A stretch of DNA of 64,000 nucleotides from Thraustochytrium sp. TN22. Taxonomy: Eukaryota; Sar; Bigyra; Thraustochytrida; Thraustochytriidae. How positions within the stretch are numbered: the stretch's first letter is position 1; every line of letters begins with the position of its first letter. This document shows positions 1 through 64,000 of this stretch, one piece after another. The stretch lies in contig JABLUY010000148.1 in the NCBI GenBank assembly GCA_013306675.1, forward strand, positions 1-64,000, in the 5' to 3' direction. The translations under genes were made by a program, and so were the position numbers. Under the pieces are notes generated by a model, which was not told the DNA's origin, did no database searches, and saw only the letters and a list, made by a program, of their open reading frames with translations.

Positions 1-231
1 TCCTCAGCTCAACGTGGAGCCACCTACTACGAATACCACTGACTCGGTGTTAAAAGCACTTGCTGGCGGTCCATACTATGTGATGATGACGCACATGGGC
101 GCGGCCAGCGAATGGGGTACAGCGGGCCTGCTTTGGAGCAGCCAAGCACTGGGGCTTTAGACGACGCGTCTGCTCACGTAGGCTTAGTGGATGATCAGGT
201 CGAGCTGACGAGTCGCCTCGCCAAAATGCAG
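1..231. other. Window edge; probable intron or upstream part of the Roco gene
   Basis: No exon can be assigned with confidence. The last 40 bases (about 190-231) look like the 3' end of the introns found further on: GAGCTGACGA, then a CGCCAAAATGCAG acceptor. This stretch is therefore at least partly intron. A short open frame runs from the left edge to a TAG near 161 but shows no leucine-rich-repeat pattern. The first exon or exons of the gene lie outside the window. Confidence 0.4.
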
Positions 232-2450
232 CCTCAGAGCCAACAATGTCGGCTCCGCGGGTGCTGAAGCGCTGGCGCGAGCGCTGGAAAATGGCAAGTG
301 CAGGTTGACGACGCTTGAGTAGGTTCTTTCTTTTCTCCGACAGCCTGCGGCCCCAAAAGTCTTCTCATGAATGATTCTGGATGGGCGCGCCAGCTTCGTA
401 GGAGCTACTTGGCACGTGCATGCAGGCCTGGAGAATGTCCGCAGCGAGCTGACGGCCCAAACCCAGCCTTGGAGACAACAGTATCGACCCCGCGGGGGCT
501 GAAGAGCTGGCGCGAGCGTTAGGGAGCAGCGGATGCACGCTGACGAGGCTCGAGTGAGTTTCGACTCTCCGCCGGCGTCTTGGTAGTACCGCGGCCCACC
601 TTCCTCGGTAAGCCGCCCTCGAAGGGCGCGTCGGCAGCGGACACCGCGCAAGAAGTCGCTCCTGCGACGAGACAAGCCGGGGCTTCCGCGAGAGACGGAC
701 CGGCGGACGAGGAGATGGACTCAATCAAAAGCAGGGTCCATCTCTCGCATGCTGATCAACTTTGGCGCGGCGAGCGAGTCAAGCCTGAGTGATCCTGTCA
801 AGCTGACCACCTTTCTTGCCAAACCGCAGCCTCTACAACAACAAGATCGGCGACGCAGGCACTGATGCGCTGGCCCGAGCGCTGGGCAGCGGCCTCTGCA
901 AGTTATCGACGCTCAAGTGAGTTCCTGAGCAGCTGCCTCTTTCCGGTGGCAGTCCCTGAAAGCACGGGCCAGCGAACCCGCTCTTTCGAGGTTCAGGCAT
1001 GAGCGTGGGCAGAAGGACAAGGCACGGAAACAGCCAGCCTTCGGACATTTGTAGGATACGTGCAGGCGGGTCCGGAAAATCATGTCATGCTCACGACCTT
1101 GCTCGCCAAATTTTAGCCTTTTTGAGAACTGCATCGGCTCCACAGGCGCTGGAGCGCTGGCACAAGCTCTGGGTAGCGGCAAGTGCACGCTGACGACGCT
1201 CATGTGAGTTCATTCTTTCCGTGTTCCTTTTACAGCCTCCAAAGGGACAGGCTGGCCGTCCATCACGCAATGGCGCGGCCAGCGAGCCAGGGCTTCGCAG
1301 GCTCATTTTGTCGCCGAGACGAAGCTCTCAGACGACACCTGCAGGCAGACCTGGAGTCGATCAAGTCAAGCTCACGACTCGCCAAACCGCAGCCTTCGGT
1401 ACAATAGGGTTCGCTCAACTGGCGCTGACGCGCTGGCGCGAGCGATGGAGAGCGGTCATTGCACGTTGACGACGCTCGAGTGAGTTTTTGCCCTCCAGCA
1501 ACAAAATCACAGTACTTAGCCCATCTCCGTGTGATGATTGATTTCGCATAGGCGCGGTTACCACGCCAGGCTCGGCATCCCTGCGCCGCAGCAGCCAGCT
1601 TTTGGGCTCGCGACGACACATGTGGGCACGCCTGCAGGACAATCACGTCCAGCTGACGATTTTTCCTGCCAAAATGCAGCCTTGGAGGCAACAACATAGG
1701 ATCTGTGGGCGCTGGAGCGCTGGCGCGAGCGCTAGAGAGCGGCAAGTGCACGATGACCACACTCAAGTATGTGATTGAACCCTTCTCCCTCCTACCTCTT
1801 TGTCCCATGAAATGGAATGAGCAAGCCACTGAGTCAGGGTCGGCCGGGCAGGCCCGCCTCGTAGCAGACCCCGGTCTGTCTACGATGAACCGTGCGAGCA
1901 GGTCTGAGAGATCATGTCGACCTAACGCTTCGCGCTCGCCAAACCTCAGCCTCTTCGAGAACACCATCGGCGACATGGGCGCTGAAGCGCTGGCAAGAGC
2001 GCTGGAGAGCGGCCACTGCACGCTGACGTCGCTCGAGTGAGTTCCTGCAAAAGTGTCGTCCTCCAGTCTGGCAGCCTCGAAAGGCACGAACGAGCCGCCC
2101 AACTCAAGCGATGTTTCGTGAGGGCTCACCCAGCGAGCCACCTAGGGCTGGCACCGTGAGCGGCACATGCAGACAGGCCCAGAGTATCATGCCGAGCTGA
2201 CGACTTGAACTGTCAAAACGCACACAGCTTTGGATGCAACAACATCGGCGACGCGGGCGCCGTGGCGCTGGCGCGAACGTTGGAACGTGAGCAGTGCACG
2301 CTGGTGACGCTCTCGTGAGTTTATTGCAGCATCCGGGCTGTCGTACGAGGTGTGCAGGCAGGCCTGGAGGGTTTTGACAGGCTTTCGCGCTTACTGATGA
2401 CTCGCCCATTCACGATCTCAGTCTGGCCTTCAATGCGCTCGGTGACGAGG
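232..2450 (+). repeat. Tandem exon-intron duplication encoding LRR units
   Basis: Eight 87-base exons plus the start of a ninth repeat at intervals of about 190-360 bases, and the introns are related as well as the exons. Intron 3' ends share a recognisable block: (A/T)GCAGGC..GCCTGGAG, then AGCTGACGA, then CGCCAAAA/CCGCAG. Donors are mostly GTGAGTT. Because every exon is a phase 2-2 symmetric 87-mer, adding or losing one unit keeps the frame. The unit that duplicated was therefore exon plus intron, not exon alone. Visible introns are 148, 276, 200, 189, 200, 183, 191 and 107 bases long. Confidence 0.85.
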
Positions 2451-5020
2451 GCGCTGAAGCTCTGGCACGGGCGCTGGAAACGAACGCGAGCAGCTCTATC
2501 CAACATCTGCACCTCTCATCCGTAGTGGAGGTGTTCGCAGCCCGTATCGGCGACCGTCTCAAGACGGTTCAAGCTGACGTCGAAGACTTCAGCGCGGACG
2601 CGCTTGCGGCGCTCGAAAGCGACAAGAAGGTTCGCTGGGGACGCGCCAAGGCCATGGTGGTGGGCCAAGGCGGCTCGGGCAAGTCGTCGACGATCCGTAC
2701 GCTGCTGGACCAGACCGTGATTCTCGAGCACGAGTCGACGATCGGCATCGAGCTCAAGCATACGCGAGCGCAAGACTGGGTGGAGCAGAGCCGACTTCAC
2801 ACCTCGGTACTCAGCGAACTCCTTGCCAAGCACAAGTACCGGCCTCGGAGTGCGAGTGTCGAACATTCGCAGAGCGCGGCTTCAGCGCGAGCGCCTGCGC
2901 AGCCTCTCCCCGCACCTCGCCCAGTTGTCGCCGCGCGGCACGAGGTTGCCAAGGCGTATAACGCTCAAATGCGTGTGCACGTTCAAGAGCAGGGCGTCAA
3001 GGTGGACGAGGAGGTGAGCTTTACCATCTGGGACTATGGCGGGCAGGAGGTTTTCTACGCGCTGCACCACCTCTTCCTGACGCGCTATGGCGTGTGCGCG
3101 CTGGTCTTTGACATGCGCGAGGTGCTGGGCAAAGAAACTTTCCAGGCCGACCTCGATCCAGACGCATACGCAGAGCTCGCTTCGCGCGAAGACGCGTTGG
3201 CGACGCTCCGCTTCTGGCTGGACTCCTTTCGCCTGCACGCGCCAGATGTCACCGTCGTGCTGGTCGGCACGTATCTCGACCAGGTCCATGACGAGGCGCA
3301 GCACAGGCAGATTCAAAAGTGCCTGGAGAGGTCGGCGCTGATTGGCCTTGACGGCCGACCTTCTATCGCTCGCAACAATCCGGAGCGGCTCGACTTCTTC
3401 CCGCTCGACAACACTCTCCGTGGGGATGCCGACGGGCGCGTGGCTCGACTGCGAGCCGTCCTGACGGCGGCGGTCGCGAGCGAGGACTTCATATCGCAAG
3501 AGGTGCCGCTGCGCTGGTCGCTCTGCTTCGACAAGCTGCTCGGAACGAAGAGGAGCTACCTGTCCTTTGATGAGGTCCTCAGGGTGGCGCGCCAGGAGTG
3601 CGGTCTCTGGAAAACGGACGTCCTCAAGATGCTCGAGTACATGCACGAGCTGGGGGTACTGATGCACCTGCGCGGCTCCGAGACGCTGTGCCAGTTGGTC
3701 GTGCTACAGCCACAGTGGCTGCTGGACAAGCTCTCGCGCGTCGTCTGCGAGCCTCGCCACATGGAAACGCACAAGAAGCAGCTCAAGTACAACGAGGACA
3801 TGCCAGGGGAACTGGGCGGCGCGCTTGCGGCCTGGGAGGATCGCGGCGTGGTGAGCCGTGCCCTGCTGGCCTGGCTTTGGCGCGCTGACCAGGTCGACTA
3901 CCTGTCGGAGCTGATGCAGGAAATGCTGTTGGCGAGTCCTAGCCCTTGGATCGGCGTCCGAAACGAGAACGCGGATACGATCGACGAACCGGGCGCTTTG
4001 CTGGTACCAAGCCTGCTCAGACCTGCCGACAAGGAGACGCGCAGCAAGGGCCTCGAGGCGGTTGCCGGCGGCTCGCTGGCGTACATCAACTTTAGAATCC
4101 TGCCCACGGGTGTCTTCCAGCGTTTCGTGACGCAGCTTGTGCAAGGCTTTGGCCGGCAGGTGCACGTCCTGGAGGTTACTGCTGACACTGTCCAAATGAT
4201 CTTTCATGAGGTGGACACCTTTCTGGAGGTGGCAAGAAGCGAGCCTCGGCGTGTGGTATTGCGTTTCGCGCCTGGGGCCTCGCAGAGTCTGGTCGACCGC
4301 ATCGCGCTGATCAAAGAGCAACTCAGAGGCATTGACACCTCCTTTATGAAGGGCGAGCTGCGGCCGCGGCTCTTTTTGAGCTCGGATGGCTCCATGGAGC
4401 CTCGCTCTTGTGTCTTCGCGGACACCCTCGCCACGACAGGCAACGATGACACGGTCCGCTCGCTGGCCGGCACGGCACTGCCCCTTGCGGCATTCAACGA
4501 GGTTGTGCCTGGCCAGCTGCAGGCGGTACAGCTGCGCGACGCAGGCACGGACAGCGCCAGGACGTTTGATGTCTTCCTCTCGCACGAGTGGGGCTCTGAC
4601 AACGCCAAGCATCGCATCGTGGTCAATGTTGCCGCGGCTTTAAAGGTCACGCACGGGATCCGCTGCTGGCTCGACGAGTCGGAGGTAGGGCCAGGCTGCG
4701 TAGCGCGCGCCATGGCGCGGGGCATCGACTGTTCCAAGGCGAGCGTCATCTTCGTGACGCGCCAGTACATGGACAAGGTGAACACGCCTGAAGATCGGGA
4801 CGACAACTGCCGCGCTGAGTTCAACTACATCCGCAAGCAGCACAAGCTAGCACGCATGCTTCCATGCGTGTTGGACACGGACATGGCCAGCACCGGTGCG
4901 TGGAAGGGCGTCTTCGGCTTCAGCCTGGACGGCGACCAGCTCTTTTGCAAGATGACCGAGGGCGGCAGCGAGTCCGAGATCGCGAGGCTCGCTGCTCGCA
5001 TCCGCAAGGTGATCGAATGA
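232..5020 (+). CDS. LRR-Roc-COR-TIR (Roco family) protein, 5' partial, nine visible exons
   Basis: This is a Roco-family GTPase with N-terminal leucine-rich repeats and a C-terminal TIR domain, probably a signalling or sensing protein. Exons are 232-318, 467-553, 830-916, 1117-1203, 1393-1479, 1680-1766, 1950-2036, 2228-2314 and a long terminal exon 2422-5020. Each short exon is 87 bases and encodes one 29-residue ribonuclease-inhibitor-type LRR (pattern N.IG..GA.ALARALESG.CTLTTL). All introns are GT-AG and phase 2. In the last exon a ninth LRR is followed by a Roc domain with P-loop GQGGSGKSS (2663-2689), switch II DYGGQE (3032-3049) and a VGTYLD guanine-specificity-like motif near 3260. A COR-like region (about 3490-4100) and a TIR domain beginning FDVFLSHEW (about 4564-5000) follow. 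No kinase domain follows COR. The TGA at 5018 ends the gene. The start is outside the window. Confidence 0.85.
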
Positions 5021-5326
5021 GCAAGCACCCGCCGCCGCGCACACGTGAACATACAAAGAAACAAATATTTGAGATTGCTGGGTGTTGATGGACTCGAGAA
5101 AAAGCAGCAAGCGTCCGTCCCGAGGCCGAAGTGCATGGCGAAGGATGGGGCGGGTGCACAGGTGCCGCCATTCAACGCGAGAACGCGCTTCGCAACGCGT
5201 GTTCGCTGGCGCAGAGGCGGGCATCTTGCCGCCAGCGCGCAGAGGCGCGCAGAATCAGCCGTGTGACAACGTGTTCCATCATCATGCAATGACAGCTATT
5301 TCACAAAAGGGAAGGCAGGGAGCTGG
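5021..5326. other. Shared 3' flank of converging Roco and TPR genes
   Basis: About 306 bases lie between two facing stop codons. The segment 5045-5085 is locally AT-richer (ACATACAAAGAAACAAATATTTG) and may carry 3'-end processing signals for the Roco gene. No canonical AATAAA is seen. No gene. Confidence 0.6.
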
Positions 5327-7927
5327 TCATCCAGAGGCGTCCATCTCGCAGAGGCAGTCATGAAGGAGGCTTTGTGCCGCCTTGGTGTCCGGATGGTCGG
5401 GGCCGAAGACGTGAAGAAAGGCGTCGGCGGCCTGGCGGAAGACGTCCTTGGCGTCGTCGAGACTGCCCTGGGCAAAGTGCACGGAGCCAATGTTGAGGAG
5501 CATGGAGGCGACCTTGGGGTGCTGCGAGCCGAGGAGGTCGGTGCCGAGGCGCAGGGCCTCCTTGAAGAGCTCGAGCGCCTCGTCGTAGCGGTGCTCGTCG
5601 GCGTGCACGAGGGCGATGCTGTTGAGCGTTGTGACGACGCTGCGGGAGGTGGCACCGCGCGCCTCGCGGTAAATATGAAGCGCCTGCGTGTAGAGGTCGA
5701 TGGCGCGGTCGGGGGCGCCCTGAAGGTGGTGCACGCTGGCCATGTCAGTGAGTAGATTGGCGACGACGACGTGCTGCGAGCCGTAGAGCTCGGTGGCGAG
5801 CCCGAGGGCCTCGTCGTAGTAGCGCAGGGCCTCGTCGTAGCGGCCGAGCGCCTTGGTGACGAGGGCAACGTGGGCGAGGGTGTCGGCAATCTTGCGGTTG
5901 CGGCCGCCGAGGGCGTCCTTTTGCAAGCTCAGGGCCTCGCAGAAGAGGTCGAGCGCCGTGTCGTAGCGGCCGAGAGAGTCGTAGACGAGCGCGATGTTGC
6001 TGAGCGTGTCGGCGACGCTGGGGTGCTTGACGCCGAGGACGTCGCGCTGGATCTCGAGCGCCTCCTCGAAGTGGATGAGCGCCTCGTCGAAGAGACCCTG
6101 GGAGGACTGGAGGAGGGCAAGGCTGTTGAGCGAGGCGGCGACTTCCGGGTGGCGATTCCCCAGCGACTCGCGCAGCACGAGCACGGCGTCCTCGAAAAGC
6201 TGGCGCGCCTCGTCGAAGCGGCCCTGCGTGGCGTAGAGGCCGGCGACGAGCTTCATGACGCGCGCGAGCTCGGGCTCCATGGGGCCAAGCGTCTCGCGGC
6301 CGATCTCGAGCGCCTCCTCGGCGTCGCGGAGCGCCTCCTCGTGGCGCGCCTGGCTCTCGAGCAGCTGTGCGGTTCGCGCCAGCATGATGCCGAGCTGCCT
6401 GCGCTTGCGCGCGTTGACGCGCGCGGAGGGCGCGGCGAAGGCGGAGAGGCGCTTGCTGAGCCTGCGGCCCAGGGTCGCTGGCAGCGGCATGTGTGGGGCG
6501 GCGAGCTCCGAGGGGGCGGCGGCACCGCTACTGTTCCTGCCGCTGCCGCCGTGGTCTCTGGCGCGCGCGATGAGGTCGCGTGCCAACTGCGTGACCCAGG
6601 CGCGCGCCTGGCGCGCCACGACGGCGCCGACAACGGCCTCGCCGTCGGAGCCGCGGCGCGCGGCCTGGCGCATGGCGGCGCGGATGGTGGCCTCGTCGTG
6701 GTCGGAGCGGCAGAGCGCCGCGGCGACGTCGACGGGCGCGCGGAGCACAGTGACGACGTCGGCCGGGTTCTCGACGAGCTGCTTGCTGAAGACGGCCTCC
6801 TGGCCGGGCACGAGCGCGGCGTGCATGGAGGCGCCCTGCTGCGCGAGCCCGTAGACCTCCCAGAGGCACCAGGTACGCGTGAGGACGGCGGGCGCGTCCC
6901 AGCGGTCGATGACCACGAGGCGCTCTTCGAAGCGGGCCAGGTCAGCGTGCGCGCCGGTGTCCACGTAGTCCTCCCAGGCCTCGTACTGCTTGTCGTTGTC
7001 GCCGCGCGCGGCGAGGTCGGCGCAGAAGATGTCGATCCAGGCAAAGTGCGCGGGCCCATCGGCGCCGGCGCCGAAGAAGTAGCGCTCGAGCGCACCGACC
7101 AGGGCCTGGAAGCGTGTGTCGCGCGCGTGGACGACGGCGACGCCCTCGAAGATGTCGCCGACGTCCTCCTCGTCCGGGATGGCGCGCAGAAAGACCTCGG
7201 GCCCGCGCATCTCGCGTGTGGTGGGCGCCAGCACGTGCTCTGCGACGTCGCGCGTGGTCCAGTCCTCGCGGCGCTTGAGCCGGGCGTCCTGCTTCTCGAC
7301 AAAGTCCACCGTGACGCCGCTGCGCGTGGCGAGGCCCTTGCAGCGGCCGTCCTTGGACTTGCCCAGCAGCTTGATGGTGTCGCCGGCCCCGACGTCGTCT
7401 GCGATGTCGCGCGTCGCCACGTAGAGCACGGTCTCGGCGGCGCGCGACCCGTGGAGCACCTGGTCGCGCAGCTCGCGCAGGAACCTCAGGCTCACGCCGC
7501 GGCGCTTGACGGCGCCGTCCGCTGCATCCTCCTCGGCCGCGGCTCGGATGGCGGCGACCTCTGCCGAGACCTGCCTCGCCTTGCGTTCCTTCTCCTTCTC
7601 CTTGTCCTTGTCCTTGTCCTTCTTCCTCCTGCCGCCCTTGAACTTGCGGCGCCTGGCGCTGGCGCCCGCGCTGGCGCCCGCCGCCTGCGAGTCTGCTGCG
7701 TCCTCGTTCGCGCGCGAGTCCTGGCTGTCCTGCGCGAGCGCCTCGCTGTCCTCTCGCTCGAGCAGGAGCGGGTCGCGCTGCGAGTCCTCCTCCTCCTCCT
7801 CCTCCTCCTCCTCCAGTTCCGCCAGCCGTGCCTCCTCCTCCTCCGCCTCCGCGAGCGCGCCGCCGCCCTCGCCGAGCCCCCGCCGCCGGAACCTGTTGCC
7901 CACGCTGCGCCGCGCCAGGGCGCGCAT
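5327..7927 (-). CDS. Kinesin-light-chain-like TPR protein with WCLWE-type N-terminal domain
   Basis: A protein of about 866 residues. Residues about 30-120 are charged low complexity: a run of Glu near residue 40 and a KDKDKEKEKE stretch near 105. Residues about 150-480 form a domain whose landmarks are WIDIFC (about 292) and a TRTWCLWEVYG segment (about 353). I know this combination from protist KLC-like proteins but cannot assign it a reaction. From about 510 to 850 there are about eight tetratricopeptide repeats of 42 residues with the KLC pattern (YDEALELF.EAL.L...LG..HP.VA..L.NIA.VH), which points to protein-protein scaffolding. The frame stays open far upstream to 8989. I chose the ATG at 7927 because everything upstream is Arg/Ala/Gly-rich and crosses a (CAGG)n array. 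An ATG at 8470 is the alternative. The stop is TGA. Confidence 0.8.
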   Translation of the reverse strand: MRALARRSVGNRFRRRGLGEGGGALAEAEEEEARLAELEEEEEEEEEDSQRDPLLLEREDSEALAQDSQDSRANEDAADSQAAGASAGASARRRKFKGGRRKKDKDKDKEKEKERKARQVSAEVAAIRAAAEEDAADGAVKRRGVSLRFLRELRDQVLHGSRAAETVLYVATRDIADDVGAGDTIKLLGKSKDGRCKGLATRSGVTVDFVEKQDARLKRREDWTTRDVAEHVLAPTTREMRGPEVFLRAIPDEEDVGDIFEGVAVVHARDTRFQALVGALERYFFGAGADGPAHFAWIDIFCADLAARGDNDKQYEAWEDYVDTGAHADLARFEERLVVIDRWDAPAVLTRTWCLWEVYGLAQQGASMHAALVPGQEAVFSKQLVENPADVVTVLRAPVDVAAALCRSDHDEATIRAAMRQAARRGSDGEAVVGAVVARQARAWVTQLARDLIARARDHGGSGRNSSGAAAPSELAAPHMPLPATLGRRLSKRLSAFAAPSARVNARKRRQLGIMLARTAQLLESQARHEEALRDAEEALEIGRETLGPMEPELARVMKLVAGLYATQGRFDEARQLFEDAVLVLRESLGNRHPEVAASLNSLALLQSSQGLFDEALIHFEEALEIQRDVLGVKHPSVADTLSNIALVYDSLGRYDTALDLFCEALSLQKDALGGRNRKIADTLAHVALVTKALGRYDEALRYYDEALGLATELYGSQHVVVANLLTDMASVHHLQGAPDRAIDLYTQALHIYREARGATSRSVVTTLNSIALVHADEHRYDEALELFKEALRLGTDLLGSQHPKVASMLLNIGSVHFAQGSLDDAKDVFRQAADAFLHVFGPDHPDTKAAQSLLHDCLCEMDASG

Positions 7928-8279
7928 CCCGCTCCGAGTCGCGCGCCGCTGCCAGGCCTGCCTCGCCGCCGCTCTGCGCGTGGCTCTGCGGTGCGGCGCC
8001 GCCCCCGCCGCCGCCCGGGCGCGCGCGGGCGCCGCGGCGCGCTCTGCCGCCGCGGGGCGCCGCTGCTTTCCGCCTTTGCGGCCTCTCTCCGCCTTGGCGC
8101 CTTGCCTCCGAGTCGCCGGGCTTGCCGCGCTCGCCGCCTCAGGCTCCCGCCTCGGCTCGCGCGCGCGTGCAGTGCAGGGAGAGGCCCCGCCGGCAGCGCG
8201 GCGCGGCGCGCGTGACAGCGGCTGCGGCGCCGCTCGGCCCGGCAGCGCGGGCGGCGCCGGCGTGACGGAGCTGCCGCCG

Positions 8280-8326
<47 letters not shown>

Positions 8327-9215
8327 ATCGCAGCGGTCACGGCGCGCGCCGCGGCGGCGAGCAGCCGGGTCGCCACTGGCAGGCGGCAAGCCCGAGCGTG
8401 CAAGGTCTGGTAGCCCAGAGGGCGAGGTGTGGTGGTGCTGCCAGGTAGTTAGGCCCGGTTGCGATGACATCGGTGTCTGCCAGTGGTTGCTCAGGAGGCC
8501 GAGAGGGCGCGAGAGCCTGCGAGAGGGTGGAGTCGGGTGGAGTCGGGTGCTCTCTCGCCAGCCAAGCTGCCAGTCAGGCTGCGGCAAACAGGAGGAAGCT
8601 CGCGGCCAGACCGAGCTGAGCGGCGCGCGCGCAGCCTCAGCTCGCTGACAGTGAGTTCGTCCGCGGTCACGGCTCGGGTTGCGCGCGGCGCCGCTGCGGC
8701 TGCGGCGCTGCTCGCTCGGGCCAAGAGGTGGCGACAGCGGCTTGGTCCCTAGGGTGACTTGTAATAAAAGGAAGGCGGCCGAAGCGCACGAGGCGCACGA
8801 CGACGGCACGAGGCGGGCGAGGGAGGGAGCCTGAGGACGAGCAGCCCGGCGGGCGCGCACCAGAACGCACGACAGCGCTCGCACGACAGCGCTCGCACGA
8901 CGCGAGCTCAGTTCGTCGGGCGCGCACCCGTCGCGCTCGTCGCGCTCGTGAGTCGTGAGGCCTCGCGTGCCTGGACGGGTGTGTGGCACTGTGTGCTACC
9001 TGGCAAGGCTCACGCTCGGTCCGAGTCTCGGCAACCGTCATTTCTCGCTCAACTTGATGAAAGTCGACAACAGAAAACAAAACATGTGTGTGCTTTTTAT
9101 CGTGCCAGGCCCGTGGCACCCCTCGGAACAACATTGATCATCTTTGCTTCGGCGGCGCTTCGGCTTTGCCCTTTGCCTCCACTCCACCTCGCCCCCCCCA
9201 CCCCGGTCGCCCGGC
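7928..9215. promoter_or_regulatory. 5' flank of the TPR gene and 3' flank of the next gene
   Basis: About 1.3 kb without a supportable gene. It holds a (CCTG)n array (8281-8326), a CACTGGCAGGCGGC motif (8374-8387) and an inverted relative at about 8478. The only AT-rich element, TAATAAAAGG at about 8761-8770, reads CCTTTTATTA on the minus strand and could be a TATA-like element or a processing signal. From about 8990 to 9215 is the 3' flank of the oxidoreductase that ends at 9216. The long Arg/Ala-rich open frames here follow from base composition. Confidence 0.5.
8281..8326. repeat. (CCTG)n tetranucleotide array
   Basis: About eleven perfect TGCC/CCTG units, about 355 bases upstream of the chosen start of the TPR gene. 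It is one of a family of similar arrays in 5' flanks across this window. Confidence 0.95.
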
Positions 9216-10343
9216 TTATTCCTGAGCGACGCGGAGGACGACCTTGCCCATGTTGCCGTGGCCACGGACGCGGCCCATGGCGGCGCGCACGGAGTCGAGG
9301 TCGTCAAAGGAGATGGTTGCCTGAATGCGCGGGGTAAAGACGCCGGCGTCAGTGAGGATCTTCCACTCGCGCAGCGCCAAGGGCATGCTGGCACCGGCGT
9401 CGCAGAGCTTGTAGTCGTAGCTGCGAAAGACGTTGGTGGCGGCCTTGAGCATGGCCTGGCCGGCCATGCTGGCGAGACGCAGACGGCTGCGAGGGCCGTC
9501 GCCGAGGTACTGCGTGGGGCCGACCATGGTGACAAAGCGGCCGCCGCGGCGCAGCGCCAGCGCGGCCTGCTCCTCGACGTGGGAGCCGCCGACGAGGTCG
9601 ATGACGACGTCCACCTTGCCGCGCAGGCTCGGGTCGGCGCCCCAGGCCGGCGTGGCGTCGTAGGCCACGACGCGCGTGGCGCCAGCTTCGAGCGCCACGT
9701 CGGCCGAGCGCGAGCTGCAGATGCCGACCATTTCGGCGCAGTACGGCCACCGGTGCGCGGCGCCTTGCAGCACGAGGGTGCCGATGCTGCCCGAGGCGCC
9801 GCAGACCAGGAGCCGCGGCGCGCCGTTGCCGGTCTCCTCCGCCGCGATGGCGGCCGCCTGGCGCAGCAGCGGCGCGGCTTCGTGCAGCGCCGTGCAGGCG
9901 ACGATGCCCGAGAAGAAGCTCGCCACAGCCTGCTCAGGCGTCAGGTCGGCCGGCTTGTGCATGAGGCTGAAGTTGGACGGGATGACCGCGTACTCGGCCC
10001 ACACGCCCTGCAGGCGCGCCATGGGCTTCTGAAAGCCCACCACGAGGTCGCCCACGACAAAGTCCTCCGGCACGTCTCCCCCGCGCTCCACGATCTCGCC
10101 GCAGCACTCCAGCCCGGGGATGAGCGGCGTGCGCTCTGAGATGCGATACGGCTGGCTGCTCAGCGCGCCCAGAAAGGTGCCCTCCGCCGCGTGCAGCTCG
10201 TCGATGCTCACGCCGGCCGTCAGCACGCGCACGAGCACCTCGTCCCTGCGCGGGGTGGGACGCGGCGCATCCTCCACCAGTGCCAGCTTGCTCTCCAGTT
10301 GTCCGGCGCCCACCGGGCCTTGGGTCACGGCCAGCGCGCGCAT
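9216..10343 (-). CDS. Zinc-less MDR oxidoreductase (quinone oxidoreductase / RTN4IP1-like), copy 1
   Basis: A 375-residue NAD(P)H-dependent reductase of the medium-chain dehydrogenase superfamily. Residues 1-150 form the GroES-like fold, with a GLECCGEI segment, GDLVVGF and AEYAVIP. The Rossmann half carries the nucleotide-binding GASGSIG and a later DVVIDLVGG, then FVTMVGPTQY. The catalytic-zinc cysteine and histidine pattern of alcohol dehydrogenases is not evident. The frame stays open upstream to 10616. The ATG at 10343 (MRALAVTQGPVG) is chosen because it aligns with the start of the neighbouring paralogue (MLGLAVMEGPVR). The upstream Ser/Ala/Arg-rich extension could otherwise be read as a mitochondrial presequence. 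The stop is TAA. The gene is the downstream member of a tandem pair on the same strand. The exact substrate cannot be read from the sequence. Confidence 0.9.
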   Translation of the reverse strand: MRALAVTQGPVGAGQLESKLALVEDAPRPTPRRDEVLVRVLTAGVSIDELHAAEGTFLGALSSQPYRISERTPLIPGLECCGEIVERGGDVPEDFVVGDLVVGFQKPMARLQGVWAEYAVIPSNFSLMHKPADLTPEQAVASFFSGIVACTALHEAAPLLRQAAAIAAEETGNGAPRLLVCGASGSIGTLVLQGAAHRWPYCAEMVGICSSRSADVALEAGATRVVAYDATPAWGADPSLRGKVDVVIDLVGGSHVEEQAALALRRGGRFVTMVGPTQYLGDGPRSRLRLASMAGQAMLKAATNVFRSYDYKLCDAGASMPLALREWKILTDAGVFTPRIQATISFDDLDSVRAAMGRVRGHGNMGKVVLRVAQE

Positions 10344-11151
10344 GCTGCTCGCTGCTCCGCTCTCTCTGCCTGCCGTGCTGCTGCTTTCTTTCTGCCTGTT
10401 CTTGCTCGTGCTCGTTGCGGGTCTGCTCTCCCCGGCCCGCGGCCTGCTCGCGGCCTGCTCGCGCTGCTCGCGCTGCGCCGTGCTTGCTGCGCCGTGAAGT
10501 CGTCTCCCTGCCGCGCTCGCGCTCGCGCTCGCGCTCGCTCGCGGGCGCGCGCCGCCTTGCTTCGTTCGAGGTAGAACTGCCAATCCTGCCTTTGACATCA
10601 TCGCGGCCGTCCCCATGACGCATTGACGCCACGCCCGACTCTGGGGACCGCGCCACTGCGTCCCCTGCAGCTGCAGCCGGGCCTGCTGCTGCGCTGCTGC
10701 GCTGCACGACCCAGGCTCAGCAGGCTGCCGCAGGCGGAAGTTTGCCAGCCCTGGCGCGGGCCACCCTGCTTGCTTCCTTTACAGTAGCTTAGGTTAGCCC
10801 TCGAGGACGACGGCCAGGCCTGCCAGTGCCAGCCTCTCTCCTGTCATGACTGCCATCATGACGGCCGTCCCGATGACGCCTGGTCTGAGGGACTAGCCCA
10901 GTGTGTCCCGGCGCGCACCGTGACTTCGCCTGTGATGGCTGCAGCCAAGCGAACCTTGGTCAAACTGTCGCAGGGCGTCAGAGGCTGCGTCAGAGGCTGC
11001 GTCAGGCTGCATGGCGGGTAACTAAACCAAGTAAAACCAAGCTGGCCGCCGCCTTGGGCTGCAGCGCGGCTGCATCTGCATCATCCAAAACGTTACTGTT
11101 TATCACCTGCAGCATCATGATGTGTGCGCCACTGGCGAGCGAGAGAAAACT
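10344..11151. other. Spacer between tandem oxidoreductase genes
   Basis: About 808 bases holding the 5' flank of copy 1 and the 3' flank of copy 2. Nothing coding is supported. It contains a short (GCGCTC)n run at 10512-10540, the near palindrome CCTGCCAGTGCCAGCC near 10826, and a duplicated GTCAGAGGCTGC at 10978-11002. TGACGCA/TCATGAC-like elements occur near 10615 and 10845. Confidence 0.5.
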
Positions 11152-12258
11152 TCAATTCACTGTCACGAGGATAACGACCTTGCCGCGCGTGGCCTGGTGC
11201 GAACGGACACGGTCCATGGCCTGGCGCACGGCATCCAGGTCACGCAGCGGGGCGCGCAACTGCACAAAGGGCTGCAGCACCTGGCTGTCCGCGAGCGCCT
11301 GCCAGCGCGGCAGGGCCGACGTGGCGCCCGAGCCAATGTCGCCGAGGCGGTACGAATGCTTGCGCAGCACGTTGGCCTGCTTGAGCCCGATGCGCGCGGC
11401 CCAGCCCAGAAATTGCGTCATGGACCGCTTCTCGTCGCCGACGTGCTCCACGGGCCCGACCAAGGTCACGAACCGCCCGCCGCGTCGCAGCGCGCGCGAA
11501 CCCTGTGTCTCCGTGTGCGCGCCGCCCACGAGGTCGATCACCACGTCCGCCTGCCCGCGCACGCCCTCTAACTCGCCCCAGTTCGGGCTGCGGTCGTACG
11601 CAACCACGAGCGAGGCGCCGGCGCCCGAGGCCACCTCGCTGCTGCGCGAGCTGCACACGCCCACCAGCTCGCGGCACCGCGGCCAGCTGTGCCGCAGCGC
11701 CTGCAGCGCCAGCGTGCCAATGCTGCCCGAGGCGCCGCACACGACCACCACGGGCTCGCGGCCCTGCGCCACGGCGCTGTCCAGCACGGGCGCCGCCAGG
11801 TTGAGCGCCACGCACGCCACCAGCCCGGAAAGCATGGCCGCCACCGCTTCGGCCGGCTCCAGGTACGCGGGCTTGCGCACGGTCGTTGCCACCGGCAGCA
11901 CCGCGTACTCCGCCCAAGTGCCTTGCAGCCGCCCTGTCGGCGACTGAAAGCCGACGACCATCTCGCCCACTTGGAACGCATCGCCCACGTCCTCGCCGAC
12001 GGCCACCACCTCGCCGCAGCACTCCAGCCCGGGCACGAGCGGCGTCTCGCCCGAGATGTGCTTGGGCTGCGAGCTTAGCACGCCCAGAAACGAGCCCTCC
12101 GCCGCGCGCAGGTCGTCGATGCTCATGCCGGCGACCGCCACCTTGACCAGCACCTCCTTGCGCCCCACCTTGGGCTTGGGCACTTGCTCCTTCACTTCCA
12201 GCTTGCCGCGCAACTCGCCCACACGCACAGGGCCCTCCATCACCGCAAGTCCCAGCAT
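11152..12258 (-). CDS. Zinc-less MDR oxidoreductase (quinone oxidoreductase / RTN4IP1-like), copy 2
   Basis: A 368-residue paralogue of the gene at 9216-10343, in the same orientation and about 0.8 kb upstream of it. It has the same landmarks: VPGLECCGEVVAVG, GEMVVGF, AEYAVLP, the nucleotide-binding GASGSIG and DVVIDLVGGAH, then RFVTLVGP. Identity is high over the whole length, so the pair arose by tandem duplication. The bodies have diverged enough to suggest an old event or different substrates. The ATG at 12258 gives an N-terminus collinear with copy 1, and the TGA stop is at 11152-11154. A run of eight ACG triplets (12265-12288, minus sense) lies a few bases 5' of the start codon. It shares a 514-base divergent promoter with the bZIP gene. 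Confidence 0.9.
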   Translation of the reverse strand: MLGLAVMEGPVRVGELRGKLEVKEQVPKPKVGRKEVLVKVAVAGMSIDDLRAAEGSFLGVLSSQPKHISGETPLVPGLECCGEVVAVGEDVGDAFQVGEMVVGFQSPTGRLQGTWAEYAVLPVATTVRKPAYLEPAEAVAAMLSGLVACVALNLAAPVLDSAVAQGREPVVVVCGASGSIGTLALQALRHSWPRCRELVGVCSSRSSEVASGAGASLVVAYDRSPNWGELEGVRGQADVVIDLVGGAHTETQGSRALRRGGRFVTLVGPVEHVGDEKRSMTQFLGWAARIGLKQANVLRKHSYRLGDIGSGATSALPRWQALADSQVLQPFVQLRAPLRDLDAVRQAMDRVRSHQATRGKVVILVTVN

Positions 12259-12772
12259 GATGTCCGTCGTCGTCGTCGTCGTCGTCGTAAGGTCAGCGCC
12301 TGTTGCCTGTTGCCTGTTGCTTTGCTCCTTGCTCTCGTTCGTTGCTCTTCGGATGGATGCGATTCACGATTTGCTTGGCGAGCGAGCCTCCGTGGCCGCC
12401 GCAAGAGGTCCGCTGCGACACGAATGTCCAGCGCGTGTGGCATCTCGCAAGCCTGACTGTGAGGCAGCGTGGCCTGAGTGCCCCCCAAAACAACACGGCA
12501 CGTCCTCTGCGTGTCTTCCATGTGTACTACAGCCAGCCTGAGGGAGGCTGCCGGTGCCCAGTGCCGGCAGAATCGGGCACCACCTCATCTGGCCGAACCT
12601 GGCGTCACTCGGTCCCAGTGCATGGTACCTACCACCACCTAGGTCCCGTTTGCCACACGGCGTGTTGCAAGCGACTTGACAGTGCGTGTGCGGGCTCCCG
12701 CGACACGACAGCCAGATCCCCTTTCCAGGCCGCGCCCCGCTCACCCACGCCGGCCACCGCGCAAGCGTGAGC
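12259..12772. promoter_or_regulatory. Divergent promoter region between MDR copy 2 and the bZIP gene
   Basis: 514 bases between two start codons facing away from each other. It contains a (CGT)8 trinucleotide tract (12265-12288) and a TTGCCTG direct repeat (12301-12318). No TATA element is obvious. Shared regulation of the two genes is possible but only inferred from the layout. Confidence 0.55.
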
Positions 12773-14416
12773 ATGGCGGCGGCTCCAAGCAGGGAGACAG
12801 CGCCCTTTGCTGCCAGCAGCACGGCGGCGGCCGAGGAGGAGCAGGAGGTGCCTGGCCGTACGCACCTCCCGGACGTCGCGGTGCTTGATGGTGATGAGTT
12901 CAAGTTGGACCTCGTGGACCTGGACGAGGTGACGCTGGAGCCCTGGGCGACGCTGGAGCCCTCGGCGACGCCGGAGCCCTCGGTAACGCTGGAGCCCTCG
13001 GCGACGCTGGAGCCCTCGGCGACGCTGGAGCCCTCGGCGACGCTGGAGCCCTCGGCGACGCTGGAGCCCTCGGCGACGCTGGAGCCCTTGGAGCCCTCGG
13101 AAGCGCTGGAGCCCTCGGTGACGCTGGAGCCCTCGTTCAGGTCCTCGCTGGCGCTCGAGCTGGACCCTTCGCTGGCGAACTTGCTGGAGCCATCGTTGGC
13201 TCTCTCGCTGGCGCCCTCGCTGGCGCCACCAACGCCGCTGGCTTCCACAAGCGCGAGCGCGAGCAGCGAGTCCTCGTTGTCAAGTACGAGATCCAAGCGG
13301 GCCCGCAAGGCCAAGCCGGCGAGCGAGAACAAACGCGCGTGTCGCAAGTACCAAGAGAAGAAGCGTCGCGAGCGCGCAGAGCTAGAGGCGCGCACGCGGG
13401 ACCTCGAGGTGGAGCGGCCGTCGCTGCTGGCGCGCATTGCACAGCTGCAGACCGAGGAGCTCGCGGCCCAGGCCGAGGATGACGAGGTGCGTCGAGAGAA
13501 TGACCTACTTCGCGCAGAGGTGGCACAGTATCGCGGCTTTAGCGAGCGGCTCGCGGCCGACCTCCACGCGTTTCAGGTCGTCTTGCGCAAGGCCGAGTGT
13601 GCGCGCGCCTTCTCGTGCCGTCTGCAGCACTCCTTCCACGTGCTGGAGGGCCTGCTGCAGCGCACCGAGGTGCAGTGGGCCGGGACAGCGGCCTTGGACC
13701 TGCCCGGCGGCCTGCGGCTCAGCGTGCTCTTCGAGTGCCTGCCGCGCGGCCGCCCCGTCGCCGAGGCTCAGCGACTCAACCTGTGCTTCTCGGTCGTGCA
13801 GCAGAGCGACCAGGAGGACGGCGCGCTCGCCGCCTGCGTGGACCGCGCCCGCGACATGTATTACAAGCCGGCCATTCTGCTACCCTTTTTTGCGGGCGCG
13901 ACTTCGTGTACAGTGGACCCGCTGTCCGGCGTGGGTGCCGCGCAGCTCTCTGCGAGTCGCCCAAGAGATGCTGACGCAGGCCTGGCTACATTTCGCTACC
14001 TTGAGCGCGGCGCCTGCGCCAATCAGAGCGTCTTCACGGTCGCAGACAAGGTGTCTAGTACTCGCACCTTCCACCGCGAGGCCACGGTGAGCGGTTCTCG
14101 GCGTCTCTTTCTCTCCAGCTCCGAAGTCATCACCGGCGAGCCGGGCTTGCTCGACCTGGTGCGCGACGACCTCTCGTCTGATGCGCATGCGGACGGGACC
14201 GAAGCTCTTTGTGGCTGCCTGTTGCAACGTGAGGTAGCGCCATCAGGTCAGGCCGCAACACGCCTGGTCTTTGCGTCGTCGCTGCCCATTGGGCGTGACG
14301 GTTTCCACATGTTGGCTGGAATCCCTGTGCCTGTCTTGGAGCACGACGACGGCACGCTGACCTTGCAGAATCGCTTCGCAGCACGTCTCGGCGCCATGCT
14401 AGCCATGGAGAGCTGA
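12773..14416 (+). CDS. bZIP transcription factor with Thr-Leu-Glu-Pro-Ser-Ala repeats
   Basis: 547 residues from the ATG at 12773; the upstream open frame has only GTG. Residues about 50-120 consist of about eleven hexapeptide repeats (TLEPSA) encoded by an 18-base minisatellite. Residues about 175-250 are a bZIP: a basic stretch followed by a leucine zipper ([20 protein letters not shown]). In the basic region N186, A189 and C190 occupy the usual DNA-contact places. The normally invariant arginine eight residues after the asparagine is Q194, so DNA specificity may differ from classical bZIPs. Residues about 265-547 form a globular region that I do not recognise; some protist bZIPs carry START-like or PAS-like partners there, but I cannot confirm either. 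It is probably nuclear. The stop is TGA and the gene converges on the LRR-NEL gene. Confidence 0.8.
12931..13135 (+). repeat. 18-base coding minisatellite
   Basis: About eleven tandem copies of GCGACGCTGGAGCCCTCG with few substitutions, in frame in the bZIP gene and encoding TLEPSA. The central copies are identical, which suggests recent expansion. Copy number is probably polymorphic between strains. Confidence 0.95.
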
Positions 14417-14736
14417 TAATGCGAGGCTTGGGTACGCCACATCGCAGGCGAGCGAAATGTCACGTCGGTAATTTGGTGCCTTTGCATTTGGCCGCGTGCG
14501 CGTTGTGCGTCGCGTGCGCGTCGTGTGCGTTGTGCGCGTTGTGCGCGGCGAGCTTTTTTTTGCTACCAGTATTATGATGAACACTGTTTGGTTGAGCTGG
14601 TGCTGCTGGAGCTTTGTTGCAGCTAACGTCACTGGCAGGCAGCGCAAGAAAGCATTTTCCATTTTTTTCACTGTTGGCAGGCAGCGCAAGAAAGCATTGT
14701 TGTTGCACGCCTTTTCTTTGTTGTTGTTATTTATTA
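14417..14736. other. Shared 3' flank of the bZIP and LRR-NEL genes
   Basis: 320 bases between converging stops, less GC-rich than the surroundings. It contains a GCGCGTTGTGCGTC-type repeated stretch (14505-14550) and a duplicated GGCAGGCAGCGCAAGAAAGCATT at about 14634-14656 and 14678-14700; the two copies are 44 bases apart. A CACTGGCAGGCAGC motif lies at 14630-14643. TAATAAATAACAACAACA on the minus strand just after the stop may be a 3'-end signal. Confidence 0.55.
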
Positions 14737-17700
14737 TCATAGGCAGCGCGAGAGGTTGGCTTTCATCTGCTCAAAGGAGCGCGGGATGTTGTGCAGATCG
14801 CAGCCGGAAGAGACCCAATGGCGCAGGAGCTCGTCAAGGCTCCAAATGGTGCGGCCGGGCAACAAACGCACGGGATCTTGGATCGAGTTGCCAAGGAGGG
14901 ACTGCCAGGAGAGAGAGATGCGCTTGAGGCTGTTGCGCGGCAGCGAGCCAAAGGTGAGCGTGGCGGCCTGCTCGAGGCGGTCCTGGCGCTGCCACTCGAC
15001 CCAGTCGAGGAGCCAGGCTTCGAAGTGCTCGTCCGTGAGCTCGAGCGCAGCGCGGCGCGCCTCCTCAATCTCGTCGTCGCTCACATGTACGTAGCTGGGG
15101 AAGAGCATGGCCCGCGCGGAGACCGGAAGGTCAAGTTCCTCGCGCAGAGAAATCTCAAAGCGCAGGTAGACGCAGACGTCGTCCACGAAGGTGTGCGTCT
15201 GCAAAAAGGCCTCCACCTTCTCGTGCACCGCCTCGAGGCGCATGATGCGGCGGCCGAGCGCGCGCAGCTCGTCGCGCTTGCCACGCGCGCGCGAGATGCT
15301 GACCAGCTGCTGCATCTGGTTCAGCGCCCAGACTGGCTTATCGCCGCAGGCGTCCGCGCTGTCGGCCATGTGCACGCAGACCATCTCGCGCACGTCGGCA
15401 TCGTCCGTGGTGACGATCAGCTCAAAGATCTCCAGCACGCGCTCCACGAGGCCGGGCCGCATCGTGCTGCTGGCAAACTCCTTGGCCATGGACAGCTTGT
15501 GCAAAAACTGCTGCGTGCCATAGTGGTAGCTGGGCGGGATGGCGGCGATGACAACGGCGGCCTCGAGCGACGACGAGGAGTCCAACTCAAGCGCGAGCTC
15601 GTTGACCCAGTACGCCACGGCGTCCTCGAAGCTGAGCTGCTCCTCCTCCTCCTCCTCTTCGTCCTCCTCCTCGCCGTCCCACCCAAAGGCGACGTTTGGA
15701 AACGCTTCATCGTCATCGTCAGCGGCTCGAGAGGTCTGGCCAGCATTGGGCCGCAAAAAGTGCGACAGGTCGAAGCGCAACATGGGTAGCTGCAGGTCGC
15801 GCAGACGCGCCACCTCGTCCTCGTTTGCCTGCACGCCAGAGGACACCAGGTGCACGCGGTGCTGCACGCCAGGGTACATGGACTGATCCTGGCCCCACGT
15901 GAACACAATCGCCGGCAGCGTGCGTACGTTGGTGCACTCGGTCAAATCCAGAAGTCTGGTCTCGAAGCGCTCCGGGAGCGCCGTGAGCGCGGTGCAGCCT
16001 TGCAGGACGAGCTTGCGGCCCACGTAGAGGTCCTCGGGCAGTGCCGTCAGCGCAGTGCAGTGCGAGAGAATGAGCGCCTTCACGGTTTCGTTGTACGGAG
16101 GGACTTCGCTCAGCATCTCACAGCCCGTGCAGTCGACCGTGTCGGCGTGGAGCTCCTCAGGCAGAGCGCGCAAGCTGACGCAAAACTTGGCGTTGATCGT
16201 CTTGACAACGAACAGCCCCTCGGGCAGATGCGTGAGCGCGGCGCAGCCGAAGATGTCCAGGTCGTTCAGAGTGGCGCCGGGTGCCAGCGGCAGCGCGCGC
16301 AGCGCATTGCACTGGCGGAACGAGAGCTGCACGCCGATATCCACCTCGACGGTGTCGGCGCCGTAGGTCTCCAGCGCGCCACATGCCTCCACGGTCGAGC
16401 GGGGCGGCAGGGCAGCCAGCCCAATGCGCTCCAGGCGCGCGCAGCGCGAGACGGTGAGCGACTGTGCCACGACGACCCCCTCGGCGAGCGCCACGAGGCT
16501 CGCGCAGTCGCGCACCTCCAGCACGTCGACGGAGAGCGACGGCAGTGTTTCGAGCTCGGCGCAGTGAGTGACTTGTAGAAGTCTCGCCACGGCGAGGTCA
16601 CTGGGCAGCGTGCGCAAGCGCGGGCAGCCATCCAGAACGAGCCTATCGACGGTGAGACCGGCGTCGCTGCCGACGGGCGAGCCCAGCAGCTCGAACTGCG
16701 GACAGCGGTCCAAGACCACCTCAACGCACGAGGTCAGACGCACCTCGCTGAGCGCGTTGCAGCTCTTGATGGTGACTCTTTGGAGCGTGTTCTGGGTCTC
16801 ACCCGCCTCATCCACCATGGACGACCCATACAGCGCGAGGCTTTCAAGGGCGTTGCAGCCCACGACTTGCGCAGACTCGACGACCTCGAGCTTGTCCGTC
16901 GGGGGCAGCGCGCGGAGCTGGTCGCAGCGGTCCACGATGAGCGAGCGGACGCGGGCGGCGCATGCGAGGCTCAAGTCGAGCAGGTTCGGCAGACCGCGCA
17001 GCTCGAGCGAGTCGATGCTGGTCATGTGGTCGCGCTCGTCTCCTACGAGACGCAGCGTCTCGAGCGAATCGCAGGCCGTGAACACGATCGCCCCCGCCTT
17101 TCCAACGGGCAGCGTGAGCTCGACGACGCTGAGCGCAAGGTCCGGCGCGTCGAGCAGTGTGCCCATCCCAAAGCCCGGCGTGCTGTTCAACGTAAAGGAG
17201 CCGCCCTCGGCGAACTTCAGATCGCCCAAGCCCAGGTTGGCAGTAGCACCCTGAAACGTGGCGACCCGCACGTGCGTTGCCACGTGCTGGAGCCGCGGAC
17301 AGTGCGTGGCGAGGAGCGTGCCGCAGCTCTTGAGGTCCTCCACGCTCTCCAGCATCGGGCACATGACGAGCATGAGGTACAGGCAGGTTGCGCCTGAGAA
17401 ACTGACGGCGTGCAGCGCTTTTAGGTCGTGCAGCTCCACATTGCACGCCTCGTCGTCACCGGGAGAGGCGACCACATACTCCAGTGCCGCGCAACTCTCC
17501 ACGCGCAGGTGCGAGGTGACGACCATGCCTTCTTCGGGCTGCAGGTGCGCAAGGGCGTCGCAACGGCCGATCTGAACATCGCGAAAGACCCCGTGCACAG
17601 AGAGGTCGGCGAGCAGCGGCAGGTCAAAGAGGGTGAGTGCAGCGGAGGAGGAGCCCTGGTCGTCGTCGCAGGGCGCGGCCGTAATGTGCGCCGAGACGAC

Positions 17701-18825
17701 TTCCGGGCAGTCGTGCACGGAGATGGCGCCGTGCACGCTGGCGATGCGCACCTCGCGCAACGCGGGCAGGCTGTTGAGCAGCATGCTCTGCACATCGCCG
17801 AGCGTGAGGCTGGTCAGCTGGCGCAGCGAGTCGCACCGCGGACCGACGACCATCTCGCCTTCGGCGATCCAGTAGCCGATGCGTTTCAGGTCCACGAGCT
17901 GCAGCATCTCGTCGTGCTGTACGTTGAGGATGCCGCCGCAGCCCGTCTCGTCGCCCAGGAACTGCAGGCCGCTGCAGTCCTCGAGCAAGAGGTCGCGTCC
18001 CACGTCAAGGTTTGGCGGCAGCCGCTCGAGGGCCGCGCACGTGTATAGCTCTAAGTCGCCACCGACGTGGCGCAGCGCGCCGAGGCTCGACAGGCTGGCG
18101 TTGTCGCTCAGGTCCAGGCTGCCCTCCACGGACGCCAGCTTGTCGCCCAGCGACTGCAGCGCCGCGCAGTCGCTCAGGTTCACACTGCACGGCAGCGCCT
18201 CCACGGGCGGGAAGTCGACCAGCGCCGACCCGCTCAGGTCCACGCCCAGCGCGCGCGTCAGCCAGGCGGCGACCTCGGGCGCGTCGTCCCAACTGCACAC
18301 CGTGCCGCCCAGGTCCAGGCCGCCTAGGCATCGCACGGCACGCAGGCCCGTCTCCTTGACGCGCTCCTCCAGCTTGCTTCGCACCTCTTCCACGTTGTCC
18401 ACGTCCAGCTGGGGTCCCTCCACCGCGTCCAGCCGCTCGCGCAGGTACGTCAACTGCGCGCTCTGGCTCCGCCGCTCGTCGTCCTTGGCCTCCTTGAGCA
18501 CGCGCACCACTTGGTCCACGGCCTCGTACGCGGCTCCCAGCGCTTGCGGGTCCCCGTGGCTTTCGGCCTCCTCGGCCCACGCGCGCAGCGCCTCCTCCGC
18601 TCTTTCCGAGAGCGCTGTGCTGCTCGTACGCCGCGATGCGCGGCGCGAGCTGCGCTGCGATGCGCGGCGCGAGCTGCGCTGCGACGCGGGTCTCGGCGCG
18701 GACGACGAGGAACCGTCGCCCTCCGCTGAGTCGCCCCCCTCCCCCTCCGCGTCTCCCTCGCGCGGCCGTCGCCGCCGGGCGCCGAGGCCGCCCGGCCTGC
18801 ACAGCAGCGCGGCAAGCCGCACCAT
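14737..18825 (-). CDS. LRR protein with C-terminal NEL (IpaH/SspH-type) E3 ubiquitin ligase domain
   Basis: 1362 residues from the ATG at 18825; the frame stays open to 19011 through low complexity. Residues 1-110 are Ser/Arg-rich with a repeated RRASQRSS. Residues about 160-1010 are a long series of irregular leucine-rich repeats of about 20-24 residues with the pattern C.AL..LP..L.V...L.L..C. An acidic linker (about 1040-1062) leads to residues about 1063-1290. These match the NEL domain of bacterial IpaH, SspH and SlrP effectors in order: FEDAVAYW, an FLHKLS segment, ADSADACGD with the catalytic-type C-x-D at C1160-G-D1162 (Cys codon 15346-15348), LGRRIMRLEAV, FVDDVCVYLRFEISL, and AWLLDWVEWQ. 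NEL domains transfer ubiquitin through that cysteine. The LRR-then-NEL order is also the bacterial one. There is no signal peptide, so it is probably cytosolic. The frame has no internal break or intron and the composition matches the neighbours, so a transfer, if any, was old. Confidence 0.85.
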   Translation of the reverse strand: MVRLAALLCRPGGLGARRRRPREGDAEGEGGDSAEGDGSSSSAPRPASQRSSRRASQRSSRRASRRTSSTALSERAEEALRAWAEEAESHGDPQALGAAYEAVDQVVRVLKEAKDDERRSQSAQLTYLRERLDAVEGPQLDVDNVEEVRSKLEERVKETGLRAVRCLGGLDLGGTVCSWDDAPEVAAWLTRALGVDLSGSALVDFPPVEALPCSVNLSDCAALQSLGDKLASVEGSLDLSDNASLSSLGALRHVGGDLELYTCAALERLPPNLDVGRDLLLEDCSGLQFLGDETGCGGILNVQHDEMLQLVDLKRIGYWIAEGEMVVGPRCDSLRQLTSLTLGDVQSMLLNSLPALREVRIASVHGAISVHDCPEVVSAHITAAPCDDDQGSSSAALTLFDLPLLADLSVHGVFRDVQIGRCDALAHLQPEEGMVVTSHLRVESCAALEYVVASPGDDEACNVELHDLKALHAVSFSGATCLYLMLVMCPMLESVEDLKSCGTLLATHCPRLQHVATHVRVATFQGATANLGLGDLKFAEGGSFTLNSTPGFGMGTLLDAPDLALSVVELTLPVGKAGAIVFTACDSLETLRLVGDERDHMTSIDSLELRGLPNLLDLSLACAARVRSLIVDRCDQLRALPPTDKLEVVESAQVVGCNALESLALYGSSMVDEAGETQNTLQRVTIKSCNALSEVRLTSCVEVVLDRCPQFELLGSPVGSDAGLTVDRLVLDGCPRLRTLPSDLAVARLLQVTHCAELETLPSLSVDVLEVRDCASLVALAEGVVVAQSLTVSRCARLERIGLAALPPRSTVEACGALETYGADTVEVDIGVQLSFRQCNALRALPLAPGATLNDLDIFGCAALTHLPEGLFVVKTINAKFCVSLRALPEELHADTVDCTGCEMLSEVPPYNETVKALILSHCTALTALPEDLYVGRKLVLQGCTALTALPERFETRLLDLTECTNVRTLPAIVFTWGQDQSMYPGVQHRVHLVSSGVQANEDEVARLRDLQLPMLRFDLSHFLRPNAGQTSRAADDDDEAFPNVAFGWDGEEEDEEEEEEEQLSFEDAVAYWVNELALELDSSSSLEAAVVIAAIPPSYHYGTQQFLHKLSMAKEFASSTMRPGLVERVLEIFELIVTTDDADVREMVCVHMADSADACGDKPVWALNQMQQLVSISRARGKRDELRALGRRIMRLEAVHEKVEAFLQTHTFVDDVCVYLRFEISLREELDLPVSARAMLFPSYVHVSDDEIEEARRAALELTDEHFEAWLLDWVEWQRQDRLEQAATLTFGSLPRNSLKRISLSWQSLLGNSIQDPVRLLPGRTIWSLDELLRHWVSSGCDLHNIPRSFEQMKANLSRCL

Positions 18826-19361
18826 CGGTGACGTCTGCCCTGGCTCACGCGGTCCTTTATCGCGGCCGCCGCGGCCGCCGCCGTGCGCCGCCGCGCGCAG
18901 CCCGCGCTCTGCCGCCGCGATCGCGCTTTGCCGCGCTTTGCTGCCCTCGCTCGTTCGCTCCCTGGCTCCCTCCCTCTCTCTGACCTCTCTCTCCTTCTGC
19001 ACGTGCGGCACGCGCCGGGCCGTAAAAAGAGGACAGGCGTGTCAGAGTCAGGCGGAGAGGGAGGGACTCGGAGGGGCCCGGGCTACGCGCTGGGCTTCTC
19101 GCCGCCTGCGCAACCACCGCTGCGGTTCTCGTCGCCGCCCGCCTGCGCAACCAACGCCAACCAACCACTCGGCGCGAGTTCACATTTGCAGAGGGCACAT
19201 CTCCGACGTGGGTTTTTATGCCAGAGCGGCTTGGCTCGACTCGGAGCGTCGTTTGCGCGACTCGGAGCCCGTTCGCTCGTCGCGAGTTGTCTTGCCAAAG
19301 ACAACTCGCGACGGAAGAAAGCAACGCAACGAAAAAATCAACCATCGTGCTCAGGCTGTGA
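18826..19361. promoter_or_regulatory. 5' flank of the LRR-NEL gene and 3' flank of the enoyl-CoA reductase gene
   Basis: 536 bases. It has a GC-rich GCGGCCGCC-repeat stretch at 18861-18900 and a CTCTCTGACCTCTCTCT pyrimidine stretch (about 18970-19000). Two inverted near copies of CAACTCGCGA / TCGCGAGTTGTC lie at about 19278-19310, and TTGGCTCGACTCGGAG / GACTCGGAG repeats at 19230-19268. No gene. Confidence 0.5.
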
Positions 19362-20354
19362 TCAAAGCTTGGACTTTTGTGCATCAGCGTTCGGATCCGC
19401 AGCCTGCTGCAGCTGCTGCATCAGCTCGCCCTCCTGGTGCTCGAGCTGGTGCGTGAGCTGAGGGCTGTCCTCGGTGCGTGGAAGCGGCGGCGGAAGCTCG
19501 CCGTAGGCTGGGTAGTTGGCGACTTCGTTGAGGATGTAGTTGGCGTTGGACATGAGCGTGGAGCCGCCGTCAACGCGCGCGACGATGCCGGTAATGTACG
19601 AGGCTGCGGGCGAGAGCAGGTAGGAGACGATGCTGGAGACCTCCTGCGTGCTGCCGATACGCTTGCACGGGATAAAGGGTGCGGCCTTGGCGATGGGGTC
19701 GTCGCCCAAAAAGTTACCCTTGGTGCGGTAGTGCAGCTTGCTGCTCTCGCTGTAAATGTGGCCGGGCGCCACGGCATTGACGCGCACGCCGCTCGAGGCC
19801 CACTCCAGCGCAAGCGTCTGCGTGAGGTTGGCCACGGCGGCGCGCGCCGCTCCGGTGTGCGCCATCATCGGGAAGCCATTGTGGTAGGTGGCGATGATGT
19901 TGACGATGCTGCCGCCGTGGTCGAACATGTACTGGTCGAAGGCCTCGCGGCAGACCGCAAAGGTGCCGTTCAGATTCAGGTCCACGACCGTGCGGAAGCC
20001 GTTATTGGTGATGGCGGCCGCGGGCGCAGGGAACTGGCCGCCGGCGCAGTTCACGACAAAGTCGAGCCGCCCGAAGTGCTCCAAGGACGCTGCGATCATT
20101 CGCGCCACCTCCTCATCCTTGCGGATATTGCACACCACGTGCGCCACCTTTTCCTTGCCGAATTCCTCGGCCAGCTGGTTTGCCGACTCGCGCAGCCGCT
20201 CTTCGTTGCGCGACGCGATCACCACGCGCGCGCCCAGCGACAGCAGCTCGTACGCAATCGCGAACCCGATACCCGTACCGCCGCCCGTCACAAGCCCGGC
20301 CTGTCCTGCGAACAGGTCAGCGCGGAAGGCCGACCGCCACTCGGTCTCCGCCAT
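19362..20354 (-). CDS. Peroxisomal SDR, trans-2-enoyl-CoA reductase (PECR) / dienoyl-CoA reductase type
   Basis: A 330-residue short-chain dehydrogenase/reductase acting on acyl-CoA in peroxisomes. The Rossmann motif TGGGTGIG is at about 24-31, followed by VVIASRN. A VNCAGGQF segment matches the NAG-type motif of peroxisomal trans-2-enoyl-CoA reductase, and GGSIVNIIA and VRVNAVAPGHIYS are also typical. The canonical YxxxK position reads T-G-A-A-R (HTGAARAAV), as PECR and DECR members also depart from the classical pair. The protein ends in Ser-Lys-Leu, a textbook PTS1 peroxisome import signal. A Gln-rich tail of about 40 residues precedes it. The ATG at 20354 is chosen because it starts the conserved fold; the open upstream frame is Ala/Pro low complexity from a (GCTGGT)n tract. 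The probable role is fatty-acid chain elongation or unsaturated fatty-acid beta-oxidation. Confidence 0.9.
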   Translation of the reverse strand: MAETEWRSAFRADLFAGQAGLVTGGGTGIGFAIAYELLSLGARVVIASRNEERLRESANQLAEEFGKEKVAHVVCNIRKDEEVARMIAASLEHFGRLDFVVNCAGGQFPAPAAAITNNGFRTVVDLNLNGTFAVCREAFDQYMFDHGGSIVNIIATYHNGFPMMAHTGAARAAVANLTQTLALEWASSGVRVNAVAPGHIYSESSKLHYRTKGNFLGDDPIAKAAPFIPCKRIGSTQEVSSIVSYLLSPAASYITGIVARVDGGSTLMSNANYILNEVANYPAYGELPPPLPRTEDSPQLTHQLEHQEGELMQQLQQAADPNADAQKSKL

Positions 20355-21156
20355 TGCTCTTGCTGGTGCTGGTGCTGGTGCTGGTGCTGGTGCTCCTGCT
20401 GCAGCTGCGAGCGAGCGGGCGGGCAAGCGGGCGCTACAGATTTGCGAGCGAGCGCCTGCCTCCAACAGCGAGTGCTCCACATGCCTCCGCCGGCGGTCCA
20501 GAACCCAGACGGCTGGGCTGAGGTCCGACCTGACGGCGCTGGGCGGCCCGGGCTGCCCGTGCGCGAGGGCGGCGTGAGAGAGACCGCCAAGCTGAAGAAG
20601 GACTCGGACGGGTGCCAGGGCAGGTGGAGTAGGCCTCGTAGTACGAGGCGAAGCGAGGATAGCCGGAGCAGTCCGCCGGTGGCAGCACGGCTTGGCCAAG
20701 GGCACAGCCGCGGGGACATGGTCCAAAGATATGGTACCCAGTACGTTGGTACACACTCCTGGCTCCGGCCGAGTCCGGCGACCGACCACGACTGCTGCTC
20801 AGGCTCTGGCCTCCTCTGCTCTAAAGCCAGTACTGGCGGCGCCTCGCCGCCACGAAACCTCCTCGCTTGGGTTAACTTGGCTAGACCGGCTGTGCTTCAC
20901 TTGCTCGCTCTGATGGCGCTCGGGCGACTCGCTGTTTTCTCTTCTGCCTTCTGCCGGGTACGCAGACTACCGGAGCTGTAAGGCGAATCTGGCCCACGGC
21001 AGCCCAAGCGCCATCGTGGGGTGTCCTCTCCAACCCACGGCAGCCGCACCACCGCCGTACCCACCCCAACGCACCGCCATTCGAAGGGTACACTTTCAAG
21101 GCCTCTTTGGCTTCGATTTTTTTGTAGTATCTGTTCTATAGCTAATGAAATAGCTA

Positions 21157-21177
21157 TTGTCCCGCAAAGCGGGGCAA
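21157..21177. other. Perfect stem-loop in an AT-rich island
   Basis: TTGTCCCGC, AAA loop, GCGGGGCAA: a nine-pair stem with one G-T pair. It is preceded by TAGCTAATGAAATAGCTA (two copies of the palindrome TAGCTA) and followed by CATTTCATAGTTATT. It could be a remnant of a small mobile element or a structured 3' end; the function is unknown. Confidence 0.5.
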
Positions 21178-21295
21178 GCATTTCATAGTTATTTTTCAAC
21201 CCTTGCTGTGCGAGTGCTAGCTTGCTAGCCCGCGCAGCGCGGATGGCCGTGGCCTAACACAAACTGCCGCGCGACGTCCCCCGCCAGTCCCCTCA

Positions 21296-21310
21296 ACCTA
21301 GGGTTAGGGT
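21296..21310. repeat. Interstitial telomere-like TTAGGG motif
   Basis: CCTAGGGTTAGGGT contains two partial TTAGGG units. It is too short to be a telomere, and only suggests a TTAGGG-type repeat if it is not chance. Confidence 0.3.
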
Positions 21311-21782
21311 ATTTTGACATGCGGCGCGCCGGAGCGCCGGAGCACCGGACACCTTGGGCTTGCCTTTGATGAGACTGTCGCAAGCTCACTCGACGCCGCT
21401 CGCGGCTGGCGGTCGTGACGTCTTCGTCTCACTCACAAGTCGGCCCGGCTGCCGCGGCCGCCGGCCACAGTGCACAGCACACAGCACTTGGCAAGAGAGA
21501 AATGCTCGGTGTGGTGGCGAACCGAGGTGGAGATCTTCTCGGCGACGGCTCGGCGGTCACGCGGCCACGAGGCCAAGAAACGCCGCTTGGAGGAAGCACA
21601 CTTTTGGAAATGCGCGGGGGCCACGCGTGGCTCGAACTTGATGTGAAGTTCGTTTCTCGTGGCTCAAGGCTCGGAAACCGATCACATGCGCAATACTACC
21701 ACTGTTTCTGACAAAAAAAAAAAAAGAGGGGGAGGCGAAGAAAGGGAGTTCGTTGTCAAGCAAGGGCCGGCCGAGGACGTGC

Positions 21783-22722
21783 TTACTCGCCCTCCTGGTT
21801 CTTGATGTTCACGGAGGAGGGCGGCCCCGGCGGCTGGCCCTCGCCGGCATGGCGCTTGAGCAGCTTGGTGAGGTTGGAGCGCGAGATGTGGTAGTCGCCG
21901 ACGTAGAGCGTGGCCTCGTTGTTGCACTGGCGCGAGTTGCTGATGCGCACCTGCTGGAAACCGGAGCGCTCAAGGTGAAAGAGTGCGCGGCTCATGAGCG
22001 CGGACCAGATGCAGGAGCGGTCGGCCTTGGCGTTGATGGAGGCGTCGTAGTTGCTGACGAGCACCTTGGAGAGCTCGTGGATGATCCAGCGCTGCGGGTC
22101 GCGCTCGCAAAAGGGGTCGCTCGGGTCCAGCTCGAAGCGCTTGTTGTAGTGCACGATGAAGGCGAGGTCCTCGTGAAAGAGGATGGCGGCGCGGTGCTTG
22201 ACGCGGCTGCGCAGGCCGGAATCGGTCATGGCTTGACGCTCGGCCGGCGGCAATCGGTTCATGTGGAAAGTTTCCAGGTTCTCCAGGAACCAGGCGGCGT
22301 CCTTGAGGGGCAGCACGCCGTTGATGTCGTCGCCGCCGATCACCTCGGCAAGTTTGCGGATCTCGGGTTCGGCGTGCGTGAACCACGCCCAGTCGATGCT
22401 GTCTAGGAGATCCTCATGCGCGTCGCTACGCTCGTCACCGCCCGCCTCAGCGGCTGGCGCCTCTGCCGCTGGCTGCGATGCGAAGGAGGGCGCGCCACTG
22501 AAGAACCGCCCGATCAAGTTGCTACCGCTTTGTCCGCTGCCGCTGTGTCCGCTGCTGGTCCTACCACGCATGTATTCCGCGTCGAGCCCGGCCCCTGCCG
22601 CGCCCGCGTACGCGGGAGTCTTGCGCTGCGCTGCGCCCGAGGCGCCCGACGTGGCATCGGCGCCCACATCGCCGCCACCCTCGGCCTCGCGTTGGTATTG
22701 TTGCTGTAGGAGTTGTCGTTGT

Positions 22723-22757
<35 letters not shown>

Positions 22758-23663
22758 CTGCTGCTGAAGTATCTGTTGCTGGTACTGGTACAAGAGCGCG
22801 GCCTCGTCTTGCAGCTGCTCGTGCTCCAGTGCCTGTCGCTCTGGCTGCTGTTGGTACGATGCAGTGTAATTGTAGTCGTATGGATGTTGTTGCTGCTGCT
22901 GCTGCTGCGGCTGCGGCTGAGCGAAACGCGAGTCGAAGCCTGGAAAGCCGAAAGACGAAGAGGATGAAGGGAAAGCAGGAGCGACTGACGTGGACGACGA
23001 CGAGGAGGAAGAGGACGAGGACGACGAGGAGGAAGAGGTCCCGGTGGAAGATGCGGCTGCAGCCGCAGCGGCGGCGAGCCAGCGCTCCGCGGAAAAGCCC
23101 GGCGCCCCGGGCGGCGGCCAGCCTCGCGGCGGCCAGCTGCCGAGGTTTGGCGAGCCCATCGCCGCCCTGGAATCGCTCGCGCTCGGCGAAGGCACGTCCA
23201 CCTCGGGCGCGCTGAGTTCATGCTGCGCCTCGTGCGCGCCACTGCTAGCCCACCCATACGGCTGGCGCATACTTGTTGTCGTTGCGGTCTGGTGCGGCAG
23301 TTGGCGGTGAGTGTGATGCTCATACGCTTGTTGTTGGTGCTGGTGCTGGTGCTGGTGTTGCTGGTGCTGGTGCTGGAACTGCTGCAAGTAGCCCTGTTCC
23401 TGGAGCATTTGCAATTGCTGGAGCTCGTACGAGTCGAGCGAGTGCAGCGGGTTGAAACCGGTCGAGGCTGTGGCAGCCGCTGCGGCGGTCGCAGCGGCAG
23501 CGCGCTGCGCAGCAGCAGCTCTCACGGACGCAGCTGCCCTGGCACTGTGGTCCGAGGGCAAGCCGCCGCCGGCTTGGTTTTCATCTCGCCGCGCCACTTG
23601 GTTTGCTGCCCAGGTTTGAAAGTTCGCCGGCGCTCCGCGGTCCGTGTGGTCGCGCTCCGCCAT
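21783..23663 (-). CDS. PolyQ/polyS protein with unrecognised C-terminal domain
   Basis: 626 residues from the ATG at 23663 (MAERDHTDRG). The first two thirds are low complexity: an Ala-rich part (residues about 40-70), a His-Gln tract (HQHQQHQHQH, about 95-115), a 16-residue serine run near 215-230, and a pure Gln run of about 16-17 residues near 300-320. From about residue 420 to 620 the sequence becomes ordered and well mixed: DLLDSIDWAWFTHAEPEIRKLAE, then WFLENLETFHMNR, ILFHEDLAFIVHYNKRF, and YVGDYHISRSNLTKLLKRH. This looks like one conserved folded domain of about 200 residues, but I do not recognise it. No signal peptide or membrane segment is seen. The stop is TAA. The polyglutamine plus folded tail would suit a transcriptional or RNA-binding co-factor, which is a guess. 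Confidence 0.75.
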
Positions 23664-24688
23664 GTGTGGCGAGCGCGATGCGATGCGATGCGAGGGTGGA
23701 GCGGAGCGAGGCGGCCTCGCTCTTCGATCTGCTTTACAACGCGCTGAGGATTCGGGGAAAGGAAGGCAAGGCAACCTCTCGGTCTTCGCTTCGATTTGCG
23801 CCGACGGCTCGGGAAAAACTCTTCTCTTCGATCCGGAACCAAGGGGTCGGGCGCACGAACCTGCACGGCGAAAAGGTGGACGAGCACCTAGACGAAGAGC
23901 ACTTCGCGCGTTGCGAAGCCTTGGCGGGCGCGGCGAGTCGTCTAGCGCGGTGGCGAGGACGCCCGCCTGCTGCGTCTCGCTCGCTCGGAGTTCGCTCGGC
24001 CTCGCCCCTTCTCGAGCGTGACGCCGGCGAACTCGAGCTTCGCGCCTGCTCCTGCGCTTGCGCTTGCGCTGGCGCTGGCGCGGCGCGGCGCGCTGCACCG
24101 CAGCGCGCGCCGGGCGCGCGCCCGCCGGCCGGCCGGCCGAGCGCGCGCCGGCGGTCCCGGGTACGCCGCGCGCGAGGTCCCGCGCGAGCGCAAGAACGGC
24201 GCGCGCGGCGCGCGATGGGCGAGCCGCGGCGCGGCGTTGACGACTTGCCGCTGCCGCCGCCTCCTCGCGGGCCGCGCCGTGGCCCGAGCCGGGGCGGCGC
24301 GGCGCGGCACGTGCGCGCGCCTGCGAGCCGCGCGCGCGAGGCGTCTCTGCCCCGCCTCGCCCCGCCTCGCCTGCGCGTTGCGCGGCCTGGCGGCTCGCCA
24401 GGAAGGTGGGGAGGGGCGCCCGGCGGGGCGGGGATGCGCGCCACGGTTGCCGCCGAGCACGACCGCGCAGTTCACTCGGTCGGGGCGGCCACGGCGCAGC
24501 CCGGCGCGGCCGCGCTGCGCTACCCCGCCGCAGTTCCGCCCCGCCGCAGTGCAGCGCAGAGTCGCCGCCTGGCTGCTCCGCCGCGCTCGACGCCCGAGCG
24601 CGGCCGCGGCGCGAGTTCTGGAGCTGCGTTTGCTGCCCGGGCTCGGCTTTGCCGATGCGCGATGGTTGGGCGCACCAACGCAGCCTGA

Positions 24689-24690
<2 letters not shown>

Positions 24691-24714
<24 letters not shown>
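24691..24714. repeat. (AG)12 microsatellite
   Basis: Uninterrupted AG dinucleotide tract followed by imperfect purine-rich sequence to about 24740. Confidence 0.95.
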
Positions 24715-24719
<5 letters not shown>

Positions 24720-24845
24720 GAGAGAGGGGGAGAGTGGAGAGGAAGGAGGCCAGGACTTGGCAGCAGGGCTCACAGTCAGTGGCGCGCGCCAGGCGCCTGG
24801 GCCGCGCAGGCGCGGGGCGCGCGTCGCGGCCTCTTTCCCGCCCCA

Positions 24846-24889
24846 GGCCTGCCTGGCCTGCCTGGCCTGCCTGGCCTGCCTGGCCTGCC
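24846..24889. repeat. CCTGGCCTGC decamer array
   Basis: Four to five tandem ten-base units, a higher-order relative of the CCTG arrays seen in other 5' flanks. Confidence 0.9.
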
Positions 24890-26228
24890 GGCCGTTCGTG
24901 CGCGTGTCGATCGCCGGAGGACAAACGACGTGCCTCTGGCAGGCACTGTGCTGCCAGCGGGAGATGAAATGACCTGCCGTTGCTGGCGCTCAGCTCATTG
25001 GCAGGCGGCGTGCTGGTGCAGTGACCGCTGCGGCCAGGGCCTGCCAGGGCAGGCCGCCGTGCGCCCGCCGCCTGGCTCGGCGCGCGCGTCGCTCTGCTTC
25101 GCTTCGCTTCGCTTCGTGCACGCCGCCACCACGATTCGAGCTTTGCTTCTCTTTCAATCTTTCAAGCTCTCGTTCTTCCTTCTCCGTCTGCCAAACTCCG
25201 CCTGGCTGGCTGGCGGCCGACCTGCGCTTTTCGACCGGCCACTGGCAGGCGAGGCGGCCCGGCTCCGTGGTCGAGGCGATCTTCGTTGCTTGGCTTGCCT
25301 CTCTTCCACGCGCTGCCCCGCCGGGCCGCCGCATCGCCCTGGAGTGGAGTGCCAAAGCCCGGCAGCCCGGCAGCGGCAGCGAGGCTCCGAGTCGCGCTTC
25401 TGCCTGCTGGCTGGCGGTTTTCCCTTCCACGCGTGCAGGCTGTCGCGGCGTCTCGTGGCGACGGCCATGGCCACAGTAACCGATCCCCGTACGGCCTCAC
25501 AGCATGATCAGCCAGCTCGCAGGCTCTGATCACTCAGCCTCGCCGCGGCACGAATTCCCATTCCCTCTCTCCCGAGCCTGCAGTCGCAGTGCAGTGCAAT
25601 GAGCGCTCGGCGCGCTTGTCGATTCCCAACGTGCGTGCAGTGAGAGAGAGAGGAGAGAAAACGCGAGCCGCGCCACGGATGCGCCACGCGCCGGCGCGGA
25701 CGGTGGACAAGGATCCAAGTGCGCCGCGCCGCCACCGCATGCGTGCCATGCGGCAATGACAACAGCAGCCATGGCCACTGCACCGTGACTGCAGTGGCAC
25801 CCGCGTTGCCGGAGTACGACTGCAGGTGTCGATGCGCGCGGCCAGCGCCGCGGCGCGCGGCGCGCCGTGCCGCGGGGCTGGGCTTTAGCTACCTACCAGC
25901 GGGCCGCTCCTCGCTCCAAACACTGGCGGAGAATTTGGACGTCGCGGTGGCGGGCGGGCGAGCGACGCGCCGCTCGAACGCCAACTTGAAGGTTGGTTGC
26001 CAGCGGCTGATGAACGACGGCCGCTTCGCGTCGCCGGCGGTGCGCGTCGGTGCGGTTGGACGGTCTGACTTGCAGCAAAGAAGGGCTCGAACTTGAAGGC
26101 GACCCGCGCAGAGTGAGCGAGGGAGGTCGGGCAAAGAAGTGGAGGCGAGCTTTGCCTTCTCTTGTGTGTAAATTACCAAAGAAGACTTTCCCAAGCAAAC
26201 GCGAGAGCAGGCCGGAACACGAGCACAA

Positions 26229-26562
26229 TGGTTTGCGGCAACGGTTTGCTTTGCGGCAGTGGTTTGCTTTGCGGCAGTGGTTTGCTTTGCGGCAGTGGTT
26301 TGCTTTGCGGCAGTGGTTTGCTTTGCGGCAGTGGTTTGCTTTGCGGCCATGGTTTGCAAGCTTCTCGTAGTAAGGTATTTGCTGTTGGCGGCACTCAATG
26401 GTTTGCTTTGCGGCAGTGGTTTGCTTTGCGGCCATGGTTTGCAAGCTTCTCGTAGTAAGGTAAGCTTTTGGCGGCACTCAATGGTTTGCTCTGCGGCCAT
26501 GGTTTGCAAGCTTCTCGTAGTAAGGTAGTTGCTTTTGGCGGCACTCAATGGTTTGCGGCTTG
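26229..26562. repeat. 18-base minisatellite with higher-order units
   Basis: Seven copies of TGGTTTGCTTTGCGGCAG are followed by a block GCGGCCATGGTTTGCAAG, then CTTCTCGTAGTAAGGTA and TTGGCGGCACTCAATGG. The block recurs three times (about 26345, 26429, 26493) with one, two or no extra 18-mers between copies. It lies just 3' of the RING-Tubby stop codon, so it is probably part of that gene's 3' flank or untranslated region. There are no unique spacers of constant length, so it is not a CRISPR. Confidence 0.9.
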
Positions 26563-26678
26563 AGAGTAAATGAATTTCGTTATGTAAGACACGCCTGGCT
26601 GGCAGAAGCAAATGAAGAACCAGGACCGAATAAGAAGGGAGGAAAGTCTGTGAGCTTGGCAGTAGCTGTGCAGCACTG

Positions 26679-28751
26679 TCAGGCGCAGCAGAACTTCTGG
26701 ATGCTGGCCGTGAGGCAAATACCAAAAGCCTGGACCGGGGAAAGAGGCCACTGGAGATCGAGGGTGTAGACCTCGGGCCCAGTTTCGTGGACCTTGCCAA
26801 ACTGCAAAGTGATCTCGCTCGAAGCGTCTGGTCCGGGCAGCACGAGGCCAGGCGCGGCCTCGCCCTGCAGACAGAGCTGGAAGTTCTTGTTGGAGGGCAG
26901 GGTGACGCGACCGGCGAAGTCGAGCGAGTAGGCCTGGATGGAGTCGAGCCAGTAGGGCTGCTTGTTGGTGCCATACACGAGGTCGTCGCAGTGCGCGATG
27001 GCGGGCTGGCCGCGACGCAGCAGCTGACGCATGGTTTGGCCCGAGCGCACGGGCCGGTAGACCTTGGTGGCCCAAGGGCGCTCGTCGTAGTCGTCGTCGT
27101 CGTCGTCGTCGTTGTCGTCGCCGCCGCCGTCGTCAACATCATCCATGGCGGCCTCGTCGCCCGCGGCGGAGGCGCGACGGACGGAAAAGTCGTCCGGATC
27201 GGCGCCGGGGCTTAGCAGGAGGTCGGAGGAGGAGGCCCAAGCCGTGGCGCAGTCGCCGTCGCCAGCGTCGGCGATGCTGCCGCAGCCACGCGCGCGCGGG
27301 CCAGGGAGAGCAGCCTCGCCGACCTTGGGCACGCAAACCTGCATGCGGCGCGGGCCGACGCTGCGGCCGACGCGGTTCTGCGTATAGCGCACTGAGGCAA
27401 GCTCGAGGAAGCCCGTGGAGCCGGCAGCGGAGCGGCGGCGCGAGGGAGACGCGGGCGGCGCAGAGGCGTCGGCCGGACCGGGCTGCGTGAAAAAGGGCGC
27501 GAGCACGGTGTGCTCGAGGCCGGAGAAGGAGCTCTTGACGCAGCCGACGAAGTTGGGGCCCTTGCGGTCGAAGTCGCGCGCCGTGGGGTCGAGACTAATA
27601 TCTACAATGGAGTTGAAGCAGGCGCCCTGCTTGAGCGAGCGCTTGCGCGCCACCATGAGGAGGACGTCGCCGTCCAAGGGCGAGTCGGCGGAGGGCAGCT
27701 CGCCGTGCGGGTAGCGCACGCGCGGCGGCGCCTGCAGGTACATCTCGTAGCGCGTGAAGCGGCCCAGGAGGGCCGAGTCCTCGCGCACTGCACGGATGTA
27801 GCAGCGCACCATGCCGGCGGCGCGCGGTACCGGCCGCGACACGAAGGACTTGCGGTAGGGAAAGCGGCCCAGCGAGGCGGCGTGGAGAGGGTCTGGCGGC
27901 GTGTAGTCCATGTCGGTCAGCGGGCCGCGGCACAGCGGGCACGCCGAGGGCGCCTGCGTGAAGGGCCGCTTGGTCTCCTTCCACTCAAAGATGCACTTGG
28001 CGTGCACGGGCGCATCGTTGCACGCGCCGGAGCAGGGGATGCGCACCGGCGGCCGCTTCGCGGAGAAGCTGCCGTAGCAGATGATACAGACTTGCGGCTC
28101 GGCCTCGCACGTCTGCGCCTGCGCCTGCATCTGCGTCTGCGGCCCATCCTCGAGCTGCTGCTGCGGAGGCTTGGGCACAAGCGGCGGCAGCGGCGGCGTG
28201 CCCGAGGGCGCTGGTCTGCTGCTGGTGCTGCTGCTGGTGCAGGTTGAGGCCTTGCAGTCAGCGTCCGTGTCGGCCGAGGGCGCGGCGGGCGCAGGCCGGC
28301 GCTTGCCCCTGGCGCCGGGCGCCGCGGCCACAGCCGCGATCTGGCCCGTCACGGGCGCCCGGGGCGGCAGAGGCGGCGGCGCCGGTAAGGTACTGCTGCT
28401 GGCGCTGCTGCTGCTGCTGCTGCTGCTGCCGGCAAAGGCGTCCCAGCCGCCGCGGCCTGTGACGGCCGCCGCGGCCGCGGCGAAGCTTGCGTTGTCCCAG
28501 TCAAGCGGCAGGCTGAGGCTGCGCGAGCGCTTCACCACGCGCACGCCGCCCAAGCCGGACAGCGCGCCCTTGCCAGCCTGAATCAGCCGGCCATTGGCGG
28601 CGCGCGGCTCGTTCTCCACGTCGCTGCTGCTCGCCCGCGCACGTCTATGCGCCCGCGGCGGCAACGGCGGCGGCGCCTGGCCTAGCGGCTGCGCCCCCAT
28701 CACGGAGTAGTGCTGCGGCTGCTGCCGCTGCTGCTGCTGCTGCTGCATCAT
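26679..28751 (-). CDS. RING-type zinc finger plus Tubby domain protein, copy A
   Basis: 690 residues from the ATG at 28751 (MMQQQQQQ). Residues 1-215 are low complexity: Gln, Ala, a serine run, and PPLPPR motifs that could bind SH3 domains. Residues 222-274 form a RING-like zinc site: C222-x2-C225, a CSGAC pair, VHAKC (H and C), and CPLC ending at C274, resembling the C4HC3 (RING-CH) spacing. From about 295 to the end is a Tubby domain. RYTQNRVGRSVGPRR is followed by an acidic insertion (polyAsp near 580), then FAGRVTLPSNKNFQL, ITLQFGKV, YTLDLQWPLSPVQAFGI, and a C-terminus like that of Tubby proteins. Tubby domains bind phosphoinositides, and RING domains recruit E2 enzymes. A membrane-tethered E3 ligase is therefore plausible but unproven. 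It is paralogous to the gene at 33301. Confidence 0.85.
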   Translation of the reverse strand: MMQQQQQQRQQPQHYSVMGAQPLGQAPPPLPPRAHRRARASSSDVENEPRAANGRLIQAGKGALSGLGGVRVVKRSRSLSLPLDWDNASFAAAAAAVTGRGGWDAFAGSSSSSSSSASSSTLPAPPPLPPRAPVTGQIAAVAAAPGARGKRRPAPAAPSADTDADCKASTCTSSSTSSRPAPSGTPPLPPLVPKPPQQQLEDGPQTQMQAQAQTCEAEPQVCIICYGSFSAKRPPVRIPCSGACNDAPVHAKCIFEWKETKRPFTQAPSACPLCRGPLTDMDYTPPDPLHAASLGRFPYRKSFVSRPVPRAAGMVRCYIRAVREDSALLGRFTRYEMYLQAPPRVRYPHGELPSADSPLDGDVLLMVARKRSLKQGACFNSIVDISLDPTARDFDRKGPNFVGCVKSSFSGLEHTVLAPFFTQPGPADASAPPASPSRRRSAAGSTGFLELASVRYTQNRVGRSVGPRRMQVCVPKVGEAALPGPRARGCGSIADAGDGDCATAWASSSDLLLSPGADPDDFSVRRASAAGDEAAMDDVDDGGGDDNDDDDDDDYDERPWATKVYRPVRSGQTMRQLLRRGQPAIAHCDDLVYGTNKQPYWLDSIQAYSLDFAGRVTLPSNKNFQLCLQGEAAPGLVLPGPDASSEITLQFGKVHETGPEVYTLDLQWPLSPVQAFGICLTASIQKFCCA

Positions 28752-29248
28752 GTTGGCAGTGCCAGCGGGCGGACGGCCTCCCGACGGCACCCGCTGCCTG
28801 CGCTGGCGCTCGGCGCCGAGGCCTGCGCCGGCGCCGCTCCCCGCGAGCACGCCTGCCCGCGCCGTGCGCCCAGACGCCGCGCGCGGCCGCCGCCGCCGCA
28901 CGACCGCCGCGCCGCGCCGCGCCCGCGCCGGTCTGACGGTCTGTGCGTCTCTGTCTCAGACTGTCTGTCTGTCTGTCTCTCTCTCTCTCTGCCCGCCCGC
29001 TCTGCGCCTGCGCACGCGGGCTCGCGAGGTCCCGGTTCCGCCGGCCTGCACGCCGCGCTTGCCGCGCTCGCGCGCTGGCCTGGCGCTGCCTGCCTGGCGC
29101 TGCCTGCCTGCCTGCCCGCGACGAGCCGCGCGCGGCGGCCGACGCGCCCCGGGGGAATCGAAGGGAATGCGATGCCTGGAGCGGCGACCGGTCGCCTCCC
29201 CTTGCGGGCCCGTGCGCTTGCCTGCTTTTGTTTTGTTTCGCGGGCGCT

Positions 29249-29278
<30 letters not shown>
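29249..29278. repeat. (CCTG)n tetranucleotide array
   Basis: About seven units, about 500 bases upstream of the RING-Tubby copy A start. A shorter CTGCCTGCCTGCC run lies at 29100-29116. Confidence 0.95.
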
Positions 29279-29279
<1 letters not shown>

Positions 29280-30604
29280 GCCTGCCTCGCTGCGCTTCCT
29301 CGCGGGGGGGCGGGCGCGCCGCCGCGCTGGGCTCGGCTGAGCTCCGCTCCGCTCCGCTCGCGGCTCGGCGCAGCGCAGCGCGAGCCTCGGCTTCCCAGCT
29401 GGCCGCTGCCGCGCGGCGAGTTCGGGGTTTGAAAAGGAATCGATTCCTCGCTTTCCTTTTTACCGCACTGCGGCCTTGCTTGCAGGCCTGGCACTGGCAT
29501 GCATGCAGGCGCGGTCCGAGCCCGACGCCGCGGCGTCGCGCCGGGACTGCCTGCGGCGCGCGGGGCGCCACGCCTGGGCGCGGCGCGGCGCGGCTCGACT
29601 CCCGCGCGGCCGCGCGCCCCCGCCACTGGTCAGGCTCGCTCTCCGCGGCTGGCCGGCGTGCGTGCGCGGCGGGAGTCGAGCGCAATGCCGCCTTTCGCGC
29701 CGGGCGCCGAGGGCCCGGCCCGCCATCCACGATCGCTCCGAGGCAGTCAGTCGGAGTCAGACTGAGGCAGTCAGTCGCAAGCGCGGCGCCGGGCGCTGCG
29801 CTGGCGGCCAGCGCGGCGGCGGCGGCCCGGGCGGCGGCGGAGGTGGGTTCGGGCAGACTTTTGGCCGTGGCCATCTCATCGTGGCGAGCTAGCTTGGTTC
29901 GGACCGCGATGCTCGGCGAACTCTGCAAATTTGGGCTCCGCGGTCCCAGTTGGCTAAGTCACGCCAAAGACTTGGCCGCGCTCTAGCTCTACTTGCGCGT
30001 ACCATCCATACCGCACTGCCATAGTTACCGCCAGCGCCGCGGCGCCGGCGCGGCGGCGGTGACGCGAGAGTCGGTCGTGATCTGAGCGGCCCAAAGCGAG
30101 GACCCCGTGTGTGCCAAAATGCGTTGCGCAGCGGAGCAGCGGCCACGCTCGTTTGCCGCGATCTGGCCTCGCCACTGGCAGCCGAGTCGCAGCCAGACCG
30201 ACCGACCGACTCGCAGACTGACGCCATTTGGCGGCAGGCCGTGTGCAGCCAGCGAGCGCAGGCATGGGCACTCGCAAGGGCGCACGCGCGCGCGTGCGGC
30301 GCACACGCGCTCGCTGCGCAGAGTGAGTCGGATCAGCAGCCTGGCTGCGCGGTCACAGAGTCCAGGATGAGTCCATCGCGGCGCCACGCGCACTAACCGC
30401 CAGACCAAAGGGTGCGCGGACGCCAAGTGGCCTGGACGCTTTGTGATGTTGTGCTCACCACACCAGCTTTTAGAGTGGCGCGCCATGCCTGGACACCTGG
30501 ACCTGGCTAGCTAGGAAGTCCACGAGCGCCGAGCGCGGATGCGCGGAGTCTCACTGTCAGTGTTCGGGCAGCACCGGCCGGAGCGCGCGATTGTGCGCGC
30601 TCTA

Positions 30605-30645
30605 CGCTGCGCTGCGCTGCTGCGCTGCGCTGCGCTGCGCTGCTG
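30605..30645. repeat. (GCGCT)n pentanucleotide array
   Basis: Tandem CTGCG/GCGCT units with GCTGC interruptions. Confidence 0.85.
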
Positions 30646-31023
30646 CACCGCGCTGCACCACTCTTCCGTCCCTCGTTCGTGGACTTGAGCATGCGGCCGG
30701 ATCAAGCTGCGCGCACGCGAGTCCACCACAACACAACACCGCTGGCTGCGGCAGGTACCGCGTGCGTGCCAGATGGATTGATCGTTAGCTCCCCAAAGTC
30801 GCTCACTGTCAGGTCGGAGCGCCTAATCATGCAGCATGCATGAGACTCCGTCCGCGGCTGCGAGTCCACACCAAGGGCGTCCCGCCGTCGCGGGGCGGAG
30901 CGCGGTGCGGAGCTCTGAGCGCGCTATGCCGTTGGGCGCCCATGTGGGGGATCCCTCCTGCCAATGGCTGCGGCTGCTTGTGCTGCTCTGCAGCTGCAGT
31001 CCGAGTCCGCGTCCGAGCTCGCG

Positions 31024-31066
31024 CGTCCGAGTCCGAGTCCGAGTCCGAGTCCGAGGCCGAGTCCGG
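31024..31066. repeat. (GAGTCC)n hexanucleotide array
   Basis: Six to seven GAGTCC units with one variant, preceded by degenerate copies from about 31000. Confidence 0.9.
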
Positions 31067-32146
31067 GTCAGCCTGCCACGACAGTGTCGGTGCCTGCCAA
31101 GCCTGCAGCGCGCGACGCGGGGCCGCGGCGGGGTACAGTCAACCGAGTCAATTCGGCCCACAGCAGCAGCTTCCCACAACCCGCGCTCCGGCGGTGCTGC
31201 TATAACTACCTTCCGCTAGCGGGCCCGGCCAGCGGTCTCACTCACAAGCAAATGGCGACTCGGGCTGCACGGTGACGGCGGGGCCGCGTGCGGCGCCCAA
31301 GCACGGGCCTCGGGCCTTCGACGCGCGAGAAGTCTCAGGCTGCTGTCACTGCTGTGCGTGCTGTGCTGTAGCGTCACGCATTCCTGGCCAAGGCTTGGCT
31401 GCATCCAGCCTGCCTCTTGATTAGTTCTTAGGCTAGGGGGGAAAAATTCACCATCAGATGGATGGATAGATCGATCGACCGGGCCTGGCTGCCAGGCCAG
31501 CTTCCTTCCGTATTGCGTCCCGTGCACGCGCTCGATCAACAATGATCACGCTCGAGCGAGTCGAGCCCCGGCAGTCAACTCCAGGCGGCAGGCAGCCCGC
31601 CGGGCAGCCAGGCAGCAAGCAGCCTCAGCAAGCAAGCAAACACGGCATCGGCGCCTCGCCTCGCCTCGCCTTGCCCTTCGCTCGCTCGCCCGCTCGCGCG
31701 AGGCCGGCCTCTCACGCCCGCGGGCGTCCACGCGCCCCGCGCTCCGCATCTGCCGACTTGCCGGGCGGCCCCGGCATCCCGCCCTCGCTGCCCGCGGGGC
31801 GCGGCCCGTGCTGACGTCCTCGGCGCTGCGCGGCGCCTGCTAAGCTTGCCGCGAGCTCGACGCGGCGCACGCGCGCCCGCTGCCTGCGCCGCGCTGCCGT
31901 GCGTGCAGGCGGAAGACTCGGCGCCGCGCGGCTGCGCGGGCCCGCGGGGTCGAGGCGCACCGGCACACTCGGCTCGGCGCCCGCCCAGCCCCCGTCGCGT
32001 GCGCCGCCCCGTGCGAGCGTGCCGTGCAGTGCGTGCGTGCAGCGCGGTGCGTGCGTGCAGGGAGGGAGGGCCGCCGCGCCACGCCACCGCGCCGCGCCGC
32101 GCCGCGGGCCGGCAGACCTCTAGCGCGTCGCGCCCTGCCGCGCCAG

Positions 32147-32180
32147 CCAGGCAGGCAGGCAAGGCAGGCAAGGCAGGCAG
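32147..32180. repeat. CAGG/CAAGG tetranucleotide-like array
   Basis: GGCA units interrupted by GGCAA, again of the CAGG type, within the RING-Tubby intergenic region. Confidence 0.85.
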
Positions 32181-32935
32181 TGCGGGCGCCGCTCTCCGCT
32201 CTCAGCGAGCGAGCGAGCTAGCTAGCTAGACGGCAAGCAGGGCTCGCAGCCGCGCTCCCTCTACCTCCGCGGCAGCGGCCGGCGCCGCCGAGGCAGCCTC
32301 GGAGCCCGCAAGGCGACCGCCGTCACGGCCACGAGCGCAGGCTAGCTCGCTAGCTAGCTGCGCTCGCCAACCGCTCGGGCCCTCGCTCCCTCCCTCCCTC
32401 TCCTTCTCTCAACTCGTCTCGTCTCGTCTCGTCTCTCTCGCGCACAAGTCGGCGGTCCCGGACGCGGGCTCCGGCTCGGAGCCGCGCCCCGCCTGCGCTG
32501 CTGCTGGCTGGCCGCGGCGGCTGCCGGCGCCGCGCAGACAGAGCGCAGCGCCCTCAGCGCCGCGCCTCGGCCTCGGCCTCGGACCCGGCCTCGGGCCCGG
32601 ACTCGGAGGCAGCGCGGTGGCAGCTGGCAGCGGAGGCGGCAGCAGTCACAGCAAGCAGTGCGGCGGCGGCGGCGGCGGGGACCACCTCCTGAAGCCTCCC
32701 TCCAAGAGGCAGCGCGCCGGCGACCTCGGACCGCGCTTTCGAGCTCGAGCTCGAGCTCGAGCGCAGCGCGCCAGCCGCGCCAGCCGCCGCGCCGGCCGCC
32801 GCGCCGGCCGCGCCGGCCGCGTCAGCCGCGCCGGCCGCATCAGCCGCGCCGCGCCCCAGCGTGTCTCTCGCCGCGGCATCGAGCCTCGGAGGGAGCTGTG
32901 CTCGTGCTCTCTTTCTGCCTGCTAGCTGGAGCTAG

Positions 32936-32974
32936 CGAGCGAGGGCGAGCGAGCGAGCGAGCGAGCGAGCGAGA
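32936..32974. repeat. (GCGA)n tetranucleotide array
   Basis: About nine GAGC units, about 330 bases upstream of the RING-Tubby copy B start. Confidence 0.9.
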
Positions 32975-33300
32975 GGGGGCGGCCGCGGCAGCCAGCAAAC
33001 CAGGTCCAGGCGGAGCGCCGCGGGCAGCGCGCGCGCGTGGGTCGCTCGCGCCGGCGCCGCGGTCTCGCCCGCGCGAGGCGAGGCGACGCGAGGCCGGGCG
33101 GTCACGCCCGCGAGCACGGTATCCGCATCCATCCCCCGCCCGGCGCGGACGCGCATCACGCGCCGTGCCGACACCCGGAGCCCAGAACGCCGCGGGGCTC
33201 GTGTCTCCGGTGTCTCCGGTGAGGCGCGTCGCCAGACTCGCGTAGACCGCCAGCCCGCCAGCGCTGTAGCCACGCGCGGCTGCGCCCCGTGAAGGACGAG

Positions 33301-33311
33301 ATGCAGCGCGT

Positions 33312-33348
<37 letters not shown>

Positions 33349-34442
33349 CAGCAGCAGGAGCAGGTGGCCCACATGCTGGGGCAGCACCGCCATGCGCTGC
33401 CCCAGCATGGCGACGCCCAGCAGCAACGGCTGCCGCGCAAGCGCAGCCTGGGCAGCGCCGGCTTCGTGGCCAGGCCGCCCTCGTGCAAGCGACTCAAGGT
33501 GCAGCAGCAGCAGCACCAGCCGCACCAGCACCAGCACCAGCAGGTCGCAACGGCGGACGCGTTCTCGGCGGACGGGACCGCGTCGCTGGCGAGCTGCTGC
33601 GGCGCCTCGGTCACCTCGGATGCATCGGACGAGTGCTGCTTCATCTGCATGAACGGATTCTCGGCGCGCCGCCCGCGCGCGCGCATCCCGTGCGCCAACA
33701 AGTGCAACCAGCAACCCGTGCACGCCAAGTGCATCTACGAGTGGCGCGAGTGCAAGTCGGGCCGCGTGCAGAGCTCCTGCCCGCTCTGCCGCGGCCCGCT
33801 CGGCGAGGTCGCCTACGTGCCGCGCGACAAGATCGGCTCGCACCGCTTCCGCACCGACCTGGCCGCGCGCCGCCGCTTCCTCACCTCGCCCGTGCCGCAG
33901 CGCGCAGGCGTCGTGCGCTGCTACGTGCGCGCCTTCTGCGCGCAGGGCGTCGCCACGCGCTACGAGCTCTTTTTGCAGGCGCCCACCACGCAGGCCTATC
34001 CGCTTGGCCCGCTGCCCTCGCTCGACGCGCCAAAGTACGGTGACCAGCTGCTCGCCGTCTCCCACAAGAGGCCCGGCGCCGACGTGTACTCGCGTCACGG
34101 CCTCTCGGCGCAGCTCGACGTCTCCCTCGACACCAACCTGCCGCACGCAGCGCCCATCGACCGTGCCTCGCCGCTCTACCTCGGCCACGTCGCCAGCTCC
34201 CTGCGCGGCCTCGACCACACGCTCTACGCCGCCGATGGCGCCGTCGAGATTGGCGCCGTGCGCTACACGCAGAACCGCGTCGGCACGGCCGTCGGCCCCC
34301 GCCGCATCCACGTCTGCTTCCCGGGCCTCGAGCGCGCGCGTCCGCTCTCTGCGCGCACCTCCAAGGACGCCAAGTCGGCCACCGCCTCGCTCGGCGCCGC
34401 GCCCGCCTCCTGGGATGCCGTCGTGCCGCACCCGGCCACGCC

Positions 34443-34493
<51 letters not shown>

Positions 34494-35322
34494 CGCGCCC
34501 TCCACGCCGGCCTCCTCCTCTTCCTCCTCTTCTTCTGCTTCTGCTTCCTCTTCCTCCTCCTCCTCCTCCGCCTCCTCGCCGGTCGCCGTCCGTGCCGCGA
34601 TGCCGCAGCACGAACGCCGCCCGGCTTACACGCGGATGCCCTCGGCCTCCTCCATGGCCTCGGCGCTCGCGCCGCACCGCTCCATGTCCAAGGGCTACCT
34701 GCCCGTGGATGCCGCGGCGCGCTCCCCGGAGCGCCCTGAGGATGACGACACGCACTCCGCCGAGGGCGCCGAGGACGACGACGACCTCCTCAGCCTCGAC
34801 GAGGCTGCCCCCGCCTGCAACGAAGACTTGCTTGCGGAGGGCGCCTCCGAGGATGATGAGGACGACGACGAGGATGACGACGATGAAGACGACATGCTCG
34901 CGGCACGCGACGCGGAGGACGCCGACGCGCGCGCTTGGACCACGCGCCCGCACACGCCCTGCAGCGATCGCGACCGCCTCGGCGACCGCCTTGGCGCCTC
35001 GCTGCGCCGCCACGCTGCTTCGCGCTCCGCGCCGCCTGACGACCACTTCATCTTCGGAGCCAACAAGACGCCTTACTGGCTGCCCACCATCAACGCCTTC
35101 TCGCTCGACTTTTGCGGCCGCGTCACGCTCCCCTCCAACAAGAACTTCCAGCTCATGGTCAACGGGAGCACCGATGTCGCCCTCCAGTTCGGCAAGGTCT
35201 CCGAGAAGGCCGACGCCGAGCTCTTCACGCTCGACGTGTCCTGGCCACTCTCCCCGCTTCAGGCCTTTGGGGTCGCGCTCTCCGCCTGCGACCGCAAGCT
35301 CCTCTGTTCTGCAACGCCCTGA
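33301..35322 (+). CDS. RING-type zinc finger plus Tubby domain protein, copy B
   Basis: 673 residues from the first ATG of the frame, at 33301 (MQRVQQQQ); the upstream GTG is not needed. It begins with a CAG-encoded polyglutamine tract. Residues 113-163 are the zinc site: C113-x2-C116, a CANKC pair, VHAKC, and CPLC starting at 160, matching copy A position by position. The Tubby domain follows (about 175-673): RYTQNRVGTAVGPRR, then a long insertion with about 16 Gln, about 20 Ser and an Asp/Glu stretch, then FCGRVTLPSNKNFQL, VALQFGKV, FTLDVSWPLSPLQAFGV, and a C-terminus ending KLLCSATP. The insertion sits where copy A also has its acidic linker, so the ancestor already had it. The stop is TGA. 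Role as for copy A: a possible phosphoinositide-anchored ubiquitin ligase. Confidence 0.85.
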
Positions 35323-35514
35323 TCTTGGACACCCTCTCATTTTCCACACACGCACACCAACATACTTACATACATGAATTCTACGCGATCCTGTTTGAAG
35401 ATATTCTTTCTCTCCGATCATACTTTCGTACATGGGCGAGCACCGTGACCGACGTGTGGTACCAGCCCCCCCCCCCTCAAAAAAGAAGCCATCCCATCCC
35501 AGCCCAGGCTTGAC
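35323..35514. other. 3' flank shared by RING-Tubby B and ArfGAP-FYVE
   Basis: 192 bases between converging stops, AT-richer than average (CATACTTACATACATGAATTC). It includes a C run at 35466-35475. No gene. Confidence 0.6.
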
Positions 35515-36249
35515 TCACACCGGCGGGCCCGGGCTATAGCTTGGCCACGACAGCGCCGCACTCTGGAAGCATGCCCGGCAGTGCCGCACCGGTTTCAAGT
35601 AGCCCAGCTGCGGAATTGGCTTGGAGTTGTTGCGCGGCGCGCAGCTCGCGCACACCACACGCCCGCACTTGCGGCAGTGGTGCCGTCGCACCACCAAGGT
35701 GAACCCGCGTCCACACAGCATGCACACCGGCGCCACCTCGTCCGGCACCCAGGGCCGCTCCAGGTCCTCCGAGCTTGCGCCAAACCCGGCGCTCGCGGCG
35801 CGCTCCAGCTGCCGCGCCACCACGGCGCGCTGCGTGCGCTGCACGGCCTCTGCCTCTTCCACCGTCAGCATCTCCGGCTCCGTCGCCGTCGGGTCCACCT
35901 CGCGCCGCCGCACCAGCAGCTTGCGCAGCTGCGCCGCCTCCACGCCCAGGTACCGCTCCGCGCCGCTGCTCGCCGCGCCGCGCCGCTCGAAGAAGTCATT
36001 CACGAACGCGTTCGACGACGCGCGCATGCTCGCCAGCTCCTCCTCTTTCCACGTGTCCAGCCGCAACGACCGCACGAACGAGATGCCCACGCCGAGCCCG
36101 CGGTGCCGCCCGGCGCACTCCAGGCACAGCAGCACGCCGTACGTCACCGACGCCCACGCCGGCCCGGCCGCGCCGCAGTCCACGCACGACCCGTTGCCCT
36201 CGCGCGCGCCCAGCTCCGCCAGCTCCGCGCCGCCCAGCGCGCGCGCCAT
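35515..36249 (-). CDS. Compact ArfGAP plus FYVE domain protein
   Basis: A 244-residue protein predicted to stimulate GTP hydrolysis on Arf GTPases at PI3P-containing endosomal membranes. The ArfGAP zinc finger is C22-x2-C25-x16-C42-x2-C45. It is followed by G-R-H-R50-G-L-G, where R50 sits in the place of the catalytic arginine, and by ISFVRSLRLD(T/S)W. A helical linker (about 80-160) leads to a FYVE finger: WVPDE, CMLC, the basic RRHHCRKCG signature (about 185-193), VCASC, and a final HCRAC. The start is the ATG at 36249; the frame upstream is an Ala/Arg repeat crossing a (CAGG)n array. It has no ankyrin repeats, PH or BAR domain, so it is shorter than most ArfGAPs. It shares a 447-base promoter with MCMBP. 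Confidence 0.88.
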   Translation of the reverse strand: MARALGGAELAELGAREGNGSCVDCGAAGPAWASVTYGVLLCLECAGRHRGLGVGISFVRSLRLDTWKEEELASMRASSNAFVNDFFERRGAASSGAERYLGVEAAQLRKLLVRRREVDPTATEPEMLTVEEAEAVQRTQRAVVARQLERAASAGFGASSEDLERPWVPDEVAPVCMLCGRGFTLVVRRHHCRKCGRVVCASCAPRNNSKPIPQLGYLKPVRHCRACFQSAALSWPSYSPGPPV

Positions 36250-36285
36250 CGCGCCGCCGCCGTCTGCCCGTGCCCGCGCCGCCGC

Positions 36286-36333
<48 letters not shown>

Positions 36334-36566
36334 TTCGGGGTCTGCTCGCGCGCGCGGGACGGGACGCGCGGCCTCCTCTCCTCGCGCGCTCGTCAGCGCA
36401 CCTCGAGCGCGCGCCGCGAGCGGCTCGAGATCCTCATCTCGGCCCGCCTCGGCCCTCCGCGCCGCCGCGGCCTCTGCGCCGCCGCCGCCGCTGCCGCCGC
36501 CGCCGCCGCGGCCTCCGCCGCCGCCCGCGCGCGCGCGCTCGAGCTCCGCGCCGCGAGGTCCAACGG

Positions 36567-36606
<40 letters not shown>

Positions 36607-36696
36607 CGCCAGCCAAGGCTCGACTCGGCATGCGGCAAAGACCAAACCTAACCACCGCTCTAGCTAGTCTAACTTGAACCCCGCGCACGCGACAGG
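36250..36696. promoter_or_regulatory. Bidirectional promoter, ArfGAP-FYVE / MCMBP
   Basis: 447 bases between divergent start codons. It holds a (CCCGCG)n hexamer stretch at 36290-36335, (CGCCGC)n sequence at 36470-36520 and a (GGCA)n array at 36565-36606. TCTAGCTAGTCTA at 36659-36670 lies 27 bases before the MCMBP ATG. No TATA element. Confidence 0.65.
36565..36606. repeat. (GGCA)n tetranucleotide array
   Basis: About ten perfect GGCA/CAGG units in the bidirectional promoter, about 90 bases before the MCMBP ATG. Confidence 0.95.
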
Positions 36697-37342
36697 ATGG
36701 ACGACGACCTGCGCGCGCGCGCGCGGGAGCGGCCGCTCGAGGCCGTGGACGAGCGCTTCGCGGCGCGCGCTGCGCAGCTGCAGGACGCGGCCGCCGCGGA
36801 CCGCAAGGCGACGCTCCTGCGCGAGGCCGCAGAGGGCTCATGGGGCGCCGCAGACCTGCTCAGCGAGGAGGCGCTCTTCGACGCCAGGGCGCTGGAGACC
36901 ATCCCTTGGCTCACGCGCGCTGCGCTGCGCTCCGGCAAGCTGCGCTTTGGTGGCCTCGTGCGCTACCAGGCCATGGTGCAGGACACCTTCGACCCGGAGT
37001 ACTACGACTGCGTCGTTGACGCGCCCGGCCGTGGGCTCTGCACGCTCAAGTACCGCGAGTTCGACCCGGCCGCCATGCCCGCTACCGCCAGCACCGACGT
37101 GGACACCTCCGGCCTGGCCGAGCGCCTCCCGGTGTTTTGCGTCCCGGTGCCCGGCGAAGCCGCTTGGCACCGCGCCGCGCGCCTGGCCACCGGGCCCGAG
37201 TCCGCCACGCCCGCCGCCACTGCCTCTGCGCCGGCGCGTGTCAACCGCAAGCGCGTCGCGCTCGACGCGCCCCAGGACGAGGCCGCCGCGCCCAGTACCG
37301 AGGCCGAGGTCGCAGAGGAGCGCAACGCCAAGCGGCCCAACC

Positions 37343-37376
<34 letters not shown>

Positions 37377-38625
37377 TGCCATGGACGAGGACGGAGGAAG
37401 CCAGGTGCAGCACGGTGATGACGACGCCAACATTGTCACGCGCGTGCTGGCGGCGCTCGACACGGGCGACTCCGACGACCTGCCTTGCATCCTAAAGGTC
37501 TATGACGAGGCCGCGCAGTCCGTCAAGGTTGGTCAGCTCGTCGAGGTCGTCGGCGTTCTGGCGCACGCGCCCGAGGCCGGCGTCGCCGACGAGGACGTCG
37601 CCGATGACTTCATGCGCCTCGAGATCGCCGCTCGCCGCCCCCCCGCCGCCATGGTGCCCAGAATTCACTGCCTGGCGCTGCGCACGCCGCCGCACGCCGC
37701 GACGCCCGCCGCGCTCGACGATGCGAGCATCGCTGCGCGCCGCGAGGCCGTGCTTGCGCGCCTGGCTGCCGCCCTACAGGGCGACCGCCTGGCCGCCGAG
37801 TACGCCCTGCTCTGGGCGCTCTCGTCCTGCGTGGCGCGCCAGGCCGGCGCGCCGGACGCGCGCCCGGTCGGCAAGCTCGCGCTCGCGCTCGCGCGCGCGC
37901 CCGAGGGCTCCAGCGAGCTCCCGGCCGCGCTCGAGGCCGTGCTGGCCAACGTGCTGCCTCGCACGCGCGCCGTGCACCTGCGTGTCAAGGACCTCTGCGG
38001 CGCCTGTCTCTTCCCCAAGAAAGACTACGAGACCAACCGTCTGGCCGCCGCGCCGCTGCAGCTCTGCCCCGGCACCCACGTGCTGCTGGACGAGACAACG
38101 CTCGACGCTGGCACGCTCGACGACCAGGGCGTGCGCAACATGCAGGCGCTGCACAAGCTGGCGCAGCAGCAAAAGCTCCAGTATGACTTCCAGTACTTTG
38201 CCTGCGACTGGGACGTCGACACGCCCGTGCTCATCCTCACCTCCAACCGTGCGCCGCTCGTCGAGGGCGCGGACTGTGTCCTGGCCTTGCAGCCGGCCGC
38301 CAGTCCCAAGCCCAGCCCGCGCTCCGATGCGAGCATCTCAGACGACGAGGTGCGGGACTATGTGGCTGCCGTGCGCGCGCGCGTCGCGGGCGCTGACGCC
38401 GCAGCCGCAGCCTTTGGCGTCAGCGAGGACCTCGGCAAGCTCATCGAGCAGACCTACGTGGCGGAGCGCCAGCGCGACCCCAAGCGTGTGCAAGCCGAGT
38501 CACTCGACCTCTGGCTCACGCTCGCGAGACTCTGGGAGAAGAGCCACGGCCGTGACAACCTCACCGAGCAGGGTTGGCGCACCGTCATGGACATGGAGCG
38601 TCAGCGCCTCGCACGGAGCATCTGA
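36697..38625 (+). CDS. MCMBP: MCM complex-binding protein (MCMBP)
   Basis: A 642-residue homologue of the minichromosome maintenance complex-binding protein, which binds MCM3-7, replaces MCM2 in that complex and helps unload or assemble it. The N-terminal part has IPWL followed by LVRYQAMVQDTFDPEYY (about 85-105), the hallmark of the family. A long Ala-rich linker with possible nuclear-localisation residues (NRKRVALD and NAKRPNR, about 180-225) follows. The mid-domain carries CILKVYDEAAQSVKVGQLVEVVGVL (about 265-290) and PRIHCLAL. The C-terminal half, about 370-600, is AAA-like but without a Walker A motif, as expected for the family (HVLLDETTLDAGTLDDQGV). The size equals that of animal and plant MCMBP. 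The ATG at 36697 is the only sensible start. It converges on the MFS transporter. Confidence 0.9.
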
Positions 38626-38936
38626 TTCAAAGAGGTGAGCATCGGAGTAGCAGGTGAGCATATCGGAGCAGCAGGTGAGCATCGGAGCAGCAGGTGAGCA
38701 TATCGGAGCAGCAGGGGTACGAGAGCGAGCGTGCGTGCGAGCGAGCGTGCGAGCGAGCGAACGAGAGAGAGAGAGAGAGAGAGAGAGAAAGATTTCGAGA
38801 CAAGTTCGGTGTAGCCTACGTACTAAATTCACAATGTCGCCGTCATGTGCGTTCCATGATCGGCTCCGGCAGGAGCAAGCGTGAACACGATGAGTTTTGG
38901 ATTTCAGAGTAAGATGAGTTTTGCATTTCGCTCCAA
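38626..38936. other. Repeat-bearing 3' flank between MCMBP and the MFS transporter
   Basis: Contains four tandem copies of an 18-20-base unit GTGAGCAT(AT)CGGAGCAGCAG (38635-38716), a (GA)n tract (38763-38788) and a duplicated GATGAGTTTTGSATTTC (38889 and 38913). No gene. Confidence 0.7.
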
Positions 38937-40538
38937 TCACCGGGCGCCCGTCGGCTCCGGCAGGAGCCAAGCGGACAGTGCCCCAAATAGCATGGCGAGC
39001 GAGGCGGACACAAGCACCGTGGCAACGCGGCCCAGGTCACCCGAGTCGTCGCCAGCAGACGCCAGCACGACGCCGTTGAAAACGTTGGCCAGCACGCTGC
39101 CGACGCGGCCGCACGCCGTACCCAAGCCGAGCCCCGTCCCACGCAGCGCAGACGGAAAGGACTCGGCCGAGAACACGTCAAAGGCGTTCCACGTACATGC
39201 CGCGAAGCAGTTGAAGAGCGCCGCAAAGACCTGTACGTACAGACGGCTCCTCGTGTTGAGTGCAAAGAGCAGCGCCGAAATGCACGCCAGCATCATGGCG
39301 CCCGCCGTTGTGTACCGCCGGCCCAGGCGGTCCACCAGGACGGCCGCCGCGCCCAGGCCCGGCAGCGTCGCCACCGTGTAAAAGATGGTCGTCGCATACG
39401 GGTCAGAAAAGTGCACCCGGCTAAAGAGGTCCGAGATCCACGACGAAATCCCGTAGTGCGCAAAGCTCAAGAAGAAGTAGATGCTCGCCACCAGCAGCGT
39501 CGTGCGGCGCGTCGCCCGCGAGCCGAACAGACGGCCCAGGTTGTGCAGCGCTGCGGCGGCCGCCGGTTCGGGCGCGGCGCCACAGGACGCCGCGCGCTCC
39601 GCGGCCGCGCGGTCCACGGCGTCGGCAATTTCGCGCTCCAGGCGCGCCGCTGCCTCCGCGTCCACGGTGCGCCGCGATCGCGCAAAACGCAGCAGGACGT
39701 CGCCGGCCTCGTCGGCGCGTCCCGCCGCCCACAGCAGCACGGGCGACTCCTCGAGCCTCCACAGGCTGAGAAGCGCCGCAGCCAGCGCCGGCACGGCCAC
39801 CAGCGCGGCGAAGAGCGGCCAACGCTCGCCGCCGCCCTCACCGCGCAGCAGCACGTAGGCGCACAGGCTCGTGTACAGAACGCCGACCGACCAAAAGGCA
39901 GCCACGGCGTTGATGAAGAGCGAGCGGCTCGCGTTCGGCCCGATCTCGGACGCCAGCGCAAAGGCCGACGGCACCGACCCGCCCACGCCCACGCCGCCCA
40001 CGAAGCGGAACAGCACGAGCCAGGGGGTCTGCAGCGCGGCCGGCAGCGCCGGCGTCAGCGCAGACACCAGCGCCGCGCCGGCATTCACCGCCAGCGACAG
40101 GGTCAGGAGCGGCTTGCGGCCCAGCCGGTCGCCCAGGGCGCCGCTCGCCAGCCCGCCCAGCAGCATGCCTGCGAAGACGGCCGAGGTCAGCAGCGAGCTC
40201 CACACCGCCAGCTCGTCGATCGGCTTGCCGCTCACCGGGTCCCTGTACACCGTCACAATGTACCCGATCGCCAGCACCTCCACGGCGTCCGCTGCGTTCG
40301 CCAGGCCCAGCACGCCCACGCACTGCCACTGGCGCGCGCCCGTCCCCACCAGCTCCAGCAGCCTGCGCGCCTCGTCCTTGCTCGCCGCGTCGCCGCCATC
40401 CTGCGCCACGCCCTGCAGCTCCGTCTCTGCGCCCAGCAGCCGTCGGTCCTCCTCCTCCATGGCCTCCGCCCCCGCCTGCGCCTGCGCCTGCGTCTGCGCC
40501 CGCTCCTCGTACCTGCGCTGCGTCCCCTGCGCCGCCAT
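38937..40538 (-). CDS. MFS transporter, SV2/SVOP-like
   Basis: A 533-residue major-facilitator transporter with about 12 hydrophobic segments. MFS signatures are GDRLGRKPLL in the loop after helix 2 (residue about 132-141) and VDRLGRRYT at the equivalent C-terminal-half loop. LFRFVGGVGVGGSVPSAF and ASEIGPNASR are typical of the SV2/SVOP and plant organic-cation branch. A long central cytoplasmic loop (about 285-345) separates the halves. The substrate cannot be deduced; related proteins carry organic ions, sugars or phosphate. The ATG at 40538 (MAAQGTQRR) starts a hydrophilic N-tail; ATGs at 40785 and 40460 are alternatives. The stop is TGA. It is divergent from the sulfotransferase gene. Confidence 0.85.
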   Translation of the reverse strand: MAAQGTQRRYEERAQTQAQAQAGAEAMEEEDRRLLGAETELQGVAQDGGDAASKDEARRLLELVGTGARQWQCVGVLGLANAADAVEVLAIGYIVTVYRDPVSGKPIDELAVWSSLLTSAVFAGMLLGGLASGALGDRLGRKPLLTLSLAVNAGAALVSALTPALPAALQTPWLVLFRFVGGVGVGGSVPSAFALASEIGPNASRSLFINAVAAFWSVGVLYTSLCAYVLLRGEGGGERWPLFAALVAVPALAAALLSLWRLEESPVLLWAAGRADEAGDVLLRFARSRRTVDAEAAARLEREIADAVDRAAAERAASCGAAPEPAAAAALHNLGRLFGSRATRRTTLLVASIYFFLSFAHYGISSWISDLFSRVHFSDPYATTIFYTVATLPGLGAAAVLVDRLGRRYTTAGAMMLACISALLFALNTRSRLYVQVFAALFNCFAACTWNAFDVFSAESFPSALRGTGLGLGTACGRVGSVLANVFNGVVLASAGDDSGDLGRVATVLVSASLAMLFGALSAWLLPEPTGAR

Positions 40539-41167
40539 GCCCGTCTGCTGCCGCCTCCGCTCGGCGCCTCGCCGCGAGGGCCCGCCGGCCTCACTGAGCT
40601 CGCCCGCCTGGAAGCCTGCTCGTCGCCGCGCGCCCGGCGCCGGGCTCGCCTCGCCTCGCCCGCCTCGCGGAGGCCGCCGGGGCCGCGTCGGCGCGGGCGC
40701 AGCGGGGGGTTCTGCCCGCGCCTCGCCGGGCTTGGATGATGGACTCAGCCTCGTAGGCCTGCCGAGCCCCGCCCAGCCCGTCATGGCGGTCCCTCCACGC
40801 CTGGGCGGCGGGGCGGGCGGGCGGGAGCCAAGCTTCTGCAGTCCGCGCTGCCAGGCTCGGCTCGGCTCGGCTCGTGGCGTGGCGTGGCGTGGCCCAGGTC
40901 GAACCGCGCTCGCGGGCTGCACTGCAGAGCCAAGTCGAGCTGGAGGAGGGCAACAGAATCGTGGGCTCGCCCGAGGGCCACTGAGGCGCGCGAGACCGCC
41001 CTGTGGCCGCCGCAAGGCTTGTGCCCGCGCAGGCTGCGGCGGTGCGTCAGGGCGCCGACTTCGCTCCGATCGGTGTCGGGGCTGCGCGCAGTCCCTAACC
41101 AGCTAGAGAGCTGCTCGCTGCTCGCGGAGCAGACGCGCTTCTTGTTGAGATAGAAGCCTGCGCCAGC
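40539..41167. promoter_or_regulatory. Divergent promoter, MFS transporter / sulfotransferase
   Basis: 629 bases. GGCTCGGCTCGGCTCG and GTGGCGTGGCGTGGC tandem pentamers lie at 40856-40890. CTCGCTGCTCGCGGAGCAG lies near 41112. The frame of the MFS gene continues open through much of it, so a longer N-terminus cannot be excluded. Confidence 0.5.
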
Positions 41168-42217
41168 ATGGTGCAGGGCCAGCTCGCCGAGGCCAGGCGC
41201 ACCACGGAGGGCTACGAAGTGGTGGCGCAAGCCGACGGCGGCGCGACGACGGCCTACCTCTACCCGACGATCGAGCGGCGCAGGTCGATGTGGAACGAGG
41301 CGCGTGCGGAGTTCCTGGCGCGCGAAACGCGCTTCAGGGACACCGACGTCGTGCTGGCCACCTTCCCCAAGTGCGGGACCACCGTGGCGGAACAGATGCT
41401 GCTGCTGCTGCTCAGCGACTGCGACACGTCCAAGCTCAACCCCAAGGCCAAGAACACGTACGACGCGGCCTCCGGCTTCGGCAAGGTCTGGGCCGAGGTC
41501 GCGCTGTGGCCCGAGGACTACATCGAGGAGCGTCGCCGCAGACACAAGTTGGAGGTGGGCGAGAACGCCGCGGTCTCGGACGCCGACTTTCTGCTCTCGC
41601 CCGCTGACTTTGACGCCATCCCGACGCGACGCGTTATCAAGTCGCACTTCAACGCCGACGACCTTTACAAGGTCTTCCCGCAGCTCCCGACCACGGCCGC
41701 CAAGATCGTTACAGTCTCGCGCGACCCAGTCGACGCCTGCGTCTCTACCTACTGCCATCTGTACGAGGGCCAGCGCCACTACGAGCCCAAGCCGCCCATG
41801 GATCACTTCGTGCCGCTCTTCTTGGCCGGCGCTAGCTGGGACCTGTACTTGCAGCCGTACGGTCGCCTCAGCGACGCCATCGCGTCCTTCGCCGCGCTCG
41901 AGCGCCGCGAGCCGGGCCGCGTGCTCTCTCTCACCTATGAGGACATCGTGCGCAGCCCCGTTGACGTCGTGCTCCGTATGGCCAAGCATCTTGGCGTGCC
42001 CTGCTCCCAAGATCTCGCCCAGCGTATCGCCGACGCCACCAGCTTCACCGCCATGAAGCTCCAATCTGGCAACGCCGTGCACTTTCGCCAGGGCAAGGCA
42101 TCCGACACCTCCAGCTCCAAGCCCAAGTTCGACGCCTTTCCCGGCCTTGAGCAAGCCCTGAGAGACGCGCATGCCGCGCAGCTTCAGGAGCTCCTTGGCG
42201 TCAACGAGGCGCAGTGA
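41168..42217 (+). CDS. Cytosolic-type sulfotransferase
   Basis: A 349-residue PAPS-dependent sulfotransferase. The 5'-phosphosulfate loop is TFPKCGTTVAEQM (about 65-77; the usual form is YPKSGTTW). The 3'-phosphate motif is SRDPVDACVSTY (R185, D189 and the serine nearby). A conserved HFNADDLYKVFP segment precedes it and LTYEDIVRSPVDV follows it (about 256-270). The C-terminus lacks a clear GxxGxxK loop; KASDTSSSKPKFD is the nearest equivalent. No signal peptide or membrane anchor is seen, unlike Golgi sulfotransferases. The acceptor (sterol, phenol or other small molecule) cannot be told from sequence. The ATG at 41168 has a good context (GCCAGCATGG). Confidence 0.88.
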   Translation: MVQGQLAEARRTTEGYEVVAQADGGATTAYLYPTIERRRSMWNEARAEFLARETRFRDTDVVLATFPKCGTTVAEQMLLLLLSDCDTSKLNPKAKNTYDAASGFGKVWAEVALWPEDYIEERRRRHKLEVGENAAVSDADFLLSPADFDAIPTRRVIKSHFNADDLYKVFPQLPTTAAKIVTVSRDPVDACVSTYCHLYEGQRHYEPKPPMDHFVPLFLAGASWDLYLQPYGRLSDAIASFAALERREPGRVLSLTYEDIVRSPVDVVLRMAKHLGVPCSQDLAQRIADATSFTAMKLQSGNAVHFRQGKASDTSSSKPKFDAFPGLEQALRDAHAAQLQELLGVNEAQ

Positions 42218-42462
42218 AGGAGGCTGGTCACAAGACGAAGGGCACTGACAGACAAGCCAGCTCGTTACGTCACTGGCGCGAAGAGCATCATTGCAGCAGC
42301 CTCTAGCTAGCTAGCTAGAGTAGAGAGAGCCAGAGCTAGGCCTACTAGACGGCGCCCGGCACACTCCACCAAAGACTACCGGCCGGCGCCGCACGCGCGC
42401 CAACGTCAAGGACCCCAAAATCTGAACTTGGGAATGTAAGTTGACCACTTCTGCACGTATCG
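42218..42462. other. 3' flank between sulfotransferase and PH-LIM genes
   Basis: 245 bases between converging stops. It carries TCTAGCTAGCTAGCTAGAG at 42303-42321, a long palindrome also found in two other spacers. No gene. Confidence 0.65.
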
Positions 42463-45400
42463 TCAGAGAATGCTACAGCCGCCGCCTTGGTCGCAGTAGG
42501 GCGTCTCGTCATCATCGTAAGCCCCCATGGGCTGCGCCTGAGAGCCCGCCGCCGCGTTCACCGCCGGCGGCGCCCCGTCCAGCGCTAATTCTCGTCGTTC
42601 TGCGATGTAGTTGACGCATTCGAAGGAGGAGTGCGACGGCGTACCGAGAAACTCGCCAAAATCGGACGCCGACGCTTGCCGCTGGCTTGGCCGGACTGCG
42701 ACCCCCGCCGGTAGAAGCTCCAGGTCGAGCGAGGGACACTCTCGTCCTTGGGCACCGCCGTCTTGCCGGACTTGTTCTTGCCGGACTTGTGCTGCTTCTT
42801 GCTGGCCGTCTTGCTTTCCTTGCTGCCCGCCCGCTTGGGCCGTGGCGGGATCGGCGGCGGCGGCTTCTTGCCCCGCCGCCTCCCGAACGTCCGCCGCCCG
42901 CTCTTGCTGCTCTTTTGCTTGGCGCTCGCCTGCGTCGCGCACCATGTCCTCATCATGAGCCGCCTGCTTAGTCCTCTGGCGCCGCCGACTAAACGACGAG
43001 CTCATCGCGCTCTTGAACGACGACGAGCTCATCGCGCTTTTGAACGATGCACTCACCTTGGCGCCGAGGCCCTTGAGCCTGCGGCTTCCGCCCGAGCTCT
43101 TCCCGCTCGACAGCGGCGAGCCCGACGACGCCAAGCCTTGCGCCGAGTCGTCGTCGCCCTCGTCGGACCTTGCGTCCATGCCTTCCTCCAGCACAGCAGC
43201 GCGAAGCGCGTTCACGTGGATGGCTGGTGGCAACTCCCCCGCGTCGTCGGCGTCGCCATCCTCGTCCTCCAGCTCTTTGCCGAGGAGATCGCTCTCCTCT
43301 TCCGTGTTGTCAGACTTCGCGTTGACCTCCTGCCCAGAGCTCGCAGTATCGATTTGATCTGCCGACTGCACATCGTCGGAGCGCGCGTCGCCCTGCTCGA
43401 AGGCCGTGTCGCTCGCGCGTTTCATGGAGTGCGCATCGTCGACGTCCTGCTCATCAGAGCCAGCGTCGTCCATTTGCTCTTCCACGCACACAGCGTCATC
43501 ATCCACCTCCGAGCGCACTTCGTCGGTGTACTGCTGCTCGTGGGCATGCGAATCCACGTCGTCGTCATCCGACGGCGGGGCAGATGCCTTTTGTTCGTCC
43601 TCCGAGAGCACAATCTCCGTCTGTGCCTCGTTTTGCCGGGGTGTACTCCTGGGCACGGGGGGCGGCACGCGGGGTACAGGAGGTGGCATGCGCGGCACTG
43701 GAGGCGGCATGCGAGGAGCACTGCTCGTTGGAGCAGGAGCAGGAGCAGGAGTAGGAGTAGGAGCGGCGCTTTCTTCGTCCTCTTCTTCCTCCTGTTGTTG
43801 TTGCTGCTGCTGCTGCTGCAAGGGCACTGGAGGCGGAAGCCGTTGCTGTGCCGGCACAGGCGGCGGTGGCTTTGCCGACAGCGCCTCGGACTCTTGCACA
43901 TTCTGAGGCTCAACCTCTGTGGGCTTTTCTTCAACCTCCTTGGGCTTTTCTTCAACCTCCTCGTGCTCTTCCTTGTGATTCTCCTCCTCGATGATCTTGG
44001 GCTTTTCCTGGACTGCAGCAGGCTTGCTGGCCGCTGCGGCGACCGCCTTGGTGACCGGCGAGACGACCGGCTTGACAAAGACGATGGGGGCCTCGGATAC
44101 CGCGTCGAGGAAGGGAAAGGCCATAATGTCGCTGGCACGCACGAGGGGCTTGCTGGTGTCCTTGGGCCCGGAGTAAGCGACCAAGCCCTCGGCGGCGCTG
44201 AGCCGCACGAGGCACTTGGCCCACTTCTTAGCCTTGGCGCCTTTCTTCTTGAGACACACGTAAGCGGTGCTCTCATGCTCAGTCTTGTGGGTCTCGGCAA
44301 AGGTCTCAATGTTCATCTGGGCCTGGATGGCGGCGTACATGTCGACGCGCTGCGCCTCCCGCAGCTCGTCCTTGAGGCGGCCAAGCTCAAGCGCATTGGC
44401 AATGGCCTTGACCCAGTTCTTCTTGTCCGCGGCCTGCATGCAGCAGACGACCAGGACCTGCTTCTTCTTCTGCAACTGCACAAAAAAGGCGTTGGCGTGC
44501 TTGTCGCTAGGCTGCAGCGCGGGCTCCTCGGCCGCGGCGCTGGTATCCACAAAGCGCTGAGAGCCGGCGACGGCGCCACTGGTGGCCTGCAGCTGCTCCG
44601 CCTGGCCCTCGCCTTGCGCGTCCCGGTTTTGGTTCGCGTCCTCGGAGGCCTGCTGGTCCTGGTCCTGGTCCTGGACCTGCTGCTGCTGCTGCTGCGCCTG
44701 GGCCTGCTGGGCAGCGAGCGCGGGGCGCTTGGTGGTTGGGCGCCGGCGTCGCGCCATGACGCGCGGGCGCGCGAGGACAGCGTCGTGCGTGACCTCGCCC
44801 GTGGCCGCGGCGCGCGCCGCACTCGGCGCCTTGGCCGGGTCGTGCGCCTGACAAAACAGCACGCGCGCGTTCGCATCAATGACGCAGTCGTCCGGCGTGA
44901 GCGTGCAGGCGCACTTGGAGCAGTACATACAATCGGAATGGGCACTGGCGCCGTTGGGGAGGTCGACCTGCTCGGCGGCGTCCATGCGCTTCTCGCACAC
45001 GAGGCAGGCCCCGTCGCTCATGTCCCGCACCGAGACCTTGCCTTGCAGCTTCTGCTGCAGGCGCTCGCGCGCCTGCGCCTCGGTCAGCATGCCGCCGCCG
45101 AGCGAGGCGCCGCCGGGCAGGCCCTTGAGCAGATTCTGAAGGCCCGTGACCCGGCCAGGTCCAGCTCCGCCGCCCAAGCCCTGCGCCTTGCGAACATTGT
45201 TTTCCTTGTTGCCGCCGGCCTCGGCCGGCACGCTGATGCCGGCGCCTCGGCACACATCCTCGATCCACGCGGTGCGGTCAGCGTCCGAAGCCGCGGAGAA
45301 CTGATACTGCTGGCCGCCGCCGAGGTCGAGCTCGAAAACGTTCTTGCGCAGGCCGAACTGCACCTTCTCGACGCCCACCTTGGGGCCCAGCGCGACCTTG

Positions 45401-45513
45401 ACGTGGGGCTCAGGGTCGCCTTCGGCGGCGAACCAGCTTAGCGTCGCGCCATCCACGGCGCCCACGCCCTCCTGCCAGCGCCCGACGCTGCTCTTGAGCG
45501 CGAGCGCGCGCAT
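42463..45513 (-). CDS. PH-LIM-PH multidomain protein with C-terminal CaaX box
   Basis: 1016 residues from the ATG at 45513 (MRALALKSS). A PH-like domain covers residues about 5-95 (SVGRW..., ending in DRTAWIEDVCRG). A single LIM zinc domain follows at about 167-222: CLVC, HSDC, CSKC, then CQAH. Residues about 250-310 are basic, then Gln-rich (QVQDQDQDQQ). A second PH-like part covers about 340-500 (FFVQL...KKNWVKAIANALE, then TAYVCLKKKGAKAKKWAKCLVRL). The C-terminal half is disordered: Glu/Lys-rich repeats, polyproline PPPVP motifs (near 600-680) that could bind SH3 or profilin, and acidic stretches. The protein ends C-S-I-L, a CaaX box with leucine last, which predicts geranylgeranylation and membrane attachment. 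It is probably an actin or membrane signalling scaffold. The neighbour is an SH3-DH-PH RhoGEF on the same strand. Confidence 0.82.
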   Translation of the reverse strand: MRALALKSSVGRWQEGVGAVDGATLSWFAAEGDPEPHVKVALGPKVGVEKVQFGLRKNVFELDLGGGQQYQFSAASDADRTAWIEDVCRGAGISVPAEAGGNKENNVRKAQGLGGGAGPGRVTGLQNLLKGLPGGASLGGGMLTEAQARERLQQKLQGKVSVRDMSDGACLVCEKRMDAAEQVDLPNGASAHSDCMYCSKCACTLTPDDCVIDANARVLFCQAHDPAKAPSAARAAATGEVTHDAVLARPRVMARRRRPTTKRPALAAQQAQAQQQQQQVQDQDQDQQASEDANQNRDAQGEGQAEQLQATSGAVAGSQRFVDTSAAAEEPALQPSDKHANAFFVQLQKKKQVLVVCCMQAADKKNWVKAIANALELGRLKDELREAQRVDMYAAIQAQMNIETFAETHKTEHESTAYVCLKKKGAKAKKWAKCLVRLSAAEGLVAYSGPKDTSKPLVRASDIMAFPFLDAVSEAPIVFVKPVVSPVTKAVAAAASKPAAVQEKPKIIEEENHKEEHEEVEEKPKEVEEKPTEVEPQNVQESEALSAKPPPPVPAQQRLPPPVPLQQQQQQQQQEEEEDEESAAPTPTPAPAPAPTSSAPRMPPPVPRMPPPVPRVPPPVPRSTPRQNEAQTEIVLSEDEQKASAPPSDDDDVDSHAHEQQYTDEVRSEVDDDAVCVEEQMDDAGSDEQDVDDAHSMKRASDTAFEQGDARSDDVQSADQIDTASSGQEVNAKSDNTEEESDLLGKELEDEDGDADDAGELPPAIHVNALRAAVLEEGMDARSDEGDDDSAQGLASSGSPLSSGKSSGGSRRLKGLGAKVSASFKSAMSSSSFKSAMSSSFSRRRQRTKQAAHDEDMVRDAGERQAKEQQERAADVREAAGQEAAAADPATAQAGGQQGKQDGQQEAAQVRQEQVRQDGGAQGRECPSLDLELLPAGVAVRPSQRQASASDFGEFLGTPSHSSFECVNYIAERRELALDGAPPAVNAAAGSQAQPMGAYDDDETPYCDQGGGCSIL

Positions 45514-45650
45514 GCTGCCTGGCGGTTCTGGCTGCCGTGGCCGCCGGCGCCCTGGTCCGGGGCACGCCGGGGTACGACGGGCGGGGGCGACGGGGCGAGC
45601 CACGCCGGCGTCTGTCTGCAGGCCTCCAGGCGCGCTCGCCGGCCTCCCCG

Positions 45651-45680
45651 CCTGCCTGCCTGCCTGCCTGCCTGCCTGCC
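45651..45680. repeat. (CCTG)n tetranucleotide array
   Basis: Seven to eight units, about 138 bases upstream of the PH-LIM start codon. Confidence 0.95.
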
Positions 45681-46125
45681 CGCCCGCGCCGCCGTCGCCT
45701 GCCAGGCGGACAGCCGCCGAGGGCTCTCGGGGCGGCTGGGGGTGGACGACGCGTCCCATGCGTCCCACTTGCGCTGCCTTTGTCACTCACAGTGAGTGAT
45801 GTAGAGCAAAGAGCAAGAAGCTTTGGCCAGACGTGAGACCGATCACGCGAGCAAGCAGGCGAGGCGCAGGCCGCTGCAGCGCTGGCTCTGGGGCCGAGCA
45901 AGCCGCGCAAAGCCGCGCAAAGCTGCGCAACGTCGCGCAAGAGCGTCGTTCTCTCGTTTGTAACTTATGGTGCAGAGTTCCAAAGGTCATAAAGGGGTTG
46001 GGGCGGGTGGGTTGGTTGGGGGGGTCGGCCATCGCCGGCGCCGTGGGGTGTGCCATGCCAGGATATGCCATGCCTTGCCATGCCTTGCCAAGCCACGAGT
46101 GAGCCGGGTCGCGACCTTGGTTAGC

Positions 46126-46160
46126 CGGCCTGGCCTGGCCTGGCCTGGCCTGGCCGGCCT
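46126..46160. repeat. (CCTGG)n pentanucleotide array
   Basis: Six CCTGG units with a CCGG interruption, in the 3' flank of the RhoGEF gene. Confidence 0.9.
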
Positions 46161-46297
46161 GGCTCGTAGCGAGCCGACGCAGATCGTGGCTCACACGCCT
46201 ACTTGGCCTAACGCTCGTCAACTGGATCACACGCTTGCCTACTTGATGACACGCTTGGTCGCCAACTTGATGACACGCTCCCACTCATGCCTGGCTC

Positions 46298-49200
46298 TCA
46301 CATGTCAGGCCTTGACTGCTTCTTGAGCTTGAGCTTGTTCTGCAGCTCGTTGATGAGCGGGTCCTCCTTCTGTAGTTGCAGCAGAAAGGATGGATCCGCA
46401 TTGCGGATCATGTTGTGGCGGTCCTTCATCGAGTTGTACTTGGGGTCGTCCTCCGCGTTCGCCGAGGCAGACGTCGCGGTCTTGGAGGCGCTCGGGCCAC
46501 GGAAAGAGCCGACGTTGCGGCCAGCCGCGCGCTGCGCCGCCATGAACGCAGCCGTGGCGGACCCATCCATGCCGTTCGGCGAAGCCGAGGCGCCCGGCGA
46601 GTTGACACCGCGCGAGATGAGGATGGCCTGCTCTGCGTTGCGCATCCAGGCGTCTCGCTCGCCAATGTTGTCCACCGCAAAGACCCACTTGTCTGGTTTG
46701 GACATGACCTCACCGACAAAAGGATTGGGATCGTTGGGGGAACGCATGGAGATCGCAAAGAGGATGTCTCGCTGCGCCTCGATGGTGCCGACGATGCCCA
46801 CGGCCTTGATGTTGATGAAACAGCGCAGCTTGTAGCGGTTTTTGCTGAGGATGTTCTGGTACCGCTCGGTGATGAGCATGATGGAGTTTGTCAAGAAGGC
46901 GTCGTAGTAGGCGTCGTGCTTGAGCTGCTTGTACATGGTGCCGGAACCATGTGTCTTGATGCGCAAGGCGCCGTCCTTCATGAGCTGCGTCGTCGGCTTG
47001 CGCAGCTCGGCGTCTACGTTCTCCCGCTCCTCCTCGGAGTGGTAGCGGAGCGCCTGGCGCAGGTCGTTGAGCATGAGCGAGGCGCTCTCAGCGCCGTCCC
47101 CGGCGCCGCCGTCGTCCTGGAGTTGGTTCACCTCGCTCGTCACCTCGAGCAGGCGCAGCTGGCACGCGAGCACGGCTTCCTTGCTGTTGTCGTCCGCAGC
47201 GTACTTGTGCACCTCGCGCACCAGGAGCGGGTACCGGCACACATGCTGGATGGGCTTGATCAAGTAGGAGGAGAGGTTCTGACCGTTGGCGGCGGGCGAG
47301 TGCTCCAGCGCGTCCACCGCCTGGGCGAAGCCGCGCACGTCCTTACGCCAGACGTCCAGCAGCCGCAGCGCGTCGTTGTAGTTGCGAATATACACGGAGG
47401 AAATCTTGAGCTTCCCGGCCATGGTCTCGAGCGCCGCGCAAAGCTTCACGGACCAGTCGGCCAGCAGCTCCAGAAAGTGCCGCAGGTCCTCTTCCGACAG
47501 CGAGGCCTCGCAATCGAGGATGTTGTTGTCGTGCCATGCCTGCACGGTGTCCAGCTCCTCGGCCAGCGCGCGCATCTCCATGGTCGACTTGCGCAGGCCG
47601 CCCAGCGGCGCGCCCACGGACTGCCGCCGGCCGTGGTTCTGCGAGTCGGTCTTGCTGCGGTCCGACCGCGGCGAAGGGTTGTCCGGGAAACGGCGCAGCT
47701 TCTTCCAAGTCTCCTTGGACGCGTCCGCGAGCCCGTTTAGAATGGACTCGTGGCACTGCCAAATGCGCTGCCACCCGGGAAAGAGCGAGCCGACGTACTC
47801 CTCGCCGTACTTTGCCAAGATGCCCTCCACGTACACCTCGAAGCAGATTTGCAGCGACAGCACGTACTTGTACTCGTTCGTGACGAGCTCGAGTAGCGCC
47901 AAGAAGAGCCGGTTGGCGTTGCGCCAGCGCTTGTGCATCACCTTGGCGGCGTCTGCCTCGGCCTGCGTCGTGTCCTCGGCCGGCGGTCCACCCGCGCCGG
48001 ACTCGATCGCGGCCTCCAGCTCATCGTCACCCTCCACCCAGTACGGGTCCGGGATGACCGCGACGAACTGCGCCGGGAACTTGGCGACCTCGCCCACGGC
48101 GCGCCCGCGGCTCTGATCGAAGATGGCGCCGTCCCACCAGTCGTCGTCGGTGCGCTCCGCGATCTCGATCACGTCGTCGAACTCCACCGTCAGGAACTCG
48201 TCGCTGTCCTCGTCCGCGTAGCCCAGCTCGACCGGGTCGAAGGGCTCCAGCACGCGCGCGTACCGATACGCCTTGCGCAGCTCGCGCAGCTGCTCCTCGT
48301 GGTCCTCCTCGGCGCTGCGCTCCGGGTTGGCCTGGTCCTGGTCCTGGTCCTGATCCTGGTCCTGTCCTTGCTGCTCCTGGCCGCCGCCCGACACCATGGT
48401 GCGCTGGAAGATGGACTTGCCCTGCTCCGCCAGGACGTGGCGCTCCTCCTCGGAGATGGACGTGGCGCCGCTGTGCGCGGACCCGCGCCGCATCGACGCG
48501 GCCATGCGCGCGCGCTCCGGCGAGGGCTGCCGCGCGCGGCGCTCCGGCGACAACTGCCGCGTGCTGCTCAGCTGGCTCGCCGTGCGCGTCGGCGCCGGCG
48601 GCCGGTGCGAGCCGTTCGAGCTGTGCAGGCTGGAAGTTGACGAGGAGATGGACGAGGTCGCCCGGATCGAGACGACGTCCTCGTCCTCGTCGTCCGCGCT
48701 CGTCTCTCGCTTTGGCACGGGCGGCGGCGCGCGGGGCGGCAGCTGCAGGCGCGCCGAGTTGGGCCGCGGCTTGCGGTAGTCCGCCGGCCCGCGGTGCCGC
48801 TCCGACGCCGAGGCCTCGTCGCGCGAGGACACCGACGAGAGCTCAGAGAGCGACGCGGACGGCTGCCCGCGTTGCGGCAGCGGCGGCGGCGTGCGCGGGG
48901 CCCTGGCCGCCGTCTCCGCCGCCTTGGTGCGCGCGTGGGCGGCGGCCACCTCCTCGTCCGAGACCAGCGGCGACGCGGACCGCATCGACAGCGAGCGATC
49001 CGAGTCGGAGAGCACGGCGCCGGCCCTGAAGTGCGGGTCCTTGTAGCGGCGCCGCGGCGGCGGCGGCCGGTCCGGCCGCTTCACGCTCGCCGAGGACTCG
49101 CCGCGCTGCGGCCGCGGCCGCGGCCGCGGCGTCGTGGCCGGCGCGGGCCGCCGCCCTGGTGGTCGCAGCACGCGCGCGCCGCCCAGGTGCCTCGTGCTGC

Positions 49201-49612
49201 TGCGCCCGCTGGCGGCGCCCGTGCCGAGCTGCTGCGGCACGAGCGGCACGGGCGGCGCCGTCGGGTGCGGCTTGGCGCCTTCCTCGCCGGCCCCGCTGCC
49301 GTGCAGCCGCCGCGCCGAGGCCGCCGACACGGGCGGGGCGCGCCCGGGCGCCGGCGGCCTCGATCCCAGGCTCGTCGTCGATTCCGACGACCGCTGCGAC
49401 GTCATGCCCGGCCGCGCCAGCTGCGGCCGGGGCGGCGGCGGGTGCTGGGCCGCGCGCCGCCGTCGCGCGCCGCCGCCGCGCCGCGCCCGCCGCGCCGCCA
49501 CGGCCGGCTTGGGCCCGCGCGCGCGCTGGTCTCCGGCCTCGCCTTGCATCCCGCCGCCGGACCCGTCCTGCAGCCGCCGCTGCGCCAGCTTCGCCTGCAG
49601 CTCCGCGTTCAT
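46298..49612 (-). CDS. SH3-DH-PH guanine nucleotide exchange factor (RhoGEF)
   Basis: 1104 residues; an activator of Rho-family GTPases. Residues 1-430 are a disordered Pro/Arg/Ser-rich tail with several PPP-x-P motifs and a repeated QDQDQDQD tract encoded by (CTGGTC)n. An SH3 domain covers about 448-520 (ARVLEPFDPVE..., EFDDVIEIAERTDDDWWDGAI). The DH domain covers about 560-815, with VTNEYKYVLSLQICFEVYVE as its first helix and the diagnostic YLIKPIQHVCRYPLL as its last. The usual QR of that motif reads QH here. The PH domain covers about 875-1000, ending in RDAWMRNAEQAIL. The start is the ATG at 49612 (MNAELQAKLAQRR). The organisation resembles animal and fungal Rho/Cdc42 GEFs. Its SH3 and the PPPVP motifs of the adjacent PH-LIM protein could interact; this is inference. 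Confidence 0.88.
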   Translation of the reverse strand: MNAELQAKLAQRRLQDGSGGGMQGEAGDQRARGPKPAVAARRARRGGGARRRRAAQHPPPPRPQLARPGMTSQRSSESTTSLGSRPPAPGRAPPVSAASARRLHGSGAGEEGAKPHPTAPPVPLVPQQLGTGAASGRSSTRHLGGARVLRPPGRRPAPATTPRPRPRPQRGESSASVKRPDRPPPPRRRYKDPHFRAGAVLSDSDRSLSMRSASPLVSDEEVAAAHARTKAAETAARAPRTPPPLPQRGQPSASLSELSSVSSRDEASASERHRGPADYRKPRPNSARLQLPPRAPPPVPKRETSADDEDEDVVSIRATSSISSSTSSLHSSNGSHRPPAPTRTASQLSSTRQLSPERRARQPSPERARMAASMRRGSAHSGATSISEEERHVLAEQGKSIFQRTMVSGGGQEQQGQDQDQDQDQDQANPERSAEEDHEEQLRELRKAYRYARVLEPFDPVELGYADEDSDEFLTVEFDDVIEIAERTDDDWWDGAIFDQSRGRAVGEVAKFPAQFVAVIPDPYWVEGDDELEAAIESGAGGPPAEDTTQAEADAAKVMHKRWRNANRLFLALLELVTNEYKYVLSLQICFEVYVEGILAKYGEEYVGSLFPGWQRIWQCHESILNGLADASKETWKKLRRFPDNPSPRSDRSKTDSQNHGRRQSVGAPLGGLRKSTMEMRALAEELDTVQAWHDNNILDCEASLSEEDLRHFLELLADWSVKLCAALETMAGKLKISSVYIRNYNDALRLLDVWRKDVRGFAQAVDALEHSPAANGQNLSSYLIKPIQHVCRYPLLVREVHKYAADDNSKEAVLACQLRLLEVTSEVNQLQDDGGAGDGAESASLMLNDLRQALRYHSEEERENVDAELRKPTTQLMKDGALRIKTHGSGTMYKQLKHDAYYDAFLTNSIMLITERYQNILSKNRYKLRCFINIKAVGIVGTIEAQRDILFAISMRSPNDPNPFVGEVMSKPDKWVFAVDNIGERDAWMRNAEQAILISRGVNSPGASASPNGMDGSATAAFMAAQRAAGRNVGSFRGPSASKTATSASANAEDDPKYNSMKDRHNMIRNADPSFLLQLQKEDPLINELQNKLKLKKQSRPDM

Positions 49613-49943
49613 GGCGCGCGCCTCGCGCCGCGCCGCGCGGCCGCCCTGCCGCGCGCCGCCGCGCCGCCGCGCCGCGCCGCGCCGCGCCGCGCCGCGCCGC
49701 GCGCGGGGAGCTAGCTAGCTAGATACCTCGCTGCTGCTCGCGGCCCGCCGCCTGAGCCTGAGCCTGCGCCGAGCCCGCGCCGGCCCGCGCGCCCAGCCAG
49801 CGCCCCCGCGGCGAGCCGGCCGCCGCGGCGCCGCGGGCCGCGCCGCGCGCGCCTCGCGCTCTGCGTCTGCGCGCGCGGCGCGGCGCGGGCGGCGGCGCGC
49901 CGCGGCGGCGCGGGGCGGGCGGGGCGGGGCGAGGCGGCCCCGG

Positions 49944-49990
49944 CTGCCTGCCTGCCTGCCTGCCTGCCTGTCTGCCTGCCGCCTGCCTGC
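49944..49990. repeat. (CCTG)n array with variant units
   Basis: About ten units with TCTG and CCGC interruptions, about 330 bases upstream of the RhoGEF start. Confidence 0.9.
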
Positions 49991-50343
49991 CGCCGCGAGG
50001 CGAGGGAGGCCGAGGCGCAGCGCGGCGCCGCGAGGCGCGCCGAGCCGAGGCGCGCCGAGCCCAGCCGCGCCGAGCCGTCGCCGACCCGGGCGGCAGCCCA
50101 GCGCGCTTGGCAGCGAGACGAGCCGAGACGAGACGAGCCCGGCGCGCGCGGCCGGAACGCTGGAACCGAGGGAGCGGGGGCACCGCTGGAACGCTGGAGC
50201 GCTGGAGCGCTGGAAGCAGGACTCGGATGGGACTGACAAGGAAGGAAGCGGAGACTACAAATCCGAGTCAGGCGGGCCGGGCCAGGGCGGAGTCCGCCCG
50301 CGCGCGGCGGCGGCTGCGCGCTGCAGCGCGGCGCGGCAGGCGG

Positions 50344-50370
50344 GCAGGCAGGCAGGCAGGCAGGCAGGCA
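50344..50370. repeat. (CAGG)n tetranucleotide array
   Basis: Six to seven units, ending 55 bases before the E1 start codon. It has the same motif and the same position class as the other arrays. Confidence 0.95.
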
Positions 50371-50424
50371 CAGCGGCGCGGCCTCGTCGGGCAGCGGGCG
50401 CCAAGCTGCGAGCCAGGCGACGAG

Positions 50425-52791
50425 ATGCTCGCAAGACTCGGCCACGCGCGGCGCGCGGCGCTCGCGACGGCGCGCAGGCCGCTGGCGACGTACGCGGAGA
50501 AGAGGCGCGAGGCCGAAAAGAGGCTCGGCGATATCGCGGAGGTGCAGCAGCGAGAGCGCTTCGAGGAGTGGCTGCAGCGGCTCGCGCGCGGCGAGAGACC
50601 CACGACCGCAACCAGCCGACCGACCCCGGGAGAGGTGCCCGCCGCGCTGACGCCGGAGAATGCGCGCGAGCTCCTCCGCGCTGGCTTCGCGACGTTTTTG
50701 CTGCATGCTGAAGCCCGCGTGGCGTCGTTCCTGGGAGAGGGCTTCTACACGATTGGCCCGTGCGGCGAGGAGCTCCTGGGCGTGCTGGGCTTGGTGGGCC
50801 GCAGCAACGACGCCATGGCGCTGCACTACAGACACGTCGCCGTGCAGCTGACGCGGCAGCTGGCGGCGCGGCCCGAGGAGGACGTGCTGCTGGACCGCGC
50901 GCGCGCCTACGTGTGCTCGAGCCTGGACCCCGTGACGGCGGGCCACCACTGCGCGCTGGGCGGCGGCGCGACCGACTTCTACGTCACGTCCACGCTGGCA
51001 TCGCAGTGCCCTGCCGCGGTAGGCCGCGCCATGGGCATCCGGCTAGCACCGCGCTTGCTCGAGGCAGACGCGCTGCGTATGCCCCGCGACGCCGTGAGCG
51101 TGGTCAGCCTGGGCGACGGCTCCGTAAACAACGCCATGTTCCTCTCGGCGCTCAACCTGTGCAAGTACGCGCAGTTCCGCGGCTTCAAGATGCCGGCGCT
51201 CATTGTCATCTCCAACAACGACCTCTGCATCTCGCTCAAGGGCCATGGGTACCTGCGGCACTTTTTACGCGACGCCGGCGTGCGCGTCTTCGAGACGAGC
51301 GGCGCCGGCGCGCGGCACGTCGACCTCCCACACCTGTGGCAGACCACCGAGGATGCCTTCGCCTACGTGCGCAGGCAGTCCAAGCCTGCCATCCTGCTCA
51401 TGGACGGCCTCACGCGTCGCTTCGGCCACGCCGCCACGGACCGCCAGACCATGTACCTGGAGCAGGCCGAGATCGACGCCACCCTGGCCGCCAACCCACT
51501 CGAGGATGCCTGCCTGCAGGCGCTCGACCTCGGCCTGGTCCAGGATCCGGCGGACATGCTCGCCTGGTGGCGCGAGCTGCGCGCCTCGGTGGACACCGCC
51601 TTCGAGCGCGCAGCAGCGGAGCCCAAGATCGAGACCCGTGACCAGGTCATGGAAATGACCCAGGCCCCGCTCGCCGCTCTCCCAGCGCCGCCAGCGCCAC
51701 CCGCCACCACGCCGCGTCGCGCCCTCAAGCCGCAGCCCATGCGTGTACAAATGACGGCTGTCCTGCAGGAGGCGCTTGAGACGGACCCAGCCTGCGTCTA
51801 CGTCGGGGAGGATGTGCGCCACGGCGGCTATTACCGCGTGACCGAGGACCTGGCGAACCGCTTCCCGGAGCGTGTGCAGGACGTGCCACCCGACGAAACC
51901 TCGGTCTTCGGCATCGGTCTGGGCTACGCACAGTGCGGCTTGGCGCCCATTGTCGAGATGCCCTACGCCAAGTACTTGGACTGCGGTGCAGACATCTTCT
52001 TCGAGATCGTCATGACCTACTGGTGCACGGGTGGCAAGCAGCGCGATGGCATGGTCATCCGCCTGCAGGGCTTTGACAAGGGCGTCTTCGGCGGCAACTT
52101 CCACACGCACAATATGCTGCACCTTCCGCCTGGCCTCGATGTCGTTTGCTTCTCGAACGGCTGGGACTACGCGCGCGGCATGCGCCATGCGCTCTTCCAG
52201 GCCAAGCACGCCGGCCGCGTCGTCATGTCGGTCGACTCCACCGACCTGCTCTACCGCCGCAACCTTTACAGCGACGACGACTCTTACTGGCTGCGCCCCT
52301 TCGCGCAGCCTTCTGATGGCATGCTGCCCTTTGAGACCGTCATGGCCTACACCAGCGAGCCAGGCGCCGAGCCCATCGTGGTCGACGTTGACGACCGGGG
52401 TGATGCGAGCCGTCGTCTTGGCGGCCCCAAGCCGGACGTGCTCATCTTCACCTACGGCAACGGCGTGCCCACTTCGCTCCGGGCCGCGCGCGACCTGTCC
52501 GCGGAGCGTAGCCTCCGTGCTCTCGTGATTGACTGCCCCACACTGGGCAGGCCGACCGCTGGTATGCGCGACCTACTCACCCACTACGCCGGCGTTCCTG
52601 CGGTCTTTGCCGACATCTGCAAGCAAGGTCAGCATCCGTTCGCTGGCACCGTGACGGCTTTGCAGACGGAAGGTCTTCTGCGCGATCGCCAGTGGCAGTG
52701 CGTGGCCGCGCCACCTACGTACAACCCGTTGGGCCGCACCGTGACCTTTCTCAATGAGAAGGACGTTTGCGACGCTGTTTCGCGCTTGTGA
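50425..52791 (+). CDS. Fused E1 alpha-beta 2-oxoacid dehydrogenase (branched-chain type), mitochondrial
   Basis: A 788-residue thiamine-diphosphate enzyme that decarboxylates 2-oxoacids and passes the acyl group to a lipoyl E2. It has both E1 subunits in one chain. Residues 1-25 (MLARLGHARRAALATARR) are rich in Arg and Ala with no acid, a typical mitochondrial presequence. The alpha part (about 70-410) has the ThDP motif G230-D231-G232 ending at N264-N265, plus GHHCALGGG and GEELLGVLG. A Pro/Ala-rich linker (about 413-435) joins it to the beta part (about 437-788), with YVGEDVRHGGYYRVTEDL, PPDETSVFGIGLGYA, VEMPYAKYLDCGADIFFE and a transketolase C-terminal half. Eukaryotic E1 of this family is normally two genes; fused forms are known from bacteria. 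The specific 2-oxoacid is inferred as branched-chain from the beta part. The ATG at 50425 gives the presequence. Confidence 0.85.
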   Translation: MLARLGHARRAALATARRPLATYAEKRREAEKRLGDIAEVQQRERFEEWLQRLARGERPTTATSRPTPGEVPAALTPENARELLRAGFATFLLHAEARVASFLGEGFYTIGPCGEELLGVLGLVGRSNDAMALHYRHVAVQLTRQLAARPEEDVLLDRARAYVCSSLDPVTAGHHCALGGGATDFYVTSTLASQCPAAVGRAMGIRLAPRLLEADALRMPRDAVSVVSLGDGSVNNAMFLSALNLCKYAQFRGFKMPALIVISNNDLCISLKGHGYLRHFLRDAGVRVFETSGAGARHVDLPHLWQTTEDAFAYVRRQSKPAILLMDGLTRRFGHAATDRQTMYLEQAEIDATLAANPLEDACLQALDLGLVQDPADMLAWWRELRASVDTAFERAAAEPKIETRDQVMEMTQAPLAALPAPPAPPATTPRRALKPQPMRVQMTAVLQEALETDPACVYVGEDVRHGGYYRVTEDLANRFPERVQDVPPDETSVFGIGLGYAQCGLAPIVEMPYAKYLDCGADIFFEIVMTYWCTGGKQRDGMVIRLQGFDKGVFGGNFHTHNMLHLPPGLDVVCFSNGWDYARGMRHALFQAKHAGRVVMSVDSTDLLYRRNLYSDDDSYWLRPFAQPSDGMLPFETVMAYTSEPGAEPIVVDVDDRGDASRRLGGPKPDVLIFTYGNGVPTSLRAARDLSAERSLRALVIDCPTLGRPTAGMRDLLTHYAGVPAVFADICKQGQHPFAGTVTALQTEGLLRDRQWQCVAAPPTYNPLGRTVTFLNEKDVCDAVSRL

Positions 52792-53005
52792 TCCAAGCCC
52801 GAGGTGCCCGCTCTTCATGTAGCGGACCCTTGAAGGAGATGCCGCGGCGCAGCAGCTGAGCCTACCTACCGCAGTGATGAACGAGAAACAGAGGAGCAAA
52901 CAACTTGCAGAGAGAAGAGAACGAAAGGAAAAAAAAATGTCAGCAGTGGGTTTCATGACAAAACATGTTCAGGAAAGGTGCAGCAGCGAACGGCAGCAAA
53001 CGGCC
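52792..53005. other. 3' flank between E1 and vWA genes
   Basis: 214 bases between converging stops, with A-rich AACGAAAGGAAAAAAAAATG at 52920-52939. No gene. Confidence 0.6.
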
Positions 53006-54889
53006 TCAGGAGAAGACAGCCTCCGTGCAAATGAAGTTTTGCAGGTCGTTGATGAGGCGATCAAGCTTGTCAGCCTTGGTGGCCTGCTCGAAGGCGTTGT
53101 CGACCAGGCCGCCGTAAAAGGACGAGCACTCGTGGTCCACGGAGCCGGTCATCCAGCACTCGCCCGAGGCGTCGTTGCCCTTGCACGGGTTATTGCCATT
53201 CTTGTGACAGTTCATCTGACAGTCGAAAGCCGCGTTGGGCGGGTCAACGCCCTTGCACGAAGTGACCTCATTCTCGTTGCCGAGGAAGTAGTCAATCTTG
53301 GTGGCCGTGCCGGTCTTGTCGCGAATACCGACAAGCAGCGTCACGACGTTAGGCAAGTCGTTCAGAAGCTTCGCCTCCTCGAAGACAGCGCTGCCTCGGT
53401 ACTCGCCGAGGGTCATTGCGCGATCATACCCGGTACTGCCGGTATCGTCCTCTGGCCGACGGTACTGCACCTCGCCGCCTGCGTCATCCGGGTCATTCTC
53501 ATAGTCGCCCTTGTTGATCATCGGCGTGCCGTCAGTGATGAAGAAGACAATGGCAGGGTTGTCCGTGTACGTCGTGCGCTCCTCAAGCATGCGCCGAGCG
53601 GCGCGGAACGCCTCGGCGGTCGGCGTGCAGCATCCAACAATGTCGCTGGCCATGTTGCGCACCTGGTCGACCTTGTTCTTCCACACCGCCGCAGTGTAGG
53701 CGCCGAGCGGGATGCGCTCCTTGATGACCTTGGAAAAGGTGATGAGACCGGTGCGCTGCTTGGGCTGGCCCTCCTCCTGGATGCGCTGCAGGTCCTCAGC
53801 CACCTGGAGGACGAACTCGCGAAAGCGCTCGTAGTTGTTGTCTGAGTCAGAGATTGAGTTGCTGCTGTCGACGACGAAGATGAGGTCCTTATCGCCGAGG
53901 CACTCCGTCACGGAGCGCGTCGGCGGATCCGTAGTTTTGGGTCCATCACATGGCTGCGCCGACGGCACGAGCTCGCCTGGACACAGCAGCTCCAGGTTGG
54001 CGTTGGCCAGCTGCGCCGGCGTGATGCTTTCCAAAGAGCTCAAGTCCGTGATATGGCTCCCAGAGGGCTCGGAGACGATGGGAAAGTGCTTCGTGTTCGG
54101 GTAGTGCGTCCACTCGGCATCCCTGTAGCCATCACGGCCCTTGAGCCGCTTGCTCGACGTGATGGGCTGGAGGTTGAGCCCTTGGAGATACTCAAAGGCA
54201 TCCTGGCTGTCTTCGCCCTTGCGGTTGCCCACCAGAATGGCATTCACTGTGGCCGAGTAAGGCGACTGCTTAATGTCAAAGGCCGTGCGCGGCACGATCT
54301 CCAGCAGGTACTTGCCCCAGGCCGTCCTCTCCTGCGTCCAGCGAAGGTAGTCGTAGTTGATCAGGTCCTCCCAGCGGTTCTGCACCGGAAAGCCGTCGGT
54401 GATGACGTGCACATAGACGTTGCTGTTGGCGAGATCAATGCTGCCGTCTGACGAGGCGCGGTCCAGGTCGCGCTTGGCCAAATCCATGGCGCTCGCCAGG
54501 GGCGTGCAACACTGGTTCCAGCTATCGGTGGAAGGGTCACCTTCCACGTAGTTGGACAGCGCCGCATACCAGTCGGCCTGTGAGTAGCTGCCCACTGGAA
54601 CCTGGATCTTCTCGTCCTTGCCGAAGGTCACCAGGCCGATCGCGTCGAAGCCCGTATCGTTTGTCACATCTGGCAGGTTCAGCCCGCACGATAGCATGCG
54701 CACGGCGTCCACGTGAGCATCGAGAAGCGACGTTCGGTTCAGGCTGCGCGAAACATCGAGCAGGATAATAAGAACCTTGGGCAAGCCCAAGCACGAGCAC
54801 TGCTCAGTGATCTCGGAGCAGTCCTGCGCCTGTGCCGACCCAGCCACCGTAAAGCATGCCGCAGCGAGGAGAAGGATGCGCGACCACAT
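53006..54889 (-). CDS. Secreted protein with two von Willebrand factor A domains
   Basis: 627 residues. A signal peptide (MWSRILLLAAACFTVAGSAQA, cleavage probably after residue 21) sends it to the secretory pathway. The first vWA domain (about 38-300) has the metal-site motif D45-V-S47-R-S49 and a later VITDGFP. The second (about 330-560) has D341-S-S343-N-S345, ITFSKVI and FFITDGTP. Both DxSxS metal-binding sites and both downstream Asp-Gly motifs are intact, so both could bind Mg2+-dependent ligands. A Cys-rich segment (about 555-600: CQMNCHKNGNNPC and similar) follows. No transmembrane helix or GPI-type tail is seen at the C-terminus (CTEAVFS). Probable role: adhesion or extracellular matrix. 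The ATG at 54889 is fixed by the signal peptide. Confidence 0.88.
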   Translation of the reverse strand: MWSRILLLAAACFTVAGSAQAQDCSEITEQCSCLGLPKVLIILLDVSRSLNRTSLLDAHVDAVRMLSCGLNLPDVTNDTGFDAIGLVTFGKDEKIQVPVGSYSQADWYAALSNYVEGDPSTDSWNQCCTPLASAMDLAKRDLDRASSDGSIDLANSNVYVHVITDGFPVQNRWEDLINYDYLRWTQERTAWGKYLLEIVPRTAFDIKQSPYSATVNAILVGNRKGEDSQDAFEYLQGLNLQPITSSKRLKGRDGYRDAEWTHYPNTKHFPIVSEPSGSHITDLSSLESITPAQLANANLELLCPGELVPSAQPCDGPKTTDPPTRSVTECLGDKDLIFVVDSSNSISDSDNNYERFREFVLQVAEDLQRIQEEGQPKQRTGLITFSKVIKERIPLGAYTAAVWKNKVDQVRNMASDIVGCCTPTAEAFRAARRMLEERTTYTDNPAIVFFITDGTPMINKGDYENDPDDAGGEVQYRRPEDDTGSTGYDRAMTLGEYRGSAVFEEAKLLNDLPNVVTLLVGIRDKTGTATKIDYFLGNENEVTSCKGVDPPNAAFDCQMNCHKNGNNPCKGNDASGECWMTGSVDHECSSFYGGLVDNAFEQATKADKLDRLINDLQNFICTEAVFS

Positions 54890-56378
54890 CGTTGCGACGC
54901 GCTTTCTCGCGCTGCACAGAAAGTACTTGGGGCTAAGTTACTGCTGGTTTGCTGCAGCGCGCTTTGCGACGCGTCGCGATACTGGTTTGCCGCTCGGCGG
55001 CAGTTGCGGCGGTTGGGTCGTGGAGACCATTCTGCAGGCCGAGCGTCCTTCTTTTCCCCCTCCCCCATCGGCCCAGCATTGCAGCTTCCAGCTGTCTACG
55101 AGGCCAGCTGCAGCCAGTGAGGGAGCTCTCTGACGTTGAGGGTGGCACAAGAAGCGTTGCTCCTGCGTCCCTGTGGCATCCCCTAGTCTCTGCGTTGCAC
55201 TAGTCACGTCGCTGACGGTCGCTCGGCTCTTTCCCCGGCTCAAGGCAACGAAGATCGTCTATTTGTCCACCTCCGGGTCCGTGCGCTGGCTACCTCGCAC
55301 GCTCGTCAACGTTGCTAGCTAGTAGTAGGTCTCGGAAGGAGGTAAGACCAGCCAGGGCCGCGATGAACAATGACGGAAGTGGATGGTTTGAGATGCCAAG
55401 GATGGGATGACCCTCCCTGCGCTGGCGGGCGGCCGCCATGCATGCCTTGCCTTGCCTGGCTTGCCGCCCGCAAACAGCCCCCAGCACGCCCGGCACGTCC
55501 GCTCCCTCCGCACTCTGAGAGGCGCGCTGTTGCTTCAGTCCATCAAATTTGCGCTGATCTGCTGCAGTTTGTCCCGCTGGACGTCCTGGGGTCATGGCCT
55601 CGCCGGTGTCGGCGTGCCTACTCGCTTCGCTCGCTCCGAGTCTTCGGCACCCGACGCGGCGTCCGTCACGGCAAGCGCATGCCCGTCGCGAGCTGCGGTG
55701 CATGCACGCGAGCTCCAACGGCGGAGGCGCAGTCGGCGCGCCCCAGCGCCCCATCGGGAGCGGCCGGTGCGGCCTGGCTTCCAAGGCCCGTGTCCGAAGT
55801 CAACAGGTGCGGGACGCTGGGGATGGCGCACGAGCGTCTCTCGCGCAGCGGCCAGCCTGCCGGTGCCGGTGCCGGTGCCGCCTGGCCCTAACACGGCTCA
55901 CGGCATGCACAGCTTGGCCGCGGGCGCCGCAGCGCAGAGACTCTGCGCTGCTGTGGAGCTCCCTCGAAAGCCAGACAACGTCAAGTTAATTAAAGGGCGC
56001 CACGGTCGCTGCGCGCCGCGAAGCGCGGCGGAACGCGACGAAGCGAGGAGGGAGGCGGCTCGGGACGTGCTGTTGTGCTGGCTCCTCGAGTTGCGGGGAG
56101 GTTCGATACTGACCGTGAGGTAAGTTAGGCCTAGATGCTGCACTGCAGCCAGACAGTGCAGAGAAGAGAGGGCTAGCTCGAGCTCGGGTCTGTCTTTTCC
56201 CGTAGGTTAGTACCCGGTCAACAGTCTCCGGCTCACAACGGTGCATGGACGGCACTCGATCTCGATCATTGCACTCGCTCTCGATCATCGCATGCTTTCT
56301 GTTTGTTACTGGGGCACTGGGACCTCTGAGAACGATAAAGGTTGCCACGACGGCTGCGGTAGCTGGTTGGCTGGCTAG
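54890..56378. other. 1.5 kb spacer without a supported gene
   Basis: The first part is the promoter of the vWA gene; the right end is the 3' flank of the helical-protein gene. Features seen: GCTAGCTAG at 55314-55322, a GGTGCC tandem (55860-55880) and a 21-base imperfect duplication GCACTCGMTCTCGATCATYGCA at 56252-56292. The plus-strand open frame of 238 codons at 55407-56123 has no domain pattern and I do not accept it as a gene. Confidence 0.5.
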
Positions 56379-58277
56379 CTAGCAAGAGGCCCCGACACCC
56401 AGGAAGACGAGCCCGAGCGTCCGCCCGCGCTTGGATGGACGTCGTGACGCTTCACTGTCGTCCGCGGATTCGGAACCGGGAAAGCGCACCACCACGAGCC
56501 TGGGGCGAGGGACACCGCGCGCCGCGAAGGAGACCGGGGCTCGAAATCGAGCCGCAAACGACGCCCAGCCGTCATCTTGGAAGCGAGGCGTTGCGCAGTT
56601 CACCTGCAGTGCCGCCGCCGAAGACAGCCAGGGCGAGGTCACATTGCAGAGCAAGCCGTAGCGTAGTGCCGCGCTCTCTGGGCGGCATAGGCACACGCAG
56701 GCGCAGGCCGCCTCGCGCTCGAGGCCGATGTCGCTCGATAACAGGCTCCCCAGGACGGGCTCCCAGGACACGAGCTGCGCACGCAGTCCCAGGGCCGCCA
56801 CAAGCGTCAGCTCTGCGGCGCGCACGTACCAGGGCTGGTTCGGCTTGAGCTCAATTTGAAAATCCACCTTGGCCAGGGCGCCCTTGAGCACGAGGACGGC
56901 CAGGAGGCCGAGTGCTTCCACGGAGGCGAGCCCTTGCTGCACCTCTTGCGCGACGGCGGTCTCCCACGTGCGCGAGAGCAGGACGTCGCCCGGGAAATTC
57001 ATTTCCAGGGCGCTTGCCAGCAGGTGGTGCCCGCCTTCGAGTGCGGCGCGCGCTAGCGTTGCGGCTTGATCGCGGTTCCCTGCGAACCACGTCTCGTGCC
57101 CAGCCACCCGCAGCGCGTAGTCTTGCACGTGTTCGGACGACCACGCCGAGAGCGCCCGCCCCGCGTTCACCCAGTGCTGCACGTGCATGGGCAAGAGCCG
57201 CGACACGGGCAAGGAGGCGGCTAGCTTCGTCGCGCCCTCGGCGGTCGCCTCCACGAAGACGAGCGCGCGAAGTAGACTCAGCAGCGGCCAAAGCCAGCGC
57301 TCGAGCCAAGGGACTTGCCCTCCTGCACCGCCGGAGAGCACCGACACGTGCTGCAGGTGCTCAAGCACGCGGCATGCATCGACCGGCTTCTCGGCGAGGC
57401 TCGCGTGCATGGCGAGAACGCCAAAGGCGACGCCCGCCGTGCCAGCCTCCATGGGGAGCCGAAGCGCGTTCAAAATGCCTGCCTCGGAGAGATCCTGGAG
57501 CAAGCGGTGGGCGAGCGCCGGCAGCAGGGCGGCCTCCGCTTGGGCGCTTTCGCTTTCGCTCTTGCGCTCGCTCTTGCGCTCGCTCCCACTCGCGCCCTCG
57601 AGCGGCGTCTCCGGCGTCCACTCGAACCCGAACGCACGTAGCATGGCGCAGAGGACCTCTGCCTCGAGCGCGCCGCCCGCGGCGAGCATCGGGAGCAGGC
57701 CGGCATGGTAGAGGCGCGCAGCGAGCGCGGCGGCGGCATCCTTGTCGGTGGCGTAGCGGCTGACCAGCAGCAGCTTCGCGACGCGCACGGCGTGGCGCGG
57801 GCTTGTCCCCGCGCTCTGCACGAAGAGCGCGCGCTCCGCGGCGAGCCCCGGCGGCAGGCCCGCCACGAGCGTGCGCAACAGGCGCAGGTCCTCGCCGGCG
57901 GGCTCATCACCGCGGCCGAGGCAGGCCACGAGCAGTTCGAAATTGGCCTCCGCCAGGGTCCCGCTCAGCTCCAACACGCGCAGCGCCCTCGCGCGCAGCG
58001 CGGCCATGTGCGGGGCGCGCACGAGCGCCGTGCAGGCGTCCTGCGCGAGGGCGCGCAGCGAGGCGTCCCGCGCGAGGGCCTCGCTCTGCTGCAGCACGGC
58101 GTCCAGGGCGCGGCCTGCGCGGTCCAGGTGCGCGGGCGCCGCGCGGCCCACGGCCGCCTCGCAGAGCGCGTCCACGGCGGCGTGCAGCTGCATCGCGCGC
58201 GCGCTCCGGAGTCGCGGATTTGAATTCATGTTTTGCACGCTCTCCGCGGCGCCGCGGCGCTGGCCGCAGAACAACAT
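56379..58277 (-). CDS. Helix-rich protein of unknown function
   Basis: 632 residues from the ATG at 58277; MNSNPRLRSARAM at 58229 is an alternative start. The sequence is almost wholly alpha-helical, Ala/Leu-rich, with repeating hydrophobic helices of 30-45 residues (for example RALAQDACTALVRAPHMAALRARALRVLELSG). That suggests an ARM/HEAT-type solenoid, but I find no family signature. A short repeated SERKSERKSESES segment interrupts it at about 240-255. The C-terminus is basic (ASRRPSKRGRTLG) and could be a nuclear signal. The TAG stop lies inside a CTAGCTAGC palindrome. The start is only 32 bases after the TGA of the dolichol kinase gene on the same strand. Confidence 0.7.
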   Translation of the reverse strand: MLFCGQRRGAAESVQNMNSNPRLRSARAMQLHAAVDALCEAAVGRAAPAHLDRAGRALDAVLQQSEALARDASLRALAQDACTALVRAPHMAALRARALRVLELSGTLAEANFELLVACLGRGDEPAGEDLRLLRTLVAGLPPGLAAERALFVQSAGTSPRHAVRVAKLLLVSRYATDKDAAAALAARLYHAGLLPMLAAGGALEAEVLCAMLRAFGFEWTPETPLEGASGSERKSERKSESESAQAEAALLPALAHRLLQDLSEAGILNALRLPMEAGTAGVAFGVLAMHASLAEKPVDACRVLEHLQHVSVLSGGAGGQVPWLERWLWPLLSLLRALVFVEATAEGATKLAASLPVSRLLPMHVQHWVNAGRALSAWSSEHVQDYALRVAGHETWFAGNRDQAATLARAALEGGHHLLASALEMNFPGDVLLSRTWETAVAQEVQQGLASVEALGLLAVLVLKGALAKVDFQIELKPNQPWYVRAAELTLVAALGLRAQLVSWEPVLGSLLSSDIGLEREAACACVCLCRPESAALRYGLLCNVTSPWLSSAAALQVNCATPRFQDDGWASFAARFRAPVSFAARGVPRPRLVVVRFPGSESADDSEASRRPSKRGRTLGLVFLGVGASC

Positions 58278-58309
58278 GGGGCTTGCTGGCGCCGGCGCGA
58301 GCCGCGCGG

Positions 58310-60106
58310 TCACGCGAGGCCCGGCAAGGCGAGAAGCGCGGCGAAGAAGACCGGGAGCGTGAGGTTGTCGATCTGCTTGGTGAAGGCCTCCACCATGCAG
58401 GTGAGCAGCGTGGCAAAGACCAGGACGGCCGGCCGGTCGACGCGGCCGTGCTGCAGCAGCGCGCAGGCGAAGACGACGAGCAGCGAAGACAGCACGGCCG
58501 CCGTGGTGCCTTCGAGCGTCTTACGGCCGCCCGGCCAAAAGACGCGGCCGTAGCGCGAGCCGATCATCGCGCCGGCCGCGTCGCCGGCGCCCAGGATGGC
58601 CAGGCCGGCGACGCGCGCGAGGTCGGCCGGCTCGGAGCGCAGGCCGGTGAAGAGCCAGAGCGGCAGCGCGCAGCCGACCAGCAGGTAGATGTGCGTCAAG
58701 ATGGTCGTGCCTTCGTCGCGCGAGTCCGTGTAGCTGCGCAGGAAGAAATGAATCCATTCACCCAGGGGCGGGATGCGGCAGATACGCACGAGCTCCACGA
58801 AGAGCAAGAGTGCGACGGCGATGCCGAAAGAGAGTCCGAGAAAGGCCGGCGCGAGCAGCATGGCCGGGCTGAACATGATCAGCGCCAGCAGGTGGTACAG
58901 CTTGCGCGTGATGATGAGCGGCCAGCGTGTTTGCGACGCAACGACGTGGATGAGTGGCAGTCCGAGGCCGAGCGCCGCGACCCAGAACGCGAGCATCTGC
59001 AAATGTGTCGCGGACGAAAAGGTGTAATCGCGCACGAAGAGGACCGGATGCTGCCCGCCCAGCAGCAGCGCGACCCAGGCGGAAACCAGGCCGCCGAGCC
59101 AGATGGCGACAACCGCGGCAAAGTTGACCAGGTCGCGCGGCTCCAGCGTGCCGGACGGCCAGCACAGAAGCGCCGGCGCCGAGGACGCCGAGAGACGGCG
59201 CTTGAACTTGAGCGAAGCTGTCGGGTCGACGCGCGGGTCCACTTCGCGCGTCTCGTTCTCGAGCTTAGCATGTCGCGCCACAAAGCCGCGCAGCGCGAGC
59301 GGCAGCGTCAGCACGCCGAGCAGACCGCCCTGCAGCGCGACCCACACATCTTCGCGCGCTTCGAGCGCGCCAAAGGGTAGGCGCACGTGCACGGTGCCTG
59401 TGAGCGCGCGCTCCAGCGAAAGCAGCACAAAGTCCACGGCCGCGAGTCCGATGAGCAGCATCACGCAAAAGGCCTCGCCGACCGTGAAGGACTTGGCAAA
59501 AGCGCCCGTCCAGATGCTGATGAGCAGCGCTTGGGCGCGGAGCGTCGCCAGCGTGACGCCGGCGCAGACCACGGTCCCGGCGTCAGCGAGCGAGGCCGCG
59601 CTGAGTCCCCACAGCAGCGCGGCGGCCAGGGCCAGACCGGCGTCGGCCGCCAGCCCGAGCGCCGGCGTGGCGCGCTCGCGGTCCTGGAGGCCCGCCAGGC
59701 GCGCCTGGAACCGCAGCGTGCACGCCGCGACGGCCCACCAGAGAGCGCGCGCGTACTGCGCCTCGTCCAAGGCGGAGAAATCTGCGTCGGCGCTGCTGCC
59801 TCGGCCGTCGTCCGCGGCCTGCGCCTGCTGCACGTAGGCGAGCAGGAGGGACGCGCTGGCCAGCGGGCCGACCAGGACGTAAACAAGCCCATTGTCCGGG
59901 CACGTGCGTGAGACCTCGAGCCAGTCGCGCGGCACGGACACCAGCGCCCTAGCGGCGCTCGCGATCACCAGCGCCGCCAGCCCCACCAGCGCCGCGGCCT
60001 CTCGCCAGAGCTCTTCGGGTGCCGCCACCTGCATGCTCCATGCCACCGTGGCGCAGGCCAGCCCGACCAGCGCGGCCTCGAGCGCCTCTCGCCTTGGAGG
60101 CGTCAT
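58310..60106 (-). CDS. DOLK: Dolichol kinase
   Basis: A 598-residue ER membrane enzyme that phosphorylates dolichol (CTP-dependent) to make the dolichyl phosphate needed for N-glycosylation, GPI anchors and O-mannosylation. About 14 hydrophobic segments. The C-terminal third has the family's three landmarks: ITRKLYHLLA (about 400-410), a loop TDSRDEGTTILTHIYLLVGC (about 462-482), and GAGDAAGAMIGSRYGRVFWP with RKTLEGT (about 506-535), which is the CTP-binding part. A QIDNLTLP near the end also matches. The ATG at 60106 is chosen as the first Met of the hydrophobic region; the frame is open to 60502 without similarity. The length is slightly above the animal enzyme (about 540). The next gene follows within 33 bases. 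Confidence 0.9.
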   Translation of the reverse strand: MTPPRREALEAALVGLACATVAWSMQVAAPEELWREAAALVGLAALVIASAARALVSVPRDWLEVSRTCPDNGLVYVLVGPLASASLLLAYVQQAQAADDGRGSSADADFSALDEAQYARALWWAVAACTLRFQARLAGLQDRERATPALGLAADAGLALAAALLWGLSAASLADAGTVVCAGVTLATLRAQALLISIWTGAFAKSFTVGEAFCVMLLIGLAAVDFVLLSLERALTGTVHVRLPFGALEAREDVWVALQGGLLGVLTLPLALRGFVARHAKLENETREVDPRVDPTASLKFKRRLSASSAPALLCWPSGTLEPRDLVNFAAVVAIWLGGLVSAWVALLLGGQHPVLFVRDYTFSSATHLQMLAFWVAALGLGLPLIHVVASQTRWPLIITRKLYHLLALIMFSPAMLLAPAFLGLSFGIAVALLLFVELVRICRIPPLGEWIHFFLRSYTDSRDEGTTILTHIYLLVGCALPLWLFTGLRSEPADLARVAGLAILGAGDAAGAMIGSRYGRVFWPGGRKTLEGTTAAVLSSLLVVFACALLQHGRVDRPAVLVFATLLTCMVEAFTKQIDNLTLPVFFAALLALPGLA

Positions 60107-60680
60107 ACGTGGAGCCCTGCCGCCGCCTCGCGCCCGTAGCCGCAGCACGAGCGCGCCTGTCTGCTGCGTCGGGCGTCGTGCGACCCTTGCGCGACGCGAG
60201 GCCTTGGGGAGACGTCGCAGGCGGAGTACCCAGTATCGGTGCCGGCAGCAACAAGTACCAGTGTCCTCCTCGTCGGCCAAGGTGCGAGCTGAGGCGAGTG
60301 ACATGCAAAGGAAAAGCGAACTGTCGTCGTGCGTCAGCGAGCGAGTGCAAGCTAATAAAATTGCCACGGGTTTGGCGGGGCTTGAACGGGCGACCAGTAA
60401 GCGGCAAGGTAGTACGGGTAGATACGAGGCACGGGAACCACGGAGGCGGCGAGTAAACCTTGGACTTGACCAAACAAACCTGAGACTTGACCAAACAAAC
60501 AATGGGACTCCGTAGCTGCAAAGACTTTGTTTTCCGTATGCGTCGTCGTTGCGACGCTCTCTATCGTTTGTATTTCAGGCCAGTGCAGAGACCAATGCTG
60601 GTGGTGTGTGACACTGTGTTTGTGAGTGCTGTGCAAAGGATGAAGCAGTAGGGTCTTCCGAGCTCAGTCCTTGGTTGTGG
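60107..60680. promoter_or_regulatory. 5' flank of dolichol kinase and 3' flank of the JmjC gene
   Basis: 574 bases. A tandem ACTTGACCAAACAAAC lies at 60466-60500 (two copies of TTGACCAAACAAAC 18 bases apart). The region 60480-60660 is less GC-rich and is probably the 3' flank of the demethylase gene. No gene. Confidence 0.5.
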
Positions 60681-63600
60681 CTAAAATCCGACTGCGGTGG
60701 TTGTGAGGCGAGTCTGACGTGCGCGGTCCCGGCGCATCTGCAGTCGACGGCTGCGAGACGCCTTGAGAGCATCGAGCAAGCGTACGCGCTCAGGCGGGAC
60801 GATAAGGTAGGAGATGGTGCGGCGCGGAGCGGCAGGTGTGAAAGAGGACGAGGACGAGGACGAGGACAAGGACGGGGCAGCGCCGGGCAACGTCATCGTT
60901 GGCTGCGAGGGTGGCAGGCGGCTCTGCGAGGCCGACTGGATGGTCTGCAAGGCGTGTGCCACGGCCAGAGCCGCGGAGGACTGCTGGTCCTGCTGCACGA
61001 GCGCGAGCATGTATGCGAAGACGAGTGGGTTGGTCTGGTGCAGCACCTTTGCCTTGCGCACAATGATGCGGTTCCGGCGCGTCCAGCGCAGATTCTCCCA
61101 GCGGTCCGTGCGGACGCGGCGCTCCTCAGGCGAGAGGAGTTCGCCGGTGGCCCCGCGTCCGGCGGTGGCGTCTGCATCGCTGTCCGCCGTGGAGGCTTCC
61201 TCGCCGTCCTCGCCGTCGGTGCGCGTGGCGTGCGACGGGCTGGTGGGGCCGACGAGCTCGCCGGCCTCGTCGTCGGTGGCGTCAACCTCGCCGGGCTGAG
61301 GCCAGGACCAGTCATCCTCCTTGGGGAAGAAGGGCGCCCGCGCAAAGGGCACGTCGTTCCAGTTGACCGGGACGAGCGTGAAGGGCGCGCCGTTCTTGCC
61401 CTTGGCGACGCGCATGAGCGCCACGCGCACATCCGGCGTCGCGGGCGCCTCCAGCTCGTCCGCGTCCGCATTGTCGTCGTGAGCGTCGACGTCGACGTTG
61501 GCGTCGGCGCCGCTGTCGTCATCATGATCGTTTGGCGCGCCGGTGGGCAGAGCGGAGCCGTCGTCGAGCTTGCGCCGACGCGTTCGCGAGCTTACCGCCG
61601 GCTCCAGCTCGGTCTTGGGCTTGACGACGGCACGCTTATCAACGTCCTCGTCATCTTCGTCGTTGCCATCAGCAGGGGTGGGGCGGGGCGCGACGCGTCG
61701 AAAGACGTAAGCCTTGGGCGCAGGGTTGTGGGAGGACTTGCGGCGGCCGGTGCGCGTGTTGGGCGCGAGGTTGAGGTTGGCATCGTAACGGAAGAGGACG
61801 CGGTCGCCCTCGAGCGGCTCGGCGGGCAGACGTTGCGGCGCGGTGGCGCGCACGCGCTCGACAAAGTCGTCAATGTCGAGGCGAAAGGTCCACTGCTCGC
61901 ACTTGCACCAGCGTGCGCGGCGGCCAAACTCGAGCCAGCGCGGCGTGGCGAAGTTGACGGCCTCGGCGACATTGAAGCCGAGGTTGAAGCCGCCGTGGTA
62001 AGCGCGCGGGAAGGTAAACATGAACTCGCCCTCGCGCTGCACGGCACGCACAAAAGGGATCTTTTCGCGAAGCAGGACGGCGGGCGCGAGCATGACGTTC
62101 TTATGGCGCAGAAACTCGGAGCAGAGATTGGCCTCACCGCCGAATTCGGCGCGCGAGACGATCTCCAGGCGCGCGGCGTGCTCGGGCGGGACCGCGTACC
62201 AGAACTTGGGCGCGCCGTAGTGCACGTAGTTGACGCTGTTGAGCTCCATGTCCTCGGTGTGCCAAGCAAACATGGCGCGCCACATGCCAAAGTAGAGCAT
62301 CGAGGTGGTGATGCCCTTGGCCTCGCGGCCCGGCGCGAAGCCGACGCGCAGGATGGTATCGAGCTTGTCGAGATTCCATGCGCCAGCGCTCATGTGCGTC
62401 GCGTCGCCAAAGACCGTCCCCTCCTGGTCGGCGCCGTACTGGCTCGGCTTGGAGTGCGTGCCAAGGTCCTTCCAAAAGAGCCCTTCGATGGCGTCTGTAT
62501 CGCGCGCCTCCATCTCGGCCCAGACCTTGGCCGGGTCGAACGCGAAGGCCTTGGCGGCGGCGGCGCAACGCTCCTCCGGTGAGGCTGCGCTCGCGACGGT
62601 GCCCTTGACGCCCTTGGTTTTCTGTCCCCCCTCCGCCGCCTCCTCCTCCTCTTCCTCCTCCTCCTCCTCATCATCATCATCATCATCATCTTCCGCGCCT
62701 GGCCCGGTCTTGGAGGAGGCAACCTTGCTTTTGGCGTTGGCGGTTGGCTTCTTCGAGCGCCGGCGCCGACGCGGCGTGACGGGGCGCGCGCCATCGTCCT
62801 CACCGCCCTCCTCCATTTCCTTCTTTTTCTTCATGGCGGCTGCCTCTTCGTCCTCGTATGTACAGGAGAGCCAGACGGCCAGGCCCTCCTCGCCGTCGCA
62901 GCCCAGCGCGCTGGAGAGCTCGCCCCTGAGCCGGTAGACGCCGCGAGCGTTGGCGCCGTAGCCCTCGAGGTGCCTCTCGGGCAGCTTGCGCGCGGCCACG
63001 GTCTCACGCTGGTCATCGTGCGCCTTGCTGACGATGTGGTCCACCCAGTAGAGCACGCAGACGTCGTCGCCGCCCTCGTCGCGGCCAAAGTTGCCGGTGC
63101 CGCGGAAGCCGCGCATGCCGCGCGGCAGCAGCGGCGCGCCATCTTCCGTCTCGGGCATGGCGCGCAGCGTGAGCGAAAAGGGCCGGCAGCGCGCCTCGTC
63201 TTTTCCTCTTTCTTGTTGTTCTTGTTCCTCTGCTCCGTCATCGTCGTCATTTTCGTCGTCGTCGTCGTCGTCATCGTTGCCATCGTCGTTCTTATCGTCG
63301 GACTGGGCGTCGGCGGCAGCGTCAAACGCGGCCGGCGAGGCGGCCCACGTGCCGGAGATGGTAATGATGCCGTCGCCGGGCACCCAGCGGCCGCGCCAGA
63401 GCGCGGCGGCCGGCTCCGGTTCGCGCGCGAGCGAGGCGCGCCGCATGTCCTCGCGACGCGCCTCCGCCCAGAAGTCGCCGACCTTGCGCTTGCGCGTCTC
63501 AACGAGGTCCACGCGGTACGCCCCCTTCTTGCCGCTGCAGAACTGGCGGATGGGCTTGATGACGCGCTGCATCTCCTGCGCGCGCGCCAGGAAGGCGTTC

Positions 63601-63809
63601 TGCGGCTCTGTTTTCCAGTCCCAGTCCCGGGGCGGGATCACCTTGACCAGTCCCGCCTTGGCGCCGGCCGCCTCGATGCGAGCCACCATGCTCTCAAAGT
63701 CCGCGAACTCCTCCATCGTCGGCCGGAACACCGGCACGTCCAGCTGCAGCCCTGCGCGGCTGCCCGTCTTGGCCGCGCCCGTGCGCGCGCGGGTGCGGAC
63801 GCGCCCCAT
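60681..63809 (-). CDS. JmjN-JmjC histone lysine demethylase (KDM4/JMJD2-like)
   Basis: 1042 residues; a nuclear Fe(II)/2-oxoglutarate-dependent demethylase, probably of histone H3. JmjN is at about 25-62 (VPVFRPTMEEFADFESMVARIE). A long acidic, Lys-rich insert with PRRRRRSKK (possible NLS) separates it from JmjC (about 470-640). There H517-T-E519 and H605 (in YHGGFNLGFN) are the three iron ligands. The KDM4 zinc site is complete: C-x5-H in LCSEFLRHK, and C-x-C in RWCKCEQW. The C-terminal 380 residues are disordered apart from a short conserved-looking stretch (WENLRWTRRNRIIVRK). There are no PHD or Tudor domains, unlike animal KDM4A-C. The ATG at 63809 precedes the JmjN directly. The stop is TAG. 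Confidence 0.9.
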   Translation of the reverse strand: MGRVRTRARTGAAKTGSRAGLQLDVPVFRPTMEEFADFESMVARIEAAGAKAGLVKVIPPRDWDWKTEPQNAFLARAQEMQRVIKPIRQFCSGKKGAYRVDLVETRKRKVGDFWAEARREDMRRASLAREPEPAAALWRGRWVPGDGIITISGTWAASPAAFDAAADAQSDDKNDDGNDDDDDDDENDDDDGAEEQEQQERGKDEARCRPFSLTLRAMPETEDGAPLLPRGMRGFRGTGNFGRDEGGDDVCVLYWVDHIVSKAHDDQRETVAARKLPERHLEGYGANARGVYRLRGELSSALGCDGEEGLAVWLSCTYEDEEAAAMKKKKEMEEGGEDDGARPVTPRRRRRSKKPTANAKSKVASSKTGPGAEDDDDDDDEEEEEEEEEEAAEGGQKTKGVKGTVASAASPEERCAAAAKAFAFDPAKVWAEMEARDTDAIEGLFWKDLGTHSKPSQYGADQEGTVFGDATHMSAGAWNLDKLDTILRVGFAPGREAKGITTSMLYFGMWRAMFAWHTEDMELNSVNYVHYGAPKFWYAVPPEHAARLEIVSRAEFGGEANLCSEFLRHKNVMLAPAVLLREKIPFVRAVQREGEFMFTFPRAYHGGFNLGFNVAEAVNFATPRWLEFGRRARWCKCEQWTFRLDIDDFVERVRATAPQRLPAEPLEGDRVLFRYDANLNLAPNTRTGRRKSSHNPAPKAYVFRRVAPRPTPADGNDEDDEDVDKRAVVKPKTELEPAVSSRTRRRKLDDGSALPTGAPNDHDDDSGADANVDVDAHDDNADADELEAPATPDVRVALMRVAKGKNGAPFTLVPVNWNDVPFARAPFFPKEDDWSWPQPGEVDATDDEAGELVGPTSPSHATRTDGEDGEEASTADSDADATAGRGATGELLSPEERRVRTDRWENLRWTRRNRIIVRKAKVLHQTNPLVFAYMLALVQQDQQSSAALAVAHALQTIQSASQSRLPPSQPTMTLPGAAPSLSSSSSSSSFTPAAPRRTISYLIVPPERVRLLDALKASRSRRLQMRRDRARQTRLTTTAVGF

Positions 63810-64000
63810 GTTTGGATGATTTCGAAAATTGACGCCTAGCCCGCGGCCTGCCGCCGCCGCCGCCGCCGCCAGCTGCCTCGCCGCCGCCGCTGCTGCCGCC
63901 GCGCGCCGCGCGCCGCCGCCGCCGCCGCCGCCGCCGTGCGCGCGCCGGGCGCCGCCGCCGCCGCGCTCTATCGACTCTGGCGGCGTCGTCGCGCGCGCCT
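63810..64000. promoter_or_regulatory. 5' flank of the JmjC gene, cut by the window edge
   Basis: 191 bases of (GCC)n-rich sequence: CCGCCGCCG runs at 63849-63885 and 63913-63935. No gene can be read. It probably includes the promoter of the demethylase gene. Confidence 0.45.

What the first reader, a model, noticed from the sequence alone, without database searches (positions are those of the whole stretch)
14737..18825. LRR-NEL E3 ubiquitin ligase of bacterial effector type in a eukaryotic genome
The last 300 residues follow the NEL domain of Shigella IpaH and Salmonella SspH/SlrP motif by motif. Seen here: a DAVAYW start, an FLxKLS helix, a C-x-D catalytic motif at residues 1160-1162, LGRRIMRLE, VDDVCVYLRFEISLREEL, and the WLLDW-W end. 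The LRR-then-NEL order is the same as in those effectors, but the LRR part is far longer (about 850 residues). The gene lies between ordinary eukaryotic genes, shares their composition, has no internal stop and has no signal peptide. NEL domains are known mainly from host-directed bacterial effectors. An intact copy used by a protist could be an ancient transfer turned to the cell's own signalling or defence, or even the source of the bacterial form.
Basis: partly seen in the sequence, partly recalled or inferred. Interest (0 to 1): 0.92.

Follow-up and report, generated by a model that had tools for sequence, protein, structure and literature searches.

The report
Bacterial-type ubiquitin ligase family in protist
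A single-celled eukaryote carries at least 25 intact-looking genes built around a ubiquitin-ligase domain that a review of the family places only in bacteria, which inject it into host cells; the cell seems to have made it its own.

Summary
The gene at 14737-18825 (-) encodes 1362 aa: an LRR array (unit about 21 residues) and a NEL ubiquitin-ligase domain (Pfam E 1.5e-23, 83.8 bits, cut-off 24), on a contig of eukaryotic genes. The 37.9-Mb genome holds at least 25 NEL matches on 17 contigs, all above the Pfam cut-off, none with an internal stop, all keeping the catalytic Cys and both Asp. A few are fused to SPRY, SAM or armadillo repeats. The 25 form one clade (100/99). The nearest bacterial NELs are a small chlamydial group (99/96, though chlamydial monophyly is not rejected); three of its four members share a C-terminal tail with the protist proteins. 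That tail is U-box-like: its profile finds Prp19 and LubX U-boxes, although protist tails alone do not. LRR-NEL-U-box was not found in the papers searched. In seven close pairs NEL is conserved while the N-terminal part changes faster, as in sensor families. Most likely these are the protist's own LRR-guided, thioester-forming E3 ligases, from one gene shared with chlamydial bacteria; a surveillance or defence role is inferred. Direction of transfer, activity and structure remain untested.

The parts
14737..18825 (-). LRR-NEL-U-box-like protein, 1362 aa, one open frame (no intron needed)
   Evidence: open frame; Pfam NEL
15900..18270 (-). LRR array, unit of about 21 residues, roughly CxxLxxLPxxLxVxxxLxLxx (limits approximate, set by eye)
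   Evidence: 29 [CND]xxLxx[LVI] sites, 18 of 28 spacings 19-23 residues; some DNA repeats spaced 63-66 nt
14983..15624 (-). NEL catalytic domain with its leading DAVAYW stretch (residues 1068-1281)
   Evidence: Pfam stretch 1106-1281; motif positions
15346..15348 (-). catalytic cysteine C1160 (thioester site by homology)
   Evidence: C in 25 of 25 protist and 63 of 63 bacterial rows of the tree alignment
15340..15342 (-). D1162, Asp of the CxD motif
   Evidence: D in 88 of 88 rows
15181..15183 (-). D1215, equivalent of IpaH9.8 Asp397
   Evidence: the aligned IpaH Asp lies 60 residues after the catalytic Cys in the printed alignments (my count), as 337 to 397 requires (the 337 is recalled); D in 25 of 25 protist rows, 58 of 63 bacterial rows
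14740..14913 (-). C-terminal U-box-like domain (residues about 1305-1362)
   Evidence: conserved in the family; with 3 chlamydial tails finds the Prp19 U-box, E 1.9e-4; chlamydial tails alone find the LubX U-box, E 3.9e-6; protist against chlamydial tails P 4.3e-6

Best explanation
This is one member of a eukaryotic family of NEL-type E3 ubiquitin ligases in a protist that is probably a thraustochytrid. The long LRR array binds a ligand or target and, as in bacterial NEL enzymes, probably holds the NEL domain inactive until bound. NEL then takes ubiquitin from a charged E2 onto Cys1160 as a thioester and passes it to the target; the U-box-like tail probably helps to dock the E2. The family came from one founding NEL-U-box gene shared with chlamydial bacteria, then multiplied and changed its recognition parts. 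The most likely role is recognition of varied, fast-changing molecules, that is internal surveillance or defence. Shown here: family membership, intact catalytic residues, single clade, shared tail, conserved NEL with faster-changing N-parts. Inferred: activity, autoinhibition, work of the U-box-like tail, immune role. My estimates by step: NEL ligase domain in a eukaryotic genome 0.97; one founding gene, domesticated 0.9; tail U-box-like 0.85; nearest to the chlamydial group 0.75; surveillance or defence 0.45.
For: NEL by Pfam and PDB profile. 25 matches over the Pfam cut-off, none with a stop inside, a lower bound by the tool's own words. Cys, CxD Asp and Asp397 equivalent in 25 of 25. Window contig: SDR, Tub, RhoGEF, JmjC/JmjN, VWA and Roc-COR-TIR genes. 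Beside other NEL genes, 3 of 10 flank frames tested had Pfam hits (AAA ATPase on C170, papain-type protease on C348, SMC-like ATPase on C332), families not confined to eukaryotes; 7 of 10 had none. GC3 of the 25 NEL frames 0.78-0.955 against 0.77-0.88 for 6 window genes; a seventh slice was out of frame and is left out. Fusions: SPRY in 2, SAM in 1, Arm in 1 of 25. Tree of 88 rows: protists 100/99, protists plus 4 chlamydial rows 99/96. A profile from protist NEL cores alone ranks L157, L167, L180 first among frames of the 106 bacterial loci scanned: 109, 106, 97 bits, next 87. Tail. In 7 of 7 close pairs chosen, dN/dS is higher in the N-part (0.38-1.0) than in NEL plus tail (0.10-0.37).
Against: No activity, expression or structure data; structure prediction never took the job. 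The AU test does not reject all 31 chlamydial rows as one clade (p 0.386), so the sister relation leans on the free tree, the protist-only profile and the tail. None of 25 protist tails matches Pfam U-box, and the protist-only tail profile finds no U-box in PDB. That same profile, against the bacterial frames, ranks L157 first (E 0.0021), but a chance frame of L190 (0.021) stands above L180 (0.033) and L167 is not found. I suspected the U-box by eye before the hhalign runs, so their P values are not blind; the PDB searches scanned everything. L243, one of the 4 chlamydial rows, lacks the tail (read by eye). Higher dN/dS may be loose constraint; the pairs overlap in members, and one N-part (C158_11163) is cut by my fetch. 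An LRR does not show an immune role.
Confidence: 0.7

Rival explanations
1. Bacterial contamination: the NEL genes belong to a bacterial symbiont whose DNA was assembled with the protist's.
For: [quoted passage not shown] For 7 of 10 flank frames near other NEL genes no Pfam family was found.
Against: The window contig carries JmjC/JmjN, RhoGEF, Tub and SDR genes; NEL genes lie on contigs up to 432 kb. GC3 matches the window's genes, while the chlamydial relatives' stretches have GC 0.42-0.45. No contig of the GTDB collection gave a relative through the protist-type patterns. SPRY, SAM and Arm fusions fit a eukaryote.
Confidence: 0.02
2. Ordinary housekeeping ligases: the family tunes protein turnover or development without a surveillance role, and N-part changes reflect loose constraint.
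For: Eukaryotic LRR, SPRY and Arm ligases often have such roles (general knowledge); over whole N-parts dN/dS does not exceed 1 (0.38-1.0).
Against: Tandem groups (C335 4, C158 3, C453 4) with NEL 92-98% identical and N-parts 67-91% identical in the five closest pairs look more like recognition families.
Confidence: 0.32
3. Secreted effectors: the protist exports these proteins to act on prey, hosts or competitors.
For: Bacterial NELs act that way (PMC9320238). From the first ATG, 3 of 25 frames (C335_5683, C335_9557, C158_11163) begin with a hydrophobic stretch, and peaks of 19-residue hydropathy reach 2.34 (C427).
Against: The window protein and many others begin with charged or basic stretches, not a signal-like one (a crude scan, start codons not proven).
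Confidence: 0.12
4. Reverse direction: the NEL-U-box gene arose in a eukaryote and chlamydial bacteria took it from a host.
For: The U-box is taken to be of eukaryotic origin (general knowledge). Of 106 bacterial loci scanned only the 3 used in the tail model carry the tail, all in the group next to the protists.
Against: Chlamydiota hold many diverse NELs (51 of 232 genomes), the protists one clade on a long branch (0.90). The tree is unrooted, so neither direction is shown.
Confidence: 0.2
5. Decoys: inactive NEL copies that bait or sense bacterial NEL effectors or their targets.
For: Some host families carry copies of pathogen targets (general knowledge).
Against: All three catalytic residues are kept in 25 of 25 and NEL is under purifying selection in 7 of 7 pairs.
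Confidence: 0.04

Closest known systems
Bacterial LRR-NEL effectors (IpaH, SspH, SlrP, NopM)
   Same: NEL by profile, CxD and second Asp, LRR-then-NEL order, LP-containing repeats of about 20-22 residues, similar lead-in before the NEL core
   Different: Eukaryotic genome, longer LRR, CxDK in 24 of 25 copies where the bacteria aligned have CEDRV, U-box-like tail, multigene family, no secretion context
Chlamydial NEL-U-box-like proteins (L180, L157, L167; unnamed Chlamydiota genomes)
   Same: NEL plus the same tail; nearest in the tree and in the protist-only NEL profile
   Different: No LRR found by Pfam in L180; tail nearer to a standard U-box; GC 0.42-0.45. Bacterial genes lie within a few kb of L180 (release factor 3, heme o synthase) and L167 (cytochrome bd subunit); the one neighbour of L157 tested had no hit
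U-box ligases (LubX, Prp19)
   Same: First hits of the tail profiles in PDB
   Different: The protist tail is divergent, below the Pfam cut-off, and follows another E3 domain
NLR or TRIM-type sensor families
   Same: Conserved output domain with variable LRR, or SPRY, recognition part; tandem copies
   Different: Output is a NEL; no NACHT, NB-ARC, RING or B-box in the Pfam tally of the 25

Membership tests
NEL E3 ligase family (enzyme family) | NEL profile match above curated cut-off | tested here: met
   83.8 bits against 24; 25 of 25
NEL E3 ligase family (enzyme family) | catalytic Cys in CxD and the Asp397 equivalent | tested here: met
   25 of 25 for all three
NEL E3 ligase family (enzyme family) | NEL three-dimensional fold | not tested
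   Structure prediction was busy at 19 of 19 tries; sequence profile only
NEL E3 ligase family (enzyme family) | ubiquitin thioester and chain formation | not testable with these tools
   needs purified protein
NEL type III effectors | LRR N-terminal to NEL | tested here: met
NEL type III effectors | encoded by a bacterium that secretes it | tested here: not met
   eukaryotic contig; so it is not filed as an effector. A secretion signal as such was not tested
U-box domain | Pfam U-box match above cut-off | tested here: not met
   0 of 25 protist tails; chlamydial L180 tail 17.1 bits against 21.4, E 0.0063; 0 for L157 and L167
U-box domain | profile similarity to known U-boxes | tested here: inconclusive
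   For: mixed profile to Prp19 E 1.9e-4, chlamydial tails to LubX 3.9e-6, 0 of 150 column shuffles reach the hhalign score, protist to chlamydial tails P 4.3e-6. Against: the protist-only profile finds no U-box in PDB. I call it U-box-like
U-box domain | E2 binding | not testable with these tools
   needs a binding assay
NLR receptors | NACHT or NB-ARC domain | tested here: not met
   not in the Pfam tally of the 25, 5 of which are cut at their 5' end in my fetch

The most novel reading that the evidence does not exclude
A protist runs a diversifying, immune-like repertoire of intracellular sensors whose output is an effector-type NEL joined to a U-box, a double E3 that I otherwise saw only in chlamydial genomes. 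An injected weapon and a host surveillance system would then be two branches of one gene family.
Probability: 0.3. Interest if true: 0.93.

Novelty: new variant of a known kind. Interest (0 to 1): 0.82.

Why it matters
[quoted passage not shown] A eukaryotic family of at least 25 intact-looking copies breaks that rule, adds an E3 class besides RING, HECT and RBR to a eukaryote's own toolkit, and offers a natural comparison for how NEL works without injection. The shared NEL plus U-box-like tail ties the family to chlamydial bacteria, so the question where effector ligases come from becomes testable.

Tried and rejected
Bacterial artefact: rejected (partial support). Recent transfer from a bacterium in GTDB: the protist-type patterns gave 59 stretches but no relative, and 28 stretches but no relative in IMG/VR; a relative without those motifs would be missed. 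Tail as an unknown domain: protist-only searches found nothing; adding three chlamydial tails brought out the U-box. Report of NEL in green-algal NLRs (PMC7145615, passages): in the passages I saw the link runs through SSF52075, described as LRR motifs, so it does not show a NEL catalytic domain. Giardia inventory (PMC7029713, passage): PF14496 appears in a list of search profiles. Searches in print whose listings showed no eukaryotic NEL family and no NEL-U-box protein: (open-licence PMC only; InterPro and UniProt were not checked and may list such proteins). Species: no tool names it; thraustochytrid is inferred from two FabA domains in one 1719-aa frame, a layout I recall from thraustochytrid PUFA synthase. 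SSU rRNA search failed twice.
Full report
Observation. The minus-strand frame 14737-19011 is open; the first ATG at 18825 gives 1362 aa. Pfam NEL scores 83.8 bits, E 1.5e-23, cut-off 24. phmmer against PDB finds SlrP at 3.7e-11, then IpaH and SspH chains. NCBIfam names SlrP, IpaH and SspH2 models, all far below their equivalog cut-offs, and XopL-type LRRs. The N-part has 29 sites of the form [CND]xxLxx[LVI]; 18 of 28 spacings are 19-23 residues.

It is a family. The window's own genome (37.9 Mb, 453 contigs) gives 25 NEL matches by protein and 25 by Pfam model, all over the cut-off, none with a stop inside; the tool calls such counts lower bounds. They lie on 17 contigs, with groups on C335 (4), C158 (3) and C453 (4). 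In my fetch 5 of the 25 frames run into the 5' edge of the stretch or contig, so their N-parts are incomplete. The window contig carries clearly eukaryotic genes. For other contigs I tested 10 flank frames: 3 had Pfam hits (AAA ATPase, papain-type protease, SMC-like ATPase), families not confined to eukaryotes; 7 had none. GC3 of the NEL frames, 0.78-0.955, overlaps that of 6 window genes, 0.77-0.88.

Architecture. Pfam over the 25 proteins: NEL in 25, SPRY in 2 (C20, C139), a SAM pair in 1 (C288), Arm in 1 (C348), LRR models in a few. The 14 control genomes hold no NEL.

Catalysis. In the 88-row alignment the catalytic Cys and the CxD Asp are kept in 88 of 88; the Asp397 equivalent is D in 25 of 25 protist rows and E in 5 of 63 bacterial rows. 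That these residues matter is from PMC9320238 section 3.3 (read). 24 of 25 protist copies have CxDK; one, C332, has CGDRVTW, nearer to bacteria, and branches first (92/88 for the other 24).

Bacterial relatives. Patterns made from the protist family brought no relative from the GTDB contigs; tblastn of two protist NELs against plasmids does reach bacterial NELs, E down to 4e-10 in the rows listed for the window NEL and 1e-13 for C332. A mixed alignment brought 79 loci (best 80 of 86 kept), chiefly Bradyrhizobium and Pseudomonas. PF14496 occurs in 51 of 232 Chlamydiota genomes and in 9 of 398 Pseudomonadota genomes, counting the centre genome that was known to have it. Three chlamydial proteins aligned over NEL and over the protist tail. 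A search with protists plus these three gave them 283-306 bits (by construction), a fourth gene, in G154, 167 bits, and the next 110; the fourth is L243.

Tree. 88 rows, 202 columns, tail left out. Protists: one clade, bootstrap 100, SH-aLRT 99. Protists plus L157, L167, L180, L243: 99/96. All 31 chlamydial rows as one clade is not rejected (4.8 lnL units worse, p-AU 0.386). A profile from protist NEL cores alone ranks L157, L167, L180 first among the frames of 106 bacterial loci (109, 106, 97 bits; next 87; L243 was not among them). Bacterial genes lie within a few kb: release factor 3 and heme o synthase by L180, a cytochrome bd subunit by L167, a GltP-type symporter by L243; the neighbour tested by L157 had no hit. 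L243 has no such tail (read by eye).

The tail. It is conserved across the family. Protist tails alone hit no U-box in Pfam or PDB. hhalign of protist tails against 7 U-boxes of the same genome: P 3e-4, probability 40%; with the three chlamydial tails 81%; 0 of 150 column shuffles reach the score in each of three comparisons. The mixed profile finds Prp19 first in PDB, E 1.9e-4 and 3.3e-4, with PUB12 and UBE4B among the 13 hits to E 10. The three chlamydial tails find LubX, E 3.9e-6. Protist against chlamydial tails: probability 87%, P 4.3e-6. Against bacterial frames the protist-only tail profile finds L157 (0.0021) and L180 (0.033), with a chance frame between (0.021), and not L167. The mixed model matches well only the three loci that are in it. 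So the tail is U-box-like and divergent in the protist; by the Pfam cut-off it is not a U-box member.

Evolution. In 7 of 7 pairs that I chose from tandem or close copies (300 pairs possible) NEL plus tail has dN/dS 0.10-0.37 and the N-part 0.38-1.0; in the five closest pairs NEL is 92-98% identical, the N-part 67-91%. Some N-parts also differ in length, but part of that comes from frames cut in my fetch. This is how sensor families with a constant output domain behave; loose constraint is not excluded.

Function. From known NEL enzymes (PMC9320238 section 3.3): the LRR binds substrate and masks NEL; binding frees the Cys; ubiquitin moves from E2 to Cys to target. I transfer this by homology. 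A crude hydropathy scan shows no signal-like start in the window protein (highest 19-residue mean 1.75, inside the LRR region); 3 of the 25 frames begin with a hydrophobic stretch, so export of some members is not excluded.

Organism. No tool names it. Two FabA domains in one 1719-aa frame match the layout I recall from thraustochytrid PUFA synthase.

Limits. No structure model could be made; no collection of eukaryotic genomes was at hand, so other eukaryotes were not searched; only open-licence papers were searched.

Noticed in passing
window 2525-5020 (+): Protein with Roc, COR-A and TIR domains (Pfam 2.1e-15, 1.6e-11, 8.7e-10), another possible sensor-type gene about 10 kb from the NEL gene.
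   Followed up: no
window 5327-8989 (-): Long frame ending in many TPR-like units (read by eye); no profile was run.
   Followed up: no
window 26679-28901 (-): Tub domain with a RING finger just under its cut-off upstream (24.7 bits against 27.3), an unusual pairing.
   Followed up: no
Chlamydiota genomes G056, G159, G001: Large NEL sets in unnamed Chlamydiota: 12, 10 and 9 matches. The survey of ubiquitin-related families in Chlamydiae (PMC4209131, passages) holds no word beginning with NEL (listing).
   Followed up: partly
L244 4068-5577 (G154): A chlamydial NEL-U-box-like gene appears split between two reading frames; left as it is.
   Followed up: no
N-termini of the C53, C139, C348, C120 and C332 proteins: Similar short N-terminal stretch, leucines, then Cys or Trp, then arginines (such as LLCRP), perhaps a targeting or lipid-attachment signal.
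   Followed up: no
G002, the genome of L119, Pseudomonas sp. RIT623: Its 6 NEL matches lie in open frames of 1405-1878 aa, far longer than those of G005 (Cedecea davisae, 733 aa) and G006 (Serratia sp., 587 aa) in the same call.
   Followed up: no
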